A stretch of 64,000 bases of DNA from the NCBI GenBank assembly GCA_017533785.1, contig JAFWII010000004.1, forward strand, positions 1 to 64,000. Reading direction: 5' to 3'. The stretch comes from Erysipelotrichaceae bacterium (GTDB lineage: Bacteria > Bacillota_I > Bacilli_A > Erysipelotrichales > Erysipelotrichaceae). Of this stretch, positions 1-64,000 are shown one piece after another (positions within the stretch are counted from its first letter, which is position 1; every line of letters begins with the position of its first letter). A program made the translations under genes and the position numbers. The notes beneath the pieces were generated by a model that was not told where the DNA came from, made no database searches, and saw only the letters and a program-made list of their open reading frames with translations.

Positions 1-147
1 GAAACCGCAGTCTCAACCTCCCGAAAGTAGATGAACTACAAATGACATATGAGTAAACAATGGTTTCATCTACATTCTAATCAAAGGCTAGAAAGGATTG
101 ATACTTACGCGCAGACAAGGTACGTAATTATCATACAAGGTTCTATT
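1..147. other. Upstream region of the ABC operon with an inverted repeat
   Basis: No gene can be assigned to the first 147 bases. The bases at 27-35 (GTAGATGAA) recur as their reverse complement at 65-73, giving a 9-bp stem with a 29-nt loop just before the ABC operon. This could be the tail of an RNA that begins outside the window, or a leader hairpin. No clear promoter or Rho-independent terminator was found here. Confidence 0.3.
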
Positions 148-870
148 ATGATTTCAATCAAAAACGTCACCAAAAGCTTCACGAAAGATAAAAAGGCAGT
201 TGATGATCTTGACCTGGAAGTTCTAGACGGTGAAATCTTCGGATTTCTTGGCCCGAATGGAGCCGGAAAAACTACTACCCTGCGACTGATTAATGGAATC
301 CTCAGACCTGATAACGGCACTATTGAGATTGACGGGTACGATATCGAAAAAGAGGGTATCAAAGCCAAAGAACAGATTGGCTTTGTTTCTGACAATCCTG
401 ATCAGTTTTTGAATCTAAAAGGCATTGAATACTTGAATTTCATGGCTGACATCTATAGAGTTGAGGACCGTTTTGCAAAAATCGAAAGATTGACAAAACG
501 TTTTGAGATCAATGATGTATTAAATAACGCACTTAATAGCTATTCGCACGGAATGCGACAGAAGGTTATTCTGTGCGGAGCGCTTCTACATGAACCGCAT
601 AATCTGATATTAGACGAACCAATGACCGGGCTGGATCCGAAATCTTCGTTTGATCTTAAAGAAACTATGCGCAATTATGCCGACCAGGGGAAATGCGTAT
701 TCTTTTCAACACATGTACTGGAAGTTGCTGAAAGAATATGTGACCGGGTTGGAATCATTAATAAAGGAAAACTCTATTTTGTCGGAACGATCGATGAGTT
801 AAAAGAAACCGTTCACGAAAACAATTCCCTCGAACAGCTCTTCCTGGAGATTACCGGAAATGAACAGTAA
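148..870 (+). CDS. ABC transporter ATP-binding protein (ABC-2 exporter type)
   Basis: This 240-residue protein should be the ATPase of an ABC exporter and power the permease encoded next to it. It shows Walker A GPNGAGKT (about residues 35-42), a non-standard signature YSHGMRQK (about 131-138), Walker B LILDEP and an STH switch histidine. The SHGM type of signature is common in ABC-2 exporters for drugs, antibiotics or polymers. The ATG at 148 was chosen because AAGG lies 7 nt upstream and the family begins with this MISIKNVTKSF-like stretch; the open frame runs further upstream but without family similarity. The stop overlaps the permease start by 11 nt. The substrate is unknown. Confidence 0.9.
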   Translation: MISIKNVTKSFTKDKKAVDDLDLEVLDGEIFGFLGPNGAGKTTTLRLINGILRPDNGTIEIDGYDIEKEGIKAKEQIGFVSDNPDQFLNLKGIEYLNFMADIYRVEDRFAKIERLTKRFEINDVLNNALNSYSHGMRQKVILCGALLHEPHNLILDEPMTGLDPKSSFDLKETMRNYADQGKCVFFSTHVLEVAERICDRVGIINKGKLYFVGTIDELKETVHENNSLEQLFLEITGNEQ

Positions 871-2506
871 TGTATTTAGTCTAACAGCTGCACTGATAAA
901 AAATAACCTATCGCCATTCGGCAAGAATAGAGGAAAACTTGGAATCAAGATTCTATATGTGATTCTCTTTGCGTATTTATTTGGTTTGGCTGCATATGGT
1001 TCCTATTGGCTTTTAAGCGTTCTGATCCCGTTGAAACAAGAGAAGATATTTATCGGCTTCATTCTTTCTTCAACTGTCGCTTTCGTATTCGTACAGTCGA
1101 TTCTTTCCTGTGCCAGTTTCTTCTATTTTGCTAAAGAAAACGAGTTCCTGCTGCCGCTCCCGCTGAAATCGAAAGAAATACTCGCTGCCAAAACCGCAGT
1201 ATCTTTGATCTATATCTATTTTACAGAGCTATTCATTGGGCTGGTTCCTCTTTTCTGTTATGGATACTTTACTTCGCAACCGCTCTATTTTTATCTGTTG
1301 GTCATTCCGGTTCTTTTAATTCTGCCGATCTTTCCAATATGCATTTCCTCATTCCTTATTATTCTTCTGTTCTCCTTAATTAATTTGACTCGATACAAAT
1401 CCATCTTTCATGTGATCAGTATTCTTTTTGCGATATCTTTTTCTTTAGGGATTTCGCTGTTTGTTAACAGTGGAGATCAATCCTCTGCAATGATGGATCT
1501 TCTCAATAGAGGAGGGGACCTTCTTGAACTTTACAAAGGGTTTTTGCCAACAATATCTTTTGCAATCGATGCGCTTAAATGCTCAGATCTCATCACTTCG
1601 CTTACGAGTTTCACTGTTCTTGTGCTTATTTCTGTATTGGTTTTCGTATTGTATTTGTTTGTATCTGACAAGCTCTTTATGAAAGGTCTTCTTAATTCTC
1701 TGTACGGCACTACGACGATAGTTAAGAAGTCTGTTAATGAAAAATCGTTCAGGAGCAAAGGGATTGCTTTATCTTATATCTCTAAAGAATTCAAAAACCT
1801 TTTAAGAAACAGCGTGTATTTAACGCAGTTAATTCTGCCGGCTCTGCTGGTTCCGTTCATTATCCTTTTTGCTTTTGGATTCTCGCTTCGGAATAATGCG
1901 GATGATATCAGTATTGTTCTGCGAATCGTTGAGCGTTGGTTGTTTTCGGATGAAGCTTCTATATTCGTTGTGATGATCCTTTTCGGATTATTGTTTTTCA
2001 CTTCGATGTATGTTTACATCTCAATAACTGGCATTTCAAGAGATGGCGAGGATGCATTATTCATGAAGCAGATCCCCATACCTTTTTACAAGCAACTGAT
2101 TTATAAGGCAGTCCCAGATTCTCTGTTCACGTTCTTCGGATACGCTGTTATGATCGTGATCATCCTTATCTTTATCAGAGTTCCTGCAAAGTACATTCTG
2201 ATGTCTATAATTGCTGGCATCTTGTATTCTTATATTCACGGTTTGCTTTTCCTGGTAATCGACTTAATGAAGCCAAAACTGCATTGGCAAAATGAATACG
2301 AAGTAGTCAAAAACAATTTTAGTATTTTCTATGTTATTCTTTTTGCGATCATTAATTTCTGCATAATGGCCGCTCTGTATTTGCTGAAGATACACGATTA
2401 CTTATTGTATTATTCTATTATTATTTCGATCTACTTACTGATGTCCGCTGCGTTAACGCTTTATATTAGAAAAAAAGACATCCGTCTGGCGGATCGTCTT
2501 TATTAG
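860..2506 (+). CDS. ABC-2 type transporter permease
   Basis: This 548-residue, very hydrophobic protein has about a dozen likely membrane helices spread over its whole length. It has no nucleotide-binding motif. It starts inside the end of the ATPase gene, with CTGGAGA about 9 nt upstream, so the two are translationally coupled and probably form one exporter. Its size and the 'LLPLPLKSKEI' segment after the second helix resemble large Bacillota ABC-2 permeases, but I cannot name a subfamily or substrate. The stop codon overlaps the end of the convergent gene by 4 nt, leaving no room for a terminator. Confidence 0.85.
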   Translation: MNSNVFSLTAALIKNNLSPFGKNRGKLGIKILYVILFAYLFGLAAYGSYWLLSVLIPLKQEKIFIGFILSSTVAFVFVQSILSCASFFYFAKENEFLLPLPLKSKEILAAKTAVSLIYIYFTELFIGLVPLFCYGYFTSQPLYFYLLVIPVLLILPIFPICISSFLIILLFSLINLTRYKSIFHVISILFAISFSLGISLFVNSGDQSSAMMDLLNRGGDLLELYKGFLPTISFAIDALKCSDLITSLTSFTVLVLISVLVFVLYLFVSDKLFMKGLLNSLYGTTTIVKKSVNEKSFRSKGIALSYISKEFKNLLRNSVYLTQLILPALLVPFIILFAFGFSLRNNADDISIVLRIVERWLFSDEASIFVVMILFGLLFFTSMYVYISITGISRDGEDALFMKQIPIPFYKQLIYKAVPDSLFTFFGYAVMIVIILIFIRVPAKYILMSIIAGILYSYIHGLLFLVIDLMKPKLHWQNEYEVVKNNFSIFYVILFAIINFCIMAALYLLKIHDYLLYYSIIISIYLLMSAALTLYIRKKDIRLADRLY

Positions 2507-3108
2507 AGAACTGGCTGACTGTCGTTAATATCTGTCAAACAAACCTTTATTGTCGCGTCGACCGGGATGCCTTCAAGCTTTGCGTCTGCAGTTAGTACGA
2601 CATGTTCGAACGCAGTTTCATTTAATTCAAAACGGAGATTGTGAACAACGATCTCTTTTAAGTATTTATCAATCAGAGAAACATTAAACCCGATTTGTTT
2701 CATTAAGTCGTAAGTCGCATCATCTTTCAAGGATAATACAATTACGCCGTTTTCATCCTCTGAGAGATCATTATAATGCGATCCTAAAAACTCCTGAACA
2801 CCTTCTATTATTGATTCAACGTCAATTGCGTTGCCTGTAAACGATTCTTCTTTTCCGTTAAGGCCAGCCGAGACAATCCCGTCTTTGTTGCTGTAAAAGC
2901 CTTTAAAAGAATAATTCATCAACGATATTTCTCCGTTTAAATCGACCTCGCTCTGTTCCCTTAGGATAATTATTCTCCCGGTAAGCGGAACTTTCAAAAC
3001 ACCCTTAAGAGTAGAAACATCTCCAGCGGCAGATAAGGTAAATGATGAAAAGCTCTTCAGTTTCCGGATTGCATTTTGGATTTTTATGAATAACGGTATT
3101 TCGCTCAT
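2503..3108 (-). CDS. Unrecognised protein, 201 residues
   Basis: I do not recognise this protein. It is soluble-looking, acidic, without signal peptide or membrane segment, and rich in alternating hydrophobic and polar residues, as expected for a beta-rich fold. One stretch reads LKGVLKVPLTGRIIIL and a later one GIPVDATIKVCLTDI, which suggests repeated beta strands. A TTG at 3144 would extend it by 12 codons, but the ATG at 3108 is preferred because a TATGAT hexamer (3120-3115) ends 6 nt before it, the same leaderless geometry seen elsewhere here. No Shine-Dalgarno is present at either start. It is divergent from hflX and convergent with the permease. Confidence 0.7.
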   Translation of the reverse strand: MSEIPLFIKIQNAIRKLKSFSSFTLSAAGDVSTLKGVLKVPLTGRIIILREQSEVDLNGEISLMNYSFKGFYSNKDGIVSAGLNGKEESFTGNAIDVESIIEGVQEFLGSHYNDLSEDENGVIVLSLKDDATYDLMKQIGFNVSLIDKYLKEIVVHNLRFELNETAFEHVVLTADAKLEGIPVDATIKVCLTDINDSQPVL

Positions 3109-3114
3109 AGAGAT

Positions 3115-3120
3115 ATCATA
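3115..3120 (-). promoter_or_regulatory. -10 hexamer of a leaderless promoter
   Basis: TATGAT on the minus strand ends 6 nt before the ATG at 3108, so transcription should begin at or next to the start codon. The spacing matches more than ten other genes in this window. Confidence 0.55.
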
Positions 3121-3166
3121 TCTTAACTGACTTGCGAAAATCAAAGAATCTTGATTACATTAAACT

Positions 3167-4384
3167 ATGAAGAAAACCATATTGGCTTCTATTGTTGATC
3201 CGCAGAACGAAGAAAATAGTTTTTACGATGAAGAATGCCGAAGTCTATGTGAACAGGCTGGTTATGAAATAATCGTCTCGACGTCTCAAAGCTTAAAAAA
3301 ACCATATCCAAGGTTTGCGTTCGGAAAAGGAAAAATCGAAACAATTAAAATCTTGATTGATGAAACCGAAGCGGAAGCAGTCGTTATTAACAATTATCTT
3401 CATTACGACGTGTTACAGAACCTTTCAAATGAATTCGGAATTGAAGTGATTGACCGTTTTCAGTTGATTTTAAATATCTTTCAGCTTCATGCATCTTCAA
3501 AAGAAGCAAAGCTTCAGATCGAGATTGCTTCTCTACGTTATATGAGTGGCTACAGAGATGAAGCACACGCTAGCGATGACCAGCAAGGCGGAACGCTTCA
3601 TAACCGAGGCAGCGGAGAGAGCTATTCAAGCTTGTACCGCAAAAGAAATCGAAGAAAGATCGAACTTCTTGAAAAAGAACTGTCGGAACTCAAGAAACGC
3701 AAAGAAATCAATTATCGCAAACGAAGGGATTCTCTTATCAAAAAAGTTGCACTCGTTGGCTATACCAATGTAGGTAAATCATCTCTTTTGAACGCCATGG
3801 TTGAACGTGAAGAAAAGAAAGTACTCGCAGAAAACCGATTGTTTGCAACGCTTGACACGGGAACGAGATATATTTCTTATCGGCATTACGGATTTATTCT
3901 ATCCGATAGTGTTGGTTTTGTGAGCGATCTGCCGCATACTCTTATTCAATCTTTTCGTTCAACTCTCGATGTGATCAACGAGGCGGATCTGCTCATACAT
4001 GTAATCGATGTTTCAAATGCAAATTATCGGTTGCAAAAGGAAGTAACAGAAAACACGTTAAAAGAGATCCACGCAGATCAGATTCAGCGAATGGATCTCT
4101 ATCATAAATGCGACCTGACAATAGACGACGGAGAAGAACATGAACACTCTTCTTCGATCTATATAAAAGAATCGATTGATAAACTGATGAACGATATAGT
4201 CTGCACTCTGTATCCATTTGAAACGAAGTGCGAACTGAGCGTTCCCTATAGCAATCTTAACCAGCTTCAGCCTTTCTATGAAGTTTGTTCGATTTCAGAA
4301 ATTGAACGTAACGAAACCGGTGTAGTTATTGAGGCAGAAGGAGAAAGACACATAATCGAACGATTAACGAAGTTGTTTGAATAG
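3167..4384 (+). CDS. hflX: Ribosome-associated GTPase HflX
   Basis: HflX is a ribosome-binding GTPase that splits stalled or hibernating ribosomes. The 405-residue protein has the HflX N-terminal domain (RFAFGKGKIETIK, about residues 47-59, and VIDRFQLILNIFQLHA), a basic linker helix, then the G domain with G1 GYTNVGKSS (about 198-206), G3 DSVGF (about 247-251) and a variant G4, HKCD, instead of NKxD. A short C-terminal domain follows. There is no Shine-Dalgarno before the ATG; a weak extended element, TGATTACAT, ends 6 nt upstream. The 3' end overlaps the convergent sirtuin gene by 21 nt. Confidence 0.93.
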   Translation: MKKTILASIVDPQNEENSFYDEECRSLCEQAGYEIIVSTSQSLKKPYPRFAFGKGKIETIKILIDETEAEAVVINNYLHYDVLQNLSNEFGIEVIDRFQLILNIFQLHASSKEAKLQIEIASLRYMSGYRDEAHASDDQQGGTLHNRGSGESYSSLYRKRNRRKIELLEKELSELKKRKEINYRKRRDSLIKKVALVGYTNVGKSSLLNAMVEREEKKVLAENRLFATLDTGTRYISYRHYGFILSDSVGFVSDLPHTLIQSFRSTLDVINEADLLIHVIDVSNANYRLQKEVTENTLKEIHADQIQRMDLYHKCDLTIDDGEEHEHSSSIYIKESIDKLMNDIVCTLYPFETKCELSVPYSNLNQLQPFYEVCSISEIERNETGVVIEAEGERHIIERLTKLFE

Positions 4385-5080
4385 TTCGGCAAGCGATGCT
4401 TTGATGCATAATCTTGCACGATAATCATATGGTGTGGGATCACGATTAATGATCACAAGGTTTTTCCCTCGATAATACTGAATGAATCCGGCTGCTGGAT
4501 ATACAACCAGAGAAGTGCCGCAAACGATTAGCGTGTCTGCTTCTTCTATGCAGTTGATGGCATTTTCGATATCTTCTGAATTCAATGCCTCTTCATAAAG
4601 AACAACGTCCGGTTTTATAAGACCTCCGCATTCACAATGCGGAATCTTTTCGCTAAAGAGCATTTCTTTTAATTCTTTATACGAGCTTTTCTTTCCGCAT
4701 TTGAGGCAGTGGTATGAAGAAATGCTTCCATGAACTTCGATAACCTCTGTGCTTCCGGCTTTCTGATGCAGTCCATCAATGTTCTGCGTTACAACCGTCA
4801 CGTTTTTTCTCTTTTCCAAATCTGCTATATAACGGTGAGCGGCATTCGGTTCGACATCCATCAATTGAAGCTGGGTACGATAGAAATCGTAAAAATCTGC
4901 TGTATTATCGACGAAATAATGGTGCGAAAGTATCTCCTCGGCATTCTTGTTAACGTTATACAGCCCGTCCTTCGAGCGGAAATCCGGTATTCCGCTTTCA
5001 GTTGAAATTCCTGCGCCTGTGAAGAAAACAATATTATTGCTTTCATCGATCATTTTTTGTAAGTCTTCGATTCTGTTCAT
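4364..5080 (-). CDS. cobB: NAD-dependent protein deacylase (sirtuin)
   Basis: Sirtuins remove acetyl or other acyl groups from lysine side chains using NAD. The 238-residue protein shows the Rossmann NAD motif GAGISTESGIPDFRS (about 22-36), TQNIDGLH (about 98-105), the catalytic histidine in EVHGS, and a four-cysteine zinc site arranged CLKC...CEC. GTSL and NRD near the C terminus complete the NAD pocket. The length is typical of bacterial single-domain sirtuins. The gene is divergent from a chorismate mutase gene with only 33 bp between start codons. A TATAAT (5092-5087) lies 6 nt before the ATG and no Shine-Dalgarno is present, which suggests a leaderless transcript. Confidence 0.93.
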   Translation of the reverse strand: MNRIEDLQKMIDESNNIVFFTGAGISTESGIPDFRSKDGLYNVNKNAEEILSHHYFVDNTADFYDFYRTQLQLMDVEPNAAHRYIADLEKRKNVTVVTQNIDGLHQKAGSTEVIEVHGSISSYHCLKCGKKSSYKELKEMLFSEKIPHCECGGLIKPDVVLYEEALNSEDIENAINCIEEADTLIVCGTSLVVYPAAGFIQYYRGKNLVIINRDPTPYDYRARLCIKASLAELFKQLR

Positions 5081-5086
5081 ATTTTA

Positions 5087-5092
5087 ATTATA
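5087..5092 (-). promoter_or_regulatory. -10 hexamer of the sirtuin gene (leaderless)
   Basis: A perfect TATAAT on the minus strand is separated from the ATG at 5080 by 6 nt. It is only 9 bp from the oppositely oriented -10 of the chorismate mutase gene. Confidence 0.6.
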
Positions 5093-5098
5093 AGCTTA

Positions 5099-5107
5099 TG
5101 CTATGAT
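5099..5107 (+). promoter_or_regulatory. Extended -10 of the chorismate mutase gene (leaderless)
   Basis: TG-C-TATGAT is an extended -10 element whose last base is 6 nt before the ATG at 5114. A -35 box with normal spacing would fall on the sirtuin start codon, and nothing there resembles TTGACA. Confidence 0.6.
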
Positions 5108-5113
5108 ATTTTT

Positions 5114-5383
5114 ATGAAAACCTTGGAAATGTGCCGTTTAGAATTGAACGAAATAGACAATCGGCTAAAAGAATTATTCCTTAGAAGAATGGAAGTAATC
5201 GGTGATGTTTCTGCCTACAAAAAAGCAAATGGAATCGCCATTTACGATCCGGAGCGTGAACGCGCGATGAAAGACCGCCTCAGTTCAGATCTCCAGGAAC
5301 CGATGAAAACCCTATATTTGGAGTTTCTTGATTCGATTCTGAATGCTTCTAAAGAACTTCAGTCTGATTTGAGGGAAAAATGA
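5114..5383 (+). CDS. Chorismate mutase, AroQ type
   Basis: Chorismate mutase converts chorismate to prephenate on the way to phenylalanine and tyrosine. This 89-residue, all-helical protein matches the monofunctional AroQ class: an N-terminal helix with the family spacing LNEIDNRLKELFLRRM, then VSAYKKANGIAIYDPERE carrying the usual active-site lysine, aspartate, arginine and glutamate, and a C-terminal helix. No other aromatic-pathway gene is adjacent. It shares an ATGA overlap with the downstream RNA methyltransferase, so the two are coupled. The start sits directly after an extended -10, without a Shine-Dalgarno. Confidence 0.9.
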   Translation: MKTLEMCRLELNEIDNRLKELFLRRMEVIGDVSAYKKANGIAIYDPERERAMKDRLSSDLQEPMKTLYLEFLDSILNASKELQSDLREK

Positions 5384-6675
5384 TATTGGATATTAAAAAA
5401 CTGGGCATAAATGGGGAAGGCATTGCTTATGATCGGAAGATCCCAGTTTTTTTGTCTGGCTGTCTTCCCGGGGAAACGGTGGATGCCGTGATCACGGAAG
5501 ACCATGGAAACTATAAATTCGCTGAAGTGAAGAGAATACTGAAGAAAAGTCCTTCAAGGATCGATCCGGAATGCAGGTATTTCAATATATGCGACGGATG
5601 TCCCTTAATGATTCTCAGCTACAAGGATCAAATCAAAGAGAAGAAAAACCTTGTATTCGAAAGCATCCGTAAATATGCCGGTATCGAACTCCGGGATCTG
5701 ACTATTATAGAGAATTCAGCTCCGTTCGGATATCGCAACAGTTGCAAGGTTCCTTTTGGACTTGAAAAGGGGAAAATGATAATCGGAATGTATAGATCGA
5801 GGTCTAATGAACTGGTTCCGATTCAAAACTGTGTTATTCAGGAAAAAGATCTAAACATCCGAATCAAATCCGTTCTCTCAGTACTTAATAAGTATCATCT
5901 CAAGCCGTATAACAAAAAGTCAAAAGAAGGATTAAGATATCTCTTTTTAAGAGTATTCAATGATCAGTGGCAGTGTTGTCTGATTAAAGGGAATGAAGAA
6001 TTGCCTTCAAATCTCATTAGCGAAATGCTGGAGTTGGAAGGTCTGCAGGTATTTGCATCTTCCACAAACACCGATCCGAAAAGCCGTGAATTATTTGGAA
6101 ATAATATGAGGTATTTCACAAAACAGAAAGAACTGATATTTGACTGGCATGGTTATAGTCTCAGGCTTTCTCCCAGAGCTTTCTTTCAGCTGAATACAGA
6201 GCAGAGTTTCAAGCTATATGAAAAAGCGGTATCAATGATCAGCGAGAAAAAACGGCATATTATGGAGGCTTATTGCGGTATAGGTGTTATCTCATTGATG
6301 GCAAGCAAAAAGGCAGAGAAGATCACGGCATTTGAAATCAATGAAGACACTGTCAAAAACGCTAAGCGGATCGCTGCGAAAAACTTCATCACTAACATCC
6401 GTTTTGTGTGCTCGGATGCCGGTGCAATGCTGGCAAAAAACAATGATTGTGATCTGCTTATAGTTGATCCTCCGAGGTCAGGCATGGATGAGAATATGAT
6501 CGCTGCCATAGAAAAATCGAGAATACCGGAAATCATATACATATCCTGCAGTCATATCAGTTTTGCAAAGAACTTAAGGTCTCTTAAGCATTATCAGCTA
6601 ACTGAAATAGCGGCGGTTGATATGTTCTCTAACACTCCATTGATTGAAATCGTCGCCAAGCTGAAGCGTGTATAA
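5380..6675 (+). CDS. RNA (uracil-C5) methyltransferase, RlmD/TrmA family
   Basis: This 431-residue protein should methylate C5 of a uridine in rRNA or tRNA using S-adenosylmethionine. It has a TRAM-like RNA-binding N terminus (about 1-55), an iron-sulfur motif C-x5-C-x2-C (CRYFNICDGC, about 63-72) with a further cysteine at QNC, and a class I methyltransferase domain with EAYCGIGVISL (about 296-306) and DPPRSGMD. The catalytic-cysteine motif reads SCSHISF where many members have SCNP. The protein could act on 23S rRNA U1939, U747 or tRNA U54; sequence alone does not decide. Confidence 0.88.
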   Translation: MILDIKKLGINGEGIAYDRKIPVFLSGCLPGETVDAVITEDHGNYKFAEVKRILKKSPSRIDPECRYFNICDGCPLMILSYKDQIKEKKNLVFESIRKYAGIELRDLTIIENSAPFGYRNSCKVPFGLEKGKMIIGMYRSRSNELVPIQNCVIQEKDLNIRIKSVLSVLNKYHLKPYNKKSKEGLRYLFLRVFNDQWQCCLIKGNEELPSNLISEMLELEGLQVFASSTNTDPKSRELFGNNMRYFTKQKELIFDWHGYSLRLSPRAFFQLNTEQSFKLYEKAVSMISEKKRHIMEAYCGIGVISLMASKKAEKITAFEINEDTVKNAKRIAAKNFITNIRFVCSDAGAMLAKNNDCDLLIVDPPRSGMDENMIAAIEKSRIPEIIYISCSHISFAKNLRSLKHYQLTEIAAVDMFSNTPLIEIVAKLKRV

Positions 6676-6710
6676 CCGTTCTGTCTCGAAATTCATTCTG
6701 CAAAATAATA

Positions 6711-6716
6711 TATAAT
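6711..6716 (+). promoter_or_regulatory. -10 hexamer of dnaE (leaderless)
   Basis: TATAAT in a run of A and T ends 6 nt before the dnaE ATG at 6723. No Shine-Dalgarno lies between it and the ATG. Confidence 0.55.
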
Positions 6717-6722
6717 AATAGT

Positions 6723-9700
6723 ATGAATCCACCGATTTTTATTCGTAGTTACTATAGTCTTTTGTCCAGTCTTTGCTCACCGCGCAAAGTCCTGGAAAAA
6801 GTTAAGGAATTCGGGTACAGGAGTATCGCTCTTGTCGATTTTAATGTGCTTTCGGGTGTCAAGACCTTCAAAAAGCTATGCGATCAAGAGGGTATACAGC
6901 TGGTAATCGGCTTGGAATTCGAAGTAGAAACACAAGACGATCGTTATCAGGTTGTGCTCCTGGCAAAGAATGATAATGGCTTTAGAAACCTGATTCAGAT
7001 ATCAAGTTTAATTAATGCCGAAAGCATCACAATTAACCCTGAAATCATTAATCAATATCGCAATGACTGTTTCCTGATCCTCATGAGCGATAATATGCCT
7101 TTAACATCATATATCGATAAAGGATTAGATATCTCTGAAGGTCTTCGCGTGCAAGAGTCAATATTTCCTGATTCGATAATCGCATTGAATGACCATGACA
7201 AAGCAGCCAATGCCGGACGGAGCCGCGTTATTCGTTCTTTCGCCAGGGAACATAATCTTCATACCATTGCCTATCATCATTGTTTTTATCCTGAAAAGGG
7301 CGATTTAGATGCTTATATGGCGCTCAAAGCCGTAAAAGAAAAGAAGACCATTGATGATAATTCACTTGTTATAGATCAAAACCGCCATTATCTGTCTCCT
7401 AATGAAATTGAATATTTATATGATCGCTCTGAAATCTATGCGACCGAAAAACTGTTCTCTTTATGTGGTGTGAATCTCAATCTTTCTACTGATCTTCCGG
7501 TTTATCAAACACCTCCAGGAGTATCGCCGAAAGACTATTTAACAGCGCTTTGCAGAGAAGGGCTCCGGAGAAGGTTAAAAGGGCACAATAATCAGCTCTA
7601 TACCGATCGCCTTCGCTATGAACTCAAAATCATTAATGATATGAATTTTACCAATTATTTTTTGATCGTTTATGATTTTGTTCTTCATGCAAAGAAAAAG
7701 GGAATCCTTGTCGGCCCCGGACGTGGCTCCGGCGTCGCTTCTTTGGCTGCCTATTGTCTGGGGATAACCAATGTTGATCCGATCCGTTACGGTTTGATTT
7801 TCGAGCGCTTCCTGAATCCGGAAAGAATCACGATGCCTGATTTCGATATAGATTTCCCAGATAACCGTCGCGATGAAGTGATCGCATATGTAAAAGAAAA
7901 ATACGGAAGCGATCATGTCGCGCACATTATTACGTATGGCACTTTAAAACCAAAACAAGCATTACGCGATATCGGAAGAGTTTACCAATTTTCAAACCGT
8001 GACATCGACTCACTTACAAAACTGATCCCTAATGATCCGCATATTGTTACGATGACCGACGCGCTGAACGCTTCGAAAGCTTTTAAGCGGCGCATTGAAA
8101 GTGAAGACAGATATCGCAATCTTCTTAATGTATGTCTAAGAATCGAAGGGTTCCCGAGACACGAGTCTACTCATGCCTCAGGAATCGTGTTATCGAAAGA
8201 AAAACTTACCGATGTTGTTCCGATGATTTCAATCGAAGAAGATCTCTGCTCCGTTCAATATACAATGGAACATCTGGAAGAGATGGGATTGATCAAAATC
8301 GATTTTCTCGGATTGCGAAATCTCTCTATTATTTCTGAGATCGTTGATGATATTCGAACCACCGAGGAGTTCAATTTGAATTCAATCTCGTTAAGCGATC
8401 CAAAGACCTTTTCAATCATTGGGCGTGGTGATACATTAGGCGTCTTTCAGCTCGAATCGGCCGGCATGACAAATCTTGTCAGAAAACTGAAACCCTCAAT
8501 ATTTGAAGAAATAGCCATGGCGATCGCTCTGTTCCGTCCGGGACCGATGGAGAATATTCCGAAGTTTCTTGAGAACCACGAACATCCGGAAAGCGTTACA
8601 TATCTTCACGAAGACCTTAGGCCGATACTGAAAGAGACTTACGGAATCATTGTTTATCAAGAGCAGATCCTTTCGATTGCCAGAAAGATTGCCGGATTCA
8701 CTTATGGCAAAGCCGATGTTTTACGGCGTGCAATGAGCAAGAAAAAAGAAAAAGAACTGATCGCTCTTCATGATGACTTTATAAACGGATGCTTAAAGAA
8801 TCGTTACAGTAAGGAAACTGCAGAAGAAATCTATGCTTTGATCCTTAAGTTTGCTGATTACGGTTTCAACAAATCACACAGCGTCGTGTATGCGCTGATT
8901 GCGTATCAAATGGCGTATCTGAAAGCGAATTATCCGCTGTATTTCTATAAAGCTCTTTTAAACGGCGTTATCAGTTCAGAATTAAAAACATATCAGTATA
9001 TCGGCGAGATCCAAAAGAACTCGATTAAAATTCTTGCTCCGGATCTTAACCGTTCTTCGCTTTTCTATAGAATTGAAAACGGTTGTTTACGGATGCCTTT
9101 TGCAGTTATCAAAGAAGTCGGTAATTCTTCAGCTTCCTCGATCGTAAAAGAAAGAGATGATAACGGTCCGTATAAGAGTTATGAGGATGCACTCAGAAGG
9201 CTGAATAGAATCAGCATCGGTAAGAATGTCATCCAGAATCTGATAGCCGCCGGCGCATTTGATTGTTTCGGATTAACACGAGAAACAATGATCAGAAACT
9301 ACGACAATGTGGCAGAGTTCGCATCCAAAATCGCTGATTACAGTTTATTCAATTCCGATTTCGACCCAACTCCGCAGCTGATCACATATTCCGATAAGAC
9401 TCAGCATGTTGCAGAAAGAGAAAAAGAAGTATTCGGCTTCTACTTCAGTGTCAATCCGATCATTCAGCACAAAAAGGATCTGGGTATTGATTGCCCGACT
9501 CTTCTTGAACTGCAGAATATCAAAGGCTATGTAAAAGGATTTGGTCATATTGACAGGATCAAAGAGCACAAGACGAAGAACGGCGAATGGATGGCCTTCG
9601 CCGATATCAGCGACGGAACAGCGGATTATTCACTTGCCATAATGCCCAATCTTTACCGTCAGCACGAAACAGAGCTTGCGAAAGAAAAGTATATTTCCTT

Positions 9701-9761
9701 CAGCGGGAAAAGTGATAAGGATGGTTCCTGTTTGGTACGGGAATTAAGCGTGTTAGAATAG
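6723..9761 (+). CDS. dnaE: DNA polymerase III alpha subunit, DnaE family
   Basis: DnaE is a C-family replicative polymerase; in Bacillota it works beside PolC, for example extending primers. The 1012-residue protein has an N-terminal PHP domain, the polymerase core with MPDFDIDFPDNRR (about 370-382, metal-binding aspartates), the GPGRGS motif, the tandem HhH region and a C-terminal OB fold (GYVKGFGHIDRI). The PHP metal-binding motifs look eroded: the usual HxHSEYSLLDG reads FIRSYYSLLSSL and the later TDH reads VDF, so proofreading by PHP is unlikely. The length is short for the family but nothing is truncated. No Shine-Dalgarno precedes the ATG. Confidence 0.95.
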   Translation: MNPPIFIRSYYSLLSSLCSPRKVLEKVKEFGYRSIALVDFNVLSGVKTFKKLCDQEGIQLVIGLEFEVETQDDRYQVVLLAKNDNGFRNLIQISSLINAESITINPEIINQYRNDCFLILMSDNMPLTSYIDKGLDISEGLRVQESIFPDSIIALNDHDKAANAGRSRVIRSFAREHNLHTIAYHHCFYPEKGDLDAYMALKAVKEKKTIDDNSLVIDQNRHYLSPNEIEYLYDRSEIYATEKLFSLCGVNLNLSTDLPVYQTPPGVSPKDYLTALCREGLRRRLKGHNNQLYTDRLRYELKIINDMNFTNYFLIVYDFVLHAKKKGILVGPGRGSGVASLAAYCLGITNVDPIRYGLIFERFLNPERITMPDFDIDFPDNRRDEVIAYVKEKYGSDHVAHIITYGTLKPKQALRDIGRVYQFSNRDIDSLTKLIPNDPHIVTMTDALNASKAFKRRIESEDRYRNLLNVCLRIEGFPRHESTHASGIVLSKEKLTDVVPMISIEEDLCSVQYTMEHLEEMGLIKIDFLGLRNLSIISEIVDDIRTTEEFNLNSISLSDPKTFSIIGRGDTLGVFQLESAGMTNLVRKLKPSIFEEIAMAIALFRPGPMENIPKFLENHEHPESVTYLHEDLRPILKETYGIIVYQEQILSIARKIAGFTYGKADVLRRAMSKKKEKELIALHDDFINGCLKNRYSKETAEEIYALILKFADYGFNKSHSVVYALIAYQMAYLKANYPLYFYKALLNGVISSELKTYQYIGEIQKNSIKILAPDLNRSSLFYRIENGCLRMPFAVIKEVGNSSASSIVKERDDNGPYKSYEDALRRLNRISIGKNVIQNLIAAGAFDCFGLTRETMIRNYDNVAEFASKIADYSLFNSDFDPTPQLITYSDKTQHVAEREKEVFGFYFSVNPIIQHKKDLGIDCPTLLELQNIKGYVKGFGHIDRIKEHKTKNGEWMAFADISDGTADYSLAIMPNLYRQHETELAKEKYISFSGKSDKDGSCLVRELSVLE
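9751..9759 (+). promoter_or_regulatory. Extended -10 of the response regulator gene (leaderless)
   Basis: TG-T-TAGAAT lies inside the last codons of dnaE and ends 6 nt before the ATG at 9766. It gives the two-component genes a promoter of their own. Confidence 0.5.
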
Positions 9762-9765
9762 TAAT

Positions 9766-10425
9766 ATGAAAATACTTGTTGTGGATGATGAAGTCAGAAT
9801 TCGTGAAGTAGTTTCAGAGTATGCTAAAGTCTCTGGTTTTGAGTGTGACCAGGCGTCCGATGGTCTTGAAGCGATCGAAATGGTCATCAAGAATGACTAT
9901 GACTGTATCGTTCTGGATATCATGATGCCGGAGCTGGACGGTTTTACTGCGCTTAAACGAATAAAGGAGATCAAAAACATCCCTGTCATTATGCTTTCTG
10001 CACGACAGGAAGAATACGATAAGCTTTTCAGTTTTGATCTTGGTGTTGACGATTACGTCACAAAACCTTTTTCACCGAAAGAACTTATGGCCAGGATTAA
10101 AGTCGTGGCTGAACGCAATAAGACCAAGACCGGCGATAAATTTGTGTATGAAGATCTCGTACTCGATATAACAGGCCGATCTCTCTTGATTGACGGCAAA
10201 AAAGTAATGCTGACACCGAAGGAAATGGATCTTCTGATTTTCCTTGTAAAGAACCGCAACATTGCCCTCGGCAGAGAGAAACTGCTTAATGCAGTCTGGG
10301 ATTATGATTACTTCGGTGAAGACAGAACCGTTGATACACATATCAAGATGCTTCGTAAAAATCTTGGGAAGTACCGTGATCTGATTGTGACTGTCCGAGG
10401 TATGGGGTATAAGTTTGAAGTTTGA
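9766..10425 (+). CDS. Two-component response regulator, OmpR/PhoB family
   Basis: This 219-residue transcription regulator has a receiver domain (1-115) with acidic pocket D7-D8, phosphoacceptor D51 in VLDIMMPELDG, S78, and K100 in DYVTKPFSP. A winged-helix DNA-binding domain follows (about 125-218; LTPKEMDLLIFLVKN and the RTVDTHIKMLRKNLG recognition region). It starts 4 nt after dnaE and overlaps the kinase gene by 11 nt, so the kinase is its likely partner. The signal and target genes cannot be read from the sequence; dnaE is an unusual neighbour. Confidence 0.94.
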   Translation: MKILVVDDEVRIREVVSEYAKVSGFECDQASDGLEAIEMVIKNDYDCIVLDIMMPELDGFTALKRIKEIKNIPVIMLSARQEEYDKLFSFDLGVDDYVTKPFSPKELMARIKVVAERNKTKTGDKFVYEDLVLDITGRSLLIDGKKVMLTPKEMDLLIFLVKNRNIALGREKLLNAVWDYDYFGEDRTVDTHIKMLRKNLGKYRDLIVTVRGMGYKFEV

Positions 10426-11866
10426 TTCAAAGGGGATAAGCTTTAATATCTGGCTGTATTTCTCCGGTTTTGCTATTGCAATGCTAGTTCTGTTCGGCGT
10501 GTTGCTGAACTTTTTGATACGTCCATATTATCGTGATGATCAGATGACTAAGCTGGATACTTTATCCGGCCTTTTTCGCAGCAATCTTCTTCATGACAAC
10601 CCCAGTCAGAGCGAAATCGATGAACTATATACGCTTGTGGTAAATTCTAACGTTTGCGCAATCATCTATAACGATGATGGGAATGTACTTTATAGTGGCG
10701 ACTCACTGGGCGAAAACTGCATGTTTTCAGAAAGCATCGCAATAGATCAGGATACGATCCAGGTAAAAAACGACCCGTTAGGCGCAATTCAGTTATTGAA
10801 AACAAACGGAAGTCTTCAGCAGTCATTTGTTTCTCCGGTAACCGGAACAGAAATGCTTCTCTACGGAAGAGTCATAAGCCGTGATCTTGTAAATTATTAT
10901 CTTTTCATAAACTCTAACCTCGAACCAATGGAATCTGTAGTCCAGTTCATCTTCTCGCAATTCTTTTATATTGCATTGATAGTTATCGCTATTGCATTCG
11001 TCGTTTCTTTCGTTTTAGCGAGACGCATTTCTTCACCGATCGTCAGAATGCGGAAAGAGGCAATCAAACTCGCAGACCAGAATTACGATCTTGAATTGCC
11101 TGATAAATCTTTTACCGAGATCAGCGAATTAGCAACCAGTTTGGATGACGCAGCGAAAAAACTAAGCACAGTCAACGAACTCAGAAAAGATCTTGTGGCT
11201 AATGTTTCGCACGATATTAAAACTCCGTTAACCATGATCAAGGCGTACGCGGAAATGATTCGGGATATTTCAGGCGATGACAAAGAAAAGCGGGAAGAAC
11301 ATATAGATGTCATCTTGAAAGAAAGCGACTATTTAAACAAGCTTGTAACAGATATGCAGGAGCTTTCGAAGATGGAAGCCGGTTATATCGAACTGAACAG
11401 GAGCAATTTCGATCTCAAGGATGAAACCGAGAGTGTTTTATCGTTGCTTGACCGTATTATCAGGGACAAAAAGATCGAAATAGTTCCGAATCTTGTGAAC
11501 GTAGTCGTTTATGCAGATCAGTTAAAGATATCGCAGGTAATCTATAATTTTGTTCTTAACGCCATTAAGCACTCTCCGGAAGGAACCCGGATCGAGATCA
11601 ATATAATCGATTCAGAAGATGATGTTCGTTTTGAAGTTAAAGACTATGGAACAGGCATTTCCGAGAAAGACTTACCGTATATTTGGAATCGTTACTACAA
11701 GATCGATAAAGGATTCCACAGGTCGCTTGAGTCAAGCGGTTTAGGACTGGCGATCGTTAAAGCGATTCTTGAAGCTCATCATGCGAAATACGGAGTTGAA
11801 TCAAAGCTTGGCGAAGGGTCTTTGTTCTATTTTGAATTAAGCAAGGATTATGATGATGAACTTTGA
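10415..11866 (+). CDS. Sensor histidine kinase
   Basis: This 483-residue membrane kinase should phosphorylate the response regulator encoded just upstream. A first membrane helix (about 10-32), an extracytoplasmic sensor of about 145 residues and a second helix (about 180-203) are followed by a HAMP linker, a HisKA domain with the phospho-accepting histidine in NVSHDIKTPL (about 267), and a HATPase domain with NFVLNAIKHS, DYGTGIS and SSGLGLAI. The start is taken as TTG at 10415, with GGGG about 7 nt upstream; no ATG precedes the first helix. It overlaps the methylase gene that follows by about 14 nt. Confidence 0.9.
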   Translation: MKFDSKGISFNIWLYFSGFAIAMLVLFGVLLNFLIRPYYRDDQMTKLDTLSGLFRSNLLHDNPSQSEIDELYTLVVNSNVCAIIYNDDGNVLYSGDSLGENCMFSESIAIDQDTIQVKNDPLGAIQLLKTNGSLQQSFVSPVTGTEMLLYGRVISRDLVNYYLFINSNLEPMESVVQFIFSQFFYIALIVIAIAFVVSFVLARRISSPIVRMRKEAIKLADQNYDLELPDKSFTEISELATSLDDAAKKLSTVNELRKDLVANVSHDIKTPLTMIKAYAEMIRDISGDDKEKREEHIDVILKESDYLNKLVTDMQELSKMEAGYIELNRSNFDLKDETESVLSLLDRIIRDKKIEIVPNLVNVVVYADQLKISQVIYNFVLNAIKHSPEGTRIEINIIDSEDDVRFEVKDYGTGISEKDLPYIWNRYYKIDKGFHRSLESSGLGLAIVKAILEAHHAKYGVESKLGEGSLFYFELSKDYDDEL

Positions 11867-12533
11867 TTATTTGCCCTATATCGATATGCCTTATAAGCAG
11901 CCAGAAGATGCTTACCATTTCAATACCGATACAGTTTTGCTCGGGCTCTTTCTGCCTGATTTAAATAATCGTAGAATACTTGATATCGGAACAAATTGCG
12001 GCGCATTACTCTGCTATGCAGCTAAGAAGAACGCAAGCATACTTTACGGGCTTGATCTGAACAAGGAAGCGCTGGAATATGCCGACATTAATCTGAAACA
12101 ATGCGGTGCAAAATTCAGTCTGTTTCATCAAGATTTTAAGGATTTTGCCATTTTCGAACTCGATGCCGTCGTTGTCAATCCTCCTTTCTATCCGGATAAA
12201 GAACGAGATTCAGTATCGGAAAACCTGGCTATGAATTCAAGCAATATGCCGTCTGACGAATTGTTCAGTAAATGCAGAAGTATATTAAAAGATAACGGAT
12301 CCATCTATTCGATCTATCCGGCTGACCGCCTGAACAGTTATATCGAAGCTGCCAGTCAGAATGATTTTTCTGTATCTATGCTGCAGCCGGTTTATGACAG
12401 CAATAAGTCTTCCGCCATCCGTGTATTGCTGAAGTTTAGACGTGGACACAAAGACAGCACCAGAATTGCTTATCCTGTCTTTATCAAAGATGGTAATATA
12501 TTAAAAGATAAGGGGATATATCTAAATGGCTAA
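11853..12533 (+). CDS. tRNA1(Val) adenine-N6 methyltransferase-like protein
   Basis: This protein of about 226 residues is an N6-adenine methyltransferase of the TrmN6/YfiC type, which modifies A37 of tRNA1(Val) in Escherichia coli. It has the SAM-binding region RRILDIGTNCGALL and the catalytic NPPF motif in VVVNPPFYPDKERDS. The N-terminal HFNTDTVLLG stretch is typical of the family. Three consecutive ATGs (11850, 11853, 11856) are possible; AAGGA at 11843-11847 best suits the second or third. The gene starts inside the kinase gene and ends inside the next one, so it belongs to the same operon. The tRNA substrate is inferred from the family. Confidence 0.83.
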   Translation: MMNFDYLPYIDMPYKQPEDAYHFNTDTVLLGLFLPDLNNRRILDIGTNCGALLCYAAKKNASILYGLDLNKEALEYADINLKQCGAKFSLFHQDFKDFAIFELDAVVVNPPFYPDKERDSVSENLAMNSSNMPSDELFSKCRSILKDNGSIYSIYPADRLNSYIEAASQNDFSVSMLQPVYDSNKSSAIRVLLKFRRGHKDSTRIAYPVFIKDGNILKDKGIYLNG

Positions 12534-13023
12534 AAACAATTCCGAAAGCAACCGTTTTCAATACACATTGAATAGAGCATACATTATCAGAAAGTCCAAC
12601 AGATCGCTTCTTTTGCTTGCGATCCTTTCTGCCATCCTGGGTTTACTTGTACAGCTGAACAGAGATAAATTCGGCGGTTCTTTTCTGTTTGCTTTGATTG
12701 CTGCAGATGTGATCATGATCACAGTCGCCTTTCTGATGATCCAGTTCTTCCTTCGGACCCGTAAGATACCGATAGAGATCAAGACCCGCAACAGGAACCT
12801 TACTGTTGATAACTGGACCTTTCTGCACAACAATATCGAGTCAATGAAAATGACCAGACCCGAACAATCTCTCGGATACTTCCAGATGCGTAAACTTCGT
12901 TTTGATTCGGAAGGAAAAACATATAAGTTTTTCTTTGGACCTATTGGCGCTATTCCGCAGAAAGATTACGAAAGACTCTATGCCGAGATCGTTAATTGCG
13001 AAAAAGAACAGAATAAGCAGTAG
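12526..13023 (+). CDS. Small membrane protein of unknown function
   Basis: I do not recognise a named family. The 165-residue protein has a polar N terminus, two membrane helices (about 27-45 and 52-73) and a cytoplasmic C-terminal half with alternating beta-type strands (PIEIKTRNRNLTVDNW, KTYKFFFGPIGAIP), an arrangement like YcxB or PH-like membrane proteins. AAGGGG lies about 10 nt before the ATG, and the gene overlaps the methylase gene by 8 nt. It is the last gene of the operon that begins with the response regulator. Confidence 0.75.
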   Translation: MAKNNSESNRFQYTLNRAYIIRKSNRSLLLLAILSAILGLLVQLNRDKFGGSFLFALIAADVIMITVAFLMIQFFLRTRKIPIEIKTRNRNLTVDNWTFLHNNIESMKMTRPEQSLGYFQMRKLRFDSEGKTYKFFFGPIGAIPQKDYERLYAEIVNCEKEQNKQ

Positions 13024-13090
13024 GGGAGATGTCTTTTCTCTAAACATGCGGAATAAAAACAAATTATCGTTCAGAATTCAAAGAATCTCC

Positions 13091-13119
13091 TTGACATAAA
13101 GTTTCTGACAATGCATAAT
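13091..13119 (+). promoter_or_regulatory. Promoter of the infC-rpmI-rplT operon
   Basis: TTGACA at 13091-13096 is followed after exactly 17 bp by CATAAT at 13114-13119. This is the most consensus-like sigma-70 promoter near here and places the transcript start near 13126. Confidence 0.75.
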
Positions 13120-13125
13120 ATTTAT

Positions 13126-13253
13126 GCAATAAAAAGTTAGTAGAAAGAAGAAGGCCACTTCTCACCTGATCTCCAAAGGAGTTGGGTATGTGCTACTGTT
13201 ACAAGGACACAAGTGGGCTTTGACTCGCTTTTTATTTTAATGGAGGTGTTCTT
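13126..13253 (+). promoter_or_regulatory. Structured leader of infC (L20-leader-like)
   Basis: This leader of about 128 nt lies between promoter and infC. Its base is a long-range pairing of AAGGCCACTT (13151-13160) with AAGTGGGCTT (13211-13220), 9 of 10 pairs. Inside lies a smaller hairpin made by ACC..CTCC and GGAG..GGT around 13164-13187. The second arm is followed by a T-rich run. Bacillota infC-rpmI-rplT operons often carry an L20-binding leader that ends transcription early when L20 is in excess; this one has the place and general shape, but I identify it by context and pairing only. Confidence 0.6.
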
Positions 13254-13775
13254 ATCACAAGACGAAAAAATGATGATCTGGTAAATGACAACATTCATTT
13301 CAAAGAAGTACTGGTCATCGGCCCTCAGGGCGAACAATTAGGTGTAATGCTCCGTCGTGAAGCGCTTGAAAAAGCGTATGATCTTGATCTTGACCTGTAT
13401 TGCGTTGCTCCAAATGCTCAGCCGCCGGTCTGCAAGATCATGGATTATGAGAAACATCGTTTCGAAGCTCAGAAAAAGGCGAAAGAAGCGAAAAAGAATC
13501 AGAAAGTAACCGAGGTCAAGCCTCTGCGTTTGTCTCCGGTTATCGATACCCATGATTTTGATACCAAACTGAAGCAGGCGACCAAATGGCTTGAGACACA
13601 GAAAAAAGTTAAGATCGATATGCGATTCCGCGGACGTCTTATTACACGCCAGGAAGTTGGAATGAAGATTATGGAAGAATTTATCGATGCCTTGAAAGAA
13701 GTCGGTAACGTCGAAAAGAAGCCGGCACTTGAAGGTCGCATCATGTCTTGTGTAATTGCACCGAAGAAGAAATAG
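13254..13775 (+). CDS. infC: Translation initiation factor IF-3 (ATC start)
   Basis: IF-3 binds the 30S subunit, keeps it apart from 50S and checks the start codon. The frame encodes the full two-domain protein of about 173 residues, with NDDLVNDNIHFKEVLVIG and GEQLGVMLRREALEKA in the N domain and KVKIDMRFRGRLI in the C domain. The first ATG in frame (13347) would remove some 31 conserved residues. Between the in-frame stop at 13221 and that ATG there is no ATG, GTG or TTG at the expected place, but ATC at 13254 lies 7 nt after GGAGG (13242-13246). Rare start codons in infC are a known basis of IF-3 autoregulation. Confidence 0.9.
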   Translation: MTRRKNDDLVNDNIHFKEVLVIGPQGEQLGVMLRREALEKAYDLDLDLYCVAPNAQPPVCKIMDYEKHRFEAQKKAKEAKKNQKVTEVKPLRLSPVIDTHDFDTKLKQATKWLETQKKVKIDMRFRGRLITRQEVGMKIMEEFIDALKEVGNVEKKPALEGRIMSCVIAPKKK

Positions 13776-13787
13776 GAGGAAGTTAAA

Positions 13788-13982
13788 ATGCCAAAGATGA
13801 AAACGAAACGTACCTTTGCGAAAAGAATCAAAGTTACGGGCAGCGGAAAGTTAAAGAGACATCACTCTTATACATCTCACTTCGCCGCAAACAAAACACA
13901 CAAACAGAAAGTCCAGCTCCGCAAGAGCGCCATTCTCACTAAGAGTGATGAAAAGAGAGTTAGACCTCTCTTACAGGGATAG
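13788..13982 (+). CDS. rpmI: 50S ribosomal protein L35
   Basis: The 64-residue, very basic protein matches L35: [20 protein letters not shown] at the start, then [17 protein letters not shown] and a C-terminal KRVRPLL. AGGAGG lies 8 nt before the ATG. It sits in the standard place between infC and rplT, 12 nt after infC. Confidence 0.97.
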
Positions 13983-13995
13983 GAGGTATTAGAGA

Positions 13996-14352
13996 ATGAG
14001 AATCAAAGGATCTACTCCGACCCGCAATCGTCGTAAAAAAGTCTTAAAGCTTGCGAAAGGCTACTTCGGTTCCAAGCACTTACTGTATCGTACAGCAAAC
14101 GAACAGGTAATGCATTCCTTACGTTACTCCTTCATTGACCGTAGAAAGCTCAAAGGAGAAATGCGTAAGTTATGGATCAGCCGTATCAATGCTGGTGCTC
14201 GTGTTCACGGTTTAAGCTATTCCAACCTGATGCATGGTCTGAAACTTGCAAACGTTGAAATGAACCGTAAGATGCTCAGCGAAATCGCTATCCACGATCC
14301 GGAAGCATTCAAGACGATCTGCGAAACAGCGCAGAACGCATTAAACAAATAA
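13996..14352 (+). CDS. rplT: 50S ribosomal protein L20
   Basis: The 118-residue basic protein is L20, needed early in 50S assembly: [17 protein letters not shown], then RDRRKLK-like [16 protein letters not shown] and [15 protein letters not shown]. In Bacillota L20 represses its own operon by binding the leader, which fits the structured leader upstream of infC. AGGAGG lies about 9 nt before the start. A tRNA gene follows 18 nt after the stop and is probably co-transcribed. Confidence 0.97.
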
Positions 14353-14370
14353 GAGGCGAATGCCCCTTAT

Positions 14371-14446
14371 GGCCAGTTGGTGAAACGGTTAACACATCGC
14401 CCTCTCAAGGCGACATTCACGGGTTCGAATCCCGTACTGGTCACCA
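14371..14446 (+). tRNA. tRNA-Glu (anticodon CTC)
   Basis: The 76-nt sequence folds as a full cloverleaf. The acceptor stem pairs GGCCAGT with ACTGGTC, the anticodon stem TCGCC/GGCGA encloses loop CTCTCAA (anticodon CTC, reading GAG), and the T arm is ACGGG-TTCGAAT-CCCGT. The CCA end is encoded. No separate promoter is seen, so it probably rides on the rplT transcript. Confidence 0.95.
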
Positions 14447-14458
14447 TGATATGAACAA

Positions 14459-14488
14459 GCCCGAGCTCAAAAAGTCTCGGGCTTTTTA
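14459..14488 (+). terminator. Rho-independent terminator after tRNA-Glu
   Basis: GCCCGAG (14459-14465) pairs with CTCGGGC (14476-14482), a 7-bp GC-rich stem followed by TTTTTATTT. It ends the infC-rpmI-rplT-tRNA unit. Confidence 0.9.
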
Positions 14489-14550
14489 TTTCATCCAATG
14501 CACTCTTAATGAGAAATTAAGTGTATCAGCAATATTCGGTAATCGTGTTT

Positions 14551-14559
14551 TGATATAAT
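14551..14559 (+). promoter_or_regulatory. Extended -10 of the transglycosylase gene (leaderless)
   Basis: TG-A-TATAAT, a consensus extended -10, ends 7 nt before the ATG at 14567. There is no Shine-Dalgarno between them. Confidence 0.6.
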
Positions 14560-14566
14560 AAGTTCG

Positions 14567-15292
14567 ATGTTAAAGAAACTAAAGAGAATCGTTATTGTTC
14601 TGTTTCTTACGCTTTCTGTACTCGCCGGTATTGTTTTTACCTTTGGTTTCCGCCTTTACCGCGAAAAGATCGAGTCCACGCCGCTGCAGGCTGCTGTAGA
14701 ACCGTATATCACGTCTTCAAGATACTCCGCCTTTGATGAGATCGATCCGGATTTTGTAAATGCTGTCGTTTCGATAGAAGATAAAAGATTCTTTACCAGA
14801 GACGGCTACGACTGGATCGCGCTATTCCGCGCCATTATCAACAATTACCGCGCGAAAGGGTTTGTCGAAGGGGGGTCAACCATCGGCGAACAAGTGGCAA
14901 AAAACCTTTACTTTTATGGCGAAGAACGTGGACTTCTCGAAAAGATCGCCGAAGTTTTCCTAATGAATGCGATAGAGAATGAGTATTCAAAAGAAGACGT
15001 ATTTGCCTTATACGCCTCGATGAACTATTACGGTGACGGCTATTGGGGTCTTAAGGAGGCTGCAGGCGGATATTTTGATAAGGATACGAACGATCTGACG
15101 ATCCCCGAAGCAGCTATGCTGGCCGGTATACCAAATGCACCAGCAATCTTTCAGTTATCTACAGGATTTGATAAAGCAAAAGCCAGGGAAGAGAAGATTC
15201 TTAAGAAGATGTTTGATAACGGTTATATCGATGAAGCAACTCTTCAGGAATCACTGGCTTACGACTTCTCAGATTATGTATTTGAAAAATAG
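14567..15292 (+). CDS. mtgA: Monofunctional peptidoglycan glycosyltransferase (GT51)
   Basis: This 241-residue protein should polymerise lipid II into glycan strands at the outer face of the membrane. An N-terminal signal anchor (about 8-28) precedes a GT51 domain with SIEDKRFF (catalytic glutamate), EGGSTIGEQVAKNLY, KIAEVFLMNAIENEYSK and LYASMNYYGDGYWGLKEAA. The usual STITQQ reads STIGEQ, a modest departure. There is no transpeptidase domain, so it is monofunctional. The gene stands alone between two terminators and has its own leaderless-type promoter. The start is the first ATG and gives a proper anchor sequence. Confidence 0.88.
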   Translation: MLKKLKRIVIVLFLTLSVLAGIVFTFGFRLYREKIESTPLQAAVEPYITSSRYSAFDEIDPDFVNAVVSIEDKRFFTRDGYDWIALFRAIINNYRAKGFVEGGSTIGEQVAKNLYFYGEERGLLEKIAEVFLMNAIENEYSKEDVFALYASMNYYGDGYWGLKEAAGGYFDKDTNDLTIPEAAMLAGIPNAPAIFQLSTGFDKAKAREEKILKKMFDNGYIDEATLQESLAYDFSDYVFEK

Positions 15293-15315
15293 AAAGATCT
15301 TAATCACACCAATGC

Positions 15316-15334
15316 GACCCGAAAGGGTCTTTTT
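15316..15334 (+). terminator. Terminator after the transglycosylase gene
   Basis: GACCC-GAAA-GGGTC followed by TTTTT is a short stem with a GNRA-type tetraloop, 24 nt after the stop codon. Confidence 0.75.
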
Positions 15335-15360
15335 GATTGCCTGTATAGTGTTTTTACGAA

Positions 15361-15389
15361 GCTGCTGTTTAACTGTTATAATTAGCAGC
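15361..15389 (+). promoter_or_regulatory. tldD promoter with flanking dyad
   Basis: TG-T-TATAAT (15374-15382) is an extended -10; transcription would start near 15389, so the GGAGG at 15390-15394 is at the very 5' end of the mRNA. The -10 is flanked by GCTGCT (15361-15366) and AGCAGC (15384-15389), a perfect 6-bp inverted repeat that could be an operator. Confidence 0.55.
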
Positions 15390-15401
15390 GGAGGTAAGCG
15401 T

Positions 15402-16787
15402 ATGGCTTTAGAAAAGTTTTTAAAAGAGCGGATCGATGATGCAAAAACACTTGTTGACCTGCTCGGAAAAAAGTATGAATACGTTTCGGTACTTGGTTCT
15501 TATATGCGAACAAAACGGATCCTTTCATCTACCAGAATGACATCTGTGGATGAATCCGAAGGAGAGTGCGGTTTTGTTATCAGGATGTTCGACGGCACAC
15601 ATTACAGCGAATACTCTACGAACGAAATTCGCGGACTTGATCCGCAGACGGTTATCGATGCGGTTTCTCTGCCCGAACTGAAACAGGATTTCGTCAAAGC
15701 GGGTTCCTTAAACGAAGAAGAGATGGTAAGGTCTTTTGAGCGCGTTGATGCAAACCCGCTTGATGACCAGGATGTCCTGAAAAGACTCGAAGAGATCCGC
15801 TCTTTCTGTGAAAAAGCAGATGAGAGGATCATCAACGCGAACGTTGTATACAACAAGCGTCATGTTTCAAAGATCTTCGTATCTCCGAAGAAGACGCTGG
15901 ATCAGAACTACGAATGGATCAACGCCATGTTGATGCTCGTCGCCAGAGAAGGGGAAACGATCAAGCATCATTACATAAGTGAAAACGAAGCAGATTCCGT
16001 TCTTGCGATCGAAGAACTTTCCGGACGCAAAGAAGAGGCAGTCGATCTCGTACTTCGTCTTCTGCATGCCGGTCCGATCGAACCGGGTGAATATGAGATC
16101 ATTACTGATCCGACGATCAGTGGTCTGATCTGCCATGAAGCATTTGGACACGGAGTTGAACAGGATATGGTCGTGAAGCATCGTGCCAAGTCTGCGGAAT
16201 ATGTCAACAAGCAGGTCGGAAGCACGCTTCTGAATATGCATGACGGTGCAGCGGCTGCTCTGTCTGCGGCTTCCTATTTCTTTGATGATGACGGCATCCT
16301 CGCCCAGGATACCCACATCATTGAAAACGGCATTCTGAGAAGAGGCATCAGCGACGCTTTATCTGCTCTTGAACTCGGTCAGAAACCAAGCGGGAACGGC
16401 CGCCGTGAATCCTATAAGCGGAAATCCTACACTCGCATGACCAACACTTTCTTCTCTCCGGGAAACGACAAGCTGGAAGACATGATCGCGTCTGTCAAAC
16501 ATGGTTATTTTCTTTTCAACACGGACAACGGTATGGAAGATCCGAAAAACTGGCAGATCCAGTGTACGGCTGAATATGGTCTTGAAATCAAAGATGGACA
16601 GTTTACCGGAAAGATCGTTGCTCCTGTTGTTATTTCCGGTTTTGTGCTTGATCTGCTGAATTCTGTTTCAATGGTTTCAGATCAGTTCAAAGTGATCGGC
16701 TCCGGAATGTGCGGCAAAGGGTATAAAGAATGGGTCTTCGTCTCAGACGGTGGTCCGCATATGAAAGCGAGGGCGAAATTAGGATGA
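15402..16787 (+). CDS. tldD: Metalloprotease TldD
   Basis: TldD is the catalytic half of the TldD/TldE heterodimeric metalloprotease, which degrades unfolded peptides and in some species trims microcin or CcdA. The 461-residue protein contains the zinc motif HEAFGH (HExxxH, about residues 245-250), a following GHGVEQD stretch and the glycine-rich C-terminal end (VIGSGMCGKGYKEW) typical of the family. The ATG has GGAGG 7 nt upstream. It shares an ATGA overlap with tldE. Substrates in this organism are unknown. Confidence 0.93.
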   Translation: MALEKFLKERIDDAKTLVDLLGKKYEYVSVLGSYMRTKRILSSTRMTSVDESEGECGFVIRMFDGTHYSEYSTNEIRGLDPQTVIDAVSLPELKQDFVKAGSLNEEEMVRSFERVDANPLDDQDVLKRLEEIRSFCEKADERIINANVVYNKRHVSKIFVSPKKTLDQNYEWINAMLMLVAREGETIKHHYISENEADSVLAIEELSGRKEEAVDLVLRLLHAGPIEPGEYEIITDPTISGLICHEAFGHGVEQDMVVKHRAKSAEYVNKQVGSTLLNMHDGAAAALSAASYFFDDDGILAQDTHIIENGILRRGISDALSALELGQKPSGNGRRESYKRKSYTRMTNTFFSPGNDKLEDMIASVKHGYFLFNTDNGMEDPKNWQIQCTAEYGLEIKDGQFTGKIVAPVVISGFVLDLLNSVSMVSDQFKVIGSGMCGKGYKEWVFVSDGGPHMKARAKLG

Positions 16788-18076
16788 TTTCTGTAAATGA
16801 ATTTAAGGAACTTCTTGAAAAGAACAGTTCGGTAAGCGCATACGAAATCAAGGACCGTGTAAACGAGTCTTTCCAGCTCTTTTACGTAATGCGCAATCTT
16901 GAAACAAACAGAAGCGTAAATGTTGAAGAACTGATAGCCGAGATCTATGTTGATTTTGATGAATTCCGCGGATCTTCTTCCGTGACAGTCACATCTGCAG
17001 ATGATCTTGAAACCGTTGCAAAGAAGATCGATGAAGCAATTGAAAAAGCCAAAAAAGCCAAGAATCCGTATTATCCGCTGGTGAGCAAGACCGAGAATCT
17101 GACAAAGATCAGCGAGAATAAACAGAACCTTGCTCTCAACGCCAAGATCGCTGCCGATGCCATTTTTGCCGGAGAAGGACAGGAAAACAGTCAGCTGAAT
17201 GCTACTGAAGTATTTGCAGATCATGACTGCATCCACTTCCTAAACAGCAACGGTGTTGAACATGTCTATGACGAATATGCCATGTTCTACGAAACGATCC
17301 CCAGTTACAACGGTGAAAAGGAAGACGTTGAACTCTATTTCAATCAGTATAACGGCGCTCCCGACCAGGAAAAGTATTCATCAGATATCCGCACTGCTTT
17401 AGCCAACGTAAAATACAGATATAACGCAGTAAAACCGGCAGATGTCAGCATTCCCGAGAATACACTGATCGCCGTTCAGAAAGATATGCTGAATGACGTG
17501 CTTACGAACTTCGCTTCTGAACTGAATTACAACCGTCAGTACTATAAGATGAGTCATTTCTCCATCGGTGACCGTATTAGTGAAGTTCCGTTCGATATGT
17601 TCCTCAAAGGAGAAGAAGAAGGTGTTTCGAATTCTTCACCGGTTGATGGAAACGGTATTATTCTGAGGGAAACGAAAGTGATCGACCAGGGTGTCGCTGC
17701 TGCCTACTGGGGCAATCAGCGTTTCGGTTATTATCTGAAGGAAAAAGAGATCACCGGAAACTATCCGGTCGCTGTTATCTCGAATTACCCGGTTATCAGC
17801 GAAGAAGACAGCAAGCGCCCGCAGCTTATCATCATGAACTTTTCGTCTCCGCAGCTGGATACAGCCAGCGGATACTTCGGCGGTGAAGTAAGACTTGGAT
17901 TATTGAAAATAGGGGATGAGGTCACGCCTCTGACCGGTTTCTCTATCAGCGGAAATATCTATGAAGCTATCAACACAGTTCGTTTCTCGAAAGAAACAGA
18001 CGTTGTCTGTCCGAAGAATTCCATGTCTGTGAAAGGTCCGAAATTCCTGTATTTCGATCAGGTAAAGATCCACTAG
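16784..18076 (+). CDS. tldE: TldE/PmbA-type partner of TldD
   Basis: The 430-residue protein is the non-metal-binding half of the TldD/TldE protease. It has the family's overall length and C-terminal region, but no HExxxH motif, as expected for TldE (PmbA). The ATG at 16784 overlaps the tldD stop (ATGA), which fits equal production of the two subunits. A longer frame exists upstream, but it lies within tldD and is not supported. A strong bidirectional terminator follows. Confidence 0.88.
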   Translation: MISVNEFKELLEKNSSVSAYEIKDRVNESFQLFYVMRNLETNRSVNVEELIAEIYVDFDEFRGSSSVTVTSADDLETVAKKIDEAIEKAKKAKNPYYPLVSKTENLTKISENKQNLALNAKIAADAIFAGEGQENSQLNATEVFADHDCIHFLNSNGVEHVYDEYAMFYETIPSYNGEKEDVELYFNQYNGAPDQEKYSSDIRTALANVKYRYNAVKPADVSIPENTLIAVQKDMLNDVLTNFASELNYNRQYYKMSHFSIGDRISEVPFDMFLKGEEEGVSNSSPVDGNGIILRETKVIDQGVAAAYWGNQRFGYYLKEKEITGNYPVAVISNYPVISEEDSKRPQLIIMNFSSPQLDTASGYFGGEVRLGLLKIGDEVTPLTGFSISGNIYEAINTVRFSKETDVVCPKNSMSVKGPKFLYFDQVKIH

Positions 18077-18096
18077 TTTAAAAACGCCAGAATCAA

Positions 18097-18126
18097 AAAA
18101 GATCGTCCTTGCTTGGACGATCTTTT
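18097..18126. terminator. Bidirectional terminator between tldE and gltX
   Basis: AAAAGATCGTCC pairs with GGACGATCTTTT around a TTGCTT loop, a 12-bp stem with T-runs on both strands. It serves the convergent tldE and gltX genes. Confidence 0.92.
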
Positions 18127-18141
18127 CTTTTATGTCTGTTT

Positions 18142-19602
18142 TTACTCCCAGTTTTCGAGTTTGGAGATGCCTTTGCGGATACGATCGAGGCTCTCTTCCT
18201 TACCGAACACAAGCGCAAGTTCGATCGCTCCGCCAGGAGTGGAAGCTTTACCGCTCAGGGCAACACGGACCGGATACATGATGACACCGTTCTTTCTTCC
18301 AGTGCTCTGTGCCAGACCGATCAGGGCATCGTGGATCGAATCACGGTCCCAGACTTCCAGGGATTCCAGTACCGGGAGGGCTTCTTTCAGCGATTCAAGC
18401 GAGATCTCCGGATTGGTCTTCATCTTCTTATTGAAGTAGAGATCGATATCATAGTCCGGAAGCTCATCGACGAAATCGAGCATCGGCGGTATATCGTTTA
18501 ATAACATCGCTCTGTCTTTAAGTCCGACCGCGATCGCTTGACGGCTGTAAGGCTTTTTGACTGCCTGATCGATATACGGAGTGACAAGCTTGCAGTATTC
18601 CTCGTCATCCATTCTTCTGAGATATTCGCCGTTCATCCACTTCAGTTTTTCGACATCGAAGATCGCGCCGGAAGTGTTGATACGCTTGACATCGAATGCT
18701 TTTGTCAGTTCTTCAAGCGAATAGATCTCTCTTTCTTCAGCCGGGGACCAGCCGAGAAGGGCGATATAGTTCAGGATCGCTTCCGGAAGATAGCCTTTTG
18801 CGACCAGATCCTGGAAGGATGCGTCTCCGTTACGTTTTGAAAGCTTGTGCTGTTCATCCTTCATGACCGGCGGGCAGTGGATATAACGCGGTTTCTCCCA
18901 GCCGAATGCTTCGTAAATCAGATTGTATTTCGGGGTGGAGCTGAGATACTCATTGCCGCGGACGACGTCTGTGATATCCATGAGATGGTCATCGATAACG
19001 TTGGCGAAGTTGTATGTCGGATATCCATCAGATTTCAGAAGGATCATTTCATCCAGGGTACTGTTATCTACGGTGATCGTGCCATAGACTTCATCGTCGA
19101 ACGAAGTCTGGCCTTCAGGATCAACATTCTGACGGATTACAAACGGTTCACCGCTGTCCATTCTGCGCTGGACTTCCTCGTGGGAAAGATGCTTACACGG
19201 ATCGTGATAATAGAAGGAATCCTCTTTATCACCCGCAGCTTCTTTCTGCGCCTGGATATCTTCTTCCTTGCAGAAGCATACGTGAGCCTTGCCCATGTTG
19301 ACTAGCATGCCCGCATACTTTGCGTAGATTCCCTGTTTCATTCTCTCGGACTGAACATAAGGTCCGTATTCACCGCCGATGTCCGGTCCTTCGTCGTGAT
19401 TCAGATTGCAGGCAGCGAGGGTATTGTAGATGATATCTGTCGCTCCTTCTACCTGTCTTTCCTGATCGGTGTCTTCGATTCTTAAAAGAAAATCGCCGTC
19501 GTCTTTCTTGGCGATCAGATAAGCATATAGTGCTGTTCTAAGATTTCCGATATGCATATAACCAGTCGGGCTGGGTGCAAATCTGGTACGTACTTTTTTC
19601 AT
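18142..19602 (-). CDS. gltX: Glutamate-tRNA ligase
   Basis: GltX charges tRNA-Glu (and, in many Bacillota, tRNA-Gln, which is then amidated). The 486-residue class I synthetase has the HIGH-type motif PSPTGYMHIGNLRTALYAYL at residues 10-29 and the KMSKS-type motif KLSKRNGD near 253. The C-terminal anticodon-binding half is intact, and the length is typical. AGAGG lies about 8 nt before the ATG, and TAAAAT further upstream is a possible -10. A tRNA-Glu gene lies 4.8 kb away in the same window, though not in the same operon. Confidence 0.96.
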   Translation of the reverse strand: MKKVRTRFAPSPTGYMHIGNLRTALYAYLIAKKDDGDFLLRIEDTDQERQVEGATDIIYNTLAACNLNHDEGPDIGGEYGPYVQSERMKQGIYAKYAGMLVNMGKAHVCFCKEEDIQAQKEAAGDKEDSFYYHDPCKHLSHEEVQRRMDSGEPFVIRQNVDPEGQTSFDDEVYGTITVDNSTLDEMILLKSDGYPTYNFANVIDDHLMDITDVVRGNEYLSSTPKYNLIYEAFGWEKPRYIHCPPVMKDEQHKLSKRNGDASFQDLVAKGYLPEAILNYIALLGWSPAEEREIYSLEELTKAFDVKRINTSGAIFDVEKLKWMNGEYLRRMDDEEYCKLVTPYIDQAVKKPYSRQAIAVGLKDRAMLLNDIPPMLDFVDELPDYDIDLYFNKKMKTNPEISLESLKEALPVLESLEVWDRDSIHDALIGLAQSTGRKNGVIMYPVRVALSGKASTPGGAIELALVFGKEESLDRIRKGISKLENWE

Positions 19603-19679
19603 TGTTTTACCTCTTACTAAACTATTTTACTCTTGCCAATAAGCTATTTCAAACGATAGAACCTGTAAGGTTACTGTAA

Positions 19680-19708
19680 TTGCTTAAAATCATAATAAAG
19701 TCTATAAT
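19680..19708 (+). promoter_or_regulatory. Promoter of the heterodimeric ABC exporter operon
   Basis: TTGCTT (19680-19685) and TATAAT (19703-19708) are 17 bp apart. The ATG at 19718 is 9 nt after the -10, so the mRNA would carry only about 2-3 leader bases and no Shine-Dalgarno. Confidence 0.6.
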
Positions 19709-19717
19709 ATCTCTTGC

Positions 19718-21514
19718 ATGAAAAAAAGCGGATTCATCTCAGAACATATGCGCGGATACCGGCTGAAGCTGGTACTGGTGATCCTCGCAACCCTGATCAG
19801 TTCCTTTTTAGGTCTGTTCCAGACTTATATGTTTTCCTATGTCGTTGATAACGTAATCGACGGAAAACCGATGCGTTTCCGCTGGCTGGAAGCATTGACC
19901 GAGCTGCTCGGCGGTATGGAAAAGATCCGTTCCGCTCTGTATATCGTAGCCATCTTTCTGATCTGCTGTTACGCTGTCAGGTCTCTGCTTCTGCATTATC
20001 GTTTTAAGAGCCAGGCGGAAGTTGCTGAAGGGTTCTGTGAAAACATCCGTAACGATCTATACGACCATATCCAGCATCTTCCATATTCTTATCATGTACG
20101 CATCAAGACCGGTGATCTTATCCAGCGCTGCACTAGTGATGTCGATACGATCCGCCGTTTCTTCTCGGGACAAATCGAAGAGATCTTCGCGATCGTCTTT
20201 TCTGTCGTGATCGCAGTTTCGATCATGGTCTCACTGAATCTGAAACTCTCATTATTTGCCGGTATCTCTTTCCCGATCATATTCCTTTACTCATTTATTT
20301 TCTTCAAAAAGATCCGCAAGTTATTCCTTGCTTCGGATGAGAAGGAAGCGGAAATGACTTCCTTTATCCAGGAATCCCTTAGCGGTGTACGCGTGATCAA
20401 GGCATTCAACCGGGAAAGATATGAACTTGACCGTTTCCTCGGCTACAACAAAAACTATAAAGACACGACCTACGGAATGCTGACGAACCTAGGCGTTTAC
20501 TGGGGTTTATCCTATTTCCTCTGCACGATCGGCATTCTTTCTGTCGTAGCGACCGGCGTCTTCTATGTACGCGCCGGAGAACTCTCCGTAGGCAATTATC
20601 TTGTTTTTATTACCTATCAGGGATCGATCCTCTATCAGATTCGTCAGTTAGGACGAATCCTTTCGGATTTTGGTAAAGTCAGCGTTTCTCTTGACCGATT
20701 GCTGGAGATCAAAAAAGAGATTCCAGAGAACCTAGAAGAAGGACTTACGCCGTCTCTTGAAGGGGATATTGTTTTTGACGATGTCTCTTTCCATTATGAT
20801 GACGATCCGGACTGCGAAATCCTCAGGCATCTGAGTTTTACGATCCAGGAAGGTAAGACAGTCGCAGTCATCGGTCCGACCGGTTCCGGAAAATCTTCAA
20901 TGGTACATCTTTTATCCCGCCTGTATGATGTAAGCTCCGGACATATCCTGATCAACGGCACCGATATCAATGAGATTGCCAAAGGCCATCTGCGCAAAAA
21001 CATCGGCATCGTTCTCCAGGAACCATTCCTGTTCTCCAAAAGCATCTATGAAAACCTGAAGATCTCTAATCCAAGTCTTGATGAACAGACGATCTATCAT
21101 GCAAGCCAGATTGCTTCGATCCATGAAGTTATCAAAAGCTTCGATAAAGGTTACGACACGATCGTCGGCGAGAAGGGCGTGACTCTTTCAGGCGGTCAAA
21201 AACAGAGGATTGCGATCGCCAGAACGATCGTCAATAAGCTGCCAATCCTGATCTTTGATGATTCTTTATCAGCAGTTGATACAGAAACTGACGCGGAGAT
21301 CCGTAAAGCGCTCCATTCTTTTGATAAAGAAGCGACCACGATCATCATTACCCAGAGGATCCTTTCTGCCAAAGATGCGGATATGATCCTTGTTTTGGAG
21401 AATGGTGAAATAACACAGATGGGTACACATGAACAGCTTCTGAAGGAAGATGGTCTTTATAAACGTATCGCCGATATCCAGGGGCAGAAGAAAGGAGAAG
21501 ACAATGAGCAATAA
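19718..21514 (+). CDS. ABC exporter half-transporter with degenerate ATPase site
   Basis: This 598-residue protein has six membrane helices (about 15-310) fused to an ATPase domain. Walker A is GPTGSGKSS (about 386-394) and the signature is the canonical LSGGQ (about 489-493). The residue after Walker B is aspartate, not glutamate (LIFDDSLSAVD, about 511), and the switch histidine is glutamine (ITQRI). Such losses mark the inactive site in heterodimeric exporters like BmrCD and TM287/288. The gene overlaps its partner by 11 nt. Substrates are probably drugs, peptides or lipids; the sequence does not say which. Confidence 0.92.
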   Translation: MKKSGFISEHMRGYRLKLVLVILATLISSFLGLFQTYMFSYVVDNVIDGKPMRFRWLEALTELLGGMEKIRSALYIVAIFLICCYAVRSLLLHYRFKSQAEVAEGFCENIRNDLYDHIQHLPYSYHVRIKTGDLIQRCTSDVDTIRRFFSGQIEEIFAIVFSVVIAVSIMVSLNLKLSLFAGISFPIIFLYSFIFFKKIRKLFLASDEKEAEMTSFIQESLSGVRVIKAFNRERYELDRFLGYNKNYKDTTYGMLTNLGVYWGLSYFLCTIGILSVVATGVFYVRAGELSVGNYLVFITYQGSILYQIRQLGRILSDFGKVSVSLDRLLEIKKEIPENLEEGLTPSLEGDIVFDDVSFHYDDDPDCEILRHLSFTIQEGKTVAVIGPTGSGKSSMVHLLSRLYDVSSGHILINGTDINEIAKGHLRKNIGIVLQEPFLFSKSIYENLKISNPSLDEQTIYHASQIASIHEVIKSFDKGYDTIVGEKGVTLSGGQKQRIAIARTIVNKLPILIFDDSLSAVDTETDAEIRKALHSFDKEATTIIITQRILSAKDADMILVLENGEITQMGTHEQLLKEDGLYKRIADIQGQKKGEDNEQ

Positions 21515-23360
21515 ATTCGAAGAAAAAGAATTCTCTGAAGAGTTCGACAGTTCGATGTGGAAAAAGCTTTTCGCTCTTTTCCGCCCATATTATAAGCATG
21601 TTGCTTTTTTGGCTCTGCTGAATATTCTCATCGCTTTATCGGATGTCATCTTCCCACTTATGAATCGTCAGGCGATGGACCACTTTGCTGTCGGTTCAGG
21701 AACAAACGAGGAACTGATTCGATTCATCGTCCTGTATTTCCTGCTGATACTGGTGACGGCATTCATGCATCTGATCTTCTTCCGTATTGCAGGCTCTGCG
21801 GAAATGGGCTTTGCCTATGATTTGCGTCAGAGATGCTTTGAAAAGCTTCAGAATCTTCCGTTTTCCTATTATGACGTAACTCCAACTGGCTGGCTTTTAT
21901 CCCGTCTAACAAGCGATATTTCCAGACTCGCCGAGATCCTGGCATGGTCTTTAAGTGAATTTGCCTGGGGCATTCCACTGATCTTATTCTCAACGATCGT
22001 CATGCTGCGTACGAACCTTCAGCTTGCGCTGATGGTGCTGATCGTCGTTCCGGTATTGGCGTTTGTCACTTTCTATTTCCAGAAACGTGTTCTGCGCAGC
22101 TACCGTAAGGTGCGTAAATTCAACTCTGTCATCACCAACGATTTCAACGAAGGGATCAACGGCGCCAAAACAACGAAGACTCTTGTTCTGGAAGATACGA
22201 ACTTCAAAGAGTTTAAAGACGATACAGCCAAAATGCGCGAATCAAGCGTCAAAGCTGCGAAACTTGTCTCGATCTACCGTCCTCTGATCATGTTTATTTC
22301 TTCCTTCACGCTTGCTTTGATCATCTGGATCGGCGGCAATCTGGTGTTTGGCAAAGTGATCGGTTTCGGTGTGCTCATGATGTTCACCGAATACGCGCAG
22401 CGTTTCTTTGAACCGCTTCATTCGATCGCCATGATCATGCAGGAGATCCAGATGGCGCAGGCCAGCGGCGAAAGAATCATTTCGCTGATGAATTCTGAGA
22501 TCAAGCTGAAAGACAGTGATGAAGTCGTTGCCCGTTACGGAACGATCCTTGATCCTAAACCGTCTGAATATGAAGACATTAAAGGTGACGTTGAATTCCG
22601 CAACGTTGATTTCTCTTATATCGAAGAAGAACCTGTCCTTACCGATTTCAATCTTAAAGTGAATGCCGGTCAGACGATCGCGCTAGTAGGGGAGACGGGC
22701 TCCGGCAAGAGCACGATCGTCAATCTGCTCTGCCGTTTCTATGAGCCGGTCAAAGGACAGCTTCTGATCGACGGCATTGATTATCGTGAACGCTCGATCG
22801 GCTGGCTGCACTCCAAGCTGGGTTATGTTCTTCAGGCGCCGCATCTTTTCAGCGGCACGATCAAAGACAATATCCGTTTTGGCAAACTGGATGCGACTGA
22901 CGAAGAGATCGAAAATGCCGCGAAACTCGTTCATGCCCATGAGTTCATCATGCAGTTCAAAGACGGATATCAGACAGACGTCGGCGAAAGCGGATCCCGT
23001 TTGTCCACCGGTCAGAAACAGCTGATCTCTTTTGCAAGAGCGATCCTCGCTGATCCCGCGATCTTTGTTCTGGATGAAGCGACTGCTTCGATCGATACCG
23101 AAACAGAACATATTATTCAGAACGCGATCGAAACGATCATGTCTGAGCGCACAAGTTTCGTAGTTGCGCATCGTCTTTCGACCATCGTGAATGCTGACCG
23201 CATCCTCGTCATTAAGAAGGGTCAGATCGTCGAGGATGGAACTCATCGCGAGCTGATGAAACTGAAAGGCTATTATTACCGTCTGTACACAAACCAGTTC
23301 GAAGAAGATAAGATACGCGAGTCGCTGACAAGTACTGCACCGGCCGCTATGGTAGAATAG
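21504..23360 (+). CDS. ABC exporter half-transporter with intact ATPase site
   Basis: The 618-residue partner of the preceding protein has six membrane helices (about 35-330) and an ATPase domain with Walker A GETGSGKST (about 395-403), Walker B FVLDEATASID with the catalytic glutamate, and the switch histidine in VAHRLS. Its signature is LSTGQ instead of LSGGQ. This is the expected complement: the altered signature faces the degenerate site of the partner, and the partner's canonical LSGGQ completes the active site here. AAAGGAG lies 7 nt before the ATG at 21504. The lspA promoter lies in its last codons. Confidence 0.93.
   Translation: MSNKFEEKEFSEEFDSSMWKKLFALFRPYYKHVAFLALLNILIALSDVIFPLMNRQAMDHFAVGSGTNEELIRFIVLYFLLILVTAFMHLIFFRIAGSAEMGFAYDLRQRCFEKLQNLPFSYYDVTPTGWLLSRLTSDISRLAEILAWSLSEFAWGIPLILFSTIVMLRTNLQLALMVLIVVPVLAFVTFYFQKRVLRSYRKVRKFNSVITNDFNEGINGAKTTKTLVLEDTNFKEFKDDTAKMRESSVKAAKLVSIYRPLIMFISSFTLALIIWIGGNLVFGKVIGFGVLMMFTEYAQRFFEPLHSIAMIMQEIQMAQASGERIISLMNSEIKLKDSDEVVARYGTILDPKPSEYEDIKGDVEFRNVDFSYIEEEPVLTDFNLKVNAGQTIALVGETGSGKSTIVNLLCRFYEPVKGQLLIDGIDYRERSIGWLHSKLGYVLQAPHLFSGTIKDNIRFGKLDATDEEIENAAKLVHAHEFIMQFKDGYQTDVGESGSRLSTGQKQLISFARAILADPAIFVLDEATASIDTETEHIIQNAIETIMSERTSFVVAHRLSTIVNADRILVIKKGQIVEDGTHRELMKLKGYYYRLYTNQFEEDKIRESLTSTAPAAMVE
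23350..23358 (+). promoter_or_regulatory. Extended -10 of lspA (leaderless)
   Basis: TG-G-TAGAAT lies in the last codons of the ABC gene and ends 7 nt before the lspA ATG at 23366. No -35 or Shine-Dalgarno is recognisable. Confidence 0.5.
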
Positions 23361-23365
23361 TATAC

Positions 23366-23827
23366 ATGAAACACATTAAGGCAGTTTTGATCGTTCTGTT
23401 CGGGATCCTTCTTGACCAGATCACCAAATACTATGTAGCGCATAACTTTATTCAGGGTGCCCGCCAGAAGGTCATTGACGGTTTCTTTTATCTGACTTAT
23501 GTCCGCAATACCGGTGCCGGTTTTTCAATCCTGCAGGGTCAGAGATGGGTCTTCATCATTCTGACGTTTATCGCGCTTCCGCTTTTTATCTATCTGTATG
23601 TAAAATCCGATCCGGGACACAAGCTGGAGCGTTTTGCTTATCTGCTTCTGATCTCCGGAACGATCGGAAACTTTATCGACAGAGTCCTGTACGGTTCCGT
23701 AGTTGATTTTTTGGATTTCATTATCTTTGGATATGATTTCCCTGTTTTCAATGTCGCAGATATCTTCATCACTGTCGGTGTAGGCCTTTATCTGCTGCTT
23801 ACGCTATTGGAGACGAAACATGCCTGA
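23366..23827 (+). CDS. lspA: Lipoprotein signal peptidase (signal peptidase II)
   Basis: LspA cuts the signal peptide from prolipoproteins after lipid transfer to the cysteine. The 153-residue protein has four membrane helices and the family motifs DQITKYYV, VRNTGAGFS, NFIDRV and FNVADIFI; the aspartates of the last two form the aspartic-protease pair. It overlaps rluD by 8 nt, the common lspA-rluD arrangement of Bacillota. The short distance to an extended -10 suggests a leaderless start. Confidence 0.95.
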   Translation: MKHIKAVLIVLFGILLDQITKYYVAHNFIQGARQKVIDGFFYLTYVRNTGAGFSILQGQRWVFIILTFIALPLFIYLYVKSDPGHKLERFAYLLLISGTIGNFIDRVLYGSVVDFLDFIIFGYDFPVFNVADIFITVGVGLYLLLTLLETKHA

Positions 23828-24731
23828 ATTACGCTTTATCACATCCGAAGAAGACGCCGGTGAACGGGTTGATTCCTATTTAAGCGGGATCAGCGATTTT
23901 TCGCGTACGCGTATTCAGAAACTCATTGATGAAGACCGCATCTTAGTCAATGGCGAACGCGTTAAAGCGAATTTCCGTATAAAAGGGTCGGAAGAGATCC
24001 TTCTTACCTACGAGGAAGTTCCTCCGATGCAGATCCTGCCGCAGCAGATGGATCTCGATATCGTTTATGAAGATGATGATCTGATCGTGATCAATAAGCC
24101 GAAAGGAATGGTCGTCCATCCGGCTGTCGGTCACCGTGACCATACACTTGTCAACGGGCTTCTCTACCACAGCAAAACCCTCAGCGGTATTAACGGTATG
24201 TTCCGTCCGGGCATCGTACACCGTCTGGACAAAGATACATCCGGCTTGCTGGTATGCGCTAAAAACGATGAAGCTCATCTGTTTCTCAGCGAACAGCTGT
24301 CTGACAAACGCTGTTACCGTTCCTATTACGCTTTAGTTGAAGGCATCATTCCGCATGATGAGGGCGAGATCAACGCGCCGATCGCGCGCGACAAGAAAGA
24401 CCGCCAGAAAATGGCTGTCTCTGCCGGAGGCAAGGAATCATTAACGCTGTTTAAAGTGCTTGAGCGTTTTGCTGACTCCACACTCGTAGAATGCGAACTC
24501 AAAACAGGCCGTACGCACCAGATCCGTGTTCATATGAGTTACATCGGTTTCCCGGTCGTAAATGACCCGAAATACGGCCGCCGCAAGCTTCTTGATGACA
24601 GCGGCCAGTATCTGCATGCTTATAAGCTGAGTTTTCTGCATCCGAAGACGCAGGAGCGCATGACATTCACTACCGAGCTTCCGGACTATTTTAAGACTAT
24701 GATCGAAAACAAGAGGGCAGGGAATGGATAA
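23820..24731 (+). CDS. rluD: Ribosomal large subunit pseudouridine synthase, RluD family
   Basis: This 303-residue enzyme should isomerise uridines in 23S rRNA to pseudouridine. An S4 RNA-binding domain (about 14-75) is followed by the synthase domain with HRLDKDTSGLL (catalytic aspartate about 138), GRTHQIRVHMSYIGFPVVND and the KYG strand. The nearest Bacillus counterpart is YlyB. The gene overlaps lspA at its start and the rhomboid gene at its end, each by 8 nt. The exact rRNA site is inferred from the family, not shown. Confidence 0.93.
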   Translation: MPELRFITSEEDAGERVDSYLSGISDFSRTRIQKLIDEDRILVNGERVKANFRIKGSEEILLTYEEVPPMQILPQQMDLDIVYEDDDLIVINKPKGMVVHPAVGHRDHTLVNGLLYHSKTLSGINGMFRPGIVHRLDKDTSGLLVCAKNDEAHLFLSEQLSDKRCYRSYYALVEGIIPHDEGEINAPIARDKKDRQKMAVSAGGKESLTLFKVLERFADSTLVECELKTGRTHQIRVHMSYIGFPVVNDPKYGRRKLLDDSGQYLHAYKLSFLHPKTQERMTFTTELPDYFKTMIENKRAGNG

Positions 24732-25938
24732 CAATCTTTATAAGCTCTATCAGCTCTTCAGCTTCTTTAATGCGAAATTTTCCTACCAGCTCGTCAATTT
24801 CGGCGAACGGCAGACAAAGCAGGAACTGTGGATCGCAAATCCCTCCAGCAATGCCTATCAGCTGATCCGCCTTACAGCATCTTCACTTGAGACTGTCGAA
24901 TTCGAAAAGACCAGGATCGACCAAAATATCGCAAACTTTTCGCGTGCTGCCAGAATTGAAAAGATCAGTTTTCTGGATATGCACGTGACCCGCGAAGAAG
25001 TATATGAGGAAGAAGTATACGATACCGTCTCGCTTGAAACGGATTACTATGACGGCCTTGACGTGTCTTCCGCATATCCCGGAATCAGACATGTCGTTCA
25101 TGATGTAAAAGATCCCAACGCTGAACTTCAGGGCATCATCAACGAGATCAACCGCAACTATACCGAGAAGATCCGCCAGCAGAAAGCACTCAGAAGAAAA
25201 CCGAATGCTGTAACGATCGCACTGATCGTGATCTCGGTCATCGTATATGCCTTACAGTTTTTCCTTGGCCGGAAATATCCGCAGACAGCGATCGATATCA
25301 TTCTGGGAGCGGATTACCGTTTCTTCACCCAGTCACTACATCAGTACTGGCGTCTTGTCACCGTCATGTTCACACACGGCAGCTGGGTCCATTTGCTGAT
25401 GAACATGAGTGCCTTATATCTCTTCGGCAGTTATTATGAGGAAAAGCTCGGAAAAGCGAAGTTCCTGCTCATTCTGATCAGTTCAACGGTCATCGCGTCT
25501 CTTACGCACTGGATGTTCAATGGAAACGGTCTGCTCGTCGGCATGTCCGGCGGACTCTATGCTTTCCTGGCGATGCGCACTGCATATGTCCTGATCTACC
25601 GGCACGCGACTCCATCTTTCTATCAGATGCTCGGTCTGAACCTGCTGATCAACTTCATGCCGGGTGTTGGCTATCTAGCCCATTTGGGCGGTTTTATCAC
25701 CGGTCTCTGCTACTACTTCATCTTTATCGATAAACGATTTAATAAGGGTGTTATTGCTCTGCTGGTGTGTTTTACGCTGTTCCTCGGCTTCAGTTTTATC
25801 CGCAATGATCCGAGACCGATCTATGGCGGAACGGATCTTCAGGTCCTTGAAACACTGGAAGACTTGGGATTAAAATCATATAGTAAATCATTGGAAAAAC
25901 GCATCTACGAAGCGTACGGAAGGATCGATTATGACTAA
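24724..25938 (+). CDS. Rhomboid-family intramembrane serine protease
   Basis: The 404-residue protein has a soluble N-terminal domain (about 1-170) and a six- to seven-helix rhomboid domain. The catalytic serine is in GMSGG (about 273) and the partner histidine in YLAHLGG (about 319). The HLLMNM motif of the second helix, which stabilises the oxyanion, is also present. Its size and soluble N terminus recall GluP (YqgP) of Bacillus subtilis, which takes part in membrane-protein quality control and Mg homeostasis, but the N-terminal domain is too divergent to call it GluP. It overlaps rluD and the dCMP deaminase gene. Confidence 0.88.
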   Translation: MDNNLYKLYQLFSFFNAKFSYQLVNFGERQTKQELWIANPSSNAYQLIRLTASSLETVEFEKTRIDQNIANFSRAARIEKISFLDMHVTREEVYEEEVYDTVSLETDYYDGLDVSSAYPGIRHVVHDVKDPNAELQGIINEINRNYTEKIRQQKALRRKPNAVTIALIVISVIVYALQFFLGRKYPQTAIDIILGADYRFFTQSLHQYWRLVTVMFTHGSWVHLLMNMSALYLFGSYYEEKLGKAKFLLILISSTVIASLTHWMFNGNGLLVGMSGGLYAFLAMRTAYVLIYRHATPSFYQMLGLNLLINFMPGVGYLAHLGGFITGLCYYFIFIDKRFNKGVIALLVCFTLFLGFSFIRNDPRPIYGGTDLQVLETLEDLGLKSYSKSLEKRIYEAYGRIDYD

Positions 25939-26413
25939 GAGAATCTCTGCTGCACTGACCTGGGACCAATACTTCATGGGACTTGCGCATCTATCTGCTT
26001 TACGTTCGAAAGACCCGAATACGAAAGTCGGCGCCTGCATCGTCGACCAGAATAAGCGCGTTGTATCTATCGGTTATAACGGTTTTCCACGCGGCTGCGA
26101 TGATAATGTTTACCCATGGGAAAGAGAAGGGGAAACGCTCAATACGAAGTATCCTTATGTCGTGCATGCCGAGCTCAATGCGATCCTGAATTCACCCCGT
26201 TCGGTCGAGGGCTGCATTCTGTATGTTTCCTTATTCCCGTGCAATGAATGCGCGAAAGCGATCATTCAGAGCGGAATTAAAAAAATCATCTATGAAGATG
26301 ATAAGTATGCCGGCGTCGATGCTTTCAAGGCTTCCAAACGGATGCTGCAGTCTGCCGGTGTTGAACTGGAACAGCTGCCTTACTTGACAAAAGTCAGCGT
26401 GAATATCGAATAA
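25931..26413 (+). CDS. comEB: dCMP deaminase (ComEB type)
   Basis: This 160-residue zinc enzyme should deaminate dCMP to dUMP, the precursor of dTMP. It carries the deaminase motifs HAELNAIL (zinc histidine and proton-shuttle glutamate, about 78-80) and PCNEC (two zinc cysteines, about 103 and 106), and the family start DQYFMGLAHLSALRSKDPNT. AAGGA lies 6 nt before the ATG, inside the rhomboid gene. Its stop codon directly abuts the stop codon of the convergent DUF5662 gene, with no base between them. Confidence 0.93.
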   Translation: MTKRISAALTWDQYFMGLAHLSALRSKDPNTKVGACIVDQNKRVVSIGYNGFPRGCDDNVYPWEREGETLNTKYPYVVHAELNAILNSPRSVEGCILYVSLFPCNECAKAIIQSGIKKIIYEDDKYAGVDAFKASKRMLQSAGVELEQLPYLTKVSVNIE

Positions 26414-26968
26414 TTATTTCTTCTTAAACTCTCTGTAAAGCTTTGCGATCAATTGCAGAGTTTTTTCTTCGCCGTTATCCGCAAGATACTTGAGCAGTTC
26501 AGAAGTACGTGCTGAATCCTCCGGATTCATGAGAAAACGTTCTTCGCTTTTCTGGAAGAATTCATAGGGGGAAGACTCTGTATAAGAATCTCCGGAATAA
26601 TTCTTGGATGCGGAAATACGGTCGAGTACCGATTCCAGAAAATAGTTCTCCGGCATCTTGTATACGACAATGCCTTTGCCCGGCAGGCCCTGATCGACCC
26701 AGTACAGCCAGTGATGCTTGTTATGTGCCTTATGGTGAAGCCAGGCTTCAGAAAAGCCTTTATCCATCTTTTCCGGTCCGATCGGCGAGCGTTTTCCTTC
26801 CTGATAGTATTTCACGCCGGCAAAGAATTCCGTCGGTGAATACTTGGAAAGATCATGTAATAAGCCCTGACGGATCATACCGCAGCGGAAGCAGTATTTC
26901 ATCACCAGCATCTTATGCTTATTGATCGTTTTTAAATGACCGAAAAAGTTATGGATCGTCTTAGACAT
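26414..26968 (-). CDS. DUF5662 family protein (HD-like motifs)
   Basis: This 184-residue protein matches the DUF5662 family by its histidine-rich motifs: GLLHDLSKYSPTEF (about 35-48), AWLHHKAHNKHHW (about 73-85) and a later LDRISASK. The HD and HH pairs look like a metal-binding helical fold related to HD phosphohydrolases, but no activity is established. The ATG at 26968 is preferred over the one at 26974, because TG-C-TATAAT (26984-26976) ends 7 nt before it and only 1 nt before the other. It is divergent from nusB. Confidence 0.82.
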   Translation of the reverse strand: MSKTIHNFFGHLKTINKHKMLVMKYCFRCGMIRQGLLHDLSKYSPTEFFAGVKYYQEGKRSPIGPEKMDKGFSEAWLHHKAHNKHHWLYWVDQGLPGKGIVVYKMPENYFLESVLDRISASKNYSGDSYTESSPYEFFQKSEERFLMNPEDSARTSELLKYLADNGEEKTLQLIAKLYREFKKK

Positions 26969-26975
26969 ATTCATT

Positions 26976-26984
26976 ATTATAGCA
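26976..26984 (-). promoter_or_regulatory. Extended -10 of the DUF5662 gene (leaderless)
   Basis: TG-C-TATAAT on the minus strand ends 7 nt before the ATG at 26968. It lies back to back with the nusB promoter. Confidence 0.6.
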
Positions 26985-27002
26985 CTTCAATTCTTTGGAA
27001 TA

Positions 27003-27011
27003 TGCTAGAAT
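27003..27011 (+). promoter_or_regulatory. Extended -10 of the nusB operon (leaderless)
   Basis: TG-C-TAGAAT ends 6 nt before the nusB ATG at 27018. It is the only promoter seen before a seven-gene operon of 7.1 kb. Confidence 0.6.
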
Positions 27012-27017
27012 AATGTC

Positions 27018-27392
27018 ATGACAAGACATGAAATGAGAGAAAAGATCGTCTTTGCTTTATACCGTCATTTGCTCCTGAACCGGGATCTTTTTGCCGAGAT
27101 CGAAGAGTTCGATGAAGAGGAAAGCGAAGAGAAAGAATATGCCGCTGAGATCCTGAGAGATATCAGCGAAAACGAAGGCTCTTATATCGAGGAGATCAGC
27201 AATTATCTTCCGAACTGGAGTTTCGAAAGAGAAAACTATGTGGAACAGGCGCTTCTGCTTGCTGCCGTTTCCGAATTGAAGCTACAGAAAACAGACAAGG
27301 CGGTCGTTCTTAATGAAGCCGTCGAGATCGCCAAAAAATTCTGTGACGAAGACAGTTATCGTTATATCAACGGTGTTCTGGATAAAATATGA
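27018..27392 (+). CDS. nusB: Transcription antitermination factor NusB
   Basis: NusB binds boxA RNA with S10 and supports antitermination on rRNA operons. The 124-residue, helical protein has the family ends: TRHEMREKIVFALYR at the start, AVVLNEAVEIAKKF and YRYINGVLDKI at the end. It is slightly short for the family. It opens the operon nusB-xseA-xseB-ispA-dxs-recN-xer; the next gene overlaps it by ATGA. Confidence 0.92.
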   Translation: MTRHEMREKIVFALYRHLLLNRDLFAEIEEFDEEESEEKEYAAEILRDISENEGSYIEEISNYLPNWSFERENYVEQALLLAAVSELKLQKTDKAVVLNEAVEIAKKFCDEDSYRYINGVLDKI

Positions 27393-28708
27393 ATCTCACT
27401 GTAAGTACACTGGTCAGATATCTTAAGAACCGTCTGGATTCTGACCGTTACCTTCAGAACATCCTCGTAGAAGGGGAGATTTCGAATTTCCGCCATTATC
27501 AAAGCGGATATATTTATTTTACCCTCAAAGACAATAAGGCTGCGATCAGCTGCATGATGTTCCCACGTGATGCTTACGCTCTCCGGTTTGCCCCCAAAGA
27601 CGGAGATCAGGTGCTTGTTAAAGGTGACGTCTCAGTCTATGAAGCGAGCGGCCAACTACAGTTATATGTTAAACAGATGAAGCCGAACGGACTCGGTGAC
27701 CTTTATCTTCAGTACGAAGAGTTAAAGAGAAAACTGGCAGCCGCTGGCTTTTTTGATGAATCACATAAAAAGGAGCGAACGGAGTTTCCTTTCCGTATTG
27801 CGGTCCTTGTCGGTGATAAATCCGCAGCCATGTCGGATATCAAGACCTGCTTTGCCAGACGCTGGCCGGTCGCGGATGTAGACTATTACCCCGTTCTCGT
27901 ACAGGGAAAAGATGCTGCAGCCGATATCGTAAGTATGCTGCTTAAAGTCGATCAGATGGGTTACGATGCCGTGATCCTGGCAAGAGGCGGCGGTTCCTTT
28001 GAAGATCTGTTTGCATTCAACGATGAAGCGCTGGTAAAAACGATCTACCATCTGAATACTTTTATCATCACCGGCATTGGTCACGAGCAGGATTATACGC
28101 TTTCTGATTTTGCAGCCGATCTGCGAGCTCCGACACCGACTGCTGCAGTCGAATTACTGACTCCTCAGATCATTGATGTATTCGCGAGGATCGCCGACCT
28201 GAACATGCATGCCGAAAGCGGCCTTCGCGCAAAGATCAACGATGCCGCCAAACGATTGAAGGATCTTGAAGGATCACCGTATTTCCGTGAGCCCGGAAAG
28301 CTGACAGAGCGGTCTCTGAGGCGGTTAGAGTTTTTAGAAACAAAGTTATATAATACTAATAAGCGGTACAGTCTGCTTCAGCAGGATATCGACAGCCGTA
28401 AACTGCGCATGCAGAAAGCGCTGATGTACCGTATTCGTGAAAACAGTACGAAACTTGATAATTATATTTATACGCTCTCTTCGCTGACAAACCAGAAATT
28501 CAAAAACGAGAGAGTACGTTTAAAAAGGCTTGAAGTCCTGCTGAAAGCGTATTCTTCAGAGAATATCCTCGAGAAGGGATATGCGCTGGTCTTTCAACAG
28601 GAAAAGCTCATTAAAAGTATTGAAGACGTAGATCCAAAACAGAATATCCGGGTTCGTATGAAAGACGGCACCCTTGACGCAAAGATAGAGGAGGTACTCC
28701 ATGACTAA
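27389..28708 (+). CDS. xseA: Exodeoxyribonuclease VII large subunit
   Basis: XseA is the catalytic subunit of exonuclease VII, which degrades single-stranded DNA from both ends. The 439-residue protein has an N-terminal OB fold (TVSTLVRYLKNRLDSD, ILVEGEISNFR), the catalytic domain with ARGGGSFEDL, ITGIGHEQDYTLSDFAADLRAPTPTAA, and a long coiled-coil C-terminal region. The xseB gene follows with an 8-nt overlap. Confidence 0.96.
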   Translation: MNLTVSTLVRYLKNRLDSDRYLQNILVEGEISNFRHYQSGYIYFTLKDNKAAISCMMFPRDAYALRFAPKDGDQVLVKGDVSVYEASGQLQLYVKQMKPNGLGDLYLQYEELKRKLAAAGFFDESHKKERTEFPFRIAVLVGDKSAAMSDIKTCFARRWPVADVDYYPVLVQGKDAAADIVSMLLKVDQMGYDAVILARGGGSFEDLFAFNDEALVKTIYHLNTFIITGIGHEQDYTLSDFAADLRAPTPTAAVELLTPQIIDVFARIADLNMHAESGLRAKINDAAKRLKDLEGSPYFREPGKLTERSLRRLEFLETKLYNTNKRYSLLQQDIDSRKLRMQKALMYRIRENSTKLDNYIYTLSSLTNQKFKNERVRLKRLEVLLKAYSSENILEKGYALVFQQEKLIKSIEDVDPKQNIRVRMKDGTLDAKIEEVLHD

Positions 28709-28898
28709 AGGCAGCTTTGAAAAACAGATGAAACGGCTCGAAGAGATCGTTCGTCTGCTTGAAGACGATACGACAGATCTTGATGAAGGAATCGCCCTCT
28801 ATGAAGAAGGACTGAAACTTACACAGGCTCTGCATAAGCAGCTGACTGTTTTTGAAGAGAAGATAGACTCACTGCAGAAGAAAGAGGAGACCGAATGA
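28701..28898 (+). CDS. xseB: Exodeoxyribonuclease VII small subunit
   Basis: The 65-residue helical protein matches XseB: FEKQMKRLEEIVRLLE, then DLDEGIALYEEGLKL. It binds the coiled coil of XseA. GGAGG lies 4-8 nt before its ATG inside xseA, and it overlaps ispA by ATGA. Confidence 0.95.
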   Translation: MTKGSFEKQMKRLEEIVRLLEDDTTDLDEGIALYEEGLKLTQALHKQLTVFEEKIDSLQKKEETE

Positions 28899-29719
28899 CA
28901 TTCGAGGAATACTTGGAACAGGCTTTCAGCAATATGCGTGACAACAAGCTGACGGAAGCAATGAAATACGCGCTTCTCGGAGGCAAGCATTTTCGTCCGG
29001 CCCTGATCTTTGCGGTCACAGACGGTTTCAACATTGAAAGGGAAGAGGCATATCCCGCCGCTCTTGCGCTTGAAATGGTGCATTCCTATTCTCTGATTCA
29101 TGATGATCTTCCGTGCATGGACAACGATGATCTCCGCCGCGGGAAGCCGACTGTCCATAAAGCCTTTGGGGAAGATATCGCTGTATTGGCCGGGGACGCT
29201 CTGCTTACACATGCCTTTAACGTCATCAGCGAAGCGGATTATGACGATCATACAAAAGTCCGCATGATCCAGGAACTATCAAATCTCGCCGGACTCGGCG
29301 GTATGGTCCACGGACAGTATCTGGACATGTTCTATACCGGCAAGGATATCAATGAGGCGATTCTTGATGAGATCGAAGACTATAAGACAGGCGGCCTTTT
29401 TGAATGTGCTCTGGTCTTTGGTATGCTGCTGGGTAACGATGAGGAGAATCTCGCGTTCTATGCATCAATGGCCCTGAAGATCGGCCGTGTCTTCCAGCTG
29501 CAGGATGACCTCTTTGAGATCACCAAGACCGAGGAAGAGTTAGGAAAGAACGCTTCCGATGTGGATAACGACAAAGCTTCCGCACTTTCCGTCTATACCA
29601 AAGAGGAATTGGAAGAACGCATCGCCAATCTGTTCAAAGAAATGTTCGAACAGCTTGACTATGCCAAATTCAACACCAATGAACTTCGCAAGATCATCGA
29701 AAACATGAGGGACAGGTAA
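28895..29719 (+). CDS. ispA: Polyprenyl (farnesyl/geranyl) diphosphate synthase
   Basis: This 274-residue prenyl transferase should condense IPP with allylic diphosphates to make farnesyl or geranyl diphosphate. It has both aspartate-rich metal motifs: DDLPCMDNDD (about 70-79) with following LRRGKPTVH, and LQDDLFEI (about 204-211). It is followed by dxs, which supplies the precursor pathway, so the two fit together metabolically. Chain length cannot be fixed from the residues before the first motif with certainty. Confidence 0.93.
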   Translation: MTFEEYLEQAFSNMRDNKLTEAMKYALLGGKHFRPALIFAVTDGFNIEREEAYPAALALEMVHSYSLIHDDLPCMDNDDLRRGKPTVHKAFGEDIAVLAGDALLTHAFNVISEADYDDHTKVRMIQELSNLAGLGGMVHGQYLDMFYTGKDINEAILDEIEDYKTGGLFECALVFGMLLGNDEENLAFYASMALKIGRVFQLQDDLFEITKTEEELGKNASDVDNDKASALSVYTKEELEERIANLFKEMFEQLDYAKFNTNELRKIIENMRDR

Positions 29720-29720
29720 T

Positions 29721-31580
29721 ATGGATCTACGGGAAATCAAAGATCCTTCATTTCTTAAGGGAATGAAGACTTCCGAGCTTAATCAGCTCGCAAAGGAAAT
29801 CCGCCAGTTCATTATCGAAAACGTTTCTCATACCGGCGGACATCTCTCCAGCAACCTTGGCGTCGTGGAACTGACCATCGCGCTTCATTATGTTTTCAAC
29901 GCGCCGGAAGACAAGATCTTTTTTGATGTCGGCCATCAGTGTTATACACATAAGATACTTACCGGTAGGGCTTCCGAGTTTTCGACTTTGCGCAAATACA
30001 AAGGCATTTCCGGTTTCCAGAAACGAAAAGAGAGCGATTACGACTGTTTCGAGGCGGGACACTCGTCTACATCACTTTCCGCCGCGCTGGGTATGGCAGT
30101 CGCACGTGACCTTGATTACAAGGATTATGAGATCGTTCCCGTGATCGGAGACGGTGCACTTTTATCCGGTATGTCTTTTGAGGCATTAAATCAGATCGGC
30201 TATGAGAAGCGCAGAATGATCATTATTTTCAACGATAATAAAATGTCTATCAGCGGTAATGTCGGTGCTCTTTCGAAGAGTTTTGGGCGTTTACGCAGCT
30301 CTAAAGGCTATACCAACCTGAAGGGCGACGTCAAAAACTATCTGCGCAGTCAGAAATACGGTGAAGCACTGATTGCCGGTATTCATAACTTTAAGGATGG
30401 AATCAAGCATCAGGTGATCGATTCCGGCATCTTCAAGGAATTCAACCTAGAATACTACGGTCCGATCGACGGACACAACATCGCCGAGATGATCCGCGTA
30501 CTGGAGACTGCGAAAAAAGAAGACGGGCCCTGTGTGATCCATATGGTTACAACAAAAGGAAAGGGATACCAGTTCGCAGAAAACGATGTCACCGGTAAGT
30601 GGCACGGCGTAGGACCTTTCAATAAAAACGATGGCAGGATGCTCAGCTCAACTCCGCAGGGTTATGCCAGCGGCTCGGAGATCGTTGCCAGAAAGATCGA
30701 AGAGATGATGATCGCAAACGAGGATATTGTCGCGATCACGCCGGCAATGAAACAGGGTTCTGCGCTCGAACATGTTTTTGCCCATTACCCGGAAAGAAGT
30801 TTTGACTGCGGCATTGCAGAAGAACATGCAATGACTTTTGCAGCCGGTCTGGCGCTCAATGGCAAACATCCTTTCCTGGCGATCTACTCGACTTTCATGC
30901 AGAGAGCCTACGATCAGCTCAACCACGATATCTGCCGTATGGATCTTCCGCTTGTACTGGGGATCGACCGTGCAGGTCTGGTTGGAGCCGATGGGGAAAC
31001 ACATCACGGCGTATTTGACGTTGGACTGATGGAGCCGCTGCCGAACATCATCATCGCGCAGGGTAAAGATGCACCGGAAATGCGCGCGCTACTGGAATAT
31101 GCATTTACGCAAAAGCATCCTTTTGCTCTCCGCTTTGCCCGCCAGACAGTCGCGATCGAACCGGATGAAAACAGAAAGATCACATCGACCGACTGGGAGT
31201 ATCTCGTGAAATGCGAGAACCCGGACGCCGTTATCCTTTCCTATGGTTTTGACGTTAAAAAGATCTCCCAGACCGTTAAAGATAACAATCTGAATTATTC
31301 TGTCGTCAACTGCCGCTTCCTGAAACCGTTTGATGAGAAGATCCTGAACGAAGTATTAGAAGGGGAAGCGCCTGTTTATATCTATGAATGTGATATGCAT
31401 AAGGGAGGATTCGGAGTCAATATCCTCGATTACGCAAACAGCATAGGGATCTGCAAAAAGATCGTCACAACCGGCATTCCGGACCAATACGTCGAACAGG
31501 GATCCACATCGCAGCTTAGAGAACAGCTGTCGCTGGATCTGCCTGCATTCTTCCGAAAGATCGAAGAAGATAAGAAATGA
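29721..31580 (+). CDS. dxs: 1-deoxy-D-xylulose-5-phosphate synthase
   Basis: Dxs condenses pyruvate and glyceraldehyde 3-phosphate to DXP, the first step of the MEP isoprenoid pathway. The 619-residue thiamine-diphosphate enzyme shows HTGGHLSSNLGVVELTIALH at residues 37-56, the cofactor motif VIGDGALLSG...NDNKMSISGNVGALS, and the central domain DRAGLVGADGETHHGVFD. It starts 1 nt after ispA and overlaps recN by 4 nt. In Bacillus tlyA and ahrC lie between dxs and recN; both are missing here. Confidence 0.96.
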   Translation: MDLREIKDPSFLKGMKTSELNQLAKEIRQFIIENVSHTGGHLSSNLGVVELTIALHYVFNAPEDKIFFDVGHQCYTHKILTGRASEFSTLRKYKGISGFQKRKESDYDCFEAGHSSTSLSAALGMAVARDLDYKDYEIVPVIGDGALLSGMSFEALNQIGYEKRRMIIIFNDNKMSISGNVGALSKSFGRLRSSKGYTNLKGDVKNYLRSQKYGEALIAGIHNFKDGIKHQVIDSGIFKEFNLEYYGPIDGHNIAEMIRVLETAKKEDGPCVIHMVTTKGKGYQFAENDVTGKWHGVGPFNKNDGRMLSSTPQGYASGSEIVARKIEEMMIANEDIVAITPAMKQGSALEHVFAHYPERSFDCGIAEEHAMTFAAGLALNGKHPFLAIYSTFMQRAYDQLNHDICRMDLPLVLGIDRAGLVGADGETHHGVFDVGLMEPLPNIIIAQGKDAPEMRALLEYAFTQKHPFALRFARQTVAIEPDENRKITSTDWEYLVKCENPDAVILSYGFDVKKISQTVKDNNLNYSVVNCRFLKPFDEKILNEVLEGEAPVYIYECDMHKGGFGVNILDYANSIGICKKIVTTGIPDQYVEQGSTSQLREQLSLDLPAFFRKIEEDKK

Positions 31581-33229
31581 TCAAAAACCTGACGATTAAG
31601 AATTACGCCATCATCGAAAATCTGTCGCTGGATTTCAACGACCGTTTTGAAGTGTTTACAGGTGAGACCGGCGCCGGAAAATCGATCATCATCGGCGCTT
31701 TGAGCTATCTGTGCGGCGGAAGGGCAGACAGTTCGATCGTTGCCAGGGGAAAAGATAAATGCATCATCGAAGGTGTGTTTTCTGTGTCTGAGCACATGCG
31801 CTCCTGTCTTGAGGAAGCGGATATCGATTATGAAGACGAGCTGATCGTACGCCGGGTCATCTCTGCCGAGAACCGTTCTTCGATCCGTGTCAACGAGAGA
31901 AATGTGACTCTCGGTTTCCTGCAGGAACTGTTCAGCGGAGAGATCGATATTCATTCTCAGCACGATAATCAGTATCTTCTGAAAAAGCAGCATCATCTCG
32001 AACTGCTGGACAATTATGCCGGGCTTGCGGAAGAGAAGGGGAAATACCGAGAAATCTACCGTGATCTGCGCAAGACTGAAGAGGAATACCACCAGCTGCT
32101 CAACAGTCAATATGACGAACGGGAACTTGATTTCCTTAAGTTCTCTTTAGACGAGCTGACGAAGGCAAATCTTCAGCCGGGCGAAGAAGAAGAACTGAAG
32201 AAAAAGGAAAAACGCTATAAGGATTTCGAGAAGATCTCGGCAAACCTTACGAAAGCGATCGATCTGTATGATCAGAGCGAAGGCATCGATGAAAAATTCT
32301 ACGAACTTGCTCATCTGCTTGGAAACGAAGACGAAGAGTTGCGGGAGATCAGCCAGAATCTGAATGACCTTTACTACTCGCTTCAGGATCAGATCGAACA
32401 TCTCAAACAGATCTATTCTCATATGGACCGTGACGAGATCGACATAGATGCTGTTCAGGAACGGATCTATCATCTGCAGCGTCTTAAACGGAAATACAGT
32501 CTGGACGAAGAAGGGCTGATCGCTCATATCAGCGAACTCGAAGAAAAGATCCGGGCATACGAAAACAAAGAGGAATTTGTCGCTCAGTTCGAAAAGAAAC
32601 TGTCTGAAAAGCGCAAGAAAGCCATGGGTATGGCTGAAAGCATCAGCAGCCAGAGAAAGATCTCCGCACTGGCTCTGGAAAGAACGATCGAGAAGGAAGT
32701 CGGCGATCTGATGCTGCCGAACGTGAGTTTTAAAGTCGATTTCCAGGACAAAACAGACCTTGATGCTAATGGCAAAGATGAAGTAGAGTTCCTGATCTCA
32801 CTGAACAAAGGCGAACAGCTGAAGCCTCTCGTAAAAGTCGCCAGCGGCGGCGAATTATCACGCCTGATGATCGGACTGAAGAAGATCTTTATCCGTCTCA
32901 GTCCGGTAAACTTACTTGTGCTGGATGAGATAGATACGGGAATCAGCGGTATTACCGCCGATGCGGTAGGATATAAGATCGCCCAGATAGCCGATCAGCT
33001 TCAGGTCATCGCGATCACGCATCTTGCACAGGTCGCTGCCTACGGAGATGATCATTTCTACATCTATAAAGAAGATGATTCCGTGAGCACACATACTCAC
33101 GTGGATGAACTTGACCGAACCCAGAGGATCCGGGAACTGGCAAGGATCACGTCTTCTTCCGTCAGCGAGGCATCTTTGAAAGCCGCAGAAGAATTGCTGG
33201 ATACAGCACAGAAGAAGAAAACAGCATGA
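31577..33229 (+). CDS. recN: DNA repair protein RecN
   Basis: RecN is an SMC-like ATPase that gathers at double-strand breaks. The 550-residue protein has Walker A GETGAGKSIIIGAL (about 31-44), two long coiled-coil stretches (about 150-340), the signature VASGGELSRLMIGLK (about 417-431) and Walker B LLVLDEIDTGISG. It overlaps dxs and xer by 4 nt each, which ties it to both by translational coupling. Confidence 0.96.
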   Translation: MIKNLTIKNYAIIENLSLDFNDRFEVFTGETGAGKSIIIGALSYLCGGRADSSIVARGKDKCIIEGVFSVSEHMRSCLEEADIDYEDELIVRRVISAENRSSIRVNERNVTLGFLQELFSGEIDIHSQHDNQYLLKKQHHLELLDNYAGLAEEKGKYREIYRDLRKTEEEYHQLLNSQYDERELDFLKFSLDELTKANLQPGEEEELKKKEKRYKDFEKISANLTKAIDLYDQSEGIDEKFYELAHLLGNEDEELREISQNLNDLYYSLQDQIEHLKQIYSHMDRDEIDIDAVQERIYHLQRLKRKYSLDEEGLIAHISELEEKIRAYENKEEFVAQFEKKLSEKRKKAMGMAESISSQRKISALALERTIEKEVGDLMLPNVSFKVDFQDKTDLDANGKDEVEFLISLNKGEQLKPLVKVASGGELSRLMIGLKKIFIRLSPVNLLVLDEIDTGISGITADAVGYKIAQIADQLQVIAITHLAQVAAYGDDHFYIYKEDDSVSTHTHVDELDRTQRIRELARITSSSVSEASLKAAEELLDTAQKKKTA

Positions 33230-34137
33230 AGATCGAAGACGCGGTGCGCGAGTATAACATACAGATCGAGATCATCGATGGAAAATCTCCGCAGACGGTT
33301 AAAAGTTATCTGAATGATCTGATGAAGTACTGCGACTTTTTGAAAGATAAAGGAATCGAGGAGATCGATAAAGTCGACACTCAGACGGTCGAAGATTTTA
33401 TTTATTCCCTCGAAGACGAATACGCATCCAACAGCCTGAACCGAACGAAAGTCACGATCCGGAATTTTCATCGTTTCCTCAATTTCCGTTACGATATGAA
33501 GGACCCTACCGTGAATCTTCATGTTGCGAAAGGGGAGAAGCGTCTTCCTGTCTATGCAACCTCTGCCGAAATCGAAGCATTGATGGGGACCTTCAATGAT
33601 GAGGAACCCGAAGATCTGCTCGGTCATACTGTCCTCGAAACGATCTACGGACTAGGTCTGCGGGTAAGCGAATGTTGCGGACTGCTCCTTAACCAGGTGA
33701 ATCTTGATGACCGGTTCGTAAAGATTCTTGGAAAGGGGAATAAGGAAAGGATCATCCCGATCCCGGATAAGACCGCTTATTATATGCGCGAATACTTTAC
33801 CAGAGTTCGACCGCTGTTTCAGAAACGAAATAATCGACATTTCTTCATTAATAAATTCGGAAGGAACATCTATCCGGTCTACGTGGAGAATACGCTCAAC
33901 GAGCACGCGAATGCCGCCGGGATCAAAAAACATCTCTCTCCGCATAAGCTTCGTCATTCCTACGCAACGCATCTGCTGGAAGGGGGAGCCGATCTCCGCG
34001 TCATCCAGGAACTGCTTGGACACAGCGATATATCCACGACCGAGATTTATACCCATGTAGCGAATTCCCATTTAAAATCTGCATATAATCAATTCTTCCC
34101 ATTAGCAAACTCAGCTATTGACAAAAAAGAGAAATGA
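33226..34137 (+). CDS. Tyrosine recombinase XerC/XerD family
   Basis: Xer recombinases resolve chromosome dimers at dif. The 303-residue protein has an N-terminal SAM-like core-binding domain (about 1-100) and a catalytic domain with arginine in GLGLRVSECCGLLL (about 146), HKLRHSYATHLL (histidine about 241, arginine about 244), GHSDISTT and the nucleophilic tyrosine in EIYTHV (about 276). Its place at the end of the nusB-recN operon suggests a housekeeping Xer, not a mobile integrase. No dif-like site was noticed. A full padR promoter lies inside its last codons. Confidence 0.9.
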   Translation: MKIEDAVREYNIQIEIIDGKSPQTVKSYLNDLMKYCDFLKDKGIEEIDKVDTQTVEDFIYSLEDEYASNSLNRTKVTIRNFHRFLNFRYDMKDPTVNLHVAKGEKRLPVYATSAEIEALMGTFNDEEPEDLLGHTVLETIYGLGLRVSECCGLLLNQVNLDDRFVKILGKGNKERIIPIPDKTAYYMREYFTRVRPLFQKRNNRHFFINKFGRNIYPVYVENTLNEHANAAGIKKHLSPHKLRHSYATHLLEGGADLRVIQELLGHSDISTTEIYTHVANSHLKSAYNQFFPLANSAIDKKEK

Positions 34138-34146
34138 TCTTAATAT
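34118..34146 (+). promoter_or_regulatory. padR promoter inside the end of the xer gene
   Basis: TTGACA (34118-34123) and TAATAT (34141-34146) are separated by exactly 17 bp. The transcript start would be near 34153. Two copies of CGATATT follow at 34156-34162 and 34169-34175, 13 bp apart, and could be a regulator's binding site. Confidence 0.65.
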
Positions 34147-34196
34147 ATCATTGTACGATATTAGTAATCGATATTTTAAAGAGGTAGGGTAGAGTT

Positions 34197-34547
34197 ATGC
34201 CGAAGAAATCATTAGAATCCTTAACTGAACCAATGTTCTATGTACTGATGGCTTTCCGCAGCGGTCCGAAATGCGGTATTGAGATCGCCGGTCTGGTTGA
34301 AAAACAGACAGAAGGCAGAATCAAGATCGGTCCGGCAACACTCTATACCGTTCTTGGCAAGTTCCTGGAAGTGGAGTACCTTGAAGAGATCGACAAAGAT
34401 CAGCCCGGCCGGAAGAGGACCTACCAGATCACCAGAAAAGGGCTGGAAGCTTACAGCGCCGAGATCAAACGCCTTCGCTACTGTCTGCACGATGCCAAGA
34501 TCGTTGAAACTGAAAAAGCAAAAGAGCAGCAGGAAAAGAAGTCTTAA
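34197..34547 (+). CDS. PadR family transcriptional regulator
   Basis: This 116-residue protein is a PadR-type winged-helix regulator: SLTEPMFYVLMAF (helix 1), GPATLYTVLGKFLEVEYLEEI (recognition helix and wing) and GRKRTYQITRKGLEAY, then a C-terminal helix for dimerisation. PadR proteins usually repress detoxification or transporter genes and often themselves. It has its own consensus promoter and terminator, and no obvious target gene is adjacent on the same strand. GGTAGGG about 8 nt before the ATG is the likely Shine-Dalgarno. Confidence 0.9.
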   Translation: MPKKSLESLTEPMFYVLMAFRSGPKCGIEIAGLVEKQTEGRIKIGPATLYTVLGKFLEVEYLEEIDKDQPGRKRTYQITRKGLEAYSAEIKRLRYCLHDAKIVETEKAKEQQEKKS

Positions 34548-34595
34548 GAGAACAGTTCTTTTATATCTGTCTCTTTAATAATCACTTATATAAAG

Positions 34596-34620
34596 AAACA
34601 GGGGATAACCCTGTTTTTAT
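34596..34620 (+). terminator. Terminator after padR
   Basis: AAACAGGG (34596-34603) pairs with CCCTGTTT (34609-34616) around GATAA, followed by a T-run. Confidence 0.85.
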
Positions 34621-34648
34621 TTGCCCAAAAATCAAAATGTAATATTTG

Positions 34649-34713
34649 TATAATATACATTATGCGAAATATAGGGTATAAAAGAAGCAATCCCGGAGGA
34701 TTGCCTTTTTATT
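34649..34713 (+). other. Possible small transcription unit (short RNA or 23-residue peptide)
   Basis: TATAAT at 34649-34654 lies 7 nt before an ATG at 34662, and a hairpin with a T-run follows at 34687-34713. The transcript would be about 50 nt. The frame from the ATG runs 23 codons to a TGA at 34731-34733, beyond the hairpin. The -10 sits in a dyad, AATGTA (34636-34641) and TACATT (34656-34661). There is no good -35, so the unit is tentative. Confidence 0.3.
34687..34710. terminator. Bidirectional terminator next to the HU gene
   Basis: GCAATCC (34687-34693) pairs with GGATTGC (34698-34704) around CGGA. The minus strand continues with TTCTTTT, serving the HU gene; the plus strand continues CTTTTTATTT. 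Confidence 0.85.
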
Positions 34714-34719
34714 TAAGAA

Positions 34720-35010
34720 TTAGTTGTTCTTGATCGCGTCTTTTAACAGTCTGGAAGCTTTGAAAGCCGGAGACTTGGAAGCTGCGATCTCGATCTTTTC
34801 CTTGGTGATCGGATTGATTCCGTTGCGTGCGTTTCTTTCCTTGACTTCGAACTTGCCGAAACCGAAGATATCAACTGCACCGCCATCGATCAGAGTTTCG
34901 ATGATGGTCTTGAATGTAACATCAACTAACTCATTTGCTGCTTTCTTTGTGATGCCTGTTTTTTCGGCAACAGCATCGGCTAATGCCTTTTTATTTAAAT
35001 CTTTTGACAT
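34720..35010 (-). CDS. hup: DNA-binding protein HU
   Basis: HU is the main nucleoid protein and bends DNA. The 96-residue protein starts NKKALADAVAEKTGITKKAA and carries GFGKFEVKERNARNGINP with the tip proline, followed by AASKSPAFKASRLLKDAI. GAGGAGG lies 7 nt before the ATG, and the gene has its own promoter and terminator, as is usual for an abundant protein. Confidence 0.96.
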   Translation of the reverse strand: MSKDLNKKALADAVAEKTGITKKAANELVDVTFKTIIETLIDGGAVDIFGFGKFEVKERNARNGINPITKEKIEIAASKSPAFKASRLLKDAIKNN

Positions 35011-35047
35011 GTTTTTTCCTCCTCATAATTTAACGTGCGTCTTTTCT

Positions 35048-35076
35048 ATTATAGCCATTTTACCTATCCGGTTCAA
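35048..35076 (-). promoter_or_regulatory. HU gene promoter
   Basis: On the minus strand TTGAAC (35076-35071) precedes TATAAT (35053-35048) by 17 bp. The leader of about 30 nt contains the strong Shine-Dalgarno. Confidence 0.7.
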
Positions 35077-35103
35077 TCACTATAATGTGAAAATCTACAG
35101 TAT

Positions 35104-36060
35104 TTATGCGGATTTTTTGTCTTTTTCTACAATCTCCGCAAGCAGGTCTTTACGACAGTTTTCAACGTCTTCCTCGGTCAGGCCCTTTATCCCTGCCGCG
35201 CAGTCGTGACCTCCCCCATTGTATCTGCTTGCGATTTCGTTCACAATATAACCATTCTTCGAACGAAGCGATCCGTCATACAATTCTGTCTTGCTGTTGT
35301 ACGCAAGAACAGCCCAGATCTTGTAATCGATGACTTTTCCGAATTCGTCGATCATGATCTTGGCAGTATCGGAATCGATACCGATCTCCCCTATTGCTTC
35401 CTTATTCAGTTTTACGAAGCATAATCCGTCCTGATAGTCGAAATAGTTGCGGATCTTTGTACGCAAGGCAAATTCCTGCTGTGAGACGTCAAACATACGG
35501 ACACTCAGCTCATTCATATCCAGCCCGCAGTCGACGAGTTTTGCGGCGTTTTTGAGCGTGCTGGCGTCACAGTCCGAAGTACGGAAATTCAGCGTATCCG
35601 TAAGGATCCCGCTGTATAAGTATTCCGCGGCTTTTCTCGGCATGACAGTGCCTTTAAAATCCTCTCCCATGAGGATCTCGGCGATATACTCACATACAGA
35701 ACCGCGCTGCGGTTCACAATAGAGCAGTTCCTCGAACTTTTCGACGATCGGATGATGATCGATACGGATCACTCTTTTTGCTGTACGGAAACGTCTGTCG
35801 TCAACGCGTGCGCTGTTTGATGTATCGGTAATGATCGCCAGTGAGGAAGCGACAAATTCATCGTCCGCTTCATCCGTATACGGATAAGTGCTGAAATGCT
35901 CGAAACCGAGGGCGCGGACGTCTTTCTGCGGATAATTGCAGAGGATCCATTCTTTCAGACCGAGCTGGGAACCGGCGGCATCGCCGTCCGGATGAGTATG
36001 ACGGAATAAGGTGATCTTATCTGCTTCTTCGATGGCTTGTCTGATCGGCAGATATTTCAT
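35104..36060 (-). CDS. nrnA: DHH-DHHA1 phosphoesterase (NrnA-like)
   Basis: NrnA-type enzymes degrade nanoRNA and pAp, and some degrade pApA from c-di-AMP. The 318-residue protein has an N-terminal DHH domain with HTHPDGDAAGS (about 20-30), TDTSNSAR (about 88-95) and RIDHHP (about 110-115), and a C-terminal DHHA1 domain with YNGGGHDCAAG. All metal ligands are present. It follows ackA with 1 nt between stop and start, at the end of the smc-ftsY-ylxM-ackA unit. The preferred substrate is inferred from the family. Confidence 0.88.
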   Translation of the reverse strand: MKYLPIRQAIEEADKITLFRHTHPDGDAAGSQLGLKEWILCNYPQKDVRALGFEHFSTYPYTDEADDEFVASSLAIITDTSNSARVDDRRFRTAKRVIRIDHHPIVEKFEELLYCEPQRGSVCEYIAEILMGEDFKGTVMPRKAAEYLYSGILTDTLNFRTSDCDASTLKNAAKLVDCGLDMNELSVRMFDVSQQEFALRTKIRNYFDYQDGLCFVKLNKEAIGEIGIDSDTAKIMIDEFGKVIDYKIWAVLAYNSKTELYDGSLRSKNGYIVNEIASRYNGGGHDCAAGIKGLTEEDVENCRKDLLAEIVEKDKKSA

Positions 36061-36061
36061 A

Positions 36062-37258
36062 TTAGAGTCCCAGGATACGGACAGTATCTCTTGCGATCAT
36101 CAGCTCTTCGTTTGTCGGAATAACAAAGACTTCGACCTTGCTGTCAGGCAGAGAGATCTTCTTTTCGGCGGATCTGGTGACATTGTTGAGATCGTAGTCG
36201 ATCTTCAGGGATAAACCTTCTTCCAGATGCTTTAAGATCTCCTGACGGATATAGGTGTCGTTTTCGCCCAGACCTGCAGTAAAGACGATCGCATCGACAT
36301 GGCCAAGCTGCATCGCGTAGCCGCCGACAACGTTGATGACACGGTTGACATAAAGAGCCTGGGTGATCTTGGCCTGCTCGTTGCCGTTTTTCGCTGCTTC
36401 CGCAACGTCTCTGGCATCGGAGGAGATACCGGAAACACCCAGCATACCGGATTTCTTGTTGAGATAAGTATCCATATCATCCGGTGTGCAGCCGAGTTTC
36501 TTCATCATATAGAAGACGACGGTCGGGTCGATATCGCCGGATCTCGTGCCCATCATGATACCGCCTAAAGGTGTCAGACCCATGGAGGTATTGATGCACT
36601 TTCCGCCCTTGACAGCCGTAATGGACGCACCATTGCCTAAATGACAGGTAATGATGTTGAGATCCTTGACGTCCTTCTTCATCAGTTCAGCGGCACGGTT
36701 GGCAACATACTTATGACTGGTGCCGTGAGCGCCGTAACGGCGGATCTTGTAATCCTTATACCAGGAATACGGAACCGGGAACAGGAAGCTCTCCGGACCC
36801 ATCGTCTGATGGAATGCGGTATCGAAGACGAATACATGTTCAATATCCGGAAGCGCCTTCTTGAACGCGTAGTAGCAAACGAGATGGGCGTGGTTGTGCA
36901 GCGGAGCAAGCTCACAGAGCTCGTCGACCTTGGCAACGACATCGTCGTCGACTTTGACGGACTGATCGAAATACGCGCCGCCCTGGACGATACGGTGGCC
37001 GGCACCCTTGATCTCTTTAAGATCCTTGACGATACCGTATTTGACTAAGGCATCGAGCAGGATATCGACCGCTGCCTGATGATCCGGGAGCGGGAGCTTG
37101 GTGGAATGCTTTTCGTTGCCGATCTTGATGGTAAAGATCCCCTCTTCAAGACCGATCCTTTCGGCGTTGCCGGAAGTAAGCACGATCTCTTCCGGCATCT
37201 GGAATAACTGGAATTTCAGAGATGAACTGCCGGAGTTAATGGAAATAATTTTAGACAT
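36062..37258 (-). CDS. ackA: Acetate kinase
   Basis: AckA interconverts acetyl phosphate plus ADP with acetate plus ATP, the energy-yielding step of acetate fermentation. The 398-residue protein has INSGSSSLKFQLF (5-17), GHRIVQGG, FDTAFHQTM, ARRYGAHGTSH-like RRYGAHGTSHKYV, HLGNGAS and FTAGLGEND. The ATG at 37258 was chosen because GGAGGAG lies about 8 nt upstream; an upstream in-frame ATG gives only extra basic residues. Its start overlaps ylxM by 8 nt. No pta gene is nearby. Confidence 0.96.
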   Translation of the reverse strand: MSKIISINSGSSSLKFQLFQMPEEIVLTSGNAERIGLEEGIFTIKIGNEKHSTKLPLPDHQAAVDILLDALVKYGIVKDLKEIKGAGHRIVQGGAYFDQSVKVDDDVVAKVDELCELAPLHNHAHLVCYYAFKKALPDIEHVFVFDTAFHQTMGPESFLFPVPYSWYKDYKIRRYGAHGTSHKYVANRAAELMKKDVKDLNIITCHLGNGASITAVKGGKCINTSMGLTPLGGIMMGTRSGDIDPTVVFYMMKKLGCTPDDMDTYLNKKSGMLGVSGISSDARDVAEAAKNGNEQAKITQALYVNRVINVVGGYAMQLGHVDAIVFTAGLGENDTYIRQEILKHLEEGLSLKIDYDLNNVTRSAEKKISLPDSKVEVFVIPTNEELMIARDTVRILGL

Positions 37259-37583
37259 CTGTTTTCTCCTCCTCAATCTGATTTAACAGGAATGCATACT
37301 TTTTTGTTACCGGGTCATCGCATTCAGACATTTCCTGCAGGATCTTCCCGCGTTTCCTGTCTTTTTCGATCAGACCGAGTTTCTTTTCATAATCCAACAT
37401 CTGTTTGCTGCAGCGTGAGATCAGGTCTGAGACAGCGGCTTTGGATATACCGAAGTTCTCGGCGATCTCCTGCATGGAGTAGTCGTTTTCGTAATAGTCA
37501 CAGAGAATCTCCCGCTGGTGCGGCGTCAGCAAGACGCCGTAATAGCTGAACAATTCGTTTCCGTACAGGAAATCAATGCTCAT
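37251..37583 (-). CDS. ylxM: YlxM/p13-like DNA-binding protein
   Basis: YlxM is a small helix-turn-helix protein of Bacillota, encoded beside ftsY and ffh and thought to modulate the SRP system. The 110-residue protein shows the sigma-70 region 4-like HTH: LTPHQREILCDYYENDYSMQ followed by EIAENFGISKAAVSDLISRC. It overlaps ftsY by 11 nt at its start and ackA by 8 nt at its end. The neighbourhood agrees with the name; its exact function is unsettled in the family. Confidence 0.9.
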   Translation of the reverse strand: MSIDFLYGNELFSYYGVLLTPHQREILCDYYENDYSMQEIAENFGISKAAVSDLISRCSKQMLDYEKKLGLIEKDRKRGKILQEMSECDDPVTKKYAFLLNQIEEEKTDV

Positions 37584-38544
37584 TCTGGAAATCCTCGATA
37601 ATGCTGTAAAGATAAAGATCTACATCGAATTCCTTCAGGTCATCGAGTTTCTCGCCGAATCCGATGTATTTGACCGGCAGACCCAGTTCGCTCTTGATCG
37701 CGAGCACGATGCCGCCTTTCGCAGTGCCGTCCATCTTGGTCAGGATGATGCCGTCGATCTTGGCGGTATCATTGAACAGTTCTGCCTGTGAAATGCCATT
37801 CTGGCCTGTATTTGCGTCGATAACGAGCCATACGTTATGCGGAGCGCCGGGGATCTCTTTCCCGACTACGCGGTACATTTTTTCAAGTTCCGCCATCAGG
37901 TTCTTCTTGGTCTGCAGCCTGCCGGCAGTATCGCAGATCAGGATATCGATATCATTAGCTTTCGCATAGCGGCATGCCTCGACCAGAACAGAGCTGGGAT
38001 CTTCGTTGTCTTTTCCGGCAACGACCGGTACATCCAGTCTTTCGCCCCATTGTTTCAGCTGATCGATCGCGCCGGCACGGAAAGTATCCGCCGCTGCCAT
38101 AGCGACCTTTTTGCCTTCGTTCTGATAACGGCGCGCCAGTTTGGCACAGGTCGTCGTTTTGCCTGAACCGTTTACACCGATCATCAGGATCACAGTCGGA
38201 CCTTCTTCGGCATAGACTGTTTCCTTATTGTCTTCCCCGTAAACGCTGCGCATCGCTTCCGTCAGCAGATCCATCATCATATCCTTTGACCGGACGCGCC
38301 AGTAGTAGTCCGCGCGGTTGAGGAAATCATTGCAGATCTTTTCAGCTGTGTGGAAACCGATATCGCTGTCGATCAGGGCGACCATCAGTTCATCGATAAA
38401 CTCGTTTGCGTCGACTTTGCCTTCGGAAGAGATGTAACGCAGACGTCTTCCGAGATTAGCGTTGGTCTTGGAAAAACCGTTCAGGTATTCCTCACTGTCT
38501 TTGTTGCCGCTGAAGGCTTTTTTGATCGAATCCAGAAATCCCAT
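37573..38544 (-). CDS. ftsY: Signal recognition particle receptor FtsY
   Basis: FtsY is the membrane-associated SRP receptor GTPase. The 323-residue protein begins MGFLDSIKKAFSG, a short amphipathic membrane-targeting helix without the long acidic A domain of Escherichia coli. The NG domain follows with GVNGSGKTTTCAKLA (G1), AADTFRAGAIDQL, DTAGR and TKMDGTAKGG. GGAGAAGC lies about 6 nt upstream of the ATG at 38544, and the smc stop overlaps it by 1 nt. A longer upstream frame is out of the family pattern and was not used. Confidence 0.96.
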   Translation of the reverse strand: MGFLDSIKKAFSGNKDSEEYLNGFSKTNANLGRRLRYISSEGKVDANEFIDELMVALIDSDIGFHTAEKICNDFLNRADYYWRVRSKDMMMDLLTEAMRSVYGEDNKETVYAEEGPTVILMIGVNGSGKTTTCAKLARRYQNEGKKVAMAAADTFRAGAIDQLKQWGERLDVPVVAGKDNEDPSSVLVEACRYAKANDIDILICDTAGRLQTKKNLMAELEKMYRVVGKEIPGAPHNVWLVIDANTGQNGISQAELFNDTAKIDGIILTKMDGTAKGGIVLAIKSELGLPVKYIGFGEKLDDLKEFDVDLYLYSIIEDFQNEH

Positions 38545-41477
38545 TAAGCTTCTCCTTTCTCCGCCATACCGACAGCGTCGACCAGTCTGACTTTCATCAT
38601 CTGGGATACGCCGCGGTTCTGCATGGTGACACCATAGAGGACATCGCACTGTTCCATCGTTCCCGGACGGTGCGTGATGATGATGAACTGACTTTCGTCA
38701 GAGATATTCTTAACGTATTTTGCGAAACGCTCGACGTTCGCCTCATCCAGCGCAGCTTCGACTTCATCGAATACGATGAGCGGGACATGGCGCGTTTTCA
38801 GGATAGTGAACAGAACGCAGATCGCGATCAGTGTCTTTTCACCACCGGAGAACAGGCGGATGGATTTGACGGCTTTCCCCGGAGGCTGAACATCGATATC
38901 GATGCCGCTGTTCAGAACATCTTCCGGATCTTCAAGGATGAGCTTTGCCCTTCCGCCGCCGAACAGTGCGCTGAAAGTCGTCGGCAGTTCTTTGTTGATC
39001 TCATTGAAAGTCTCCATGAACTGGGACTTCATCGTCTCGTCCATCTCGGCGATCGCTTCTAAGATCTTATCCCGGGAAGCGAGCAGGTCGTCATAATTCT
39101 TTTTGATCGTTTCATAACGCTCATTAACCTGTTCGTATTCTTCCGGTGCGGACATATTGATATTGCCGAGATTTTTGATCTCTTCGCGCAGGGAGATGAC
39201 TTCTTCCTGGCTGCTGTCGTCGATCGTACTGCTGACGTTCGCCAGAGCGTATTCATAGGTCATCCGGTATTCGGAAGCCAGACGGTTGATATTCTCTTCC
39301 AGTTTGACAGAGACAGCCGCTTCCTTGGAGATGATGCCCTTGAGCGATTCGTTTGCGGTATCGAGCTGTCTTCTGGCAGAACGGATCTGCTGATCCTTTC
39401 GGTCGATGTCGTTGCAGAGCTTCATGCGCTCTTCCCTGCCGGATTTCAGCGTCATCGTCAGATCATCCTTATCTGCGTAAGCCTTGTTCAGGTCGGTGAT
39501 AATCGAATCGAAATAGCTCTGTTCTTCCTTTTCGGCATCCGGCTTTAAAACATCCAGATCGCTCTGCAGTTTTTCGTATTTGGCACGTTTGGTCTCGAGC
39601 AGCGGCTCAAGATGCGCCAGCGCGATACGTTTATCGGTGATCTGGCTCTCAAGCTGTTCCTTGTCCACGACCAGCGCATTGTAGTTCTTGATCGCAAGTT
39701 CATTGGCGGCAGTGGCAGAAACCAGCTGCTGGCGGATGCGTTCCAGTTCATTCTGAGCAGAGATGATCGAGGTTGCGTTCTTCGTGCGTCCGCCGGTCAT
39801 CGTACCGCCGCGGTGAACGACATCACCGTCAAGAGTCACGATATTAAAGGCATGGTTCAGCATTCTCGCCAGTTCGTTGGCGTTTTCGAGTTCGTCGCAT
39901 ACAAGCGTGCTTCCCAGCAAGGAAGTGCGGACTTTATCGTAGATGCGGTCACAGCGGACAAACTGATCCGCAGTACCCAGGAAGCCCTGAGCGTTGTTGC
40001 AGATCGTTTCCTGGTCATATGTCAGATAACGTTCTCTTAATACGGTCATCGGCAGGAAAGTCGCACGGCCGGAACTGTTGCGGCGAAGGAAGCCGATCGC
40101 GTTTCTGGCGGCCGCTTCGTCTCTGGTCACGATGTGATAGATCGATCCGGCCAGGGCGGCGGAGATCGCTTCTTCGTAGTCCTTTTCCGGATGCATCTCC
40201 TGACCGACGACACCAAGCACTCCCGGGAAGGAAGCACGGTTATCCATGATCGTCTTGACGCCCTGCTGGGCTCTGGAGGAGAAAGGATCCTTCAAAAGGT
40301 TTTCGAGAACGTTGGCACGGTTGCGCAGATTGATCGTATGACTGGTCGTTTCTTCGCGCTTGAAATTTGCATCCAGCATTTTGGATACGGTCTCATCGAG
40401 ATTCGCGTTCAGCAGATCGATCTCGGCATTCAGCTTCTCATAACGGTTCTGGCGGTCCTCATATTCGAGTTTTGCCTCGGTAACGAGTTCACGCAGGTGT
40501 TTGGCTTTTTCTTCCGTATTGCCGGTCTCCAGGGCGTATTTGCGCTTCTGGTCGATCTCGACTTTCCGGTTCTCCAGACGCTGGATATCGTTGATGGTCT
40601 TCATCAGCTGTTCCTGAAGGGCGTTGATCTGCATGTCATACTGACGCTGCTTGCTCTTCATTTCAAAGCTGTTGTTTTCATTGACTGAAATGGCAGTCTG
40701 CTGCATCGAGATATCCGTTTCAAGATCGAACTTGCTCTTGCGGATCTCTTCGCGGTCACTGTTCAGACTGGTGATGTTGTTGACCAGGACAGCGATCTCG
40801 ATCTCTTCCAAACGTTTCTTCTTTTCACGGTAGATCTCCGCTTTGGCAGCGGCGCGCTTTAACGGAGATACCTGTTTCTCAAGTTCAGCCATGATATAGG
40901 AGACCTGGTCAAGGTTTTCCTTTGTCCTTTCGAGCTTGTTGATGGATTCGTTCTTTTTCTTCTTGTATTTGGCAACGCCGGCCGCTTCCTCAAAGATCGC
41001 ACGGCGGTCATAAGGACGCGCTTCCGCAAAGGATGAGATGTTGCCCTGGGAGATCATGGACAGAGAGTCTTTACCGAGACCGGAGTCCAGGATCAGGTCG
41101 ATGACATCGCGCAGGCGGACGTTCTTGTGATTGATCAGGTATTCGGCATCCTGATCGGTATTGTAGATGCGGCGGGTGACTTCGATCTCTTCCAGATCGC
41201 TGTTCAGCGCGTGAGAGGAGTTGTCGAAAACAAGCGTAACTTCCGCCATATTTAAAGCTCTGCGGTTCTCAGCGCCGGCGAAGATCACGTCGGTCATTTT
41301 TTCACCGCGGAGCGATTTTATGCTCTGTTCTCCGAGGACCCAGCGGATCGCGTCGGATATATTTGATTTACCACAGCCATTCGGTCCGACGATGCCGGTC
41401 ATATTACTGTCGAAGTTGATCGTAATACGTTCGGCAAAGGACTTGAAGCCGTACATTTCAATTCTTTTCAGGAACAT
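38544..41477 (-). CDS. smc: Chromosome segregation protein SMC (short-armed)
   Basis: SMC with ScpAB forms bacterial condensin and organises the chromosome. The protein has Walker A GPNGCGKSN (about 32-40), an N-terminal coiled coil (about 165-385), a hinge (about 395-555) with TRDEAAARNAIGFL and GGTMTGG, a second coiled coil and a C-terminal head with signature LFSGGEKTLIAI and Walker B VFDEVEAALDEAN. At 977 residues it is some 200 shorter than the usual bacterial SMC of about 1180, and the loss lies in both arms. GGGAGG lies 5-10 nt upstream of the ATG. It starts the smc-ftsY-ylxM-ackA-nrnA unit; rnc is not upstream. Confidence 0.95.
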   Translation of the reverse strand: MFLKRIEMYGFKSFAERITINFDSNMTGIVGPNGCGKSNISDAIRWVLGEQSIKSLRGEKMTDVIFAGAENRRALNMAEVTLVFDNSSHALNSDLEEIEVTRRIYNTDQDAEYLINHKNVRLRDVIDLILDSGLGKDSLSMISQGNISSFAEARPYDRRAIFEEAAGVAKYKKKKNESINKLERTKENLDQVSYIMAELEKQVSPLKRAAAKAEIYREKKKRLEEIEIAVLVNNITSLNSDREEIRKSKFDLETDISMQQTAISVNENNSFEMKSKQRQYDMQINALQEQLMKTINDIQRLENRKVEIDQKRKYALETGNTEEKAKHLRELVTEAKLEYEDRQNRYEKLNAEIDLLNANLDETVSKMLDANFKREETTSHTINLRNRANVLENLLKDPFSSRAQQGVKTIMDNRASFPGVLGVVGQEMHPEKDYEEAISAALAGSIYHIVTRDEAAARNAIGFLRRNSSGRATFLPMTVLRERYLTYDQETICNNAQGFLGTADQFVRCDRIYDKVRTSLLGSTLVCDELENANELARMLNHAFNIVTLDGDVVHRGGTMTGGRTKNATSIISAQNELERIRQQLVSATAANELAIKNYNALVVDKEQLESQITDKRIALAHLEPLLETKRAKYEKLQSDLDVLKPDAEKEEQSYFDSIITDLNKAYADKDDLTMTLKSGREERMKLCNDIDRKDQQIRSARRQLDTANESLKGIISKEAAVSVKLEENINRLASEYRMTYEYALANVSSTIDDSSQEEVISLREEIKNLGNINMSAPEEYEQVNERYETIKKNYDDLLASRDKILEAIAEMDETMKSQFMETFNEINKELPTTFSALFGGGRAKLILEDPEDVLNSGIDIDVQPPGKAVKSIRLFSGGEKTLIAICVLFTILKTRHVPLIVFDEVEAALDEANVERFAKYVKNISDESQFIIITHRPGTMEQCDVLYGVTMQNRGVSQMMKVRLVDAVGMAEKGEA

Positions 41478-41496
41478 ACAAACCTCCCATCAAATT

Positions 41497-41502
41497 ATTA
41501 TA
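41497..41502 (-). promoter_or_regulatory. -10 hexamer of the smc operon
   Basis: TATAAT on the minus strand is followed after 6 nt by ATGGGAGG, so the mRNA should start at an AUG (41490) that runs straight into the Shine-Dalgarno. The real smc ATG is 13 nt further on and in another frame. Confidence 0.55.
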
Positions 41503-41516
41503 ACAGATACCGAGGT

Positions 41517-43568
41517 TCATTCTCTTTCGGTCTTTCTGATAAATGCAAATCCCACAGCGGATTCGATCCCGTGCTCTTTGTTTTCCAGGATCACATAACG
41601 GTTCTTACGTTTCAGGATATGGAATTCTTCACCGTTCTGGAACAGCTTCTCTCCGGACATGCAGGGATGATAACGCAGGTTCATCAGGTCCCTTCTGCCG
41701 GAACGGAAATAGTGCAGCTCTCCTTTTGCCGCCTCGATCATTTCGATCTCATTTGGTGCGAGCTCGCTGGAAAGAATGACGGCTTCGAAGCCGAGCGAGC
41801 GCAGTAGTTCATAAGCGGAGGAATTCGTGCAGTGAAGCGTATAGTAAGCGATCTTATGTTTCGCCGGAACGAGCAGCCCGCCGATCTCGCTGACTGTGAC
41901 ATTCTCGAACTGTTCGTATTCGGAGTTCGGATTGATGACCGGGAATAATAAATAGTCTGCTATACCCTTTTTCTCGGACAGGGTCACAGTCTGTTCGTCT
42001 CCCCTTCTGTCTGCCTCCAGAAGATCCTTTTTCAGATACTCAGCCGTTCTTCTCTGAATGCTGACCGGATACTCCTGCCGGTGCGCATGGACACGCTGTT
42101 CATCGAGTTCATTCAGCGCGCGGCGGCGCAGATCCTTCAGGGCAGAGACCGGCACGAAGATATTGTCATCCATCTCGCACTCAAGCTCTGCCAGATAATA
42201 CGGAGTGTCGCGCAGATGATCGACGGCTTTGCGTACGGATTCTTCCGTCATCGGCGCTTTTCTTGATTCCTCCACGATCTGATCAGAAACAACAGTCGCC
42301 TCATATCCGGCTGCCTTAACGGTCATCTCGCATTTTTCACCCTTGACCAGCCGGCAGCGCATGCCTAAAGGATAGCGTTTGAACTGTTTCAGATCGGAAA
42401 GCTCCTTTTCCAGCAGATAATCGGTGGTCTTTACACAGAGTTCGCCGTTCTTCACATGCTTGTCGTAATCCAGCAGGATCGTGTCGCCTTTATTGGCATG
42501 ATTGATCAGCCGGCGGTTAAGATCGTACAGCTTATTGACGATGAAACCGTCTTTCTGATTCACGAAACGGATACCGTCGAACTGCGAAAGATCTTCCTCG
42601 AGTTTTACGTAAACGAAGTTCTTCTTTCTTCCGCTTACTTTTCCAAGCGGAATGCCGCGGTGATTGGGCTGCGAGCTCTCATAAAGCGCATCGGCGCCTT
42701 TATCGTAAAAGTAGGCATCGGTATAGCCGCGGTTGAAAAGGACCATCATATTCTTAAGGGTCTTCTCATCCGGCTTGTATTCTCTGCCTTCGTAATAGGC
42801 ATCGATCGCTTCACGGTAAACATGGGTGATACAGGCGACATACGCCGGTTTTTTCATACGGCCTTCGATCTTCAGACAGCTGACGCCGGCCTCGATCAGG
42901 TCCGGAAGCGCATTGAGGCCATTAAGATCGTGCGTGCTCAGATAATAGGATTTTTCTTTGCTCTCATCTGCATACTGCATGCGGCAGCACTGGGCGCAGG
43001 TGCCCTTATTGCCGCTGCGCTTGAACATCGAAGAAGACATCAAACATTGACCGCTGTAGGATACGCAGAGCGCGCCGTGAATGAAAACTTCGATCTCGAT
43101 CCCCTGCTTGCAGAACTTGCGGATCAGATCCAGTGAGGATTCTCTGGCAACGACGGCTCTCTCAAAGCCGAGCAGCTTCGCCGTCTCGACACCGGCACAG
43201 TTATGAACATGCAGCTGGGTGGAAGCGTGCAGCGGGAAGTCCGGATAGTTTTCTTTCACATAGGCATACAGACCGAGGTCCTGCACCAGCAAGGCATCTA
43301 CACCGGTCTCATAGGCGTATTTTACTTCTGCTTTCGCGTTATTGAGTTCATATTCATTCAGCAGCGTATTCATCGTCATGTAGACTTTTACACCGTTGTA
43401 ATGTGCGTATTTCACGGCTTCTGCCAGCTCTTCGTGATCGAAGTTTCCGGCGAAAGCACGGGCGCCGAAATTCTTTCCGCCGAGATAGACGGCATCCGCG
43501 CCGTTGCATACAGCAGCCTTTAAAGCTTCAAAGTTTCCCGCAGGGGCAAGCAATTCAATTCTTTTCAT
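41517..43568 (-). CDS. U32 family protein with DUF3656 domain (RlhA-like)
   Basis: The 683-residue protein belongs to peptidase family U32, with APAGNFEALKAAVCNGADAVYLGG at the start and the cysteine cluster in GQCLMSSSMFKRSGNKGTCAQ CCR (about 176-200). The C-terminal half resembles the DUF3656 extension. In Escherichia coli such a protein, RlhA, is needed for hydroxylation of 23S rRNA C2501, so the protease label may be wrong. The ATG at 43568 matches the family start and has GGAG about 9 nt upstream; it lies 14 nt inside the sdaA end. No prephenate or iron-sulfur partner gene is adjacent. Confidence 0.87.
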   Translation of the reverse strand: MKRIELLAPAGNFEALKAAVCNGADAVYLGGKNFGARAFAGNFDHEELAEAVKYAHYNGVKVYMTMNTLLNEYELNNAKAEVKYAYETGVDALLVQDLGLYAYVKENYPDFPLHASTQLHVHNCAGVETAKLLGFERAVVARESSLDLIRKFCKQGIEIEVFIHGALCVSYSGQCLMSSSMFKRSGNKGTCAQCCRMQYADESKEKSYYLSTHDLNGLNALPDLIEAGVSCLKIEGRMKKPAYVACITHVYREAIDAYYEGREYKPDEKTLKNMMVLFNRGYTDAYFYDKGADALYESSQPNHRGIPLGKVSGRKKNFVYVKLEEDLSQFDGIRFVNQKDGFIVNKLYDLNRRLINHANKGDTILLDYDKHVKNGELCVKTTDYLLEKELSDLKQFKRYPLGMRCRLVKGEKCEMTVKAAGYEATVVSDQIVEESRKAPMTEESVRKAVDHLRDTPYYLAELECEMDDNIFVPVSALKDLRRRALNELDEQRVHAHRQEYPVSIQRRTAEYLKKDLLEADRRGDEQTVTLSEKKGIADYLLFPVINPNSEYEQFENVTVSEIGGLLVPAKHKIAYYTLHCTNSSAYELLRSLGFEAVILSSELAPNEIEMIEAAKGELHYFRSGRRDLMNLRYHPCMSGEKLFQNGEEFHILKRKNRYVILENKEHGIESAVGFAFIRKTERE

Positions 43569-44736
43569 TCTTAAACTCCAGTGCCAAGCCTCCAAGGCTC
43601 GTTTCTCTCAGTTCGACCGCCAGTTTCTTTCCGGTGTAATTCATCGAATCGACGACCATGTCAAAACTGACCAGGGAATGCTTATGCACAGCTGCCAGTG
43701 ATCTGGCAAGCTTGACCGCATCAAAAGCACGCAGTACGGCTATGCCGTTGCGTTCGATACAGGGAATGATGACGTAACCTTTTACCGGATCGCAGGTCAG
43801 TCCGAGATGATGCTCGATCCCGATCTCAGCTGCACGCTCGACTGTATCTAACGGCTGTCCTTCCAGCCAGGCGATCATGGCAGCACCCATGGCACAAGCT
43901 GTGCCGACTTCCGCCTGACAGCCGCCCATGGAACCGGCAATAGTGGCATTCTGTTTGATCAGATCGCCGAACACACCGCCGACAGCCATGGCTTCCAAAA
44001 CTCTTTCTTCCGGATAGCCTTTGTCTTTGATGTAGTAATAGGCGATCGAAGCGACGATCCCGGCGGATCCCAGAGTCGGTGCAGTCGTGATCTTATGTCC
44101 TGCCGCATTCTCCTCCCCTACTGCGTACGCATAAGCGATACAGCGGCCAAGATCGTCTTCCGCCTGTTTATAGAGTTCGGAAGCAGAACGACGGTAATTC
44201 AGTTCTTTATTCAGCAGACCGGAGGAAGAAAGCCCGCGGTCTACGCAGTCCAGCATGTTTTCAAGCGAACGCTTCAGGTCATCGTAGAGACCCGATTCGT
44301 AATGCAGCAGATACTGCGGCAGAGTCCATCCGTTATGTTTCAGACGCTTTTTGATATCTGCGAAAGAATCATCCGGATAGATGTCTTTTTCGTCGCCGGA
44401 ATCAAATTTGTCGATGCGGATGCTGCCGCCGCCTAAAGAGATCACCGACCACTGCGGGTATTCTTTTTCCGGCGTCATTCCGCGGATGAGCAGTTTCATT
44501 TCCGGATCTTCATAATCAAAAGCAACTTCTGTCTCAGCAGGCAGAAGCGTTTCCTTGATGATCTCATCGGTACGGTGGCCTTTCCCGGTCAGAGCCAGGG
44601 AACCGCAAAGCGTCACCTCATAACGGGTGCAGTCTGGATACTGATCTTTATAGAAGAACGCCGCGCGCTGCGGGGCGATCGTATGCGAACTGGAGGGACC
44701 GTAACCGATCCGGTAGATGTCTTTGATCGCTTTCAT
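43555..44736 (-). CDS. sdaA: L-serine dehydratase, iron-sulfur, single-chain
   Basis: This enzyme deaminates L-serine to pyruvate and ammonia through a [4Fe-4S] cluster. The 393-residue chain joins the beta domain (YGPSSSHTIAPQRAA near the start) to the alpha domain (TLGSAGIVASIAYYYI, GSMGGCQAEVGTACAMGAA and LTCDPVKGYVIIPCIERN, with the cluster cysteines). Many Bacillota use two separate subunits, so the fused form is worth noting. It overlaps holA by ATGA and the U32 gene by 14 nt. The neighbours do not suggest a serine-specific operon. Confidence 0.93.
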   Translation of the reverse strand: MKAIKDIYRIGYGPSSSHTIAPQRAAFFYKDQYPDCTRYEVTLCGSLALTGKGHRTDEIIKETLLPAETEVAFDYEDPEMKLLIRGMTPEKEYPQWSVISLGGGSIRIDKFDSGDEKDIYPDDSFADIKKRLKHNGWTLPQYLLHYESGLYDDLKRSLENMLDCVDRGLSSSGLLNKELNYRRSASELYKQAEDDLGRCIAYAYAVGEENAAGHKITTAPTLGSAGIVASIAYYYIKDKGYPEERVLEAMAVGGVFGDLIKQNATIAGSMGGCQAEVGTACAMGAAMIAWLEGQPLDTVERAAEIGIEHHLGLTCDPVKGYVIIPCIERNGIAVLRAFDAVKLARSLAAVHKHSLVSFDMVVDSMNYTGKKLAVELRETSLGGLALEFKNEKN

Positions 44737-45686
44737 GCGATACCTGCCGTTTCCATGATGAACCGGGCGATGTGCTGACGGTCGGCGATCTGATCGCCGG
44801 ATTTCAGGGCTTTATCTACCAGATGCAGCTTATTCAGGATCGCTAAGATATCTGGCATGCTGAGCGTGCGAAGCGTCTCATAGGCTTTGTTGACGCGATA
44901 ATCATTTTTGGCATTGAATGTTTTCGAGATCTCTCTGGTCGAAGCGCCGTTAGCGCTCATAAACGCAACGGTGTACAGATAACGGTACTGGCTCGCCAGC
45001 GTTGAGATCAAATAGGAATAGTTCTGATTCTTCTGCTCATAGACCTGCAGATAATAGAAAGCAAGCGATGCGTTCTTTTCGGTGATCGCGTTGATCAGTT
45101 TGAAGATATCGTCATCGATCTCAGCTGGACAAAGCTTGTCTACGACTTTCTCCGAACAGAAATCCCCGTAAAGAACGAGCTTCTCGCAGTTCTGATGCAG
45201 GCGGCCGGTATCCATCCGGCTGCGGTCGATCAGCAGTCTGACGGCTTCTTTCGACATCTTTACCGGTAAAGAAGAAACATAACCTCTTGCATAGTCATAG
45301 AAATCGCGGCCTTTTAGTTTCTGAAAATGGAATACGCGGGCATTTTTGAGTATCGTATTATAAGCAACGCTCTTTGTCGGAAGCGACTCGCCGGATTCGC
45401 AGAAGATCAGATCGCAGTTAAAGGAAGGATCCGCAACGTAATCTTCCAGTTCCTTTTTTTCACTATCTGCCATCTTTTTGTAGAAGAAGGACGGATGACG
45501 GACAATAATTAAAGAAGCCTCTCCAAAAAGGCTCTGGGAACGGGCAGCCTCTGTGATCAGCGCAACCGGCGTATCGGCGTTGCTGCCGTCAAACGAATAG
45601 ATCGCGTATTTAGGATACTTTTTCGTAAACTCACTGAGCTTGTCTTCAACGAGATAGTAATCGTCGCCGTGTATCAGATAAATCAT
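44733..45686 (-). CDS. holA: DNA polymerase III delta subunit
   Basis: HolA is the clamp-loader delta subunit that opens the sliding clamp. The 317-residue protein begins MIYLIHGDDYYLVEDKL, followed by SQSLFGEASLIIV, and ends in the helical collar domain. Similarity to the family is low, as is usual for delta. The ATG at 45686 was chosen over a TTG one codon upstream because TG-G-TATAAT ends exactly 6 nt before the ATG. It heads the operon holA-sdaA-U32, each joined by overlap. Confidence 0.88.
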   Translation of the reverse strand: MIYLIHGDDYYLVEDKLSEFTKKYPKYAIYSFDGSNADTPVALITEAARSQSLFGEASLIIVRHPSFFYKKMADSEKKELEDYVADPSFNCDLIFCESGESLPTKSVAYNTILKNARVFHFQKLKGRDFYDYARGYVSSLPVKMSKEAVRLLIDRSRMDTGRLHQNCEKLVLYGDFCSEKVVDKLCPAEIDDDIFKLINAITEKNASLAFYYLQVYEQKNQNYSYLISTLASQYRYLYTVAFMSANGASTREISKTFNAKNDYRVNKAYETLRTLSMPDILAILNKLHLVDKALKSGDQIADRQHIARFIMETAGIA

Positions 45687-45692
45687 CAATTT

Positions 45693-45701
45693 ATTATACC
45701 A
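45693..45701 (-). promoter_or_regulatory. Extended -10 of holA (leaderless)
   Basis: TG-G-TATAAT on the minus strand ends 6 nt before the ATG at 45686. The TTG at 45689 would lie upstream of the transcript start. Confidence 0.6.
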
Positions 45702-45721
45702 CGAGCCATAGAACTGCCTAA

Positions 45722-45746
45722 AACAAAAAGGCAGCTCTCTGCCTCT
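45722..45746 (-). terminator. Terminator after greA
   Basis: On the minus strand AGGCAG-AGAG-CTGCCT is followed by TTTTTGTTTT, about 27 nt after the greA stop. Confidence 0.85.
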
Positions 45747-45772
45747 CTGTATCGTGTTTTTTTGACTGATTC

Positions 45773-46246
45773 TTAGTGAACAGAAACAATCAGTACTTCG
45801 TAAGGTTCATCGACCTTTACGGTAACTGTCTCGCCGACTTTTTTGTTGAGGATCGCTTCCGCAAGAGGTGTCACGTTGGACAGACGGCCGCTCAGCGGAT
45901 CTGCTTCAACGGTGCCGACGATCGTATAAGTCAGCACGTTCCCTGTATCAAGTTCCTTGATCTCGACGGTGGAGCCAAGACGGACAAACTTGGTGGAGCG
46001 TCCGCTCGAGATGACTTCCGCATTGCGGATCATGTGCTCGAGTTCCTTGATCCTGGATTCTACCTGAGCCTGACGGTCTCTGGCTGCGTCATAGTCAGCG
46101 TTTTCGGAAAGGTCGCCCTGTGCACGGGCTGCCTTCAGTTCTTCGATAACTTCCGGGCGGATCACATGGACCAGCTCGTTTAATTCATTCTTTAAATTTT
46201 GAAGACCTTCTTCAGTAATATAATTCTTCTCTTTATTCTCATCCAT
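45773..46246 (-). CDS. greA: Transcription elongation factor GreA
   Basis: GreA rescues backtracked RNA polymerase by stimulating transcript cleavage. The 157-residue protein has the N-terminal coiled coil (YITEEGLQNLKNELNELV..., DLSENADYDAARDRQAQVE with the acidic tip) and the C-terminal domain ending NVTPLAEAILNKKVGETVTV. GGAGG lies 9 nt before the ATG. Besides read-through from udk it has its own promoter over the udk stop codon. Confidence 0.96.
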   Translation of the reverse strand: MDENKEKNYITEEGLQNLKNELNELVHVIRPEVIEELKAARAQGDLSENADYDAARDRQAQVESRIKELEHMIRNAEVISSGRSTKFVRLGSTVEIKELDTGNVLTYTIVGTVEADPLSGRLSNVTPLAEAILNKKVGETVTVKVDEPYEVLIVSVH

Positions 46247-46263
46247 CTTCGTATACCTCCGAG

Positions 46264-46911
46264 TTATTTTATCACTTTATTCTTTAGAATACTATCAATT
46301 TTCGTCTCCAGGAGATCGACCGCGACAACGTTCCATCCGCCGGACGGGATGATGATGTCAGCGTATTTCTTGGTCGGTTCAACGAACTCATCGTGCATGA
46401 CCCGGACGGTATTGCAGTACTGGTTGATAACGGAATCCATCGAACGTCCGCGTTCGTTCATATCTCTCTGCAGACGCCGGATAAAGCGGATATCCGCCGG
46501 TGTATCGACAAAGACCTTGATATCAAGACGGTCGCGGATGCTTTTGCCTTCAAGCACGAACAGACCTTCGAGGATCATGACCTTCGTCGGCTTAACGATC
46601 TCTGTTACATTCGAACGGTTATGCGTAACGAAGTCGTAGGTCGGCTTTTCGATCTCTTCCCCGTTTTTCAGCATGTCCAGGTGACGGAGCAGCAGATCGT
46701 GGTCGAATGCATCCGGATGGTCGTAGTTCGTCTTCAGTCGTTCTTCGAACGGAAGAAATGACTGGTCTTTGTAGTAGTCGTCTTCTTTGATGATCGTGAC
46801 TTCCCCGACTTCCTTGAAGAATTCCTTCACGCGGCGGGAGATGCTGGTCTTGCCGCTAGCCGAACCGCCGGCGATGCCGATCAGGATGGTGTCTTTATCG
46901 TCTAATAACAT
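46264..46911 (-). CDS. udk: Uridine kinase
   Basis: Udk phosphorylates uridine and cytidine in nucleoside salvage. The 215-residue protein has Walker A GGSASGKTS (about 14-22), EDDYYKDQ, NYDHPDAFDHDLL and MILEGLFVLE, followed by VDTPADIRFIRRLQRD (the LID region). It overlaps the end of mltG by 10 nt. The mltG-udk-greA order is conserved in Bacillota. Confidence 0.95.
   Translation of the reverse strand: MLLDDKDTILIGIAGGSASGKTSISRRVKEFFKEVGEVTIIKEDDYYKDQSFLPFEERLKTNYDHPDAFDHDLLLRHLDMLKNGEEIEKPTYDFVTHNRSNVTEIVKPTKVMILEGLFVLEGKSIRDRLDIKVFVDTPADIRFIRRLQRDMNERGRSMDSVINQYCNTVRVMHDEFVEPTKKYADIIIPSGGWNVVAVDLLETKIDSILKNKVIK
46266..46274 (-). promoter_or_regulatory. Extended -10 of greA
   Basis: TG-A-TAAAAT on the minus strand overlaps the udk stop. 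Transcription would start about 7 nt later, placing the GGAGG of greA at the very 5' end of the mRNA. Confidence 0.5.
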
Positions 46912-47951
46912 GTCAGATACTCCTCGACGTTGCGCTGATGTTCTGCGAAGTCTCTGGCAAAATGCACAGTGCCGCCTTCATGGCAGACGTCAGCGATAAA
47001 GTAGAAGTAGCCTTTATCTCTGTCTGTCGGTCTGACAGCCGCGATCAGAGCGTCTCTGCCCGGGCTGACGATCGGTCCCGGAGGAAGTCCGGGATAGAGA
47101 TAGGTATTGTACGGATCATCGTAGGTGGAATTGTATTCGCATTCCGTCCAGTTCTCATCGTTTTCAAGATCAATAGCGTAACAGACGGTTACGGAGCTCT
47201 GCAGCGGCATATCGATCTCCATACGGTTGTAGAAGACACCGGAGATCGTACCCATCTGCTCTGCAGAAGCGGATTCATACTGAACGATGCTGGCAAGCGT
47301 GAAGATCTCGTGAACGCTGAGACCATTCTCGGCAAACAGATCCTTCAGATCTTCGTAGACGGCAGCAGTATTGCCGAGGATCTTTTTGGTGACGGTTTCA
47401 CAGTCTGTCTCGCGCAGGAAAGTATAGGTATCCGGGAAGAGATAGCCTTCCAGAGGATGACGGACATTCTCGCCCAGGACTTCATCGGTCAGGAATTCGT
47501 ATTCGCCGATCCATCTGCGGACGTTGTCTTCGTCATCCCAGTAAGCGATCAGCTCCGAAGCATCGAGATTCGTCGCATCGGCGATCTTGGCCGCAAAGTC
47601 CTTGAGCCAGTCGCCTTCAATGAAGGTGATGCTGACTGTATCCTGGATGATATTCGAGGAATCGCTCAGATAGTCGATCAGCGTCGGCAGATCGACTTCC
47701 GGGATCTCATATTTTCCCGCCTTGAAGGAAGACGGATGCAGAAAGCGGGAATAGTAATACGCCAGCGTTCCGCTGTTGATATAGCCTTTATCCTCGAGAT
47801 CGGAGAAGACCTTGCGCGGATAACTGTTCTCGGCGATCACGAAGGATCCGCTTCTTAAGGAACCTTTGACGGTGTTGCGGTAAACGACGAAGGACAGTCC
47901 GCCGATCGCCAGCAGCAGCACAAGGATCAGAGTCATCAGCAGTTTTTTCAT
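46902..47951 (-). CDS. mltG: Endolytic murein transglycosylase MltG-like
   Basis: MltG cuts nascent glycan strands at the outer membrane face and helps set their length. The 349-residue protein has an N-terminal membrane anchor (about 4-24), a LysM-like region and the YceG domain: HPLEGYLFPDTYTF, LASIVQYESA, GVFYNRMEIDMPLQSSVTV, YNTYLYPGLPPGPIVSPG and YFYFIAD. In the catalytic stretch, usually LASIVEKE, the first glutamate is glutamine here while the second is kept. The gene starts 1 nt after the DUF1292 gene. Confidence 0.92.
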   Translation of the reverse strand: MKKLLMTLILVLLLAIGGLSFVVYRNTVKGSLRSGSFVIAENSYPRKVFSDLEDKGYINSGTLAYYYSRFLHPSSFKAGKYEIPEVDLPTLIDYLSDSSNIIQDTVSITFIEGDWLKDFAAKIADATNLDASELIAYWDDEDNVRRWIGEYEFLTDEVLGENVRHPLEGYLFPDTYTFLRETDCETVTKKILGNTAAVYEDLKDLFAENGLSVHEIFTLASIVQYESASAEQMGTISGVFYNRMEIDMPLQSSVTVCYAIDLENDENWTECEYNSTYDDPYNTYLYPGLPPGPIVSPGRDALIAAVRPTDRDKGYFYFIADVCHEGGTVHFARDFAEHQRNVEEYLTCY

Positions 47952-47952
47952 G

Positions 47953-48186
47953 TCACTCGTCTCCGTTCACTGTACCGATCAGTTCTTCGGCGATATCCAG
48001 CAGTTCCGGATCTTCTACCGTTTCGATCGTACCGTTCTCCCCGATACAGAACACGTAGGCCTGGTCCGGTAATTCCGGATCTTCCACGATCACGTATTCC
48101 TTGCCTTCGAGATCGTACGACATCAGGATCTTGAAGGCATATTCCTTGCCGGTATCATCCGTGATATAGATCTTGTCGTCTTCCAT
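47953..48186 (-). CDS. DUF1292 (YrzB-like) protein
   Basis: The 77-residue acidic protein matches DUF1292: ITDDTGKEYAFKILMSYDLE, then YVIVEDPELP and a C-terminal EELIGTVNGDE. Homologues lie between ruvX and mltG in most Bacillota, as here. Its function is unknown. Confidence 0.92.
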   Translation of the reverse strand: MEDDKIYITDDTGKEYAFKILMSYDLEGKEYVIVEDPELPDQAYVFCIGENGTIETVEDPELLDIAEELIGTVNGDE

Positions 48187-48188
48187 AG

Positions 48189-48608
48189 TTATCCTTTCTT
48201 GCGGTCCAGATAAGTCTGCAGGATGGTGGATGCCGCCATCTGGTCCACGTTTGCTTTTCTCTTCTTGCGGTCGGTATTGAGACCGGCCATGGTCTTCAAA
48301 GCCATGACGGTCGTAAGACGCTCGTCTTCCAGCACGACTTCGACATTTCTCTCTTCTTCGAGGGCAGCCTTAAAGTCTTCGGAAAGCTGTGCCTTCTCAC
48401 CGACAGAACCGTTCATATGCTTTGGATAGCCGAGCACGACGGTCTTGATGTCATATTTGTCGATGTATTCCAGCGTCTTTTCAAAAGCGGCATCGTAGTC
48501 CCCTTCCGCAAAACGAAAAGTCTCTTTCATCAGAGCCATCTTTTCGTCAGCCGAGGAGAGCGCGATGCCTAAGGTGCGGCTGCCGAGATCAAGTCCCAGT
48601 ATGCGCAC
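48189..48608 (-). CDS. ruvX: RuvX/YqgF RNase H-like protein
   Basis: YqgF is a RuvC-fold nuclease, described as a Holliday-junction resolvase and also as a 16S rRNA processing factor. The 139-residue protein has GLDLGSRTLGIALS (4-17, first metal aspartate), VVLGYPKHMNGS and VVLEDERLTTVMA (second acidic group), and ends with the DQMAASTILQTYLD helix with the third aspartate. It sits 2 nt from each neighbour in the usual alaS-ireB-ruvX order. Confidence 0.95.
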   Translation of the reverse strand: MRILGLDLGSRTLGIALSSADEKMALMKETFRFAEGDYDAAFEKTLEYIDKYDIKTVVLGYPKHMNGSVGEKAQLSEDFKAALEEERNVEVVLEDERLTTVMALKTMAGLNTDRKKRKANVDQMAASTILQTYLDRKKG

Positions 48609-48610
48609 AG

Positions 48611-48865
48611 TTATTTGCTTTCCAGGTAGGAACGGACGAGTTCCTCAATGATCTCGTAGCGTTCGACTTTCTGAATGTTCGAGCGGGCATTTTTGTGGCT
48701 GGAGATATATGCCGGATCTCCGGAGATCAGATATCCGGAGAGCTGATTGACGGCATTGTATCCGCGTTCTTCAAGAGCCTGCTGAACGGATTTGAGGAGC
48801 TGTTTCGTGTATTCTCTTTCAACATCCTTGGAAGAGAACAACATTGTTGAAGATCTGTCTGCCAT
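48611..48865 (-). CDS. ireB: IreB family regulatory phosphoprotein
   Basis: IreB (DUF965, YrzL) is a small substrate of the PASTA kinase IreK/PrkC and affects cephalosporin resistance in Enterococcus. The 84-residue protein has the STMLF start with a threonine at position 8, followed by [11 protein letters not shown]-like [15 protein letters not shown] and [16 protein letters not shown]. It lies 1 nt after alaS, its constant neighbour. Its kinase is not in the window. Confidence 0.93.
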
Positions 48866-48866
48866 G

Positions 48867-51491
48867 CTATACCTCCTGATTCAAAATATAGTTTTCGATC
48901 TTTTCGAGAAGTTCGTTGGGATTGGTGTTCTCACCGCCGCCCTGTGCCATATCCGGGCGTCCGCCGCCGCGGCCATTGCACTGTGCGGAGATGAATTTAA
49001 CAAGGTTACCCGCGTTGTAGCCGGCTTTGACCCATTCCTGGGACATTGCCGCAACATATGCGATCTTTTTGCCCTGTTCGTTCAGGACGACGACGAGACC
49101 GGCTTTCAGTTTTTCACGGATCGTGTTCGCGTAATCCTTCAGGAACTGGTCGGAATCCTTCAGATGGACGAGCAGATACTGTCTGCCGTCTTTTTCCTTC
49201 GGGTTCATCGTCAGCATGTCAGCTTCGATCTCGTTGATCTGGCGCTGCAGACGCTTGTTGTCATCCTTGAGTTCCTTGGCTTCGTTCAGCATGATCTCGA
49301 TACGGTTGCGGATCTGGCTGACGCTCTTGAGGCCGAGCAGATCACGCAGTTCGCGGAGCTGCTTTTCCTCGCCCTTGTTGTCTTCGTATGCGTTGAACTT
49401 CGTCTCCGCTTCGATACGGCGGATACCGGATCCGATGGATTCCTCGGAACGGATCTTGTAGCAGCCGAGTTCGGCAGTATTGGAAGCGTGCGTGCCGCCG
49501 CAGAATTCCTTGGACGGACCCATGGTAACGACACGGACGGTATCGCCGTATTTTTCGTTGAACAGAGCGACTGCGCCGGTCTTCTTAGCATCTTCGACTG
49601 CCAGGACGTCGGTGTGGACGTCGTAGCCTGCGAAGATATAGGAGTTCACGAGTTCCTCGACCTTATCCAGGTCTTCCTCGGAGATCTTTTCGAAATGGGT
49701 GAAGTCAAAACGGCTGTAGTTTTCACTTACATAGGAACCTGCCTGGGCGATATGATCGCCGAGAACAGCCTTCAGGGCAGCCTGCAGCAGATGGACGGAG
49801 GAGTGGTTCGCTTTGATCCGCTCTCTGCGTGCCTTGTCGATCTTCGCAGTCAGCTTGTCGCCTTCTTTGACGGTTCCCTTATGCAGAACGACATGATGCA
49901 GATACTGGCCGTTCGGCGCTTTCTGGACATCCTTGACTTCCGCTTCGATATCGTTATTCGTTAATGTACCGATGTCGGCGATCTGGCCGCCGCTTTCAGC
50001 ATAGAAGCAGCTTCTGTCGAGAACGATGTCGCCTTCATCTTCAAGAGCATCGACACGGATGCTGTCCTTGAACAGCGCAACGACAGTTCCTTCGTCTTCA
50101 TACTGCTCATAGCCGCTGAAGTAGAACGGCGTATTCAGATCGAGCAGATCCTTGGACTGGTTGTGCATCGAATCGGTGTTGCCTCTGGCGGAAGAAGCCA
50201 TCGCTTTCTGAACATCCATGCAGCGCTCGAAGCCTTCGAGGTCGCATTTCAGCCCGTGGTCTTCCGCGACTTCCACGGTCATCTCTTTCGGGAAGCCGTA
50301 GGTATCGTGAAGCTTGAAGATCACTTCGCCGGCGAGGATGCCGTTTTCTGCTTTGGCGATCGCCTCATCGAGCAGCTTCTCGCCGTTGTTCAGTGTCTCC
50401 AGGAAGGAAAGTTCTTCCTTCTTGATCAGTTTCTGTACGAAATCCTGCTTGTCCGCGAGGTACGGATAGTAATCCTTCATGATCTCGGTCACAGTCGGAA
50501 CGAGTTCATAGAGGAAGGCATGCTGAATGCCGAGTTTGCGGGCAAAGCGCATCGCTCTGCGCAGGACACGGCGCAGAACATAGCCGCGGCCTTCATTGGA
50601 GAAGTTGGCTCCGTCGCTCAGTGCAAAGGTAACGGTACGGACATGGTCCGCGATGACACGGTATGCCATCTTGTATTCTCCGCTGTACGGACACTTCGTA
50701 TACGTCTCCGTCTTATGGATGATCGGCAGGAAGAGGTCAGTATCGAAGTTGGTCTCGCCGTCCTGGATCAGGCAGACGAGACGTTCGAGGCCCATGCCGG
50801 TATCGATGTTCTTCTGCGGAAGTTCCTTGTATTCGCTGCGGGGTGTGCCCGGTTTTGCATCGTACTGGGAGAAGACGACGTTCCATACTTCGACATAACG
50901 GTCATTTTCCATTTCCTCGAAGAAGAGGCGTTCGCCGATCCCCTTCGGATCGTAAGCCGGACCGCGGTCGTAGTAAATCTCGGTATCCGGACCGGACGGG
51001 CCTTCACCGATCTCCCAGAAGTTATCGCTGGATTTCAGGATATGGGAAGGATCGACGTGGCAGACATTAGTCCAGATCTCGTAAGCCTCTGTATCATCCG
51101 GATATACGGTGATATAGAGCTTGTTTTTATCGAAACCGACCCACTGTTCAGAGGTCAGGAATTCCCAGGCAAACGGGATCGCTTCCTTCTTGAAGTAATC
51201 GCCGATCGAGAAGTTGCCCAGCATCTCGAAGAACGTATGGTGACGGGCTGTCTTGCCGACGTTCTCGATATCGTTGGTACGGATGGATTTCTGGGCATTC
51301 GTGATGCGTCTGTTTTTCGGCTTTTCACGGCCGTCAAAATATTTCTTTAAAGCGGCGACGCCGGCATTGATCCATAAAAGGCTCGGATCATCGACCGGGA
51401 TCAGGCTCGCACTTGGTTCTACCATATGTCCCTTTGATACAAAGTAGTCCAGGAACATCTGTCTTATTTCACTGCTGCTTCTTTTTTTCAT
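48867..51491 (-). CDS. alaS: Alanine-tRNA ligase
   Basis: AlaS charges tRNA-Ala and edits Ser and Gly. The 874-residue protein has the class II core ([17 protein letters not shown], then [32 protein letters not shown]), the editing domain with [11 protein letters not shown] and CGGTHASNT, and a C-terminal C-Ala coil. The ATG at 51491 was chosen: GGAGA lies about 8 nt upstream, and a TTG further out adds only 8 unrelated residues. The leader is about 32 nt, too short for a T-box. It leads the alaS-ireB-ruvX-DUF1292-mltG-udk-greA operon. Confidence 0.97.
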
Positions 51492-51529
51492 CTTAGTTTC
51501 TCCAACACAATACAAAAAGCTCTCTCATT

Positions 51530-51586
51530 ATTCTAGCACAATGAGGCCCGGATTAGTACAATTTGCGATCGTTCGGAATCCGGCCT
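51530..51586 (-). promoter_or_regulatory. alaS promoter with upstream inverted repeat
   Basis: TG-C-TAGAAT (51538-51530, minus strand) is an extended -10, giving a leader of about 32 nt. Just upstream lies an inverted repeat with arms AGGCCCGGATT (51544-51554) and AATCCGGCCT (51577-51586), 10 bp with one bulged base, where the -35 would be. Confidence 0.55.
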
Positions 51587-51595
51587 GCAGGTATA

Positions 51596-51627
51596 AAAAC
51601 ACGGGTCCTTCCGGACTCCGTGTTTCT
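51596..51627 (-). terminator. Terminator after the HerA-like ATPase gene
   Basis: On the minus strand AAACACGG and CCGTGTTT close a hairpin with an inner GTCC-GGAA-GGAC stem, followed by TTTTAT. It begins 8 nt after the stop. Confidence 0.9.
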
Positions 51628-51634
51628 CATCTTC

Positions 51635-53164
51635 TTATTTCTTCTTCAGAACGCCGAGAATGGATCTTGTCAGCTCGCGTCCGACGGTATTGAAGACAGT
51701 GCGCTTCAGGCTGTTCAGTGTGGTCTGACGCTGACGGCGTTCTCTCTCCTCTTCCTTCTGGCGGGCTTTCTCTTCCGCGATACGCTGCTTTTCTTCCGCT
51801 TTGGCCTTTGCCTCCGCTTCCTTGGCAGCGATCTTGTTCATCTCTTCCTCTTCCTTTTCCTTGCGTCTCTTTTCTTCTTCAGCAGCAAGGACCTCGAAGG
51901 CGGACTCGCGGTCAAGTTCCTTATCGTATTTTTCCGCCAGTTCGTCAAAGGCCGTGAGCTGCAGGATCATGGAAGCCGGCAAAGCACCGTCCTTGCTCTG
52001 CGGCGGGTAAAGGATATGAGTGCGTTCAACGATCGACGGAACACCCTTCTGGTCGATGAAGGAAACGAGCGTTTCACCGATCCCCAGTTCCAGGATGACT
52101 TCGCTGGTCTTGAAGTTCGGGTTGGCGCGGAATGTATCAGCAGCCGCGTTGACTTTCTTTATCTCTGCCGGAGTGTAGGCGCGCAGACCGTGCTGGATGC
52201 GGTTGCCCAGCTGGCCGAGGACGGAATCCGGAAGATCGTTCGGTGTCTGGGTGACGAAGTAGACACCGACGCCCTTGGAACGGATCAGACGGACGACCTG
52301 ATTGATCTTTTCAAGTAATGCGGACGGGCAGTTATCGAACAGCAGATGCGCTTCATCGAAGAAGAAGACCATCTTCGGCTTGTCGAGGTCGCCGACTTCT
52401 GGCAGCAGTTCATAAAGCTCGCTCAGCATCCATAACATGAAGGTCGAGTATAAACGCGGTTTCTGGAAGAGCTTTTCGCATTCCAGGATATTGATATATC
52501 CGCGGCCGTCGCTGTCGAGTTTCAGCCAGTCATTGAGGTCGAGAGCCGGTTCGCCGAAGAAGTGGTTGGCACCTTCGTTTTCAAGAGTCAGGAGCGAGCG
52601 TACCAGTGCGCCGACGCTCTGCTTGGAAACATTGCCGTACGTCAGGGTGATCTCGTCCGCGTTGTCCGCGACATACTGAAGAACGGAACGCAGGTCCTTG
52701 ATATCGATTAGCAGCAGACCGTTGTCGTCTGCGATACGGAACGCGATGTTCAGGACGCCGTCCTGGGCATCGGTAAGATTCATGATGTTGGACAAAAGGA
52801 TCGGACCCATGTCCGAAATGGTCGCGCGTACCGGATGGCCTTTTTCACCGAATACATCCCAGAACGTGACCGGATAGGAACGGTATTCGAAACCCTTCTT
52901 GTCCATGCCGAGTTTTTCGATGCTCTTGCGGTTGCCTTCGCTGTCCTGTCCGGGCTGCGCCAGACCGGTCAGGTCTCCCTTGATATCTGCAGCAAAAACC
53001 GGAACGCCGGCATCGGAGAAGGATTCTGCCAGAACACGCAGAGTTGTCGTTTTACCGGTACCGGTCGCACCTGCGATCAGTCCGTGACGGTTTGCCCGCG
53101 ACAGTTCCAGGTACTGTTCATTTTCGTTTTTCGCTATCCAGATTCTTCCATCTTCAGTAAACAT
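51635..53164 (-). CDS. HerA/DUF853-type ATPase (YjgR-like)
   Basis: The 509-residue protein is a HerA-FtsK superfamily ATPase of the DUF853 group. It has Walker A GATGTGKTTT (about 32-41), VFAADIKGDLTGLA, a Walker B-like MVFFFDEAHLLFDNCP (about 261-276) and FVTQTPNDLP (sensor). The last 90 residues form a highly charged, glutamate- and lysine-rich coil. Homologues such as Escherichia coli YjgR have no firm function; a DNA or protein translocase is possible. It is a single gene with its own promoter and terminator, without a NurA partner. Confidence 0.87.
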   Translation of the reverse strand: MFTEDGRIWIAKNENEQYLELSRANRHGLIAGATGTGKTTTLRVLAESFSDAGVPVFAADIKGDLTGLAQPGQDSEGNRKSIEKLGMDKKGFEYRSYPVTFWDVFGEKGHPVRATISDMGPILLSNIMNLTDAQDGVLNIAFRIADDNGLLLIDIKDLRSVLQYVADNADEITLTYGNVSKQSVGALVRSLLTLENEGANHFFGEPALDLNDWLKLDSDGRGYINILECEKLFQKPRLYSTFMLWMLSELYELLPEVGDLDKPKMVFFFDEAHLLFDNCPSALLEKINQVVRLIRSKGVGVYFVTQTPNDLPDSVLGQLGNRIQHGLRAYTPAEIKKVNAAADTFRANPNFKTSEVILELGIGETLVSFIDQKGVPSIVERTHILYPPQSKDGALPASMILQLTAFDELAEKYDKELDRESAFEVLAAEEEKRRKEKEEEEMNKIAAKEAEAKAKAEEKQRIAEEKARQKEEERERRQRQTTLNSLKRTVFNTVGRELTRSILGVLKKK

Positions 53165-53186
53165 AAGCTCGAACCTCCATATGTTT

Positions 53187-53192
53187 ATTATA
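53187..53192 (-). promoter_or_regulatory. -10 hexamer of the HerA-like gene
   Basis: TATAAT on the minus strand is followed after 6 nt by ATGGAGG (ATG at 53180), so the mRNA would start with an AUG fused to the Shine-Dalgarno. The true start is 16 nt further on at 53164. The hexamer overlaps the end of the phosphodiesterase gene. Confidence 0.55.
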
Positions 53193-53643
53193 AATCAATT
53201 CGTTTGACCTTTACATCTTCTTGTGTCACTTCAACAAGCGCGAAACACGGCCTGCTGGAGTCCTTGTTGAAACTGCAGGAGCCGGGATTGATCAGACGCA
53301 CACCTTCAAGGGTCTCATCGACAAAACGGTGCAGATGTCCGAAGAAAACCAGATCACATCCTTGAAACCTGGCGGTATCGCTCATCGTCCGCAGGTCGGC
53401 ATTGCCGAAGTTGTGTCCGTGACACATAAAGATCCGGTGCCCTTCCGCTTCCAGGATCCTGCATAGATCGAAATCTTCACGGTCGCAGTTCCCTTTCACC
53501 GATACAAAGGGACGCAGATCGGAAGCGTCCATCAGTGAATCGCCGCAGTGAAGATAATGATCGGCAGCGGGATACATGCCGTCGATCTTTTTCAGAACAC
53601 TGCGGTTTCCGTGGTTATCGGATACAAGGACGATCGTTTTCAT
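53188..53643 (-). CDS. YfcE/YsnB-type metallophosphoesterase
   Basis: The 151-residue protein is a calcineurin-like phosphoesterase: SDNHGN (8-13), HCGDS (about 32-36), GNCDRE (about 50-55), CHGHNFG (about 74-80) and FFGHLHR (about 98-104), covering the two-metal site. YfcE-like enzymes split phosphodiesters in vitro, with unknown natural substrates. In Bacillus ysnB follows rdgB (ysnA); here three genes have been placed between them. It overlaps the VanY-like gene by ATGA. Confidence 0.9.
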   Translation of the reverse strand: MKTIVLVSDNHGNRSVLKKIDGMYPAADHYLHCGDSLMDASDLRPFVSVKGNCDREDFDLCRILEAEGHRIFMCHGHNFGNADLRTMSDTARFQGCDLVFFGHLHRFVDETLEGVRLINPGSCSFNKDSSRPCFALVEVTQEDVKVKRIDL

Positions 53644-54554
53644 CCTTTTTTGACCCTGTCGATATTTGCTTTACTGCAATATCGTAAATGGATATAAGGC
53701 TCATTGGCATATACGCGGCGGATAAAGCCGAACTGTTCGATGTTTTCCAAAAGCCATGCAGTCTTGTCTTCGGAGCTTCTGCCGATATCGTTGAAGGAAA
53801 CGTCGATCGCAAGACCGGTCTGATGTTCGTTATGTCCGGGCGCCACAGCGGTCTCCCCTGCCTGATACGCCTTTTCAAGGTCGTTGTAGGAAACATAACC
53901 GCTTTCGATATTCATTCCTCCGCAGGATCCGCCATAGACACTGCTGAGCAGATCGCACATATGCGTAAGGTCATTGACCATTTCGGTACGCACCTGTATG
54001 CCTTCTTCAAAACCGGCTTCCGAAACATCGACCAGGCCAAGCGGAATACGGTTGGCGATCGTGTTCTGGTCGTTCAAAACAACTGCCAGAGAGTCCGGGA
54101 CATCAACGAGTTCCGCCTGCGGATAATACGGATCGCCGTTGCGCATCCAGAAAAGGATCTCGTTCGCGGAATAGGCGGAAAGCAGCGACATTGCGGTTTC
54201 CTGCCCGTTCTCATAGGTCAGCGTTTCCTCTGCGAAAGCCACGATCTCGTTTTTCGTCAGATAGGTGATCTCTCTTTCCAGAGTGCGGTAGTATTCAACG
54301 TGATAGATATTGAAGCCGGGTGCTTCGATCAGGTCGATGAAATAGTTCGGTTCGATCGCGTATTCTATGATGTAGTTGACCGCATCGTCGTCCAGATACT
54401 CATTGATCAGTTCTCTGGCGCGTTCATCCTGGTACGGATAACGGGACAGCCGGTCGAAACGCGTGTTCATCCGGAAAAACGCCAGCAAAAAGATCGCGAT
54501 GATAATGATCACGGTGATCGCTCGATTGCGCATATCTCGGTCTCTCAGGATCAT
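53640..54554 (-). CDS. D-alanyl-D-alanine carboxypeptidase, VanY/LAS family
   Basis: This 304-residue protein should trim D-Ala from peptidoglycan stem peptides outside the cell. A membrane anchor (about 10-27) precedes a largely helical stretch of about 140 residues, then the LAS domain with SGYVSYNDLEKAY, EHQTGLAIDVSF (zinc histidine and aspartate) and EPYIHLRYCS (last zinc histidine). The ATG at 54554 makes a 4-nt overlap with trmL and gives a proper anchor; longer frames do not. The long helical region between anchor and domain is not one I recognise. Confidence 0.87.
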   Translation of the reverse strand: MILRDRDMRNRAITVIIIIAIFLLAFFRMNTRFDRLSRYPYQDERARELINEYLDDDAVNYIIEYAIEPNYFIDLIEAPGFNIYHVEYYRTLEREITYLTKNEIVAFAEETLTYENGQETAMSLLSAYSANEILFWMRNGDPYYPQAELVDVPDSLAVVLNDQNTIANRIPLGLVDVSEAGFEEGIQVRTEMVNDLTHMCDLLSSVYGGSCGGMNIESGYVSYNDLEKAYQAGETAVAPGHNEHQTGLAIDVSFNDIGRSSEDKTAWLLENIEQFGFIRRVYANEPYIHLRYCSKANIDRVKKG

Positions 54555-55057
54555 CGCAGCAGCCAGTCCTTTCCTTTGATGACTTCGGTCTTCGACAGAC
54601 CGACGAAATCCTGCTGACGCAGGCATTCATAAGCGCCGATGGCAACACAGTTGCTGAGATTCAGCGAACGTGCTTCCGCCTTCATCGGGAAGCGGTAAGT
54701 TTCATCGAGGTGCTCACGCAGGATCTCTTTCGGGATCCCGGTGCTTTCCTTTCCGAAAACAAGATAGGTATCTTCCTCCTCTGTATCGAAGACGCACTCG
54801 TCAAAGGACTTCAGTCCGTAACGGGAGAAGAACACGAAGAATCCTTCATTCTCCTTTTCGAAGGATTCCCAGTCGGGATACAGACGGTAATCGATCTCCG
54901 AGATGTAATCCATGCCGGCACGGCGCAGATGATGCTCATCCAGATAGAAGCCGAGCGGCTCGATCAGATGCAGTTTCATATTGAAAGCCATGCAGGTGCG
55001 CATGATATTGCCGGTATTCTGCGGGATCTCGGGACAGTAAAGAACGATATGGTTCAT
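54551..55057 (-). CDS. trmL: tRNA (cytidine/uridine-2'-O)-methyltransferase TrmL
   Basis: TrmL methylates the ribose of the wobble base (C34 or U34) in certain tRNA-Leu. The 168-residue SPOUT protein has VLYCPEIPQNTGNIMRTC near the start, LVFGKESTGIPKEIL and the knot motif LNLSNCVAIGAYE. It overlaps genes on both sides by ATGA. The size and motifs match TrmL rather than larger SPOUT enzymes. Confidence 0.93.
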   Translation of the reverse strand: MNHIVLYCPEIPQNTGNIMRTCMAFNMKLHLIEPLGFYLDEHHLRRAGMDYISEIDYRLYPDWESFEKENEGFFVFFSRYGLKSFDECVFDTEEEDTYLVFGKESTGIPKEILREHLDETYRFPMKAEARSLNLSNCVAIGAYECLRQQDFVGLSKTEVIKGKDWLLR

Positions 55058-55728
55058 GAAATTTTCCTTTCGAGGAACCTGAAAAGCAGGTACAGGAACA
55101 GCAGTGATACGAACACCAGGATCAGGATACGGTATACGAGGGCTGAGAAGAACGCAGACGGGACCATGTTGATCATGATCTCGGTAGCCGGATCCAGCAG
55201 CCAGAGATCATTATCGAATAACAATAAATGGAAATCCGTCCAGAAACGGTCGAAGTCTATGACCGCGTAAAGACCAAGCGCAGCGAAAATGCCCGCAAAT
55301 ACGCACAAAGCGCGGACATATCCCTTCCGGTAAAGCGTAAAAGATTCCTTTTTGTTTTGGAACCAGACAACAGCAAAAAGAACAGCTGCCCCGATCAGGC
55401 AGGCTCCTCTTATCAGCAGCGCGTTTTTATAGAGAGCCTTGACATCGACCATGTGCAGCTTCTCGCGCTGGTCGTAGATCTCGCGCTCCACGCCCTTTAC
55501 GACAGCGGTGCCGTCGATGTTGTCGCGCTTGTCTTTCAGATAATCCAGAAGGATATTCGTCATATCAACGAGCGTTTCATCAGTGACGCCGATCGAAGCG
55601 GCGGTATTCTCCTGCTTATAGATCTTCGCGTAAAAACTGCTGTCGAAACAGCAGAAGTCGACGATCGTGAGAAAAATGCCCATCATCAGAAGCAGACAGG
55701 CGGCTGTCGATAACCAGTTACGCTTCAA
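55054..55728 (-). CDS. DUF1461 (TIGR01906-type) membrane protein
   Basis: The 224-residue protein has four membrane helices: about 7-27, 110-130, 140-160 and 195-218. A polar stretch between the first two contains LLDYLKDKRDNIDG and REIYDQREKLHMVDVKALYK, which matches TIGR01906. The function is unknown. It overlaps rdgB by 11 nt and trmL by 4 nt. Confidence 0.82.
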   Translation of the reverse strand: MKRNWLSTAACLLLMMGIFLTIVDFCCFDSSFYAKIYKQENTAASIGVTDETLVDMTNILLDYLKDKRDNIDGTAVVKGVEREIYDQREKLHMVDVKALYKNALLIRGACLIGAAVLFAVVWFQNKKESFTLYRKGYVRALCVFAGIFAALGLYAVIDFDRFWTDFHLLLFDNDLWLLDPATEIMINMVPSAFFSALVYRILILVFVSLLFLYLLFRFLERKIS

Positions 55729-56290
55729 GATGCGCCACCAGCTTTCTTAAGGCGATCCCGCGGTGGGAGACTTTGTGCTTCTCTTCCGCGCTGATCTCGG
55801 CAAATGTCTTTTTCATCGGCGGATAATAGAAGATCGGATCATAACCGAAACCGTTGGTGCCGGCGATCTCAAGCGCGATCTCGCCGTAGACTTCGCCGAC
55901 GAAGCACTGTTCTTCTTTTCCATCATAGTAGACCATCGCGCAGGTATAGTGCGCGGTACGGTCCTTGATATCCTTCATGATCTCCAGGATCTTCGTATTT
56001 CTCTGGAAGTAGTCGTAATCCTTATAGAATCTGGCGCTGTGAACGCCCGGCAGTTCATTGAAATAGGCAATGCTCAGGCCGCTGTCGTCGGCGATGACCG
56101 GGATCCCGGTCAGATCATAGTAAGCTCTGGCCTTCAGTGAAGCATTCTCGAGAAAGGTGTAGGCGTTTTCTTTTACATCCACGTCACAGTCGAGATCCTG
56201 CAGGGAGAGGACTTCATAACTCCCCTTCAGCATTTCCCGGATCTCACGGACTTTATTCTTATTTGTACTTGCAAGCAGTATTTTCTTCAT
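55718..56290 (-). CDS. rdgB: XTP/dITP diphosphatase (RdgB/HAM1)
   Basis: RdgB removes non-canonical purine triphosphates (dITP, XTP) from the nucleotide pool. The 190-residue protein has STNKNKVREI (about 8-17), ADDSGLSI (about 68-75), GFGYDPIF and KHKVSHRGIALRKL. The ATG at 56290 is preferred to one at 56299, because an extended -10, TG-A-TACAAT, ends 7 nt before it and overlaps the upstream ATG. It starts the operon rdgB-DUF1461-trmL-VanY-YsnB. Confidence 0.95.
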   Translation of the reverse strand: MKKILLASTNKNKVREIREMLKGSYEVLSLQDLDCDVDVKENAYTFLENASLKARAYYDLTGIPVIADDSGLSIAYFNELPGVHSARFYKDYDYFQRNTKILEIMKDIKDRTAHYTCAMVYYDGKEEQCFVGEVYGEIALEIAGTNGFGYDPIFYYPPMKKTFAEISAEEKHKVSHRGIALRKLVAHLEA

Positions 56291-56297
56291 GTAACCC

Positions 56298-56306
56298 ATT
56301 GTATCA
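56298..56306 (-). promoter_or_regulatory. Extended -10 of the rdgB operon (leaderless)
   Basis: TG-A-TACAAT on the minus strand ends 7 nt before the ATG at 56290. Confidence 0.55.
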
Positions 56307-56347
56307 CAATCGCTGTCGGTTCTTAACTTTTGGCAGGCGATATCCTA

Positions 56348-56353
56348 TATAAT
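56348..56353 (+). promoter_or_regulatory. -10 hexamer of the lipid kinase gene (leaderless)
   Basis: TATAAT ends 6 nt before the ATG at 56360. TTAACT 19 bp upstream is a poor -35 candidate. Confidence 0.55.
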
Positions 56354-56359
56354 TAGACT

Positions 56360-57256
56360 ATGAAACATGTGTTTATCGTGAATTCCATTTCCGGCAAGGG
56401 AAGCGGCCTAAAGATCGTCGATCTGATCCATAAAGTCGCCGCCGAAAAACAGCTGGACTACGAAGTCATACTCACCAAACATTCCGGTCACGCGACCGTG
56501 CTCGCTCAGCAGTATTCCAAGCCGGGCAATGTGATCTATTCCGTCGGCGGTGACGGAACGCTCTGGGAAGTTCTCAACGGTCTCGGCGAAGGCATCCCGC
56601 TCGGCCTGATCCCAGCCGGTTCCGGCAATGATTTCTACCGTCTAATCGGCAGCAACGTATCCGATCCGGAGACCATTCTCCGCGATACGATCGACGCGCC
56701 GGTAAAACAGATCGATATCGGTGAGACTCAGAACATCCGTTTTCTCAACACGACCTCTTTCGGTATCGATGCGGATATCAACGATTATGCGTCCCACCTG
56801 ATCCGCAAGACGATCATTACCAAGGGTCCCGCCTACATCATCAGCATCATCAAAAACCTGCTGACCCTGAAGCCGAAGCACGTACGTCTCAATATCGACG
56901 GCAGCGTTACCGAGGGGGATTACTATATCGTCGCCTGCATGAACGGCCGCTATTACGGCAACGGCGTGCAGCCTGCGCCGGAAAGCGATCTGCAGGACGG
57001 TTGTTTCGATCTCTGCCTTTTAAAAGTGATCCCGGTCTATCAGGTCATTACCTTCCTGCCCCGCTACATGAAGGGAAAACATCTCGGTTTCCCTGGCTTT
57101 GAAGTCGTTCATGCGAAAGAAGTCATCATCGATTCCGATACGGAACTCTCCTGCCAGAGCGACGGCGAAAACTACTTCAGCAGGCATATCGAGCTGCGCA
57201 TTAAAAAAGCCTGGCTGAACCTCAAGGTGCCAGGCTACCTGAACATCATTCTTTAG
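56360..57256 (+). CDS. Diacylglycerol/lipid kinase, DagK/YegS family
   Basis: The 298-residue protein should phosphorylate diacylglycerol or a related lipid at the membrane. It has NSISGKGSGLK near the start, the GGDGT motif (about 65-69), LIPAGSGNDFYR (about 85-96), and a C-terminal beta domain ending in QSDGENYF. It is most like soluble Bacillota kinases such as DgkB or BmrU. It is divergent from rdgB and its stop overlaps convergent phoH by 11 nt. Confidence 0.9.
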   Translation: MKHVFIVNSISGKGSGLKIVDLIHKVAAEKQLDYEVILTKHSGHATVLAQQYSKPGNVIYSVGGDGTLWEVLNGLGEGIPLGLIPAGSGNDFYRLIGSNVSDPETILRDTIDAPVKQIDIGETQNIRFLNTTSFGIDADINDYASHLIRKTIITKGPAYIISIIKNLLTLKPKHVRLNIDGSVTEGDYYIVACMNGRYYGNGVQPAPESDLQDGCFDLCLLKVIPVYQVITFLPRYMKGKHLGFPGFEVVHAKEVIIDSDTELSCQSDGENYFSRHIELRIKKAWLNLKVPGYLNIIL

Positions 57257-58181
57257 AGTAGAGCTTGATGATCTTCTCGACCAGCGGATGACGGACAACG
57301 TCGCTTCTGTCGAATTCCACAAAGCCGATCCCGTCGACATTCTTCAGCGTATTCAGCGCCCGGACAAGACCGGACTCCTCGCGGTGAAGATTCAGGTCGA
57401 TCTGGGTGATATCGCCGTTAACGACCATCTTCGCCGAATTGCCCAGACGCGTCAGAAACATCAGCATCTGACCGGCGGTCGTATTCTGCGCCTCATCGAG
57501 GATGATGAAGCTCTTATCCAGCGTGCGGCCGCGCATATATGCCAGCGGCATAACTTCGATCGAACCTTTCTCCACCAGTTTCTCGACTGTCTCCTTGCCC
57601 ATCAGGGCATCGAGCGAATCGTAGAGCGGCATGAGATAGGGATCGATCTTTTCTTTTAAGTCGCCCGGCAGAAACCCGAGGCTCTCCCCTGCTTCCACCG
57701 CCGGACGGGTCAGCACGATCTTTTCCACATCACCGCGCTTGAACGCTTTGACCGCCATCATGACGGACAGGAACGTCTTGCCGGTGCCGGCCGGGCCGAT
57801 CGAGAACGTCAGCGGATTCTGCTTGATCGTTTCGATCAGAAGATGCTGGTTATGCGTCTTGCAGAAGATCGGCTTGCCGCCTGCAGTCAGTCCTACCTGA
57901 CGGTCGCGCCAGGATAGGTCTTCCTCGCGGATATGCGAATTATACAGTTTCTTGATCAGACCGGTGTCGATGGTGATACCCTTATCGATCAGGTCGGTCA
58001 GGATCTTCAGGAAAGACTGAAAGCTTTCCGGATCGCTGCCCTCGTATTTGATCATGTTGTTGCGGAACACGAGGTTGCATCCGAAAAGCTCTTCCAGATA
58101 CTGAAGATTGCTGTCGAATGCGCCGATCAGCTCTTTGGCGTCACGGTCATTCAGGTCGATTTCAAATTCCTTATATGCCAA
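57246..58181 (-). CDS. phoH: PhoH-like ATPase
   Basis: The 311-residue protein has the PhoH ATPase domain with Walker A GPAGTGKTFL (about 128-137), TRPAVEAGESLGFLPGD and Walker B SFIILDEAQNTT, and the N-terminal PhoH extension. PhoH proteins are RNA-binding helicase-like ATPases, usually next to ybeY, which is absent here. The start is TTG at 58181, with AGAGG about 8 nt upstream; no ATG is available before conserved residues. It lies behind the rpsU terminator. Confidence 0.92.
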   Translation of the reverse strand: MAYKEFEIDLNDRDAKELIGAFDSNLQYLEELFGCNLVFRNNMIKYEGSDPESFQSFLKILTDLIDKGITIDTGLIKKLYNSHIREEDLSWRDRQVGLTAGGKPIFCKTHNQHLLIETIKQNPLTFSIGPAGTGKTFLSVMMAVKAFKRGDVEKIVLTRPAVEAGESLGFLPGDLKEKIDPYLMPLYDSLDALMGKETVEKLVEKGSIEVMPLAYMRGRTLDKSFIILDEAQNTTAGQMLMFLTRLGNSAKMVVNGDITQIDLNLHREESGLVRALNTLKNVDGIGFVEFDRSDVVRHPLVEKIIKLYSKE

Positions 58182-58205
58182 ATCAATTCCTCTTTTCAGT
58201 GCGAG

Positions 58206-58263
58206 ACATCTCCCTCAGGATCTGTCCGGAGTAAAAAAAATAGTAAATAAATTTACTATTTTC
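58206..58263 (-). terminator. AT-only hairpin after rpsU and a second hairpin before phoH
   Basis: On the minus strand AATAGTAAA and TTTACTATT (58241-58262) make a 9-10 bp AT-only stem followed by eight T, overlapping the rpsU stop. A second imperfect hairpin, GACA..TCC and GGA..TGTC, lies at 58206-58227 before phoH. The first is a weak but plausible terminator. Confidence 0.5.
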
Positions 58264-58435
58264 CTTTTCTTGCTTTACGTGCAGCTTCCTGTTTTAACTT
58301 ACGCTTAACGCCCGGCTTAACGTAGTATTCGCGCTTACGAGCTTCAACCAGGGTGCCGTTACGGGAGACCTGACGCTTAAAACGACGTAAAGCATCATCT
58401 AACGGTTCGTTCTCTTTAACAATTACCTTCGCCAC
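58256..58435 (-). CDS. rpsU: 30S ribosomal protein S21
   Basis: The 59-residue basic protein is S21: [20 protein letters not shown], then [17 protein letters not shown] and [15 protein letters not shown]. The start is GTG at 58435, with GGGGG about 6 nt upstream. The frame stays open further, but the added residues have no match to S21. It has a promoter of its own at the end of the upstream gene. Confidence 0.95.
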
Positions 58436-58462
58436 AATTACACCCCCTTTGCTGACTTGTTT

Positions 58463-58491
58463 ATTATACAGTCTTTTATTTTTGAAATCAA
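58463..58491 (-). promoter_or_regulatory. rpsU promoter
   Basis: On the minus strand TTGATT (58491-58486) and TATAAT (58468-58463) are 17 bp apart, immediately before the end of the MurE-like gene in coordinate terms. The leader would be about 20 nt with a strong Shine-Dalgarno. Confidence 0.75.
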
Positions 58492-59922
58492 TTATTTGAT
58501 GAACTGCTGAAGATACTTTTTGCACAGACCGCTGTCACCGGGATAGGATTCGTTTCCCAGAGAACGGGTGATATACTCTTCGTTCCCCTTTCCCAGCAGC
58601 AGAACGCAGTCAGCGCTGTTCGCCAGCATCAGCGCGGACAGGATCGCTTCCTCACGGTTTTCGATCAGCACATGCGGCGTCGAGACACCTGCCAGGAACG
58701 CCTTGTTGAGTTCGTTAGGGTCACGGTCGCCGCAGTCGTTTTCCGTCAGGATCAGCAGGTCGCAGTGTTTGCCCAGCAGCTGGGCAGCCTGCTGACGGAA
58801 GTTCTTCTCGCTCTTGGGATTGACGCCGTAGACAGCGATGATGCGGTGATAGGAATCCGTCGTTTCCTTCGCGTATTCGAGAAGATCGCGCAGAGCGCCG
58901 GTATTCTTGGCCCGGTCGACGATGACCCGGTAGTTCTGCCCGAGGCTGATGTTCTGCAGATAGCCCTGCGGGAAGCTCAGCTCATTCAGGTTCTTCAGGA
59001 CGAAATCAAGCGGATAGCCGCGCTGGGTCAGACAGGCGACGATCGCCAGTACCGGATAGACGCAGTTCTTTCCCAGAAGGTGCGTCGAGACTTCGAACTC
59101 TTCTTCGCCGTAGCGCAGAAGGAAACTCGTGTGATCCGGATAGATCCGGACGTCTCTGGCCTGATAGTCGTTGCTGTTTTTGAAGCCGAAGGTCACGCAG
59201 CTGTGATTCACGTTTCCGGGATTGACTGCCGGATCATCCCCGTTCAGGATGACGTCGCAGTTTTCCGGCAGACTTTCGATATAACTCTGGTAGTTCAGCA
59301 TATAATCCGTTTCGGAATCGTTGAATTCCCAGTCATCGGTATCTGTACCGACATAGACGAAGCTTTCCGGTGTGATCCCGGCCAGCTTCTTCAGTTCGAT
59401 GCCGGATAGGTTCAATTCATAGCAACAGGAAAGAACGCCGCTGTTTTTCATGGCACTCAGAATACGCTGGTTCTCGATGATCGTGAGCGTCGGCGCTTTG
59501 GAGAGACGTTCCGTATCCTGATAAAGGATGCCCATCGAGCCGATATAGCCGCACGGACGGTCAAAGGCGTCGATGATCTTTTTCATGGTATAGGCAGTCA
59601 GGTCGCGGTAATCGTTCCCGCCGACGATGATGTTCTCCATGTCTTTGGAGGGATTCTTATAGAAAGCCGCCGCAACGTGGTTCAGGGTATCGAGCGTGTC
59701 GTTGACGCGGATAAAGATGACGGGATAATTCGTATCGATGTCTTCGCTGTAGATGACGACCTTGGCGCCGTTTTTGACCGCTTCTTTTACGAAATCATGT
59801 CCGTTGTAGCGGACACCGCGGATGCAGAAAAAGATCGCGTCGATCATCGGCATGCGGCTGTCGCAGGAAAGCTGCTGAATCTCGATGTCCGGTGCGTTCT
59901 TAAAGAAACTGTTCAGTTTCAT
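58492..59922 (-). CDS. MurE-like Mur ligase paralogue with eroded active site
   Basis: The 476-residue protein aligns end to end with MurE, the enzyme that adds the third amino acid to UDP-MurNAc-dipeptide. The N-terminal domain ([32 protein letters not shown]), central and C-terminal domains are all there. Catalytic motifs are not: the P-loop GTNGKT reads GGNDYR; DHLDYH reads DDWEFN; DNPRSEDP reads [15 protein letters not shown] reads [12 protein letters not shown] reads GKGNE. It should not bind ATP normally. It overlaps mtaB by ATGA and precedes rpsU. A regulatory or structural role is an inference; an active ligase of altered chemistry is less likely. Confidence 0.85.
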
Positions 59923-61178
59923 AACGGCTGGCCCTCCATACCCTCTTCGGTTAGACCGGTAAAGCGAACGGGAAGACTCGTTCCGACAGGATACGTTCCC
60001 TTCACATTCGTATAGACATATTCACGGGAGTACCCGTAGCTTTGCCCTTTGTCGTTCTTTTCAATGAAAACGCGTGTCTCGGTGCCTAACAGAGAACGGT
60101 GATAGTTTTCTGTCTTTTTTGCCTCCAGCTCATTGACTTCATGGATACGTCGTTTCACGATATTGCCGTCAACGAAGTCGTTCCGGCTGTCAGCCGCCGT
60201 CCCGCGCTTGCGGGCATACGGGAAAAGATGTATAAAGCTGAAGTCGATCTCATCCAGGAAACGAAGTGTTTCCGCGAAGTCTTCATCGCTTTCTCCCGGA
60301 AAACCGACGATCAGATCGGTGCTCACGGAGATGTGCGGGATCTTTGAACGGATATAACCGACTTTTTCCTTAAAGAACTCTGTCGTATAAGGACGGTGCA
60401 TCTCCTTTAAGGTATGGTTGCTGCCAGCCTGCAGCGGAATGTGCAGGTGCGGTGCGATCTTGGGCTCTGATGCCATAAAATCGATCATTGCGTCCGGGAT
60501 CTCGGTGATCTCGATCGAGGAAAGACGGATCGTCTGCAGCTTCTCGATCTTCACGAGTTCTTTCAGCAGATCGAGCAGATGGTATTCTCCGTCAAAGTAG
60601 CGTCCGGTATGGATACCGGTAAGAACGATCTCGTTGGTGCTTTCGGCAAAGCGCTTCGCCTGCGCGATGACGGCTTCATGAGCGGCGCTGCGTTCTCTTC
60701 CTCTTGTATAAGGGATGATGCAGTATGCGCAGAACTGGTTGCATCCGTCTTGGATCTTCAGGAAGGCTCTGTCCTTCCGGCTGTAGTCTTCGAGAGGCAT
60801 ATCTTCAAAAACAAGTCCTTCAAGATCGCCGACTTCGCGGGAACGGACATTTTCGTCGATCAGTCTTTTGATCTCCTTCTTCCCCTTCGTTCCGATCAGA
60901 AGATCGGCTTCTTCAAAGACAGAGGCTTTCGGATCAGCCTGCACATAACATCCGACGACCGCGATAAAGGCGTCCGGGTTCAGCCTTCTGGCCTGGCGGA
61001 TGAACTTTCGTGTCTTGGCCTCCGCGATATTGGTGACTGCGCAGCTGAAGATGATATAGATATCCGCCCTTTCCTTAAAGGAGACTTTCTGATAGTCACG
61101 GTTCATCTCCTGCTCGGTATAGGCGGCTTCATAGTCATTGACTTTGCACCCGAGAACGAGTGTTGCGTATGTTTTCAT
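59919..61178 (-). CDS. mtaB: tRNA t6A37 methylthiotransferase MtaB
   Basis: MtaB converts t6A37 to ms2t6A37 in tRNAs reading ANN codons. The 419-residue radical-SAM protein has an N-terminal domain with three cluster cysteines (LGCKVNDYE, FSCAVTN, VGCYVQ), the radical-SAM motif CNQFCAYC (about 147-154), ITEIPDAMIDF and a C-terminal TRAM domain. The ATG at 61178 is the family start, and TATAAT ends 6 nt upstream of it. It opens the mtaB-MurE-like pair. Confidence 0.93.
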   Translation of the reverse strand: MKTYATLVLGCKVNDYEAAYTEQEMNRDYQKVSFKERADIYIIFSCAVTNIAEAKTRKFIRQARRLNPDAFIAVVGCYVQADPKASVFEEADLLIGTKGKKEIKRLIDENVRSREVGDLEGLVFEDMPLEDYSRKDRAFLKIQDGCNQFCAYCIIPYTRGRERSAAHEAVIAQAKRFAESTNEIVLTGIHTGRYFDGEYHLLDLLKELVKIEKLQTIRLSSIEITEIPDAMIDFMASEPKIAPHLHIPLQAGSNHTLKEMHRPYTTEFFKEKVGYIRSKIPHISVSTDLIVGFPGESDEDFAETLRFLDEIDFSFIHLFPYARKRGTAADSRNDFVDGNIVKRRIHEVNELEAKKTENYHRSLLGTETRVFIEKNDKGQSYGYSREYVYTNVKGTYPVGTSLPVRFTGLTEEGMEGQPL

Positions 61179-61184
61179 AGTACG

Positions 61185-61190
61185 ATTATA
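61185..61190 (-). promoter_or_regulatory. -10 hexamer of mtaB (leaderless)
   Basis: TATAAT on the minus strand ends 6 nt before the ATG at 61178. Confidence 0.6.
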
Positions 61191-61367
61191 AACTCCCTTT
61201 GTGAAAATTGAAAGTTCTGCACTACAAAGCAAAACAGAACCTATAACACGGTTTCGAAGTTCCGGAATTCCCCGATAAAATGGGCGTTTCTTGACATCCG
61301 CGCATGGATGTGATTAACTTTTATTATTGTTATTGACTTTAAACAGTTAGGAGTGTGATGATCCTTT
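61191..61367 (+). promoter_or_regulatory. Leader and promoter region of the CorC operon
   Basis: A TTGACA at 61291-61296 is followed after 17 bp by TTAACT with a TGA before it, a plausible promoter. The small hairpin ACATCC and GGATGT lies at 61294-61311. AGGAG is at 61349-61353, 14 nt before the ATG, rather far. No magnesium riboswitch could be identified in this stretch. Confidence 0.4.
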
Positions 61368-62651
61368 ATGGACGATGGCGGTCGAATATCCTGGTTATTA
61401 CCGGTTATTATACTTATTCTTTGCGCATTCTATCTTGCGGTCATGGAAACGGCATTTGCTTCCGTATCCAAGTCCAAGATCAAGGCGCTGGCGGAAAAGG
61501 GAAATACGCGTGCGGAGACAGCGCTGTATATTCTCGACAATTTTGATCGGGCAATAACCACGATTCTCATCGGAACCAATATTGTTCATATCGCCGCAGC
61601 AACGGTGGTAACGCTGAACGTTACCCGCCTCTGGGGCATCGGGGCAGTCAGTATTTCGACCATCATAACCACTTTGGCTGTTTTTTTCTTTGGCGAAATG
61701 CTCCCGAAAAGCATCGCCAGAAAGTACAGCGAGCGTTTTTCGCTTGCCTGTGCCGGGTCGCTCAAGGCGCTGATGATCATTTTAAAGCCGGTATCTTCCC
61801 TGCTGACGATGATCGGCAACTTCGCGGCTTCCCTTTCCAATAACGACGGCGAGCTCTCCGTTACCGAGGATGAGCTTTACGATATCATTGAAGATCTGAC
61901 TGAAGAAGGCATACTCGATGAAGATCAGGGCGACCTGATCTCTTCGGCGCTGCAGTTCCGTGAAGTAACGGCTGAGAGCATCCTGACCAGCCGTATCGAC
62001 GTCGCGGCGATCGATATCGAAATGACGCCCGAAGAGATCATCACAGTCATCAAGGGAGCCAACCATTCCCGCCTGCCGGTCTATCAGGACACGATCGACC
62101 ATGTCGTCGGCATTCTTCATATCCGCAAATACATGAAGGCGTATCTCTCCGGCAAGGATATGCAGGACATCACACCCCTGCTCGATGAGCCGCTCTTCAT
62201 CCACCAGTCCGCCAAGATCGACGATCTTTTGAAGATGATGTCCGCCAAGAAGACCAACGTCGCGATCGTAACCGACAACTACGGCGGCACGCTCGGCGTC
62301 GTTTCCGTCGAAGACATTCTCGAAGAGCTCGTCGGCGAGATCTGGGACGAGGACGACAAGGCAGTCGAAAACATTACCAAGATCGACGATAACGTCTACA
62401 GTATCAGCGCCGATGAACTGTTCATCAGCGTGCTCGATGAACTGGATATCGACTATTCCGAAGAGACCGGCGAGGAGCTGGAAAACAAACTGATCAGCGA
62501 GCTTTGCTACGAGAACTTTGCGAAGATCCCGCAGGAAGGCGATCACTTTAAATATCTGAATACGGAGATCGAGATCGAGACGATGCAGCAGAACCGTATC
62601 GTCCGGGTCAAACTTACGGTCCTTCCGGAAGAGAAAGGAGAACAGGCATGA
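61368..62651 (+). CDS. CNNM/CorC-HlyC family transporter, first copy
   Basis: The 427-residue protein has a DUF21 membrane domain (about 1-190; four helices with AVMETAFASVSKSKIKALAE), a pair of CBS domains (about 200-325, with LTSRIDVAAIDIEMTPEE and VGILHIRKY) and a C-terminal CorC_HlyC domain (SADELFISVLDELD). Such proteins export or regulate Mg2+ or Co2+, and the CBS pair often binds ATP. In-frame stops at 61356 and 61359 force the ATG at 61368. It overlaps its paralogue by ATGA. Confidence 0.92.
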   Translation: MDDGGRISWLLPVIILILCAFYLAVMETAFASVSKSKIKALAEKGNTRAETALYILDNFDRAITTILIGTNIVHIAAATVVTLNVTRLWGIGAVSISTIITTLAVFFFGEMLPKSIARKYSERFSLACAGSLKALMIILKPVSSLLTMIGNFAASLSNNDGELSVTEDELYDIIEDLTEEGILDEDQGDLISSALQFREVTAESILTSRIDVAAIDIEMTPEEIITVIKGANHSRLPVYQDTIDHVVGILHIRKYMKAYLSGKDMQDITPLLDEPLFIHQSAKIDDLLKMMSAKKTNVAIVTDNYGGTLGVVSVEDILEELVGEIWDEDDKAVENITKIDDNVYSISADELFISVLDELDIDYSEETGEELENKLISELCYENFAKIPQEGDHFKYLNTEIEIETMQQNRIVRVKLTVLPEEKGEQA

Positions 62652-63922
62652 ACGAGAATGAATTAATGCTGCCGATCCTTCTGATCGGTATCGTCGTCTG
62701 TGTTGCCGGCTCCGCCTTCTTCTCCGCCAGCGAGATGTCCTTCTCCTCTGCCAATAAGATCCGTCTGGAAAACAGTGCGGATGAAGGTGATGAGAAAGCG
62801 AAGAAAGCCTTCTGGATCACCGAGCACTTCGACGACGCTCTCTCCACGATCCTGGTCGGCAACAACCTGGTCAATATTGCCGCGTCTTCGATCGGCAGTA
62901 TCATCATCCTGCTGACACTGGGTGAGAAATACGCCTGGGTATCCACGCTGGTCATTACGATTCTCGTCATCATCTTCGGCGAGACCATCCCGAAGATCAG
63001 CGCCAAGCGCAACGCCACTTCCAAGGCGATCGGCTTTGCCCCCTTTACCCGTTTCCTGATGTTCATCCTGCGTCCGGTCACCGCGCTCGTTGTCTTCCTG
63101 GTAAATCTCATTACCCGTTCCATGAAAGGCGAAGAGGAAGACGATGACGCGAAAGTCGACGAACTGCATTCGATCATTGACACCGCGGAAGATGAGAACG
63201 TTCTGGATGAGGATGAATCCGAGCTGATCAACGCCGCGATCGATTTCGGTGACATCTCTGTTTCCGAAGTCATGACGGCCCGTGTCGATCTCGTCGCGAT
63301 CGATATTGATGACGATCCTTCCGAGATCATGAGCACGGTTTTGGATTCCGGTTTCTCCCGTATCCCGGTCTATGAAGACAGTATCGACAACATCATCGGC
63401 GTCCTGTCCGTCAACCACTATCTGAAAGCTTCGCTCGACGATCCGAATGTCGATATCCGTTCCCTGATGATGCCCCCGATCTTCATCTACAAGACGATGA
63501 AACTTCCGGACGCACTGACATCCTTCCGTTCCAAACAGCAGCACCTGGCGATCGTTACCGATGAATACGGCGGCACCATGGGCGTTGTTTCCCTGGAAGA
63601 CATCATGGAAGAACTTGTCGGTGATATCTGGGATGAGACGGACGAAGTCGAGAACGAGATCGTAGCCCGCAGCGAAGACGAATTTGAAGTCGACGGCGAC
63701 ATGCTGCTGGAAGAGCTCTGGGATACCCTGGAACTGAATCTGGCAGACCTGGACGAGATCGAAAGCGAAACGGTCGGCGGCTGGTGCATCGAGACGCTGG
63801 ACTGCTTCCCGGAAAACGGACAGAGCTTTACCTACGATGACTATACGATCATCGTTCAGGAAGCGGATGACCGCCGGGTCAAGAAGGTCCTGATCAAGCG
63901 CACGACCCCTTCCGAGGATTAA
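62648..63922 (+). CDS. CNNM/CorC-HlyC family transporter, second copy
   Basis: The 424-residue paralogue has the same DUF21-CBS-CBS-CorC_HlyC layout, with FFSASEMSFSSANKIRLE in the first helix region, VMTARVDLVAIDIDDDPSE, IIGVLSVNHYL and DEYGGTMGVVSLEDIMEELV. It shares many motifs with the first copy, so the two arose by duplication and may work as a heterodimer. This pair is the most GC-rich part of the window. The region after the stop carries a terminator that is cut by the window end. Confidence 0.93.
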   Translation: MNENELMLPILLIGIVVCVAGSAFFSASEMSFSSANKIRLENSADEGDEKAKKAFWITEHFDDALSTILVGNNLVNIAASSIGSIIILLTLGEKYAWVSTLVITILVIIFGETIPKISAKRNATSKAIGFAPFTRFLMFILRPVTALVVFLVNLITRSMKGEEEDDDAKVDELHSIIDTAEDENVLDEDESELINAAIDFGDISVSEVMTARVDLVAIDIDDDPSEIMSTVLDSGFSRIPVYEDSIDNIIGVLSVNHYLKASLDDPNVDIRSLMMPPIFIYKTMKLPDALTSFRSKQQHLAIVTDEYGGTMGVVSLEDIMEELVGDIWDETDEVENEIVARSEDEFEVDGDMLLEELWDTLELNLADLDEIESETVGGWCIETLDCFPENGQSFTYDDYTIIVQEADDRRVKKVLIKRTTPSED

Positions 63923-63965
63923 CTGCCGCGAACCCCCTTCTGAACTTCAGAAAATATACATAATC

Positions 63966-64000
63966 AGATCCTGTTTCAAGACCGAAGCAGGATCTTTTCT
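63966..64000 (+). terminator. Terminator after the CorC pair (at window end)
   Basis: AGATCCTG (63966-63973) pairs with CAGGATCT (63988-63995) and is followed by TTTTCT as the window stops. Confidence 0.85.

Follow-up and report, generated by a model that had tools for sequence, protein, structure and literature searches.

The 33 bp that separate a sirtuin gene from a divergent chorismate mutase gene in an Erysipelotrichaceae bacterium probably contain two full sigma-A promoters in a back-to-back arrangement, both of which give rise to leaderless mRNAs. The shortness of the gap would result from the frequent use of leaderless starts in this genus, and at low firing rates the two genes are probably expressed independently of each other. 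The gap occupies positions 5081-5113 of the window, the 64,000-nucleotide stretch of DNA that was analyzed.

Layout of the divergent gap

The gene on the minus strand (4364..5080, ATG start) encodes a SIR2-family NAD-dependent deacylase (sirtuin) of 238 aa (Pfam PF02146, E=7.4e-54). On the plus strand, a type II chorismate mutase (CM_2) of 89 aa is encoded at 5114..5383 (PF01817, E=1.4e-16) and overlaps by 4 nt with the next gene, an RNA uracil-5-methyltransferase (5380-6675, PF05958). The intergenic stretch contains 15% G+C (85% A+T). Two outward-facing -10 elements are found in it: the hexamer TATAAT on the minus strand (5092-5087), 6 nt from the sirtuin ATG, and an extended -10, TGcTATGAT, on the plus strand (5099..5107; hexamer TATGAT at 5102-5107), likewise 6 nt from the chorismate mutase ATG. 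Nine base pairs (5093-5101) lie between the hexamers. This arrangement had been described in an earlier sequence-only reading and is confirmed in every position. At spacers of 15-19, neither promoter has a -35 better than 3/6, which is why a promoter scan returned neither of them, and inspection of the upstream sequences revealed no Shine-Dalgarno site in front of either gene.

With a -10 element that ends 6 nt before the ATG, transcription should begin close to the A of the start codon, and both mRNAs are thus predicted to be leaderless, with transcription starts deduced from the -10 spacing at 5080 on the minus strand and 5114 on the plus strand (compare PMC3160421). Zheng et al. (2011; PMC3160421) gave as the hallmark of leaderless genes in bacteria a TATAAT-type signal located some 12 bp ahead of the start codon. 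In the present gap, a TANNNT motif begins at this distance from both start codons, the first T of the sirtuin hexamer (5092) being 12 bp from 5080 and that of the chorismate mutase hexamer (5102) 12 bp from 5114, both genes lack a Shine-Dalgarno site, and the signal has a positional peak in the genome. Judged by sequence, the gap has the features of leaderless (TA-led) genes. Each promoter would consist of a near-consensus -10, extended by TGc in the case of chorismate mutase, without a recognisable -35. The RNA of each gene would begin at the A of the ATG and would be translated by start-codon-first initiation. With leaderless starts as frequent as they are in this genus, each gene would need no more than some 12-15 bp in front of its start codon, and the compact gap would be a consequence of two such starts, not of a special promoter design.

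A spacing peak across the genus

The 6-nt spacing recurs throughout the genome. When hexamers matching the -10 in five of six positions were counted before 193 first genes (397 kb of this genome), a peak of 18 genes appeared at spacer 6, compared with about 2 per position elsewhere. Genes were called by a simple longest-ORF method, and those that run off the stretch, lie near its edge or have no upstream neighbour were left out of the counts. Across the entire genome, TATAAT-N6-ATG occurs 62 times and TATAAT-N15-ATG 12 times (p=3e-9); the corresponding counts in three congeners are 51/8, 65/6 and 47/6. The second spacing was used as a control, because a reversed pattern was judged to be weaker.

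The four genomes of the genus have the four highest N6/N15 ratios among 140 genomes of the family. The ratio is at least 3 in 14 of the 140 and below 1.3 in 74, a number that includes two 2.3-Mb genomes (G019 and G057) with zero counts for every pattern and control, whose sequences are either very rich in G+C or only partly readable. Outside the family, 181 genomes of the class show a median ratio of 1.02 and nearly equal totals (9802 for N6 and 9832 for N15). Four of these reach a ratio of at least 3, all from family f8 and with few matches each (G275, 18/0; G307, 18/2; G320, 28/5; G194, 11/3). A high ratio is therefore not unique to the genus of the window. A family member taken as a negative control (G022) has no peak, with 4 genes at spacer 6 and 144 N6 versus 153 N15 matches, and a comparison with 28 first genes of E. 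coli is too small to weigh.

Leaderless starts are a minority even in this genome, where 31 of the 193 first genes received a leaderless call versus 87 with a Shine-Dalgarno match. In the congener G002 the peak at the gene level is weaker (6 of 147 first genes at spacer 6, compared with roughly 1.7 at each other position), and the sum over spacers 5-8 is 9 versus 6.7 expected.

Conservation in relatives

The -10 of the sirtuin gene is found at spacer 6 in all five loci in which the start is in view, and these loci belong to two genera (hexamers TATAAT, TATAAT, TATCAT, TAAGAT and TATAAT). The congener G002, whose locus matches that of an Erysipelotrichaceae MAG from sheep duodenum (L003), retains the divergent sirtuin/chorismate mutase pair with the elements TATAAT and TGtTAGAAT, 8 bp apart. 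The conservation of both hexamers in relatives, proposed earlier as a check, is thus borne out in G002, the only congener in which the pair is present. Initiation at chorismate mutase is leaderless-type here and proceeds from a Shine-Dalgarno leader in G002; its leaderless start is not conserved, which counts against the leaderless model. Neither sirtuin nor chorismate mutase was found in the remaining two congeners, which are 82-85% complete.

In the sister genus g45, a gene for an EamA transporter, assigned by a Pfam run on the L104 protein only, is located between sirtuin and chorismate mutase in all three loci that contain both (L103, L104 and L107). It is this transporter gene that is the divergent neighbour of sirtuin there, which leaves the proposed link between NAD-dependent deacylation and aromatic amino acid synthesis unsupported, and a functional relationship of the two enzymes was rejected as an explanation. 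In a further locus of g45 (L105), a similar transporter adjoins chorismate mutase and no sirtuin is present within 1.5 kb. The EamA gene of L104 (645-1517) overlaps the start of chorismate mutase (1498-1755) by 20 nt, which suggests translational coupling. The genus of the window has no EamA gene between the two.

Competition between the two promoters

The -35 region of each promoter would overlie the start of the other gene, and from this geometry alone two polymerases are expected to be unable to occupy both -10 elements together. The sequence-only reading had held that one polymerase covers both promoters and that the genes may exclude each other. Overlapping divergent promoters and an exclusion expected from their geometry remain of this claim; a strong exclusion at basal level does not, by analogy with E. 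coli. Five bidirectional promoters tested in that organism were reported to be so weak in the basal state, and to fire so rarely, that they do not compete; competition emerges once one direction is strongly activated (Warman et al., 2026; PMC12825309). By analogy, sirtuin and chorismate mutase are expected to be expressed mostly independently while both promoters fire at an ordinary low rate, and exclusion would become relevant only upon strong activation of one of them.

It is accordingly improbable that the gap acts as a regulatory switch, as first proposed, in which the promoters compete for polymerase and the expression of sirtuin and chorismate mutase alternates. Such a switch would suit the 9 bp between the hexamers, the two-hexamer layout kept at 8 bp in the congener and the steric exclusion described at bidirectional promoters (PMC12825309), but the weakness of the five E. 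coli promoters, the lack of a known activator site and the absence of the sirtuin/chorismate mutase pairing from the sister genus speak against it. Pairs in which both genes are leaderless are, moreover, not clearly in excess. Among 52 divergent pairs in this genome, 4 have two leaderless genes (2.5 expected), 15 have one and 33 none, counts that depend on an automatic call which includes some overlapping ORFs with doubtful starts and misses a weak hexamer (4/6) before HflX; in G002 the number is 2 of 48 versus 0.5 expected. These figures do not show selection for pairing, and a pair designed as a switch finds no support in them. A general enrichment of leaderless calls in divergent genes was also considered and dropped as a rule, the calls being 23/104 for divergent versus 8/89 for co-directional first genes in this genome (nominal p=0.018) and 10/96 versus 5/51 in G002 (p=1). 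We regard it as no less doubtful that the frequent leaderless starts of the genus have shrunk many divergent genes to one-polymerase-wide nodes, a class of pairs that would be coupled by polymerase exclusion alone, without a regulator or untranslated leader RNA.

The bidirectional promoters studied by Warman, Grainger and colleagues (PMC12825309, PMC10268837) resemble the present gap in that their divergent -10 elements are barred from simultaneous occupancy by two polymerases. They differ from it in that their starts lie 7-25 bp apart and they have a single common -10 element or reciprocally overlapping ones, whereas two separate hexamers are found here and the distance between the predicted starts (5080 and 5114) is 34 bp. 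A single element of the published kind could be TATGATA (5102..5108), a near-symmetric -10 that reads TATCAT on the minus strand (5108-5103) and might drive both strands from starts at 5114 and about 5096, TATAAT being secondary. These starts would be 18 bp apart, the distance most often reported (PMC10268837); position -7 on either strand falls on position -11 of the other, and each RNA would begin with an A. This arrangement seems quite unlikely all the same, since the TATNATA symmetry is missing from the congener (TAGAATG), the sirtuin -10 is kept at spacer 6 across two genera and a transcript begun at 5096 on the minus strand would have a 16-nt leader lacking a Shine-Dalgarno site. An additional sirtuin start near 5096, with its 16-nt leader, would nevertheless count against the leaderless model.

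Taken singly, the hexamer pair is only moderately surprising: when the 33 bp were shuffled 200,000 times, 5-of-6 hexamers occurred on both sides at spacer 6 in 0.08% of the trials, and 1.4% of the trials had them on both sides at spacers 5-8. The pair is judged to be real because of the genome-wide spacing peak and the conservation, not because of such single-pair statistics. That the hexamers arose by chance and the true promoters lie elsewhere, a reading to which the high A+T content, the 1.4% of matching shuffles and the silent promoter scan lend something, is very improbable in view of a spacer-6 peak that is absent in controls and an exact spacing conserved in five sirtuin loci.

Relation to known leaderless genes

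As two back-to-back leaderless promoters, the gap is probably a further instance of a known leaderless kind, with a style of start that is common in the genus. The leaderless signal was reported in 56 of 209 Firmicutes genomes, with a mean of 4.2% of genes (PMC3160421). The present genes share with the TA-led genes of that survey a TATAAT-type signal with its first T some 12 bp ahead of the start codon, and a TG peak was noted there in several low-GC genomes. Unlike the Firmicutes cases given there, which are mainly Lactobacillales and Mycoplasma, the strongest peak found here belongs to one genus of Erysipelotrichaceae. The string 'Erysipelo' does not occur in the main text of that survey, and among the matches listed no title or abstract opening was concerned with leaderless genes in Erysipelotrichaceae, which is not proof of absence. 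The gap is thus a clear example of leaderless initiation, as predicted from sequence, in a gut Bacillota group that the main text of the survey does not highlight.

Other divergent pairs in the window

Three other divergent pairs in the window (3108/3167, 26968/27018 and 56290/56360) had been credited with the same compact layout. The pairs and their start codons exist, but they are looser, with hexamers 35, 24 and 44 bp apart. A spacing of about 6 nt, as the signature of leaderless mRNAs, would account for the compactness of all four pairs, an implication that the sequence-only reading had missed.

The second pair (3115..3161), which is of the leaderless type, has TATGAT on the minus strand (3120-3115; spacer 6 to 3108) and, on the plus strand, the weak TACATT (3156-3161; spacer 5 to 3167) of HflX. 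In the third pair (26976..27011), the minus-strand DUF5662 gene is preceded by TGC-TATAAT (spacer 7 to 26968) and the plus-strand NusB gene by TGC-TAGAAT (spacer 6 to 27018). Its leaderless layout is kept in all three genomes that have both genes, with a GTG start for DUF5662 in G002. The fourth pair (56298..56353) combines a Ham1-like gene on the minus strand (TACAAT, spacer 7 to 56290) with a YegS/DAGK-like kinase on the plus strand (TATAAT, spacer 6 to 56360). Here the leaderless layout is present in three of four genomes, and G002 has Shine-Dalgarno leaders. Matched orthologues with an apparently leaderless start in one species and an apparent Shine-Dalgarno leader in its congener, namely chorismate mutase and the Ham1/kinase pair, would be useful for studies of switching between initiation modes.

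Between the Ham1-like and kinase promoters lies the sequence GGTTCTTAACTTTTGG (56304-56347), which is identical in this genome (G000) and in two congeners (G001 and G003) and altered in G002. It may serve as the site of a regulator or as a -35 region common to both promoters.

Follow-up and report, generated by a model that had tools for sequence, protein, structure and literature searches.

A probable pseudoenzyme descended from the cell-wall ligase MurE is retained under selection in Erysipelotrichaceae

Why would a bacterium keep a full-length homologue of MurE in which nearly every catalytic motif has been replaced? The question arises from a gene in the window, by which we mean the whole 64,000-nucleotide stretch analysed here, the first part of contig JAFWII010000004.1 of an Erysipelotrichaceae bacterium. 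Sequence comparison leads us to conclude, with a probability of roughly 0.93, that the encoded protein is a pseudoenzyme, that is, a protein with MurE homology and without the catalytic motifs that is retained under selection. The features of the locus are as follows.

58256..58435, minus strand: rpsU, downstream, GTG start proposed (open reading frame and locus comparison)
58492..59922, minus strand: MurE homologue predicted to be catalytically dead, the mtaB-linked 'A' copy, 476 amino acids (open reading frame, Pfam, TIGR01085, AF2)
58495..58956, minus strand: domain 3, C-terminal, residues 323-476; amino-acid site lost, GKG.E kept (alignment)
58720..58743, minus strand: former DxPR amino-acid motif, now ENDCGDRD, residues 394-401 (alignment)
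58900..58920, minus strand: former VDYAHTP motif, now VDRAKNT, residues 335-341 (alignment)
58957..59637, minus strand: domain 2, the central ATPase domain, residues 96-322; catalytic residues lost (alignment)
59290..59292, minus strand: position of the carbamylated lysine (E. coli K225), here Tyr 211 (alignment)
59320..59337, minus strand: former DHLDYH motif, now DDWEFN, residues 196-201 (alignment)
59605..59622, minus strand: former P-loop, GGNDYR in place of TGTNGK, residues 101-106 (alignment)
59638..59922, minus strand: domain 1, uridine-side, residues 1-95; DSR (21-23) and GH (41-42) kept (identity comparison of pseudoenzyme pairs)
59919..61232, minus strand: mtaB, upstream, overlapping the MurE homologue by 4 bp (ATGA) (Radical_SAM and UPF0004)

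The MurE-type open reading frame at 58492..59922 comprises 476 codons on the minus strand and is full-length. Its product scores above the Pfam cut-offs for Mur_ligase, Mur_ligase_M and Mur_ligase_C, and reaches 203.5 bits against TIGR01085, the NCBIfam MurE model, which is below the family cut-off of 257.3. The AF2 model is confident (mean pLDDT 92.8, pTM 0.89) and its best match in the PDB is T. maritima MurE (4bub, Z 40.6). Pfam, the model and structure matching all place the three-domain Mur ligase fold along the whole length of the protein, in agreement with an initial annotation made from the sequence. The likeness to MurE (TIGR01085; T. maritima 4bub, S. aureus 4c12, E. coli 1e8c) extends throughout the fold, at Z of about 40, and the protein, a direct descendant of an intact MurE of the family, keeps DSR...GH, NxDD and GKG.E. 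It departs from MurE in its score below the cut-off and in the absence of the P-loop lysine, the carbamylated lysine, DHLDYH, R390 and DxPR.

To place these losses we anchored residue numbering on E. coli K-12 MurE and aligned the window protein with seven relatives. K120, H211, K225, R342, R390 and R417 are missing from all eight copies, and catalytic residues are also lost in 30 further pseudoenzyme copies. D28, S29, R30, T159, G465, K466 and G467 are retained in 8/8, and R193 is replaced by lysine in 8/8. The window protein has neither the DHLDYH motif nor R390, and its DxPR position reads NDCG; NxDD and GKG.E are kept, and the uridine-side DSR and GH of domain 1 are present both here and in the other pseudoenzyme copies. 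K120 has become R, Q or V in the eight copies tested, with lysine present in a few copies from genus g3. The carbamylated-lysine position is non-lysine in every pseudoenzyme copy and is otherwise freely variable, the former P-loop differs by lineage (GGNDYR, GCEGQS, GNYGRC, GSYGKS), and most copies no longer have the SS pair and the initial T of TTP, residues in the lining of the substrate pocket. Because the same pattern of loss recurs in the 39 copies compared, from three genera, chance or sequencing error is ruled out. The substitutions that the initial annotation listed for the P-loop, DHLDYH, VDYAHTP and DNPR are confirmed. Its reading of GKGNE as a further alteration is not, since GKG[DN]E is normal among intact relatives and the glutamate is retained.

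The initial annotation had proposed a search of the genome for a normal murE. The window genome (G000; 1.80 Mb in 46 contigs, 88% complete) does hold one, here called MurE-B, which scores 396.6 bits, above the TIGR01085 cut-off of 257.3, and carries GTDGKT, EHLNTH, VDYAHTP, EDPR and GKGSE; murC, murD and murF are also encoded. Among the fetched loci of 39 pseudoenzyme genomes, the replacement MurE is of type B in 14 and of type D in 17. Outside the fetched loci, six of the other eight have an additional MurE match, full or partial, and no second MurE was seen in the remaining two (G220 and G234), both of which are fragmented assemblies, one of them 57% complete.

A relative of the window protein is present in 58 of 60 relatives, mostly as the same mtaB-linked gene. 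Of about 80 family copies of that gene examined, the majority are intact, and in many relatives it is the sole MurE; as judged from sequence, the mtaB-linked 'A' copy is the old MurE of the family. A wider family search enlarged the compared pseudoenzyme set from nine to 39 copies in three genera. In the tree, the dead copies from g1, g72 and g3 cluster together with support 100 beside intact copies, which answers the earlier suggestion that a Mur tree be checked for a clade keeping the same losses in many species, and every listed mtaB-linked copy in g3 falls below the MurE cut-off. This indicates a single loss of ligase chemistry, in the common ancestor of these three genera of Erysipelotrichaceae. 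Most of the genomes with a dead copy carry another intact MurE (B or D), and thus the dead copy outlived the swap of the working ligase.

The dead MurE is under strong purifying selection across species. Close g1 pairs give dN/dS values of 0.05-0.13 for this gene, against 0.03-0.09 for mtaB and 0.02-0.07 for MurE-B, and g3 gives 0.04-0.09; the values of the dead copy are comparable with the 0.02-0.12 of intact MurE copies. Such selection, together with the occurrence of copies across many species, bears out the earlier statement that the gene is intact and not a decaying pseudogene.

The constraint is unevenly distributed. In the g1 dead copy, domain 1 is the slowest to change (dN 0.03 versus 0.11 and 0.13 for the other domains), whereas in the MurE-B of these genomes it is the fastest. 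When the 39 copies are compared in pairs, domain 1 is more alike than domains 2 and 3 (M and C) in 426/426, 110/111 and 165/166 pairs of rising similarity, together 701 of the 703 pairs under 75% identity; for the 426 pairs below 45% identity, domain 1 stands at 54.5% versus 35.0% for M and 32.6% for C. The comparison is in part an independent check, as 30 added copies were absent from its first version. Intact A, B and D copies follow the opposite mean trend, with domain 1 less conserved than M and C. Recent g3 pairs have the three domains about equally constrained and the shift towards domain 1 is clearest at deep divergence, which indicates that the whole protein matters and that domain 1 is least free over long times. 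An RNA element was considered as the source of the 5' conservation and rejected, as there is no Rfam match and comparisons of G000 with G001 and G003 show no reduction of synonymous change in domain 1.

DSR, GH, T159 and the change of R193 to lysine are fixed among the pseudoenzymes. Outside domain 1 there are ten newly fixed positions, seven of them between residues 131 and 193 (P ~2e-4, the region having been chosen post hoc). T159, S185 and R193 of E. coli MurE are residues that we take to contact the dipeptide, and the newly fixed residues would cluster where UDP-MurNAc-dipeptide would sit.

Several other explanations of the locus have to be weighed against the pseudoenzyme reading. A still-working MurE-type ligase, for which the complete fold and the retained GKG.E and NxDD might be cited, has a practically negligible probability given the loss of the P-loop lysine, the carbamylated lysine, DHLDYH, R342, R390 and DxPR and the presence of another MurE in the genome. 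Decay of a gene carried along by its coupling to mtaB alone would fit the 4-bp overlap and the several independent erosions of this gene seen only where another MurE exists (see below). It would not account for the low dN/dS, for a frame that is open in 39 copies save those cut by a contig end, for maintenance down to ~35% identity or for the non-random retention of domain 1, and we regard it as very improbable. The true start of mtaB is probably an internal ATG near 61178. We give no more credence to the suggestion, made in the same annotation, that the protein links wall synthesis with translation through mtaB and rpsU. These neighbours are stable, with mtaB present in 29 and rpsU in 27 of the 30 pseudoenzyme loci added later, but mtaB equally adjoins MurE in 69 of 82 first-round family loci, most of which have a catalytically intact copy. 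As mtaB is adjacent to intact MurEs too, the gene order is ancestral, predates the loss and is uninformative about a new role.

Acquisition of a new enzymatic activity, through an active site reassembled from different residues, would fit the strong purifying selection on the whole protein and the residues newly fixed around the old dipeptide cleft. We consider it improbable, because there is no new conserved polar catalytic set, the P-loop is lineage-variable and the carbamylated-lysine position is free. A stronger competitor, though one we still think unlikely, is a protein that acts purely as a scaffold or allosteric partner and binds no small molecule. The constraint on domain 1 and the newly fixed surface or cleft residues would suit an interface too, and Mur enzymes form complexes (PMC6420597). 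PAP11, a MurE homologue, is a peripheral component of the plastid RNA polymerase (PMC12681378), and its structures (8r6s) are among the best matches of the AF2 model. PAP11 is thus a case of the MurE fold in a non-wall role, with a likeness to the window protein that is one of fold only. It differs in being a plastid protein with extra N-terminal sequence and other partners, and it is less degenerate, as the tobacco protein in our alignment still has a TGTNGKTT P-loop and DHLDFHG. Against a pure scaffold are the retained uridine-side residues DSR and GH, and also the coexistence of the dead copy with either B or D. This alternation across pseudoenzyme genomes led us to reject a dedicated partnership with one specific working MurE.

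We therefore return to the pseudoenzyme reading and to what such a protein may do. That a dead copy is kept in a gut bacterium and its relatives suggests that it does something else the cell needs. After the loss of ligase chemistry from the old mtaB-linked MurE in the ancestor of g1, g72 and g3, the tripeptide would be made by a different MurE, of type B or, in part of g3, of type D, and the dead copy would be retained for a non-catalytic job. What we infer of its ligand, partner and regulatory output is as follows. The protein would hold UDP-MurNAc-peptide through the conserved domain 1 and the refashioned dipeptide cleft, would be unable to use ATP or an amino acid, and would either report the precursor level or hold precursors or partners in a cytoplasmic Mur assembly. 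Binding of UDP-MurNAc-peptide in this way, as a sensor or scaffold, has in our estimate slightly less than an even chance. GlmR/YvcK, whose fold is unrelated, is a precedent for the regulation of wall synthesis in response to a UDP-sugar. A role in sensing or scaffolding wall precursors would plausibly fit the retained uridine-side domain; domain 1 of S. aureus MurE contains the uridine site (PMC3829189). Substrate affinity may nevertheless be gone, as the pocket-lining SS and first T of TTP are mostly lost, and the conservation of domain 1 could reflect a protein interface equally well.

The window protein resembles bacterial pseudoenzymes generally in having lost its catalytic motifs and being retained under selection. 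A literature search that covered few subscription papers found no report of a bacterial Mur ligase pseudoenzyme. Mur ligases are usually viewed as essential enzymes with one purpose, and as drug targets. A dead MurE maintained by selection over long times would uncouple catalysis from a second, hidden function, which could then be tested, and it also means that not all MurE hits in these genomes can be counted as ligases.

Erosion of the mtaB-linked copy has occurred elsewhere in the family. In genus g60, the genomes in which one MurE each was found (G071, G110, G262, G264) keep its catalytic motifs; in G134, G266, G263 and G265 a second MurE is present and the mtaB-linked copy is eroded, in two separate groups. 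Eroded copies also lie beside another MurE in G025 and G053. None of 38 copies from single-MurE genomes is eroded, versus 12 of 42 from multi-MurE genomes, counts that represent few independent events. Fisher's test of erosion against a second MurE gives 2e-4, a value that ignores kinship and predates the added g3 and g60 genomes, and an independent-pairs test gives p 0.5 with 3 pairs only. Genus g60 is a natural experiment, in which a single MurE is kept intact and the first MurE is eroded where a second exists. We speculate, with considerable doubt, that the family MurE had a second, non-catalytic role, located mainly in its uridine-binding domain, that survived repeated independent loss of the ligase (in the three-genus clade, two g60 genome pairs and single genomes), making a dedicated UDP-MurNAc-peptide sensor out of a biosynthetic enzyme.

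Additional MurE genes of the family have features of their own. Both MurEs of G134 are altered, with HNPKDED and GRGSY in type B (L108) and GTYGKTT, ENVESHG and VDYARTAVC in the mtaB-linked copy (L084). The D-type MurE of g3 (L207, L210, L213, L217, L221, L224 and others), which replaces type B in some members of that genus, is a distinct type that reads DDPS[ST]ED at the DxPR position and VDFAFTPNS at that of VDYAHTP. In G238 (L232:1435-4359; see also G215:C34) a B-type MurE shares a single open frame with a part that, judged by eye, is amidohydrolase-like, and in two g3 genomes the MurE match lies in an open frame of ~1,050 amino acids. Single in-frame TAG codons are common to the MurE matches of related genomes, in the mtaB-linked copy of G158, G160 and G181 and in the second MurE of G049, G051 and G056. 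Two intact MurEs, the mtaB-linked copy and another, occur in G129, G069 and about 20 further genera; in G129 and G069 (L109, L113) the second lies between a PBP-like gene and mraY- and murD-like genes, in a dcw-type cluster.
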